Source: a virus. Taken from it: a stretch of DNA of 21,287 bases. Shown piece after piece: positions 1 through 21,287 of this stretch (its first letter is position 1; every line of letters begins with the position of its first letter). The translations under genes and the position numbers were made by a program. Under the pieces are notes generated by a model. The model did not search any database, was not told the origin of the DNA, and saw only the letters and a list, made by a program, of their open reading frames with translations. Location: IMG/VR virus record IMGVR_UViG_3300037586_006083, positions 1-21,287 of that record. One strand, 5' to 3'.

Positions 1-120
1 GATTTTGCAGAATATGCAGGAATATTGGCTTTTGTTGTGCTTGCTGGAATTGGCCTTGTGTTCGTTGCGCAGGGTAAAATAACATTCGAACAGCTTATTC
101 AATTGATAGGTTTATTGTAA
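1..120 (+). CDS. C-terminal fragment of a small membrane protein (5' end outside window)
   Basis: An open frame enters at base 1 and ends at a TAA at 118-120, leaving 39 residues of a protein that begins upstream. The visible part has one strong hydrophobic stretch (about residues 7-23 of the fragment, rich in Ala, Val, Leu, Ile and Gly), then a short polar turn with Gln-Gly-Lys and a second amphipathic Leu/Ile segment to the stop. This is a plausible membrane helix with a short tail. It lies 14 nt before the small terminase gene, on the same strand. Small membrane proteins next to terminase genes are sometimes holins, but nothing here proves that. The frame is certain; the function is not known. 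Confidence 0.6.
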   Translation, partial: DFAEYAGILAFVVLAGIGLVFVAQGKITFEQLIQLIGLL

Positions 121-134
121 GTAAAGAGAAAATT

Positions 135-524
135 ATGTCAGTAAAAGGAAATAAGAACGCAGAAAAATGGACAGTTAAAGAGGCTAGGAAATTAGCAAAT
201 AAAGCTCTAGACGCTGTAGACGATGAAACTTTCTTTATTTCTTCAATTGCTGAGAAATGCGAAACGTATAGAGATTTATTCGCTTATTTGATGGATAAAT
301 TTAACGACGATGAAACCGTTTTTCGCACTTTAAAAAGGATGTACAATAAATGTGAGTCGATACTATGGGAAAGGGCTTCACAGGGAGAGATAGATAGAAC
401 TATAGCAATATTTGCCCTAAAGTCCTTACATGGATTAATGGAGACAAGTAAACAGGAAATTGATCATACAACAGACGGCGAATCGATTAACCCTATCAAC
501 TGGGTAAAAGATGACTCAGATTAA
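135..524 (+). CDS. terS: Putative terminase small subunit
   Basis: A 129-residue, highly charged and mostly helical protein. Its gene overlaps the large terminase gene by 14 nt, the classic place for the small terminase subunit that recognises viral DNA and loads it onto the packaging motor. The N-terminus is basic and starts with an Ala-rich helix (about residues 14-28). A middle segment around residues 43-66 could be the helix-turn-helix-like DNA-binding part, and a long helix at about 84-105 could form the oligomerisation core. The last 25 residues are acidic and polar, as in tails that contact the motor subunit. The start follows an A-rich leader typical of Bacteroidota genes. Small terminases diverge strongly, so the call rests mainly on size, composition and position. 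Confidence 0.8.
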   Translation: MSVKGNKNAEKWTVKEARKLANKALDAVDDETFFISSIAEKCETYRDLFAYLMDKFNDDETVFRTLKRMYNKCESILWERASQGEIDRTIAIFALKSLHGLMETSKQEIDHTTDGESINPINWVKDDSD

Positions 525-1734
525 CGAAGCGTACAAGCCTCTATACACATCAAAAAAGAGGTATTTTCTAGTAACTGGAGGACGTGGATCGCTCAAATCT
601 ACAAGCGTTCACGATTTTTTAAGCCGCTTAACTTTCGAGGTTGGCCACGGTGTTTTGTTTCTACGTTACACCATGACAAGCGCCGAAAAGTCGATAATAC
701 CAGAGTTTAAAGAGGCCATACAGCGCAATAACTCATACAAGCTATTTCAATTCAGAGGAGACCGAGTGACCAATTTAAAGACGGGTTCCTTCATTATGTT
801 TGCAGGGGTCAAAACAAGCTCAGGAAACCAGACCGCGACGCTTAAATCTATTCCAGGACTTACGACTATGGTAATTGATGAGGGCGAAGAGTTTACTAAA
901 GAGAAGGATTTCGACACAATAGACGATTCAATTAGGAGCAGCGAGGCAGTTAATCGAGTTATTTGGATTATGAACCCGACAACGCCAGAGCATTTTATTT
1001 ATAAACGATGGATCGAACCCGCTAATAAAAAAATAAAAATTGAAGGCTTCGAGGTAACAATTTCCAACCTTGACACAGTCGAGCACATACATACGACCTA
1101 CCACCTAGCAGAAAAGGCGGGATATTTGCCTCAAAGTTGGATAGACAAAGCAAACAAAACAAAAGAAAATAACCCTAAACGATACTATCACAACTATATC
1201 GGCGGTTGGTTGGAAAAGGCGGAGGGCGCAATTCTGCCAGACTGGACCGAGGGAACTTTCGACGAGTCTCTCCCATATTGCCACGGCTTAGACTTTGGAT
1301 TTAATCCAGACCCTTGCGGACTTGTAAAGGTGGCCGTAGATCAAAAGGCTAAAAAAATATACATCGAGGAAAAGGCGTATTTGCAAAACTTAGGGACGGA
1401 CGACATAGAAAAACTATTAAGGGATAGAGTCGAACCAAGCGGATTGATAATGGCAGACAGCGCGGGAAAAATAACTATACACGATTTAAGACAAAGAGGC
1501 TTAAATATACAAGCGTGCGTTAAAGGTTCTGGAAGTATAATTGCAGGGCTTAAAAAGATAATGGATTACGAGTTAATTGTTTGCGGTCCTTCGCCCAATT
1601 TAAAGACAGAATTAAATAATTATATTTGGAACGACAAAAAAGCAGGGATTCCAATAGATAAATTTAACCACTTAATCGACCCGTTAAGATACGCGTTTGA
1701 AATGCTTTCGAGAGGAGGGGGCGGGATGCTTTAA
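511..1734 (+). CDS. terL: Terminase large subunit (packaging ATPase and nuclease)
   Basis: A 407-residue DNA-packaging motor that hydrolyses ATP to pump DNA through the portal and cuts the concatemer. The N-terminal ATPase has a Walker A loop GGRGSLKST at residues 23-31 and a Walker B VIDE at 121-124, with Asp123 and the catalytic Glu124. A coupling-type motif IWIMNPTTPEH follows at 151-161. The C-terminal RNase H-like nuclease shows its acidic triad in GLDFG (Asp261), MADS (Asp316) and DPLRYAFE (Asp390). Length and motif order fit the PBSX-like Terminase_3 type. The protein ends in a Gly-rich tail after the last nuclease motif, so it looks complete. It overlaps the small subunit gene and is followed by a 41-nt gap holding a promoter-like box. 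No catalytic residue is missing. Confidence 0.96.
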   Translation: MTQINEAYKPLYTSKKRYFLVTGGRGSLKSTSVHDFLSRLTFEVGHGVLFLRYTMTSAEKSIIPEFKEAIQRNNSYKLFQFRGDRVTNLKTGSFIMFAGVKTSSGNQTATLKSIPGLTTMVIDEGEEFTKEKDFDTIDDSIRSSEAVNRVIWIMNPTTPEHFIYKRWIEPANKKIKIEGFEVTISNLDTVEHIHTTYHLAEKAGYLPQSWIDKANKTKENNPKRYYHNYIGGWLEKAEGAILPDWTEGTFDESLPYCHGLDFGFNPDPCGLVKVAVDQKAKKIYIEEKAYLQNLGTDDIEKLLRDRVEPSGLIMADSAGKITIHDLRQRGLNIQACVKGSGSIIAGLKKIMDYELIVCGPSPNLKTELNNYIWNDKKAGIPIDKFNHLIDPLRYAFEMLSRGGGGML

Positions 1735-1753
1735 ACAGGTTAAAAAAATATTG

Positions 1754-1761
1754 TAAATTTG
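1754..1761 (+). promoter_or_regulatory. Bacteroidota-type -7 promoter box TAAATTTG before the portal gene
   Basis: TAAATTTG matches the flavobacterial -7 consensus TAnnTTTG and lies in the 41-nt gap between terminase and portal, 14 nt before the portal ATG. A transcript starting 4-7 nt after the box would have a leader of about 10 nt. No TTG/TTTG -33 element is present. A TTTAAAC stands 17 nt upstream (1730-1736), and the same heptamer precedes the box at 18464 with a 16-nt spacer. The match is exact for the -7 box only. Confidence 0.5.
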
Positions 1762-1775
1762 ACAAAACTATTTAA

Positions 1776-3092
1776 ATGGGAAATTGGCTTCAAGAAAAAG
1801 CGTTCAAACTAATTACTGGTTATAAACATTCGGACGTTTTTAGCCTCACAGGCTCACAGCATAGAAACCTAGTAAACGGAAATTTAACCATATTAGGCGG
1901 GACCAACTCGATAGACCAACAAGCAGACAACAAACTATTATCGGAAGGATACGAACGAAATGCACAGGCGTATTCAATCATTAGAAAAATAAGCGAGACG
2001 GGTTCAGATGTGCCATGGATACCCAAAGAAGTAAAGGCAGACGGCACACTCGAAGAGGTAAAAGAGGGGCGTTTTTATGATTTCGTCAACCAACCAAACC
2101 CAGAGCAAACGCAAAAGGATTTTAAAGAAGAGTCATTTACTTACATGCTTACGACGGGGGATCTATTCTGGCAGCCTTTGGAGTCGGTTGGTTTTGGTAT
2201 AAGCGAGTTAAAGACGTGGCCGAGCCAATTAATTGAGGTGCTAAGCACACAGGCAAACCCGTTGACCGTTTCAGGCTACCAATTCGAATTAGGACGACAA
2301 AAAGAGTCTTTTTCTGTAGATGAGTTGATTCATTTACAATATATAAACCCAACTACGAGAGGCGTCGAGTCGCTTCGAGGCTTGTCACCACTTGCGGCGG
2401 CTTGGCTTGCTTTGTCTGGAGACAATCAAAGAGCAGAGGCACAGGACGCAATGTTAAAAAACAGAGGTATTGCGGGAATCTTTACCAACGATGGGGAGTT
2501 TCCGCTAAGTGGGGAAGAACAAAAAGAACAACAAAGACTATTAGACAATCAAATCGGAGGCTCTGGAAAGTTTAACAAAGTGTTAGCAGGAAGAGGAAAA
2601 GGAAAGTTTGTTCAATTGGGTATGTCTTCGAGCGATTTAGAGATACTAAAAACGGCTATACAGAATCTTAGAATGTTATGTAATGTTTATGGCGCGCCGT
2701 CTGAGTTGTTTAATGATCCTGCAAACAAAACTTTTTCCAATCAAAAGAGCGCTCTAAAATCGTTTTATGAAAACTCTGTTTTGCCATTAGACAGGCGAGT
2801 ACTATCAAAGTATAATTCAACAGTAGTAAAAGATTGGTCCGAGCGAGATAATAAAAACTATACAGTCGTCCAAGACTTGCAACACATCGGAGCATTACAA
2901 GAGGACGAGGACAAAAAGGCGGCAAGGTCCGAAAAAATCACAAACAGTATTATTAAAGTAGTAGCCCAAACAAAACAAGGACTTTCTCCAGACGCGGCGG
3001 CCAATATAATAGCACACGCTCACGGGTTGCCAATAGATGAGGCTAAGAAATTTGTATCTTTGTTAAACACAAACCAGAATAGTAATGAATAA
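1776..3092 (+). CDS. Phage portal protein (HK97-type)
   Basis: A 438-residue portal, the dodecameric ring at one capsid vertex through which DNA enters and leaves and to which terminase and the neck bind. The N-terminal half contains the family's conserved pattern around residues 195-235: a Gly-Leu-Ser-Pro-Leu segment, a helix, then an Asn-Arg-Gly-x-x-Gly turn. The region around residues 309-325 (ELFNDPANKTFSNQKSA) is the familiar portal signature, leading into the helix that lines the channel. The C-terminus (about 370-438) is polar and helical, fitting the crown. It follows terminase and overlaps the protease gene by 8 nt, the standard HK97-like order. The ATG at 1776 follows an AT-rich leader with no Shine-Dalgarno sequence. 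Confidence 0.93.
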   Translation: MGNWLQEKAFKLITGYKHSDVFSLTGSQHRNLVNGNLTILGGTNSIDQQADNKLLSEGYERNAQAYSIIRKISETGSDVPWIPKEVKADGTLEEVKEGRFYDFVNQPNPEQTQKDFKEESFTYMLTTGDLFWQPLESVGFGISELKTWPSQLIEVLSTQANPLTVSGYQFELGRQKESFSVDELIHLQYINPTTRGVESLRGLSPLAAAWLALSGDNQRAEAQDAMLKNRGIAGIFTNDGEFPLSGEEQKEQQRLLDNQIGGSGKFNKVLAGRGKGKFVQLGMSSSDLEILKTAIQNLRMLCNVYGAPSELFNDPANKTFSNQKSALKSFYENSVLPLDRRVLSKYNSTVVKDWSERDNKNYTVVQDLQHIGALQEDEDKKAARSEKITNSIIKVVAQTKQGLSPDAAANIIAHAHGLPIDEAKKFVSLLNTNQNSNE

Positions 3093-3762
3093 AAGCGTTA
3101 AAAGTTGCGGCCTTGAAATAAAAGGAATCGAAGAGAGCAAAGGGATTGTAGAATTTTACTTTTCATCGTTCGGTAATAAAGACAGCGACGGCGACATAAT
3201 GGAGAAAGGTTCTTTTAAAAAGACCATAAGTGAAAACCTATCCAGAATCAAACACTTTAAAAACCACGACCCACACCTCGCAGTCGGTCGGATATTAGAA
3301 TTACATGAAGATTCAAAAGGAGCTTATGCAGTTTCTCAGATGTCTAAATCTACACTAGGACAAGATACTTTGATCGAATACAAAGAGGGGATTATCACGG
3401 AACATTCCCACGGATTCCAAACGATAAGAGAGAATTACAGCAACGAGAAGAGTGCCAATATTATCTCAGAGGTTAAACTGTGGGAGGTGTCAAGTCTTAC
3501 ATCTTGGGGCGCTAACAGCAACACACCCACTACAGGGATAAAAAGCCTTGAGGACGTCGAGACCTTATTTAAAAACCTCGAAAACATATTAACTAAGTCG
3601 ACTATATCGGATGAGAGAGGGGCGGAGTTACAAAAATCTTACGACCAATTAGGTAATTTAATTAAATCACTTCGAGCGCCGTCTCAGGACACCCAAGAAG
3701 CCGAGATATTAAAACGTGAGAACGAACATTTATTTATTAATACAATATTAAATTCATTATAA
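3085..3762 (+). CDS. Prohead maturation protease (HK97 type, peptidase S78)
   Basis: A 225-residue serine protease expected to cleave the N-terminal region of the capsid protein during head maturation and then digest itself. Catalytic candidates are visible: His61 in KNHDPHLAVGR (residues 59-69), matching the NHD/H motif of HK97 prohead proteases, and Ser108 in EHSHGF (106-111), matching the Ser-x-Gly-Phe motif. A third family motif, EVSSLTSWGANSNT (134-147), resembles the usual E-x-S-L-x-x-x-x-A-N segment. The N-terminal FSSFGNKDSDGD (26-37) also fits the family. Residues past 155 form a charged helical tail that may act as scaffold or target the protease into the prohead. The gene overlaps the portal gene and ends 2 nt before the capsid gene. 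Confidence 0.93.
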   Translation: MNKSVKSCGLEIKGIEESKGIVEFYFSSFGNKDSDGDIMEKGSFKKTISENLSRIKHFKNHDPHLAVGRILELHEDSKGAYAVSQMSKSTLGQDTLIEYKEGIITEHSHGFQTIRENYSNEKSANIISEVKLWEVSSLTSWGANSNTPTTGIKSLEDVETLFKNLENILTKSTISDERGAELQKSYDQLGNLIKSLRAPSQDTQEAEILKRENEHLFINTILNSL

Positions 3763-3764
3763 AA

Positions 3765-5057
3765 ATGGAAAAAATTTGGTTAAAAGACGGTAAATTCCAA
3801 GAGCTAGATAAAAACACGGCCGAGAATCTACCTATCGAAGAAAAAGCGGCCTATATGGTAGCTAGTAACGGCGCGAAAATGGCGTCTCTAGAGTCTCAAA
3901 TGTCTGAGAAAGTAGGAACAGAAGCAATTGAAGCGTTAAAAGAACAGTTCGGAGAGCTTAAAGAAAAGCACGTCGAGCAGTTGCAAAACGCAATGGAAGA
4001 GCAAGGAAAAACTTTGTCAGAACTTAGAAAGTCGAACGCGGCGAACTTAGTTCCTAAAGGTTTTGACGGAGAACTCGCGGCGGTTTGGAGCAAGTCGAAA
4101 GACTCAATCTCTAACTTTTTGAACGAGAAGAGTAACGGCTTTTCAATGAACTTGAAAACGGAAGTAACTCGCGCGTCAGTGGCTAACAATACAATGGCTA
4201 CCGATGTTCCAGGACTAGGGCACATTCCAAGAAGATCAACGGCGGTTTCTGACTTGTTTAATCAGGCTACAATGGGTCCAGACTCAAACGGAGTGATTAG
4301 ATACTGGCAAGAAGCGAGTCAAACAGACAACGCGGCACCAGTTGCAGAAAGTGCAGTAATTCCAGAGAGTGAGATAACTTGGGAAGAGATATTACTTCCT
4401 TTGAGAAAAATCGGCGACTCAATGAGAGTATCTAGAGAAGCACTTGAGGATGTATCTTTTATATCTGCTGAGATTAGAAATTTCTCTCTTAAAAACGTTG
4501 AGTTACAACTTGATGAGCAGGCGTTACTTGGTGACGGAACTGGTCAAAATTTTAGCGGTGTTGATTTGGTAGCTCCTAATTATGCTGCGGGTGGATTTGC
4601 TGGATTGTTTGGAACGGCTGCAACTATATACGATGTGCTTTCTACAGGTATTGTGCAGATCGCAAACGCAGGACAAAATAGTGTATTTGTTCCTAATGCT
4701 ATCGTTATGAATCCTACAGACGCTGAGTTGATGAGGTTGTCGAAAGATGCTGACAACAACTACATCATGCCAACTTGGTTAAGTACTGACGGGATGAGTG
4801 TTAAAGGTGTTCGTATTATCGAATCTCAATTAGTGCCTCAAAATCAAGCATACATCGGAGATTTTACTTTCGGTACAATGTGGGGAGCAGGAACGACTAC
4901 TTTAGACGTGGCCACTCAACATGGTACAGATTGGATCGAAGATGTACAACGTTTGAAAGTTACAGTTAGAAAGCAATTAGTAATAAGAACGGCTCACTCT
5001 GGAGCATTCTTACATATTGCATCTATCACAGCAGCACAAACCGCGCTTAACGCGTAA
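3765..5057 (+). CDS. Major capsid protein (HK97 fold) with N-terminal scaffold-like region
   Basis: A 430-residue main shell protein. Residues 1 to about 95 are strongly charged and predicted coiled coil (Glu/Lys/Gln-rich, about 40-90), resembling the HK97 delta domain that acts as internal scaffold and is removed by the protease encoded just upstream. The mature shell domain probably starts after residues 95-125, but the cleavage site cannot be fixed from the sequence. The region from IPRRSTAVSDLF (154-165) through the Glu-rich segment near 200 and the LDEQALLGDGTGQNFSG segment (249-265) carries typical HK97-fold motifs. Gene order portal-protease-capsid supports the call. A perfect hairpin terminator follows 11 nt after the stop, as expected for a very highly expressed structural gene. 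Confidence 0.95.
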   Translation: MEKIWLKDGKFQELDKNTAENLPIEEKAAYMVASNGAKMASLESQMSEKVGTEAIEALKEQFGELKEKHVEQLQNAMEEQGKTLSELRKSNAANLVPKGFDGELAAVWSKSKDSISNFLNEKSNGFSMNLKTEVTRASVANNTMATDVPGLGHIPRRSTAVSDLFNQATMGPDSNGVIRYWQEASQTDNAAPVAESAVIPESEITWEEILLPLRKIGDSMRVSREALEDVSFISAEIRNFSLKNVELQLDEQALLGDGTGQNFSGVDLVAPNYAAGGFAGLFGTAATIYDVLSTGIVQIANAGQNSVFVPNAIVMNPTDAELMRLSKDADNNYIMPTWLSTDGMSVKGVRIIESQLVPQNQAYIGDFTFGTMWGAGTTTLDVATQHGTDWIEDVQRLKVTVRKQLVIRTAHSGAFLHIASITAAQTALNA

Positions 5058-5068
5058 TTAATACCATT

Positions 5069-5099
5069 AGTGAGGGACTTAATAATCCCTCACTTTTTT
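5069..5099 (+). terminator. Rho-independent terminator after the capsid gene
   Basis: A perfect 9-bp inverted repeat, AGTGAGGGA (5069-5077) with TCCCTCACT (5086-5094), encloses an 8-nt loop and runs into six T (5094-5099). It lies 11 nt past the capsid stop codon and 16 nt before the next ATG. No TAnnTTTG box lies between it and the next gene, so downstream genes probably depend on read-through or on a promoter of another kind. Confidence 0.9.
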
Positions 5100-5115
5100 A
5101 AACTACTTTACTATT

Positions 5116-5304
5116 ATGAAAATCGAAATAATAAAAGATCACGAATCTGGATTAATTAAAGGTCAAATAAAAGACATTCCAGACCATTTAGCAAAAAGAA
5201 TCATTGCGGATGGTTTAGCCAAAGAAGTAAAAGAAAAGGCAGAAAAAGCACCAAAGAAAGACAAAGCCGAAAAGGCACCTATTAAAAACAAGTCAAAGAA
5301 GTAA
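5116..5304 (+). CDS. Small Lys-rich-tailed protein downstream of capsid, unknown function
   Basis: A 62-residue protein that I do not recognise. The first 37 residues look like a small folded unit with alternating hydrophobics and end in LAKRIIADGLAKEV. The remainder is a very basic, probably disordered tail built from repeats of Glu-Lys-Ala-Pro and Lys-Asp-Lys. It is the first gene after the capsid terminator and ends 10 nt before the connector gene. Small proteins here can be head accessory or connector-associated proteins, and a Lys-rich tail could touch packaged DNA or the shell, but that is inference. The 103-residue gene after the second terminator has the same plan (small N-terminal part, Lys-rich tail). 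Coding status is well supported by operon spacing and the AT-rich leader. Confidence 0.75.
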   Translation: MKIEIIKDHESGLIKGQIKDIPDHLAKRIIADGLAKEVKEKAEKAPKKDKAEKAPIKNKSKK

Positions 5305-5314
5305 ATCAAAATAA

Positions 5315-5839
5315 ATGGGAACTTTCGTAAATACAAGCGATTTTACAAACGGTGAGATTTTAATCTCTCAAAGTTCAGCAACGGAACAAGAACTTGAACC
5401 GTATATCGACACGGCAGAGCTTGAGATACTTCAAGATCTTTTCGGTTCGGAGTTGTACGCTTTATTTATAGCCGATCTAGTTGGAGGGGTTCCACAGGAT
5501 GCCAGATTTGTTGCTGTATTTAATGCCTTTTACGACGACTCCGATTCTGTGGTAGGTTGGTGTTGTGGTGCCAGTAGGTCGGAGGGTATTAAAAAGATGT
5601 TAATGCGTTTTATTAATTTCAGTTTTACGAGGGATCAACCACATCAAAACACGCCAGTAGGAACAGTAAAAAACCAATCCGAAAACAGCACGAACGCAAG
5701 CGCGGCGGCTTATGGTGCTGTAATTAAATATAATATTGCGGTTGAATCATACCAAGCAATAGCGCGTAAAATGATATTAGACACGGCAACATATCCAGAG
5801 TACAACGGAATACCAAAAGAGAAAACAATATTTATATAA
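5315..5839 (+). CDS. Putative head-tail connector protein
   Basis: A 174-residue, largely helical protein. The segment ELEPYIDTAELEILQDLFGSEL (22 residues, near 26-47, key residues Tyr30, Asp32, Glu35, Leu39 and Phe43) resembles the N-terminal helix pair of gp6/gp15-like connectors, which build the ring below the portal. The second half (about 130-160, Ala-rich) is another long helix. Residues 85-95 hold a Trp-Cys-Cys-Gly stretch of unknown meaning. Its position after the capsid gene and before the neck/tail genes is the usual connector slot. It begins 10 nt after the previous stop and ends immediately before the next ATG with no gap. The assignment relies on position and helical pattern; no signature motif proves it. 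Confidence 0.6.
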   Translation: MGTFVNTSDFTNGEILISQSSATEQELEPYIDTAELEILQDLFGSELYALFIADLVGGVPQDARFVAVFNAFYDDSDSVVGWCCGASRSEGIKKMLMRFINFSFTRDQPHQNTPVGTVKNQSENSTNASAAAYGAVIKYNIAVESYQAIARKMILDTATYPEYNGIPKEKTIFI

Positions 5840-8242
5840 ATGAGTCAAATCCGAACAAAGGACACAGTTGATGCCGTTAAAGAGTTGGTGTCTCAGTTGA
5901 CGCCCCTATTCATAATTAAGGAGGCAATCGACAACGGAGATGAAACTTTCACGCTCTCAACAAATCGGACTTACTGGCTTACGATCAATAAGCGTATTAC
6001 GATCGATTCAATCGAGTACAGAATCACAGCCTTTGAGATAAACGTCTCAATCACTATTAAACCAATTACAACGGGCGACCCAATACCTACAGTTACGTTT
6101 TTTACTATCCCCGCTCCTTTGTTTTTTCATGGTGTTACGCTTATGGCAGTCGACGAACAGGGCAAAAACAAGGACCCTAACGGACGTATCCCCTTCGTTT
6201 GGCTTTACGAAATACTAGACGAAACCGTAATAAAAGACGAGTTCGATCCTTGGGGGCGTAGTTCAAAGCCTCAATTGTTTTTTATGGATGAGTCGAGCCT
6301 TGCGAATTGGACTTCGGCAGACCATAAGACAAACGTATTAGAGCCAATGCGTCAAATGGTGGAACTATTTTTCGAAAAGATTAACGACTCTGAGGGCGAC
6401 AAGTACAAAGAAATTTTAACAAGCTCACAGATTGCGCGAGCGAATTGGGGTAAATTTATCACGGATTTAGGCAGCGTAAAGAAGTTTTTTAACGACGATT
6501 TATCTGGTCACCAAGTCGGTTTTGATTTTGTAATGTCAAAAACAGAGTGCGATACTCGATCCGAAAATGTTGTAGCCTGTAATTTAACGGCACAAGTCAC
6601 AACGATCGCAGAAACTGGGGTCGGTGAAAATGATGGGATTGCAATATCTACGCCTATAAATGGAATAGGTCCTTATACTTATTCATGGAGCGGGCCGAGT
6701 GGCTTTTCCTCAACTCTTCAATGTATTGTAGGCTTAGAACCTGGAGTCTATACGGTAGTAATAACGGACCAAGGTGTCGAACAATGTACCGACCAAGAAA
6801 GCGGAACAGTTGTTTCGGCGGGTGCTTGCGGGTTGATAATAGATAGTATAACATTCACAGAGCCGTCTTACTATGGGGCTAGTGATGGTACGGCTATAGT
6901 TAACTACTCTGGAAATATTGGAAGCGTTCTAATAGAATGGAGCAACGGCCAAACTTCCCAAACTGCCACAGGATTAACGGCGGGGCGTAGTTGCGTTGTT
7001 GTTGTTGATACTGGAGCATCAGGATGTTTTGAAATGGGTTTTGTAAATATAACTAATGGGGCTGCATTATCATTTAGCTCAAACGCGGCCTCTAGTACAA
7101 TATTTGGCGTTACTTACACGGGAATTAATACTCTTACATGGACAGACGAAATAGATACTTATACAGGTACATCAGTTACTTTTGCAAACTGGAATGATTC
7201 AACCGTAAAGAATGTTAGATTAGATGTAGATGATCCCGAAAATATTAGTGGATTTACAGCCAATACGTTTAATAATAAGAGCATTACCAGTATGAATTGG
7301 GGCGGTATGGCCAATATTTCGGGCGTAATAAATTGTAATAATAACCCAAATTTAACTACTCTTGTAGATCCACCAGTAACCAATACTATTACAGAGCTTC
7401 AATTTTTTGATGCTGATTTATTATCGTTTAACTGGGACAACTATCAGCAATGTGAGTATCTAAGGCTCGATAATAATACAAACTTGTCTAGTATTACGCT
7501 AACTGGTATAACGGCATCCTTAAAGTATTTTAATTATGGTTTAGGTAGTGCGAATGTAGACCTTAGTAGCTTTTCAAACTGTACAGCGGATTGCGATATA
7601 ACTTATACAGGTACAGGAACCTTTACACCCCCAACAATGGGAACTGGTTCTATTGATGATGTTGTAATAATGAATATCTCTAATAGCACGTTAGATTTAA
7701 GCAGTTGGACAAAAACAAGTTCCAATGCTGTATGGAGGGTAGAAGGTTGCCCAAGCCTAACAACCCTTGATCTGCCTACGACAACGATCGGACAAATAAA
7801 TCCAAGAATTAGGGATAATCCTAATTTAACAACGTGTGACCCTAGTGGGTTTTTCGATGTTAAGGGAGAGTACCAATTCAATCTTAACACTTCATTAACT
7901 TCATGCCCATTCCCAACCGTAATTATTTCTAGTAAGATCAATTTAACGATGGGTAATAATCTTTTAGGTTATAGTGACATAACTGTAATGAGTGGTTTGT
8001 TCGGATTCAATAACGTTATCATTCATTTGTTAAATAACTCTATGTCAACTATTGAGGTTAATCATTATTTAGTCGATATATTATCTATGGTTTCAGGAGA
8101 AAGCCCAGGAGGTGACTATACAGGTAGAGCAGTAAGTATAAACGGCACAAATGCAGCTCCAGACGGTTCTAGTGGAGGTTATGACGGCGATCAAGCCGTA
8201 ATTGATTTGGTAGCTCTAGGATTTACAATAACAACTAGCTAA
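5840..8242 (+). CDS. Neck/tail structural protein fused to SprB-like repeats and an LRR-like C-terminus
   Basis: An 800-residue protein with three visible parts. Residues 1 to about 235 form a globular domain of unknown family (Trp/Phe-rich, with FDPWGR at 135-140 and a helix near 165-185) that sits in the neck or tail-terminator position of the operon. Residues about 246-326 and 330-407 are two Ig-like SprB-type repeats. The first shows the hallmark PYTYSWSGPSGF (278-289), then GLEPGVYTVVITD (298-310); the second is more diverged (IEWSNGQTS, then TGLTAGRSCVVVVD). Residues 408-800 carry irregular leucine-rich-type units with recurring L-x-x-L-x-L and N-x-P-N-L-T-T, ending in Gly/Ser-rich loops and VIDLVALGFTITTS. 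There is no signal peptide, so it is probably displayed on the virion rather than secreted. SprB repeats are known from flavobacterial gliding adhesins; a role in binding host surface or mucus glycans is inference. It could also be a tail-side decoration with no receptor role. Confidence 0.8.
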   Translation: MSQIRTKDTVDAVKELVSQLTPLFIIKEAIDNGDETFTLSTNRTYWLTINKRITIDSIEYRITAFEINVSITIKPITTGDPIPTVTFFTIPAPLFFHGVTLMAVDEQGKNKDPNGRIPFVWLYEILDETVIKDEFDPWGRSSKPQLFFMDESSLANWTSADHKTNVLEPMRQMVELFFEKINDSEGDKYKEILTSSQIARANWGKFITDLGSVKKFFNDDLSGHQVGFDFVMSKTECDTRSENVVACNLTAQVTTIAETGVGENDGIAISTPINGIGPYTYSWSGPSGFSSTLQCIVGLEPGVYTVVITDQGVEQCTDQESGTVVSAGACGLIIDSITFTEPSYYGASDGTAIVNYSGNIGSVLIEWSNGQTSQTATGLTAGRSCVVVVDTGASGCFEMGFVNITNGAALSFSSNAASSTIFGVTYTGINTLTWTDEIDTYTGTSVTFANWNDSTVKNVRLDVDDPENISGFTANTFNNKSITSMNWGGMANISGVINCNNNPNLTTLVDPPVTNTITELQFFDADLLSFNWDNYQQCEYLRLDNNTNLSSITLTGITASLKYFNYGLGSANVDLSSFSNCTADCDITYTGTGTFTPPTMGTGSIDDVVIMNISNSTLDLSSWTKTSSNAVWRVEGCPSLTTLDLPTTTIGQINPRIRDNPNLTTCDPSGFFDVKGEYQFNLNTSLTSCPFPTVIISSKINLTMGNNLLGYSDITVMSGLFGFNNVIIHLLNNSMSTIEVNHYLVDILSMVSGESPGGDYTGRAVSINGTNAAPDGSSGGYDGDQAVIDLVALGFTITTS

Positions 8243-8245
8243 TAA

Positions 8246-8431
8246 ATGGAAGAGAATTTCACAAAGCCGATAAGATTAATTTATAGCATTGATTATAATT
8301 GCTATACATTATTTACGTCTGGTAAGACTTATTTTGATGAATTAAAATACAGCGTTAAATATTTCGATACTATTGAAGAGGTTAGAGATTTTTTAACTAG
8401 CGAGGGAATAGACATAGTAGAATTAAATTAG
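8246..8431 (+). CDS. Small hypothetical protein
   Basis: A 61-residue acidic, aromatic-rich protein (many Tyr, Asp and Glu) that I do not recognise. It has alternating beta-like segments at about 8-24 and 33-41 and a short helix at about 42-53 (EEVRDFLTSEGI). It starts 3 nt after the 800-residue protein's stop and is the last gene before the promoter of the tail protein, so it is likely co-translated with its large neighbour. No membrane segment, signal peptide or metal motif is visible. A chaperone or partner of the upstream adhesin-like protein is possible only by position. Composition matches its neighbours, so it looks like a genuine phage gene. Confidence 0.65.
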   Translation: MEENFTKPIRLIYSIDYNCYTLFTSGKTYFDELKYSVKYFDTIEEVRDFLTSEGIDIVELN

Positions 8432-8449
8432 TAATAAATTTTAAAAGGT

Positions 8450-8457
8450 TACCTTTG
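8450..8457 (+). promoter_or_regulatory. Bacteroidota-type -7 promoter box TACCTTTG before the tail-tube gene
   Basis: TACCTTTG matches TAnnTTTG exactly and lies in the 66-nt gap before the tail-tube gene, 40 nt ahead of its ATG. No TTTG is present at the -33 distance, although a TTAG stands 18 nt upstream (8428-8431). The rest of the gap is an A/T-rich leader without a Shine-Dalgarno sequence. A dedicated promoter would suit an abundant structural protein. Confidence 0.5.
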
Positions 8458-8497
8458 GACTAGCTAAATATAAATATTAACTAATAAAAATAAAATT

Positions 8498-9451
8498 ATG
8501 ATACCAGTATGCAATTGCGCCGATGGAAACACTATCCAAAACTTTGGAGGCTTCGAAAAGTGTAGCAAGGGAATAGGTATTCCTTTGAGTATAACGTTTA
8601 ACACAGAGGAAACTGTAGCGGGAGATGTTAACGGGTTAATTCTCGCAAGTGAAACGCCTAACCAAGCATTTTTTGATTCTAAATATGGAAACCAAACAAT
8701 AGAAGATAGATGGTTAAGACTTGACGGGATTAAGCAATACGACGCGCCCCCAGTTGATCCAAATACTCAAGAATTTGACGATGGCTCTAGCTATGTATTG
8801 AATAAAAACAGTAAAGAGGTTTCTTTTGTAATCGTAACGGCTGAAGCCAATAAAATGTTAGCAAAAGTAGAGGCGTCTGTAGAATGTCGCGGAATGGTTG
8901 CATCTTTTGGTGACTCGTTCGACAATTGGGTAGGTCAAAGCGATGGGGTAAACTTCACAGGACGTAAGATTCAAGACGGATCTTTTTCTGCCAGCGTGAT
9001 AGAAAGACAAGACTCGACAGTATCTCAACTTGTTATAAAATTTAAATGGGATAGATCGGCTTTGGAATCGGCTGTTGATTATATAGCAGCTTCATCAATG
9101 GATGGTTATAGTATTAAAAATGATACTGTAGACTTAATAGACGCGCGTATCAGTTATGGCACGTCTTTAACTACTGGTATTGCTTTTGATATTCATTCCG
9201 ATGTAGGCGGATCATTTAGCCGTTTACCTTTGGGCGGTCTTACTGAGACTAATCTCGAAGCGTATAACATTACGGATTCACAAGTAGAGGCGGGAACAAT
9301 AAGCGAAGACCCAATAGGTTCTTACGTTTATACTTATACTGTAGCAATTTCTGCGGGTAAGGATATTACGATTAGACCTATTACCAATCCGATACAAAAG
9401 TCATACGATTGTAAGGACTTAACGGCGGATAAGTTTAAAACGTCTGCATAA
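8498..9451 (+). CDS. Putative major tail (tube) protein
   Basis: A 317-residue, beta-rich protein proposed to polymerise into the tail tube. Support is contextual: it is the only gene of suitable size between the neck genes and the tape measure, it has its own promoter-like box, and a strong terminator follows it, mirroring the capsid gene. The sequence is dominated by alternating beta-type stretches with many Thr, Ser, Gly and Asp and lacks membrane or enzymatic motifs. The N-terminus has three Cys (Cys5, Cys7, Cys22) close together in a segment ending FGGFEKC, a possible small metal or disulfide site. Residues 110-185 (Val/Ser-rich) and 240-305 look like two beta sandwiches; the latter could be an added Ig-like domain. 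No second tube or sheath gene is seen, which argues for a siphovirus. Confidence 0.72.
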   Translation: MIPVCNCADGNTIQNFGGFEKCSKGIGIPLSITFNTEETVAGDVNGLILASETPNQAFFDSKYGNQTIEDRWLRLDGIKQYDAPPVDPNTQEFDDGSSYVLNKNSKEVSFVIVTAEANKMLAKVEASVECRGMVASFGDSFDNWVGQSDGVNFTGRKIQDGSFSASVIERQDSTVSQLVIKFKWDRSALESAVDYIAASSMDGYSIKNDTVDLIDARISYGTSLTTGIAFDIHSDVGGSFSRLPLGGLTETNLEAYNITDSQVEAGTISEDPIGSYVYTYTVAISAGKDITIRPITNPIQKSYDCKDLTADKFKTSA

Positions 9452-9490
9452 ACACAATGAACGCGTAAACATTGGAACCGCGCAACATGG

Positions 9491-9520
9491 AACCCCTTGC
9501 AGAATTGTAAGGGGTTTTTT
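9491..9520 (+). terminator. Rho-independent terminator after the tail-tube gene
   Basis: An 8-bp perfect stem, AACCCCTT (9491-9498) with AAGGGGTT (9509-9516), surrounds a 10-nt loop and is followed by a T run (9515-9520). It lies 39 nt after the stop codon. The stretch before it (9452-9490) has no gene, only a short imperfect direct repeat, AACATTGGAACC (9468-9479) and AACATGGAACCC (9484-9495). The next promoter box starts 4 nt after the terminator. Confidence 0.9.
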
Positions 9521-9523
9521 GTT

Positions 9524-9531
9524 TATATTTG
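9524..9531 (+). promoter_or_regulatory. Bacteroidota-type -7 promoter box TATATTTG right behind a terminator
   Basis: TATATTTG matches TAnnTTTG and begins 4 nt past the terminator's T run, 18 nt before the next ATG. A TTG at 9505-9507 lies inside the terminator loop, 16 nt upstream of the box, and could serve as the -33 element, slightly short of the usual spacing. Transcription would thus stop and restart within about 40 nt. Confidence 0.55.
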
Positions 9532-9549
9532 ATAAAACATTAACATATT

Positions 9550-9861
9550 ATGGAAATTATAATACAAAATATACGATTTGTTTATCCAGGTTGTAAACTC
9601 TTGACAAAAGAGAAGTTTGACCGATCTTACGGCGACAAGAACGTGAACGGAACAGGAAAGCCAACGCACCACAATCTTAACAGACACAACGCCGACAGGG
9701 TTTTCGAATCGTTAAAGCAAGCGATAAAAGACAAAACCGAGATCGACAAGCGAGACAAAGAATCGGCAAAGGCAGCCAAAGCCAAAAAGGTTGAGGTCGT
9801 AAAAGTTGAAAAGTCAGAGCCGAAAAAGAAAAAAAAGAAGACAGTAAAAAAGTCTAAATAA
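9550..9861 (+). CDS. Small basic protein with poly-Lys tail, unknown function
   Basis: A 103-residue protein that I do not recognise. The first 20 residues look like a short beta segment (EIIIQNIRFVYPG), followed by a polar His/Asn-rich stretch (about 36-50, with THHNLNRHN). From about residue 60 the protein is an alternation of Lys, Ala, Glu and Val, ending in a run of six Lys and VKKSK. It opens the operon restarted after the second terminator, and its TAA overlaps the next gene's ATG (TAATG at 9859-9863). The pattern matches the 62-residue gene after the capsid terminator. Its place between tail tube and tape measure would suit a tail-assembly chaperone, but composition gives no positive support. 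Two A_AAA_AAG heptamers occur in the Lys tail but cannot extend the protein into the next gene. Confidence 0.72.
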   Translation: MEIIIQNIRFVYPGCKLLTKEKFDRSYGDKNVNGTGKPTHHNLNRHNADRVFESLKQAIKDKTEIDKRDKESAKAAKAKKVEVVKVEKSEPKKKKKKTVKKSK

Positions 9862-10343
9862 TGGGCGAATTTTTTGGAGCTTTTAAGGAGTTACGGGATC
9901 GCGTCGCCTCTATTAACCAAAATGTTTTAATTAACACGATTTTAAGCCGACCAGAATATCAGTCTTTCATAGTTAGGCTTAATACAGAGGTACAGATGTT
10001 CGAGTTAAACGTCGATTCTAACGGGATCAAATTAGCCGCGAACCGTTCGGGATATTCTGACAATACGCTCAGGATCTCGGCGGAAGAGGGACGGCCAAAG
10101 AGAGGGCGGGATCGCGTCGACTTACACGACACAGGCAAGTACTACGAGAGCCACGCCGTCGACATTGGTTCACTAAAAAACGATTATTTCACCATGCTAT
10201 CGGACGCCCAAAAAGACGAGACGGACCTAGTCGACGAGTGGGGTCCTATACTTGGACTAACTGAGGAAAGTATGAACGCGCTATCGGCTTTTATTTTATT
10301 GGCTTTTTTGCCGTTATTATTAGAAACCATTCAAGATGCTTGA
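9861..10343 (+). CDS. Putative tail-completion/assembly protein
   Basis: A 160-residue protein with a charged central region containing RDRVDLHDTGKYYESHAVD (about 83-101). The DLHDTGKYYES pattern resembles the L-x-x-TG-x-x-x-S motif of small tail-completion and virion-morphogenesis proteins, so that role is suggested. The end of the protein (about 140-156) is a hydrophobic helix (ALSAFILLAFLPLLLETI) that may bury in a complex or touch membrane. It starts within the previous stop (TAATG) and overlaps the next gene by 8 nt. An in-frame T_TTT_TTG heptamer (10304-10310) occurs in the hydrophobic end; slippage there would give an unrelated 38-residue basic extension, so I do not call programmed frameshifting. 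Function is tentative. Confidence 0.62.
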   Translation: MGEFFGAFKELRDRVASINQNVLINTILSRPEYQSFIVRLNTEVQMFELNVDSNGIKLAANRSGYSDNTLRISAEEGRPKRGRDRVDLHDTGKYYESHAVDIGSLKNDYFTMLSDAQKDETDLVDEWGPILGLTEESMNALSAFILLAFLPLLLETIQDA

Positions 10344-10821
10344 CGAAAAAGAAATTTACAGAGGGATCGACGATATGCCTCAAGCCGTTTGGAGAGAATT
10401 GGAGAAAACAGACGAGACGCGTTTGATATACAAAGACGCGAGAAAAGTCACAAGGAGACACCGCAAAGCCTTAGAACAGCGAAAACAAGAGATAAAAGAC
10501 CAATATTTCAACGAGATCGCAATGAATACAGACCTAGAGGCTTATTTAATGAAGTTGGTCAAAAGGGAAATTTTACGGACTAAATTAACGATCAAAGACG
10601 ATAATTATATTAAAACACTTTATCTAAAAATTGACAACGAGATAAAAAGCCTTACGCCTAATGATATTAATTCAGATAAAAAGTATTACGAAAATAAGGC
10701 TATCTTGACTAAATACATGGGGGGAAATTACATCGACGAGAACAAAGTTTCAGTTAGAGAGTATTATAGTTACATGAAGATGTTATTAAAAGAATCCGAA
10801 AGGGCAAACGCAAGAGCCTAA
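10336..10821 (+). CDS. Hypothetical protein upstream of tape measure, possible tail-assembly chaperone
   Basis: A 161-residue, highly charged and almost fully helical protein. The N-terminus reads YRGIDDMPQAVWRELEKTD (8-26), followed by a strongly basic helical region (about 30-60, RKVTRRHRKALEQRKQE) and an alternation of Leu/Ile and Lys to the end. It sits directly before the tape measure, where siphophages encode assembly chaperones that coat the tape measure protein, and a helical acidic/basic protein would suit that. The usual chaperone frameshift pair is not evident: this gene is in the +1 (or -2) frame relative to the upstream gene, and a TAG at 10321-10323 closes its frame before the overlap. 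The gene could be an ordinary independent protein of the tail operon. Confidence 0.6.
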   Translation: MLDEKEIYRGIDDMPQAVWRELEKTDETRLIYKDARKVTRRHRKALEQRKQEIKDQYFNEIAMNTDLEAYLMKLVKREILRTKLTIKDDNYIKTLYLKIDNEIKSLTPNDINSDKKYYENKAILTKYMGGNYIDENKVSVREYYSYMKMLLKESERANARA

Positions 10822-10842
10822 AATAACTAAATAAAAAATAGT

Positions 10843-10850
10843 TAAATTTG
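10843..10850 (+). promoter_or_regulatory. Bacteroidota-type -7 promoter box TAAATTTG before the tape measure gene
   Basis: TAAATTTG, identical to the box before the portal gene, lies 22 nt before the GTG start of the tape measure gene in a 51-nt A-rich gap. No TTG/TTTG is seen at -33. A transcript start shortly after the box would leave a leader of about 18 nt. Confidence 0.5.
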
Positions 10851-10872
10851 TATAAATCCAATCCTTTAATAA

Positions 10873-13800
10873 GTGGCTAATAAAATAATAAAGCACGAAG
10901 ACCTTTTCGAGCCTAAAATAACAAAAGGATTAATTAAGGAATTGGACGACCTTATAAAAAAGGGAAACGAAACAGAAAAGGAGCTAAAGGACATATTAAA
11001 AGTACTTCAAGAAATACAATCTATAAAGAGTGCTAAAGGGCTTCGCGAGTTCACAGTTCAAACCGAAAAACTCAACAAAGCACAAAGCCAAAGAGCTAAA
11101 AATCAGCAAACAAGTATAGAGATCGGTAAAAAAGTCGAGGCTCAAGGCAAGCGATTAAAGATTGCTAACTCTGACCGGATCCAGCAGGAGGTACAATTAA
11201 AACGACTAACCAAGGAGCAAAATGCATCTAACAAGGACGCGGAGATACTTAATAATAAAAGTGCGGGGACGCTTGAAAAATTAGCCGCATCTAGTCGTAA
11301 GTTAAGGCGTGAGAGAGAGAAATTAAACCTAGACACCGAAAAAGGACGGAAAAGGTTAATCGAAATCAATAAACAGCTTGACAAAAACAATAAAATAGTC
11401 CTCAAAAACTCCGATTCACTCAAAAAACAAAAGATAAACGTAGGCAATTACTCTGAATCAATAAAAGAAGCTGCTAGTGCTAGCGGGTTATTTGGTAAGG
11501 TTCTCGGCCCATTATCAGCTATTCAAGGTACTTTAAATGCCTTAATGAAAAAAAATACGTTAGAAAACGAAGCTAATGCAGCAGCAACCCAAGCAAATGC
11601 AGCCTCTACTAAAAAATTATCTATAGCCCAGAGAGCTAGTGCGGTTGCAACTGGAATAGGAACCAAGGCTTTAAAAGTGTTTAAGTTTGCTTTAGCTTCC
11701 ACTGGAATAGGTCTTTTAGTTGTTGCTCTAGGCTCTTTAATTGCATTCTTTAGTAGGAGCCAGAAGGGAATTGATTTTCTTAAAATCAAGATGGCTCAGA
11801 TGGGTGCTGTTGTTGACGTTATAATTGATGCGTTCGCCGCGTTTGGAGAAGCCATATTTGATACATTCTCTAAGCCAAAGGATTTAATAGATTCATTTAT
11901 AGGGCTTATAAAAAGCCTGCCAGGATTAATTTTAGACAATCTAGTAAATAGATTAAAGGCTTTCGGGGTAATTCTTGAAGCGTTAATAGAGGGCGATTTA
12001 GCAGCATTAACAGATGGGTTTTTACAGCTAGGCACTGGTGTTGAAGATTTTTCACAAAAAGCTTCCGACGCTATAGAGAAAGTAAAAGAAGTATCAGCGG
12101 AAGCAGCCGAAGCAACTAGGTTGCTTGCTAAAGAGATGATAGAAAAGGCTAGAATTGCAGGAATATTACAAGAATTAACCATTAAATTAAACAGGGAAGA
12201 ACTCATATTTACAGCTCAACAAGCGGCAACGGCTAATGAAATAGCAAAACAAACATTAATATTTAAAGACAAATTAAAGTCAGATAAAGAAAGGCTAGCA
12301 GCTGTACAAAAAACAAACAGACTAGAGATAAAACTATCAGAAAGGCAGCTCGAATTAGAACAAGAAGCACTTGCGGCGTCACTTGATGCATTAAGTAAAA
12401 ATGAGAAATCGCTTAAATTAGACTCCGAACGGTTAAAATTCATTGAAGATATAAAGAGCGGAAATATTGACTCAGCAGAAGCAGTAGAAAAGGCCGCTGC
12501 ATTCACTTTAAGTTCAGCCGAAGGAGAGGAAGCGTTGAAAGATGTAATTGAAAAAGTAAACGCATTAGAAGCGGCTAAGTTGGCGTTATTACAGAAGCAA
12601 AGTACAACAGCCAAAAGAACTGCATCAGTTACTAAGGAAATAGCGACGAAAAATGCTACAGCACTAACTAGGGAGGCGGCGGCATTTAGAGAACTTGCAA
12701 AGAATAAAGAAGAAACTATCGAGGAGCGAATTAGGCTAACTAAGGCAGCCGCAGCCGCAGAAATAAAGTCTTTTGAAGTTCAGTTTATTGCAAATATTAA
12801 AAATGAAAAAGAATTAGCCGCTGCAAAAATTCAAATAAATGCTAAATTAATAGCAGATTTAAAGAAGCTACGGGAGAAAGGCACTGTAGAAGAAAATAAT
12901 ACAACACTAAAAAAAGAAAAGGAATTACAAGAAGACATTATAAGACAAGAACGATTCTTAGCAGGTGAAAAAATAGATTTACAAGAAGAGCAGGCACAAG
13001 CAGAAAAGAAAAGGTTAAAAGAAAGGATTGATTTGTTAGAAAAGGATTCTATCGAACGGCTTGAGTTAGAAAAGCAATATAACACCCTATTGATTGTCGA
13101 GGCAGAGAAAGCTAAAAAGAAAGCTGAAGCTGCAGAAGCAAAAAAGAAAAAAGAAAGAGAAGATTTAATTAATTCTACTACTGATGAGTTTTTAAAGGGT
13201 CTAAAGAAGCAAAACGAGGCCGAAAACGCAAGCAGGGACGCCGCAATAGAGAAGCAAGAGACGGCTTTATCAGTGCAAGAAGAGAGGGCAAAGAAAGGAT
13301 TAACAAATACATTAGCATTTGAACAGGAACAACTTGATAAAGCTAACCTAGAGAGACAAAGAGAACTCGAAAGGCAAGCCAAACAGCAAGAGATTATAGC
13401 ATTAGTACAGGCTTATTTAAACCAATTTCAAGAACTATCTAAAACAGAGCCAGACACGGCAGCATTTAAAGCATTTACGAACACATTATTAGCTAAATCG
13501 GTGGCTAAAGGATTAACGGGATTTATTGAAGGAACGGAGCTAGTTGAACGAGATATGAACGGCAGTAAATTTAGCAGTGGCCAAGATGGCTACATAGCTA
13601 AATTCGATGGTAAAGAGCGAATACTAAACCCCGCACAAAACATGGCTTTACCTAAAGGAATGACCAACGCCGAACTCGTACAAGCGGCACAAGACTATTC
13701 TAAGGGCAATACATGGGGATTTATGCCAACCGTAGCAAATACGACCGACTCAGGCGCCACAACAAAGGCAATAATTGCAAGTAATAACAAAGTTATTAAG

Positions 13801-13935
13801 GCAATAGAAAACAACGCGTCGTCGATGAGTGTAGACTCGGAGGGGTTAATGCATTTAGTCGAGAAACGAGTGAGTAGAGGCAAAAAGGAAATAATACATT
13901 TTATCAATAAGAAGTATAAAATGTTACCTAAATAA
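10873..13935 (+). CDS. Tail tape measure protein
   Basis: A 1020-residue protein that sets tail length and is ejected with the DNA. The first 200 residues and about 400-860 are Lys/Glu/Ala/Leu-rich coiled coil. A motif KKQKINVGNYSESI (184-197) marks the end of the first coil. A hydrophobic segment at about 271-293 (ALASTGIGLLVVALGSLIAFF) is a probable membrane-spanning helix, as in many tape measure proteins that cross the inner membrane. Near the C-terminus a conserved-looking block, SSGQDGYIAKFDGKERILNP (about 898-917), resembles the DG-x-x-A-x-x-x-x-G-E-x-V/I motif that follows the coil in many tape measure proteins. The start is a GTG at 10873 directly after an in-frame TAA (10870-10872); there is no nearby in-frame ATG, so the GTG is effectively forced. 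It overlaps the next gene by one base (TAATG). Confidence 0.93.
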   Translation: MANKIIKHEDLFEPKITKGLIKELDDLIKKGNETEKELKDILKVLQEIQSIKSAKGLREFTVQTEKLNKAQSQRAKNQQTSIEIGKKVEAQGKRLKIANSDRIQQEVQLKRLTKEQNASNKDAEILNNKSAGTLEKLAASSRKLRREREKLNLDTEKGRKRLIEINKQLDKNNKIVLKNSDSLKKQKINVGNYSESIKEAASASGLFGKVLGPLSAIQGTLNALMKKNTLENEANAAATQANAASTKKLSIAQRASAVATGIGTKALKVFKFALASTGIGLLVVALGSLIAFFSRSQKGIDFLKIKMAQMGAVVDVIIDAFAAFGEAIFDTFSKPKDLIDSFIGLIKSLPGLILDNLVNRLKAFGVILEALIEGDLAALTDGFLQLGTGVEDFSQKASDAIEKVKEVSAEAAEATRLLAKEMIEKARIAGILQELTIKLNREELIFTAQQAATANEIAKQTLIFKDKLKSDKERLAAVQKTNRLEIKLSERQLELEQEALAASLDALSKNEKSLKLDSERLKFIEDIKSGNIDSAEAVEKAAAFTLSSAEGEEALKDVIEKVNALEAAKLALLQKQSTTAKRTASVTKEIATKNATALTREAAAFRELAKNKEETIEERIRLTKAAAAAEIKSFEVQFIANIKNEKELAAAKIQINAKLIADLKKLREKGTVEENNTTLKKEKELQEDIIRQERFLAGEKIDLQEEQAQAEKKRLKERIDLLEKDSIERLELEKQYNTLLIVEAEKAKKKAEAAEAKKKKEREDLINSTTDEFLKGLKKQNEAENASRDAAIEKQETALSVQEERAKKGLTNTLAFEQEQLDKANLERQRELERQAKQQEIIALVQAYLNQFQELSKTEPDTAAFKAFTNTLLAKSVAKGLTGFIEGTELVERDMNGSKFSSGQDGYIAKFDGKERILNPAQNMALPKGMTNAELVQAAQDYSKGNTWGFMPTVANTTDSGATTKAIIASNNKVIKAIENNASSMSVDSEGLMHLVEKRVSRGKKEIIHFINKKYKMLPK

Positions 13936-15734
13936 TGAAGTTAGTATATACCATAAATGACGGAGCGGTAGAGCGCCCAATCAATTCGGAAGCGGTCGAC
14001 ATAGAGCTTAATTACGACGGATCGGACCCAGACAACGCGGGAACGGTCTCTCTGTTAAATTTTGATTTTTCTATCGACGCGGCCAAAATAATAAACGAAT
14101 ATTTTGCGGGAGGACTAACGGGAGGCCCTGGAGTCTTTGAGGGTTTACCGTTTAAATTGAATTTGGAAGAGGGTTCCGAGTCTTTGGAATTAATACGGGG
14201 CTATATTGATCTAACAAACTCAGAGGTAAATTTTAAATGTGACAGAATCGAGGCTTTTGTAAAAGAGGCGGGTTCAAAAACATGGCTCGAAGATGGCGCT
14301 CAAGATTCTTTTAATTATGAGTTTTTAGAAGTTCAAAAAGGGACAATCACGTCGGACGATTATATTTTCATACCTTACGTTGTGGCAGCAATACCAAACA
14401 ATAAGGAAATAGCTATTTTATTATTAATGACTTTTAGCGTCTCAATATCATTGAGGGATGCTATTCTAAAGGTTCAAGAGGCCGTCGTCGAGTTGTTAGG
14501 TGGTCCCGCGTCCGTATTTCGTGCAATTATTAAACTCGTCTTCGTTCTTTCTTACTTAGTTATATTAATAATAACGATTGTTAATCTTATTAGAGACATA
14601 ATTAATCAAATTATACAGCCTGTAAAGTACCACGCTTGTATGAGGCTGCAAACTTTACTCGAGAAAGGCGCTGAACAGTTGGGGCAAAAGTTCGAAAGCT
14701 CTGTTTTTCTCGATCCTGTTTGGCGTGATATGGTTGTTTTGCCAGCCAAATACTCAAACCCACCAGAAAACGACGAGACCAATATTCTAGGATTTACTAA
14801 ACCCAACCCAATTATACAGAAAGGGTATTATAACGGTACTTTCGGGCAGTTAATGCGATCCTTTGAGGTATTAATAAATGGAAAGAAGTTTGTCGGGGAT
14901 GGAGTTATCCGAATAGAGCGCCGCGACTTTAACCCCTCGGCGGCAAACTTTAAGATTCCAGACGTCGAAATAAAAGGCTTTGGGGTCAATGCCGATGAAT
15001 TAAGGGCAAACACTCTATTAAAATTTACAACAGATTTACAAGACGTCAACACAATAGACAACTACGAGGGTAACGTCTGCCAAGTTATTACGGAGCCGAT
15101 AGGCGTTACGAACCCTGGCATGGTTTTAATGTCTGGACTCTCTACCATAAACAGCGAATTTGCTCGAGGTATTCCTAAAGAATCTTACACTAAACCAGAG
15201 CAGTTTATTTTAAATGTAATCAAACCAATTGATAAACTAATCGGCGCTTTATCGGACGCGGCGGCAAAGGTTAAAATCAAGATAAACAAAACAAACCTTT
15301 CTAACTTAATCGAAAAGCGGCTCAGAATGCTACTACTTACTAATGATCATTTTTCAGTCCCTAAATTGATGAGTCTTAATATTTCACCAAACGCGGAAGG
15401 AAACAAACTAAAAGACGAGAACGCGAATAGGGTTAATATGGGAGACATTTACGACAGATATTACAGTATAGACAGCTTTGCACCAACGGCAGACAATCCA
15501 AACGCGAACCAATACAAAAGATACAAAGCGCCCGCGTTTAATTTATGTTTTGAGGACTTTAAAACTATTATTAAAAGTAATGTTATCTTTGACCAAGAGG
15601 ACAGAATCGGAGAGTTGACAAAATTGACTTTAAACATAGAGAGCGAACAAGCTAAAGACGTAGAGTTTAAAATCAATGAAGTGTATACAAACAATTTAAA
15701 AGATAAGAAAATCGTTTCGGATGGGATCGGATAA
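13935..15734 (+). CDS. Tail tip / baseplate hub-like structural protein with two hydrophobic segments
   Basis: A 599-residue protein following the tape measure, the usual position of distal tail or baseplate hub proteins. The N-terminal part (1-140) is beta-rich with many Asp/Gly/Asn turns. Two hydrophobic stretches follow: about 158-174 (EIAILLLMTFSVSIS) and a long one at about 197-228, rich in Ile, Leu and Val. These are unusual inside a virion protein and might insert into the host envelope during DNA ejection. The remainder (230-599) is soluble, with beta segments, a helix-rich stretch near 420-460 and a tail ending SDGIG. There are no enzymatic motifs. It starts within the tape measure stop (TAATG) and overlaps the next small gene by 14 nt. 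The family is not recognised; the role follows from position and size. Confidence 0.72.
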   Translation: MKLVYTINDGAVERPINSEAVDIELNYDGSDPDNAGTVSLLNFDFSIDAAKIINEYFAGGLTGGPGVFEGLPFKLNLEEGSESLELIRGYIDLTNSEVNFKCDRIEAFVKEAGSKTWLEDGAQDSFNYEFLEVQKGTITSDDYIFIPYVVAAIPNNKEIAILLLMTFSVSISLRDAILKVQEAVVELLGGPASVFRAIIKLVFVLSYLVILIITIVNLIRDIINQIIQPVKYHACMRLQTLLEKGAEQLGQKFESSVFLDPVWRDMVVLPAKYSNPPENDETNILGFTKPNPIIQKGYYNGTFGQLMRSFEVLINGKKFVGDGVIRIERRDFNPSAANFKIPDVEIKGFGVNADELRANTLLKFTTDLQDVNTIDNYEGNVCQVITEPIGVTNPGMVLMSGLSTINSEFARGIPKESYTKPEQFILNVIKPIDKLIGALSDAAAKVKIKINKTNLSNLIEKRLRMLLLTNDHFSVPKLMSLNISPNAEGNKLKDENANRVNMGDIYDRYYSIDSFAPTADNPNANQYKRYKAPAFNLCFEDFKTIIKSNVIFDQEDRIGELTKLTLNIESEQAKDVEFKINEVYTNNLKDKKIVSDGIG

Positions 15735-15942
15735 CAAAGCATTGAACGACCTAAAGGCAGCACTTGAGGGACTCGTCCCCGCTATAAAAAAGCTCAATAG
15801 TATAGATTTAGACGGGGCGCTTATGGGCAACCTTTCAAAAGAAGACCGCGCCAAGGTCGAAGAGTTCAAAAAGACGTCGGACGTAGTAAAAGAGGCGGAG
15901 GCGATGGCCGCAAAGTTTAATTCTAGTAAATGGAATTTATGA
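15721..15942 (+). CDS. Small helical hypothetical protein in the tail operon
   Basis: A 73-residue protein that I do not recognise. It is helical and amphipathic, with Leu/Ala/Lys/Glu heptad-like spacing at about 6-26 and 40-68, and no membrane segment or Cys. It overlaps the upstream tail-tip gene by 14 nt, and its TGA overlaps the next gene's ATG (ATGA at 15939-15942). That tight coupling supports it being real and made with both neighbours. A short helical protein here might be a chaperone or minor baseplate subunit, but nothing specific shows this. Confidence 0.65.
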   Translation: MGSDNKALNDLKAALEGLVPAIKKLNSIDLDGALMGNLSKEDRAKVEEFKKTSDVVKEAEAMAAKFNSSKWNL

Positions 15943-18458
15943 GTATAATAATTACAGGCTTTAGAGTGAGCGATCGTATTTACGGTCCAAGCGATACGAC
16001 GCCCTATTTAGCAGACAATAGAAATTCAAGACCGCTCATCGAGGTTGATTTTAGGGTGGAGAATTTCGTTCTGGCGACCACAAACGACCCAGACGACGGA
16101 ATTATTCTAGAGAAAAACCCACCTATTGAAAAAATAAATACTTTCCCTAGTATAAGACATTTATACACCAATAAGACTGATGGGTTCGCAGATTTCAAGG
16201 TCGGCGACGAGTTGACCCTTGTAAATGTGGCGCCAAATCCGACGGAAGTTAAAACAATTGTCGAGATAATTAGTCCTAATTTAATATTAGTGGATTCTGA
16301 TTTCGGTGGCGCGGGTATTATGGCCGCTACGTCGGTGGCTTATATATCCGATTCTATAACCTCCACAGAATATTACTACGGCCTAGTTGACAACGATGCT
16401 TCAATTAGCTTTATTTCACCAGTAGACGGAGACACCCAAAGAGCAGCAATAACGGGAATATTAAACAGCAATACAGCGTATCAATTCGCACAACTTAAAG
16501 GGCAAAAATCTTGGCAGTTTGGAAGTATTGAAGTAAAAGGGGACAACGCAGGAACGGGAGGCGAAACGGGCGTATCTCAGGCCTTTACAATTAAACATAA
16601 TGCAATTATTTCGCCGCTTATGTTAGTCGATCAATACGATGATATTAAGGCAGGAATACAGACGGACGAATATATCGGAGGAAACTCTCCTAAATACGTT
16701 TTCGAAGTCCGGGCTTCGACAGAATTGAATGACCCGTCTCAAACATTAATCGCGGAAAGTTCTGAAATCCTTGGAAACGTTGGCGGCTTTGGCGAAAATC
16801 TTAACGGAGGTGAGCCTTTTTATTCGGTTGAAAACCTACAATATAAGAGACTCGACGACACTATAAACACTTCGCTAGAGTTAACAGCCACCGAGACAAA
16901 AATACAATTTGATTTAGTTAATACGGAAAACTCACCTTTTTCCAATGGGAATACAAAATTTATTTTAGGGTTTAATTACGCCCCCGCCGATAAAGCACAG
17001 TATCGAGACAACGCGCTTGCTAATTCCAATACAATGGATTACAACTTTCTTTTTGACGACGTTGTAAGCACTTTAGGAGCAGCAAGCGGAACTCCAGAGA
17101 AAGACGGGACTGACGAGTCAATTATTAAGAGTCTTATAGTAACCTTTGTTGATGCTACTCGTGTAAGTGTTGAAATTAGGATTGAAATAGCAGCGGCGGC
17201 GCTTGCTAGAATTGCAGCAAACCCTACTCAAAGGTTTATGATGTACATAGAGACGGGTAACCACACTTTAACAAGGGCAAACTCGGACAAAGAGCAGACA
17301 CTTATAGACGCGAATGACTTTTTTATTGATAATTCAGATCCGACAATGTTCGAAATAAATCAATACTTTTTAACACACCCGTTCAGCGACTTAGACACGG
17401 AGGCCGTACAGTTTCCAGACGGTCGAATCGTTGACGATTTGCTCGGATTTAGCAATATATCATTTGATAAAAACACAAGGGAGACGGACGAGATAATTTT
17501 CACGGGCGTAAGTGGTCAACTAATCGCAAGAAAATCTACGGGCGCGTCTTTTGTTCTCGATTCCAGAACTTTCGAGCTTTCAAATATTAAGATAATTGAA
17601 AACGCGACTTTCGGAGGAATACCAAACCCAAATATTAACACCGATAGAGGGTTCAAGACACCCGCCGACGAGAATAGGGCAAATATTAAATTTTTCAGAC
17701 GTTACGCGGAAGACTCGGCGGGCTTTTTCGAGTATCGTTTTCAATATCCTTTTATCATACGTTGGGAGGACTTCGTATCATTGCCAACAGCAAACGACGA
17801 AATGTTTGACCCCGACGAAGCGAATGACGGATTAAATCAAAATTGGATTAGGATAGACACTTTCTCAGATTGGAATATCTACTTTAGAACGACGCTCTCA
17901 GCTACTAAAAACGGAAACCCATTGACGTATTATTCGGATAGTTTAGTTTTGACTTATGACTATGACGAGGGTCCAGAATGGAGCGGTAACGTACTTCGAA
18001 CATACGACGAAAACGACAATTTGATCGCGTCGAGCGGTTCGCCTGTTGTTATTAAATATGCAGACGGAAGGGTAGAAGCTGAATTTAATTTTGTGGGCGC
18101 CACAACTCCAAGTATTAGCGATCTTGTTATCGTTTTAAAGATAGATGTATTTGAAGAGGGAACATTCAAGGGGACTTATTGGTTATCGAGTGCATACGAC
18201 GCGCACCATTCGACTTGGTGGTATAGTGTAGATTCTAGTAATCGCGTTGTAATAACAAATCCAAGTGCTAACAAATTTATCGGAGAGGCTAAACTTTCAG
18301 GCGCTAAATTGCCAAAGAAGCCAAGGTTTAAGATAACGCCGAGAATTTACGATATAAGAGAAGCCGAACCACCGGGGCCTCCTGACGTACCTAAACTAAT
18401 GGAAGACGGAACGCCGAAAATAATGGACGGCTCAACCAATTTTAAACTAATGGAATAA
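15939..18458 (+). CDS. Large distal tail/baseplate protein with LMEDG-type C-terminal repeat
   Basis: An 839-residue (842 from the upstream ATG) beta-rich protein with no membrane segment, signal peptide or catalytic motif, consistent with a large baseplate or tail-side structural subunit. I chose the ATG at 15939, which forms ATGA with the previous stop; the ATG at 15930 adds three residues and overlaps the previous gene by 13 nt. Aromatic and Asp-rich beta strands continue throughout, suggesting several stacked beta domains. The C-terminus is a basic linker (KKPRFKITPR) and a Pro-rich hinge (about 40 residues from the end) followed by a degenerate repeat: KLMEDG, KIMDGS and a final KLME. 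The underlying DNA repeats AAACTAATGGAA at 18393-18404 and 18444-18455. Similar repeat tails occur, as I recall, at the end of other phage tail proteins; their role here is unknown. Confidence 0.75.
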   Translation: MSIIITGFRVSDRIYGPSDTTPYLADNRNSRPLIEVDFRVENFVLATTNDPDDGIILEKNPPIEKINTFPSIRHLYTNKTDGFADFKVGDELTLVNVAPNPTEVKTIVEIISPNLILVDSDFGGAGIMAATSVAYISDSITSTEYYYGLVDNDASISFISPVDGDTQRAAITGILNSNTAYQFAQLKGQKSWQFGSIEVKGDNAGTGGETGVSQAFTIKHNAIISPLMLVDQYDDIKAGIQTDEYIGGNSPKYVFEVRASTELNDPSQTLIAESSEILGNVGGFGENLNGGEPFYSVENLQYKRLDDTINTSLELTATETKIQFDLVNTENSPFSNGNTKFILGFNYAPADKAQYRDNALANSNTMDYNFLFDDVVSTLGAASGTPEKDGTDESIIKSLIVTFVDATRVSVEIRIEIAAAALARIAANPTQRFMMYIETGNHTLTRANSDKEQTLIDANDFFIDNSDPTMFEINQYFLTHPFSDLDTEAVQFPDGRIVDDLLGFSNISFDKNTRETDEIIFTGVSGQLIARKSTGASFVLDSRTFELSNIKIIENATFGGIPNPNINTDRGFKTPADENRANIKFFRRYAEDSAGFFEYRFQYPFIIRWEDFVSLPTANDEMFDPDEANDGLNQNWIRIDTFSDWNIYFRTTLSATKNGNPLTYYSDSLVLTYDYDEGPEWSGNVLRTYDENDNLIASSGSPVVIKYADGRVEAEFNFVGATTPSISDLVIVLKIDVFEEGTFKGTYWLSSAYDAHHSTWWYSVDSSNRVVITNPSANKFIGEAKLSGAKLPKKPRFKITPRIYDIREAEPPGPPDVPKLMEDGTPKIMDGSTNFKLME
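18390..18455 (+). repeat. Degenerate LMEDG-type repeat encoding the end of the large tail protein
   Basis: The last 22 codons encode three variants of one short unit: KLMEDG(TP), KIMDGS(TNF), KLME. The first and third units share the 12-base word AAACTAATGGAA. The unit looks like a short beta-strand and turn repeat ending exactly at the stop codon. Confidence 0.6.
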
Positions 18459-18463
18459 ATAAT

Positions 18464-18471
18464 TAACTTTG
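18464..18471 (+). promoter_or_regulatory. Bacteroidota-type -7 promoter box TAACTTTG directly before the fibre gene ATG
   Basis: TAACTTTG matches TAnnTTTG and ends 4 nt before the ATG at 18476, within a 17-nt gap. By the usual spacing, transcription would start at or next to the A of the ATG, giving a leaderless or nearly leaderless mRNA. A TTTAAAC lies 16 nt upstream of the box (18441-18447), echoing the arrangement at 1730-1761. Confidence 0.5.
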
Positions 18472-18475
18472 TAAT

Positions 18476-19561
18476 ATGGCAACAACAGGAAGAATAAGCG
18501 ACTACGATGATGAACTACTAGTCCCCCCCGCCGATGATGACTTACTAGATATATCGGTTTTAGTATCTACAGGCCCCGACGTTCGGGTATCAACAAAAAT
18601 GCGATACGCCGAAATTAAAGTATCGTCTTCACCCATAGCTAATGATATAATTGCTATAGGTAACGCAGCGGGGACAGGAATAGAAGCAAGTACGGGAAAA
18701 GCGGGAGCAGTCTCAGGGTATCCAGACGATTTTGCAATAGCGCATGAGGATTTTTTCAACGATTCAGAATTTTTAGCATATCAAGCCCAGAACGGAATAA
18801 GTTATATATCGTGCAAAACAGGTGAATCCGTTAGGTTTTCCGTAGGTTTAGACAATAAAATGACTATAATCGACTCTGGAGTACAAATGAGCGTAGTAGG
18901 TAGCGAAAATGTTACTATCGGCGTTAGTTTGCTCGCTGGATTGGGGGCTAAACTAGAAGTTAGAGGCGACGACGATGACGACGCTACCCCTGTAGTTATT
19001 TTATCAAATTTCTCTGGAGGTAATTTGTTCCAAGTTACGGCTGCGGGAACGGTAACGCTTTTAAATGGTACAGGAATAAACGAATTTTCAACTGACGGAA
19101 CACTCGCGGGAGACTCAGACGACGCAGTACCAACAGAAAAAGCGGTTAAGACTTATGTTGATGCTCAATCGGGCGGTGGATGGTTAGGCTCTGAAACTAG
19201 AATAAAAATAGCTCCTTGGGATATAGTTTCGTATAACGATAAAGACGGCGTTTCTATACAAGACGATGGGGGTGTAGTAAATGATGCTGCTGCTAAGATT
19301 ACTACAATGGTAACAGGTGTTTTTATCCCTACAGGTTACAGGGCTACAGCTTTTAAAATTAATGCGAGCGCAAATATAGCCGTAGAGTTGTTCGAAAGTC
19401 AGGTATGGGACTCAACGGCAGTATCAAAAGGCTCAGGCAATGCAAATACGGAAATAAACATAACAAACGTAAACTCTACGGCTACAAATTATCTCTCCAT
19501 AATTATAGTAGAGGCAGGTAATGATATTTATGGAGGTTACATCACAATAGAAAAAATATAA
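18476..19561 (+). CDS. Tail fibre / receptor-binding-type protein
   Basis: A 361-residue protein with hallmarks of a phage tail fibre. The N-terminus (about 6-47) has the acidic LPP-type anchor pattern, LLVPPADDDLLDISVLV followed by TKMRYAEIK, resembling segments that attach fibres to the tail. The middle is low-complexity beta with Gly/Asp/Ser turns, including five Asp in a row (165-169). The segment FSTDGTLAGDSDDAVPTEKA (204-223) with VKTYVD is a very common fibre motif preceding the receptor-binding head. The C-terminal about 130 residues form a compact beta domain with Gly-rich turns, probably the receptor-binding head. A C7 tract lies in codons 16-18 (18523-18529). It has its own promoter box and ends on the next ATG (TAATG). 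Receptor identity is unknown. Confidence 0.82.
   Translation: MATTGRISDYDDELLVPPADDDLLDISVLVSTGPDVRVSTKMRYAEIKVSSSPIANDIIAIGNAAGTGIEASTGKAGAVSGYPDDFAIAHEDFFNDSEFLAYQAQNGISYISCKTGESVRFSVGLDNKMTIIDSGVQMSVVGSENVTIGVSLLAGLGAKLEVRGDDDDDATPVVILSNFSGGNLFQVTAAGTVTLLNGTGINEFSTDGTLAGDSDDAVPTEKAVKTYVDAQSGGGWLGSETRIKIAPWDIVSYNDKDGVSIQDDGGVVNDAAAKITTMVTGVFIPTGYRATAFKINASANIAVELFESQVWDSTAVSKGSGNANTEINITNVNSTATNYLSIIIVEAGNDIYGGYITIEKI
18523..18529 (+). repeat. C7 homopolymer in the start of the fibre gene
   Basis: A run of seven C sits 47 nt after the start codon in an otherwise AT-rich gene, encoding Val-Pro-Pro (GTC CCC CCC). A one-base slip would shift the frame of the whole fibre. It is the most obvious homopolymeric C tract I noticed in the window. 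Confidence 0.6.
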
Positions 19562-19908
19562 TGCAACAAACTTACCCACATTTAAAAAGTCAGTGCTGTA
19601 GACTGAAAACTCAAGTACCTGAAAATACATTACAAAAAATAATAGATAACGCCGAGTTAAATAATTCAGATATTTACCCCGCGCAAGATACAGGAAACTT
19701 TATGCAGTTTGATATGACTAACGAGGCGGAGGGATACCCGTGTGTTCATTTAGGTGAAGAGGGTTGTACTATACACCCTCAACGCCCTGCTCAATGTGCT
19801 TCTTTTCCTTTAACGGAAAAAAGCATAGATTTTTGCACGGGTTGTAGCTATACATTTGATGCGAATGAGAACAGGTCAGGCTCTTGTAATGGTTGTAATG
19901 TAGTATAA
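19561..19908 (+). CDS. YkgJ-like cysteine-cluster protein (putative Zn/Fe-chelating domain) in the tail operon
   Basis: A 115-residue protein with nine Cys (12, 13, 61, 69, 79, 92, 95, 109, 112). The core YPCVHLGEEGCTIHPQRPAQ (59-78) continues to CASFPL and follows the C-x-x-L...C-x-I-(H/Y)-x-x-R-P-x-x-C-x-x-F-P signature of the YkgJ/UPF0153 family (PF03692), whose Cys are thought to bind zinc or iron. The N-terminal CC pair at 12-13 fits the family's first ligands. Two further CxxC pairs (92-95 and 109-112) extend the cluster. Flanking genes are tail-fibre-like and virion-like, and both junctions are TAATG, so it is translated with them. The exact chemistry of this family is not settled; FliB flagellin-lysine methylases belong to the same Pfam family. 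A virion or assembly role is inference, and a host-directed metal-binding role is equally open. Confidence 0.78.
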   Translation: MQQTYPHLKSQCCRLKTQVPENTLQKIIDNAELNNSDIYPAQDTGNFMQFDMTNEAEGYPCVHLGEEGCTIHPQRPAQCASFPLTEKSIDFCTGCSYTFDANENRSGSCNGCNVV

Positions 19909-20834
19909 TGGCAGGAGAAAGAGGCGACGTATTTACAGTTACAGCGTTAAGCATAAACAACCCAGTCGGATTAATTCCAGACGCGGGAACATTTGAGGCT
20001 CCAGATAAAAACGATTGTTGTTTTACTTTGACAGCACTAGCGGACGTTAGTACCGATGAGGCCATTAAGAACGATTTTTGGCGCTTCCACAAAGGATATG
20101 AAATAAGTACGACAGATGTAGACATGTTATTAATTAAGCCTTTCGACTCGTCTTTTATTCCTATTGCTTTGACTGATGACACCTATGGCACTTTTCACGA
20201 ATTTGGTTATTTCGTAGACGGAGACGGGCGGTCTTATATTAGCTACGAATTAGACTTTAAAAAGGTTTTGACGGTATTAGGGGCGGGAACGTACCAAATA
20301 AAAACCGTTGAAACTATGATCGTCGGGTCGGATCTTAATACGTTCGACTTCGCTTTTTGTGTTGCTCAATACACGGCCAAAAGAGCAGACAAGACGGTAC
20401 GTTTGCAGTTCTTGAATACTGGCACGATAACAGACAGATATAACGAAGGTGAAACGGTTTCTTTTCCGACTGCCTTTAATAGTCAAATAAGAGTAAACGG
20501 ATTTTTTGGTAAAGATAATTCCGAGTATGTTGTTGAGCGAACGAAATACAACAATAAAAAGTTGATCGACATATCAAACAAGCGAGTGTCTAAATACTCG
20601 CTAAGTGTTCGACAAGTTCCTCAATACGTCCATGACTTTATATCTATAAACGTTCTACAGGCCGAACAAATAGAAATAAGCGACTATAATAGAAACAACT
20701 CTAAACGCCATATTAACACGGCTGTAAGTAATCCAGGAGCTTACAACCCGGAAGACAATGAAATTAACTTACTTAAAAGTGCAACCGTAGAACTTGAGTC
20801 GAGATACGACACAGGTACTAAAGAATTTTGTTAA
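19908..20834 (+). CDS. Putative tail-associated structural protein
   Basis: A 308-residue protein, beta-rich with many Phe/Tyr/Asp, translated from the ATG that overlaps the YkgJ-like gene's stop. No membrane helix or enzymatic motif is visible. A Cys-Cys pair occurs at about 37-38 (DKNDCCF). The last 70 residues are polar (YNRNNSKRHINT, then PGAYNPEDNEINLL). Position at the end of the tail/fibre block, uniform operon spacing and composition suggest a baseplate or tail-tip component, but I recognise no family. A role as partner or receptor-binding accessory of the fibre protein is possible by position only. Confidence 0.6.
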   Translation: MAGERGDVFTVTALSINNPVGLIPDAGTFEAPDKNDCCFTLTALADVSTDEAIKNDFWRFHKGYEISTTDVDMLLIKPFDSSFIPIALTDDTYGTFHEFGYFVDGDGRSYISYELDFKKVLTVLGAGTYQIKTVETMIVGSDLNTFDFAFCVAQYTAKRADKTVRLQFLNTGTITDRYNEGETVSFPTAFNSQIRVNGFFGKDNSEYVVERTKYNNKKLIDISNKRVSKYSLSVRQVPQYVHDFISINVLQAEQIEISDYNRNNSKRHINTAVSNPGAYNPEDNEINLLKSATVELESRYDTGTKEFC

Positions 20835-20853
20835 ACATTAAAAAATAAATATT

Positions 20854-20952
20854 ATGCCAAAAGGTGGAAAAGGTGGAAAAGGCGGAAAAGGCGGAAAAGG
20901 TGGAAAAGGTGGAACAACTAACGGAAGGCCGAACGAAAGGCCGAAGGGTTAA
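20854..20952 (+). CDS. (KGG)6 microprotein of 32 residues
   Basis: A small frame starting ATG CCA at 20854 encodes Met-Pro, six perfect Lys-Gly-Gly units (residues 3-20), then TTNGRPNERPKG and TAA. It is intact with an A-rich leader (AAAATAAATATT) like its neighbours, and its TAA overlaps the next ATG (TAATG at 20950-20954). The previous gene's stop lies 19 nt upstream. The Gly codons inside the repeats vary (GGT, GGT, GGC, GGC, GGT, GGT) while the protein repeat stays perfect, which favours a translated product over a random tandem repeat. It is very basic and probably disordered; DNA, lipid or polyanion binding is possible. Function is unknown. It could also be a translational leader for the membrane protein that follows. 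Confidence 0.7.
   Translation: MPKGGKGGKGGKGGKGGKGGTTNGRPNERPKG
20860..20913 (+). repeat. Six tandem 9-bp repeats (AAAGGYGGA)
   Basis: Six consecutive copies of AAAGGYGGA (Y = T, T, C, C, T, T) form the coding sequence of the KGG repeats. The unit length is a multiple of three, so copy-number change by slippage would keep the frame. Confidence 0.9.
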
Positions 20953-21287
20953 TGAAAAAGGCCGTTTATTTTCTTCTTATTTATCATTCTGTTATGCGAG
21001 GAGTAACTAATTATTATAATAATGATAGCCTTTATTATGTAATGGATGCCGTATTAATTGGTTGCGTTGGAGGTTATATGTATTATTATTCCGAAAAAAA
21101 TATAGTATCTAATTTATCGCTAATCCTTATATTATTATTAGCTATTAATCAGATTACAAACGTCTTTTACATGCTTTACCAAAACGTTTCTTACAATAAT
21201 TATTTACCATATTTTATGGTGGCCGTAATATTTTTAGATATATACGTATATTTAAATAAAAAAATAAAAAAATTATTAGAACTATAA
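20952..21287 (+). CDS. Small multi-pass membrane protein
   Basis: A 111-residue, Tyr/Ile/Leu-rich protein with three clear hydrophobic segments (about 27-47, 53-73, 84-102) and a weaker one at 5-18. It starts Met-Lys-Lys and ends in a basic cluster (NKKIKK, about 102-107) that would stay in the cytoplasm by the positive-inside rule. Its stop is the last codon of the window, so the protein is complete. It is coupled to the KGG microprotein by TAATG. A holin or other lysis role is an attractive guess because small multi-pass proteins often follow tail genes, but no endolysin is visible to support it. Superinfection exclusion or a membrane anchor is also possible. Confidence 0.65.
   Translation: MKKAVYFLLIYHSVMRGVTNYYNNDSLYYVMDAVLIGCVGGYMYYYSEKNIVSNLSLILILLLAINQITNVFYMLYQNVSYNNYLPYFMVAVIFLDIYVYLNKKIKKLLEL

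Follow-up and report, generated by a model that had tools for sequence, protein, structure and literature searches.

The DNA analyzed here, a window of 21,287 bases, is the whole of one virus record and has the gene order of a long-tailed phage. Our study indicates that its 800-residue protein is probably a siphophage-like tail terminator with an accessory receptor-binding arm, which would be displayed and would bind. On the best reading, the locus encodes adhesion heads that can be swapped and would be displayed at the neck, together with a small protein as their partner. The ORF is intact, without an internal stop, and its ATG lies directly behind the stop of the adaptor gene. Full-length relatives occur at the related loci L002 (95% identity) and L003 (89%), and dN/dS values of about 0.2-0.3 in the SprB and leucine-rich repeat (LRR) parts indicate purifying selection, also in the head (about 0.2). 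Thus, this is a selected protein and not a chance reading frame. An earlier note on this DNA had described the ORF as an N-terminal part followed by two SprB repeats and an LRR domain, which is right in order and in kind. Two points need correction: a 61-residue ORF farther on is part of the unit of interest, and conservation of the N-terminal part reaches to about residues 230-235.

Table 1. Features of the window discussed in the text (aa, residues of the 800-residue protein).
Feature	Position	Strand	Remarks
Terminase	from 511		
Portal	from 1776		
Prohead protease	from 3085		
Major capsid	from 3765		
Small ORF	from 5116		
Adaptor-like gene	from 5315		
800-residue ORF	5840-8242	+	anchor, repeats and head
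Anchor, aa 1-235	5840-6544	+	predicted tail terminator, from model, fold matches, 15-member family and gene position
Inserted beta-barrel in anchor, aa 19-93	5894-6118	+	predicted model
Cassette exchanged relative to L006, aa 231-800 and small ORF	6530-8433	+	DNA comparison
First SprB/Ig-like repeat, aa 246-326	6575-6817	+	PF13573, best stretch aa 263-287
Second SprB/Ig-like repeat, aa 330-407	6827-7060	+	second PF13573 stretch
Head, aa 408-800	7061-8239	+	LRR solenoid aa 408-740 and C-terminal cap about aa 741-800
Small ORF, 61 aa	8246-8431	+	3 nt behind the stop of the 800-residue ORF; head-specific partner, candidate chaperone
Putative major tail protein	8498-9451		assigned by position
Tail protein	from 9861		
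Putative tape measure	from 10873		tail-tip genes beyond
Tail-fiber-like gene	18476-19561		distal, separate from the 800-residue ORF

The tail protein encoded at 13935 has counterparts of about 25% identity in Flavobacterium phages. Therefore, from this sequence resemblance, a Bacteroidota host is likely for the window phage. The uncultured phage group with the headed neck protein probably infects Bacteroidota. Genome contigs searched by pattern yielded no relative of either the anchor or the capsid protein and so narrow the host no further. In the isolated Flavobacterium phages that share the 13935 gene, the ORF behind the capsid gene encodes 378 residues and bears no resemblance by reading.

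The anchor, residues 1-235, has homologues of 34-96% identity in 14 other loci, giving a family of 15 members with the window. An AlphaFold model built from these 15 homologues (pLDDT 80, pTM 0.80) has the beta-sheet flanked by helices that is typical of gpU and p142, and its best matches by VIA (Z 8-9.6) are neck and tail-terminator proteins. These include proteins of NF5, Bxb1, Mycofy1 and Douge as well as lambda gpU, T5 p142 and T4 gp15. The resemblance is middling (Z up to 9.6, 3.4-4 Å over 120-136 residues) and comes without a sequence match; Foldseek places gpU first (E 2.3e-3). No Pfam or PHROG family worth trusting was found for the anchor. In all complete relatives, the gene lies between the adaptor/stopper gene and that of the major tail protein. 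Given the terminator-like predicted fold and this gene position, a tail terminator is the best identification of the anchor. This supports the neck or terminator slot claimed earlier: terminator and neck proteins, not a tail-fiber family, head the fold lists. A phmmer match to capsid chain 7yjl (E 2e-4) fell to E 0.49 by profile and was taken as chance. In BFVD, two headless proteins of 246 and 228 residues match the anchor over their full length (E 8e-19 and 2e-16; TM 0.76-0.80). Therefore, the head is an add-on.

Between anchor and head lie the repeats. The window protein matches PF13573 in two stretches at E 1.1e-3 and 19 bits, under the curated cut-off of 28, and the excised 162-residue stretch reaches E 8e-5. 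The same profile is above cut-off in L003 (28.7 bits) and L016 (32.1 bits); in L016 the equivalent of the second repeat, with its best stretch at aa 344-371, adds to the score. Thus, the two repeats proposed for the window are present, scoring below threshold there and above it in relatives. They fold poorly in the model (pLDDT <50). SprB is a gliding adhesin of Flavobacterium, and the repeat is what the phage protein has in common with it. The phage protein differs in having 0-2 repeats as spacers, with no other SprB feature seen. The special tie to gliding motility drawn in the earlier note had the name of the repeat as its only basis and is therefore dropped, while its neck protein, SprB repeats and LRR fold stand, with display of the adhesion modules at the neck as the preferred reading. 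The repeats, present in 0, 1 or 2 copies among the relatives, look like generic Ig-like spacers.

The case for an LRR head comes from its predicted fold. The AlphaFold model has a mean pLDDT of 54, with values mostly of 55-85 in the LRR part, and all 50 fold matches listed are LRR solenoids (Z 13.4-18.4). The head is thus a curved LRR-type beta-solenoid in a model of moderate confidence. On the other hand, no LRR profile is above cut-off for residues 408-800 (LRR_5, E 0.7), and in L016 the profiles are suggestive but below cut-off (LRR_EndoS, E 0.06-0.14; LRR_4, E 0.4-0.95). The LRR-like domain claimed earlier is therefore upheld by fold and not by profile. Its C-terminal cap, GGDYTGR...APDGSSGGYDGDQAVIDLVA, is conserved in all LRR heads, including that of L059 (see below).

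The 14 related loci share one design: the conserved predicted terminator, zero to two SprB repeats, an exchangeable head and a small ORF. Two SprB repeats with an LRR head are found in the window, L002, L003, L016 and L018. One LamG-like class, with one or two SprB-like repeats, comprises L043, L047 and L055, and a second comprises L006, L039, L048 and L054, of which L006 is without a SprB repeat. L053 has a further LamG head and L049 a different C-terminus; L043 and L053 score above cut-off for Laminin_G_3. Mapping the head classes onto the anchor tree takes 7 changes, against a possible minimum of 4 and a mean of 7.6 for shuffled labels. Therefore, heads do not follow anchors. Close anchors indeed carry unlike heads in L047 and L048 (88% identical) and in the window group and L006 (82%). 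In a phage collection, tblastn with anchor and heads gave only weak LamG matches in cyanophages, and the SprB part gave one uncultured jumbo phage as a weak match.

What is exchanged can be read from the DNA. The window and L006 are similar over 5116-6529 and 8434-10898, both flanks being about 81% identical, and not at all in between, the boundary falling directly behind the small ORF. Head and small ORF thus form the unit of exchange. L047 and L048 repeat this pattern: immediately past the small ORF they are 98% identical. Between the window and L003 the situation is reversed: pS is 0.45-0.81 in the flanking genes and the anchor, but 0.05-0.26 in aa 361-800 and 0.00 in the small ORF. At four-fold sites, 13/192 differ in head and small ORF against 89/182 in the flanks (p=3e-21). 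These substitution patterns mark a recent recombination of the LRR head and its small ORF between the window and L003.

Every complete locus has such an ORF of 58-92 residues, starting no more than 4 nt from the stop of the large gene or overlapping it. Its class covaries with that of the head, with a mean Z of 12 within classes versus 0.3 between them (permutation p 5e-5, kinship ignored). Head classes were set from C-terminal sequences and agree with BLAST except for L006, which is weakly linked; the small ORFs of L006 and L053 match their own class poorly or not at all. Read-through of the stop codon into the small ORF would be in frame in the window. However, the small ORF is out of frame in L016 and L006, and read-through was therefore rejected as a general mechanism. 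Modular tail fibers combine a conserved anchor, an exchanged C-terminal head and a downstream assembly chaperone of the Tfa/gp38 type. The present locus resembles them in its conserved anchor, exchanged head and small cognate gene directly behind, whereas its anchor belongs to the neck and its small ORFs are without a family match, with no Pfam hit and no similarity to a known chaperone family. Most simply, the small ORF is a candidate folding or assembly partner specific to the head, although linkage by itself could also keep head and small ORF together.

A search with the LRR head also retrieved a stand-alone protein of 413 residues in L059/L060, 43% identical over 396 residues. It lies in a Mu-like phage region (positions 3943-6378), behind genes for a baseplate wedge protein, Baseplate_J, a Mu gp48-like protein and two fiber-like proteins. 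The baseplate wedge, Baseplate_J and Mu gp48-like genes mark L059/L060 as a contractile phage; it is unrelated to that of the window, and in it the head protein occupies the tail-fiber slot. The same head thus occurs at the predicted neck of one type of phage and in another's fiber slot, and no other observation hints as strongly at a receptor-binding module. Two nt behind the L059 head begins a 63-residue ORF weakly similar to the small ORF of the window; with 2/1000 shuffles scoring as high, the link is a weak one.

Architecture, conservation, selection, exchange and fold resemblance are computed results; from them we infer the following arrangement. Residues 1-235 would make up a ring closing the tail tube and connecting it with the head of the virion. 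Each subunit would send out two Ig-like SprB repeats with an LRR head at their end, so that the neck would be surrounded by probably six heads. The head is an interchangeable module, its place on the same ring being taken in relatives by LamG/concanavalin-like heads, and the small ORF would belong to it and help it to fold or assemble, much as tail-fiber chaperones do. The heads may bind host surface glycans or proteins, providing a weak, multivalent contact besides the tail-tip fibers. In phages of this group, receptor-binding modules thus seem to sit both at the neck and at the tail tip. More tentatively, and with the balance slightly against it, we suggest a broader scheme of plug-in receptor-binding heads, each with its folding partner, that recombine between phages and between virion positions (the neck terminator of siphophage-like phages and the tail-fiber tip of contractile ones), making the neck a second, independently evolving recognition site.

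Ig-like domains on phage capsids have been proposed to hold virions in mucus. Similarly, the heads might hold the virion in mucus, biofilm polysaccharide or particles without host specificity, their exchange reflecting habitat and not receptor. SprB, LamG and LRR are general adhesion folds and the phage already has a distal fiber gene, which speaks for this reading, but the swapping of unrelated head classes on near-identical rings and the use of the same head in a tail-fiber slot are what receptor-binding modules do, and we consider retention of this kind unlikely. It is more improbable still that the C-terminal part is removed or serves assembly only, leaving mature virions with just the N-terminal terminator: the cap at the C-terminus, which is strongly conserved, could have a part in processing or folding, yet long extensions of several unrelated head types under purifying selection fit surface display better. 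The least probable alternative, in which the N-terminal part is a distal-tail or fiber-attachment protein and the gene an ordinary tail fiber placed early in the operon, could draw on the LRR head in the tail-fiber slot of L059 and on the misleading gene position of T5 p143 (PMC11784142), but is opposed by the fold lists, by a gene position that in every complete relative falls between those of the adaptor and the major tail protein, and by a slot that has no other terminator candidate.

The nearest known kind to the terminator with swappable heads is the neck passage structure (NPS) of lactococcal 936/P335 phages. NPS proteins have a near-identical N-terminus and several unrelated, exchanged carbohydrate-binding C-termini, one of whose CBMs has been shown to bind the host weakly (PMC6669499), and domain exchange is documented among them (PMC10684548). 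The phage protein shares this combination of a conserved N-terminus with exchanged, unrelated C-termini. In contrast, NPS has a BppU-like beta-sandwich collar anchor and a coiled-coil stalk, and is dispensable, where the phage protein has a predicted terminator as anchor, a SprB/Ig-like stalk, LRR or LamG-like heads, a cognate small ORF behind it and hosts that are probably Bacteroidota. As the anchor is terminator-like and is followed by SprB repeats instead of BppU and a coiled coil, the protein would work like NPS without being a member of that group.

With tail terminators (lambda gpU, T5 p142, SPP1 gp17, T4 gp15), the protein shares the predicted fold and the gene position, but it is much longer, with an inserted beta-barrel and a C-terminal adhesion extension. 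Larger terminators with sheath-binding domains are known (PMC11784142), and the terminator C-terminus of E217 gp29 extends outward (PMC10329688), whereas that of T5 p142 lies at the subunit interface (PMC11784142). In the literature covered, with most subscription papers outside its scope, neither a terminator bearing adhesion heads nor an LRR protein of the neck came to light. BFVD also holds proteins of 600-1035 residues from uncultured phages (A0A6J5N4L8, A0A6J5N5P2, A0A516L5A5 and others) that have a terminator-like part, some of them carrying collagen or SO2946-like domain names. Terminators fused to adhesive extensions may therefore be widespread.

The tail tip is where host range is usually looked for. 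If terminators bear receptor-binding heads that can be exchanged, a recognition site escapes both annotation and host prediction, and a hot spot of exchange would lie in a structural protein for which constraint is expected. The natural pairs, one ring with different heads and one head at both neck and fiber slot, make an adsorption role of the neck head testable. Besides, the small ORFs may encode chaperones of a new, head-specific kind.

Elsewhere in these genomes, the prohead protease genes of L002 (685-1362) and L006 (1673-2341) are at pS 0.12-0.14 from the window, where most neighboring genes are at 0.25-0.46, a sign of another recent recombination tract. In the tail-tip region of the window, a 115-residue ORF (19561-19908) between a fiber-like gene and a 308-residue ORF encodes a putative zinc- or iron-chelating CxxCxxCC domain (PF03692, cut-off 23, score 29.6 bits), unusual for a phage late operon. 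The putative tape measures of the window (10873-13935), L003 (12973-16056) and L002 (8469-11513), otherwise close relatives, were compared by reading. Their N-terminal and central parts differ strongly while the C-terminus agrees, which suggests at the sequence level that mosaic exchange has occurred inside this putative gene too.
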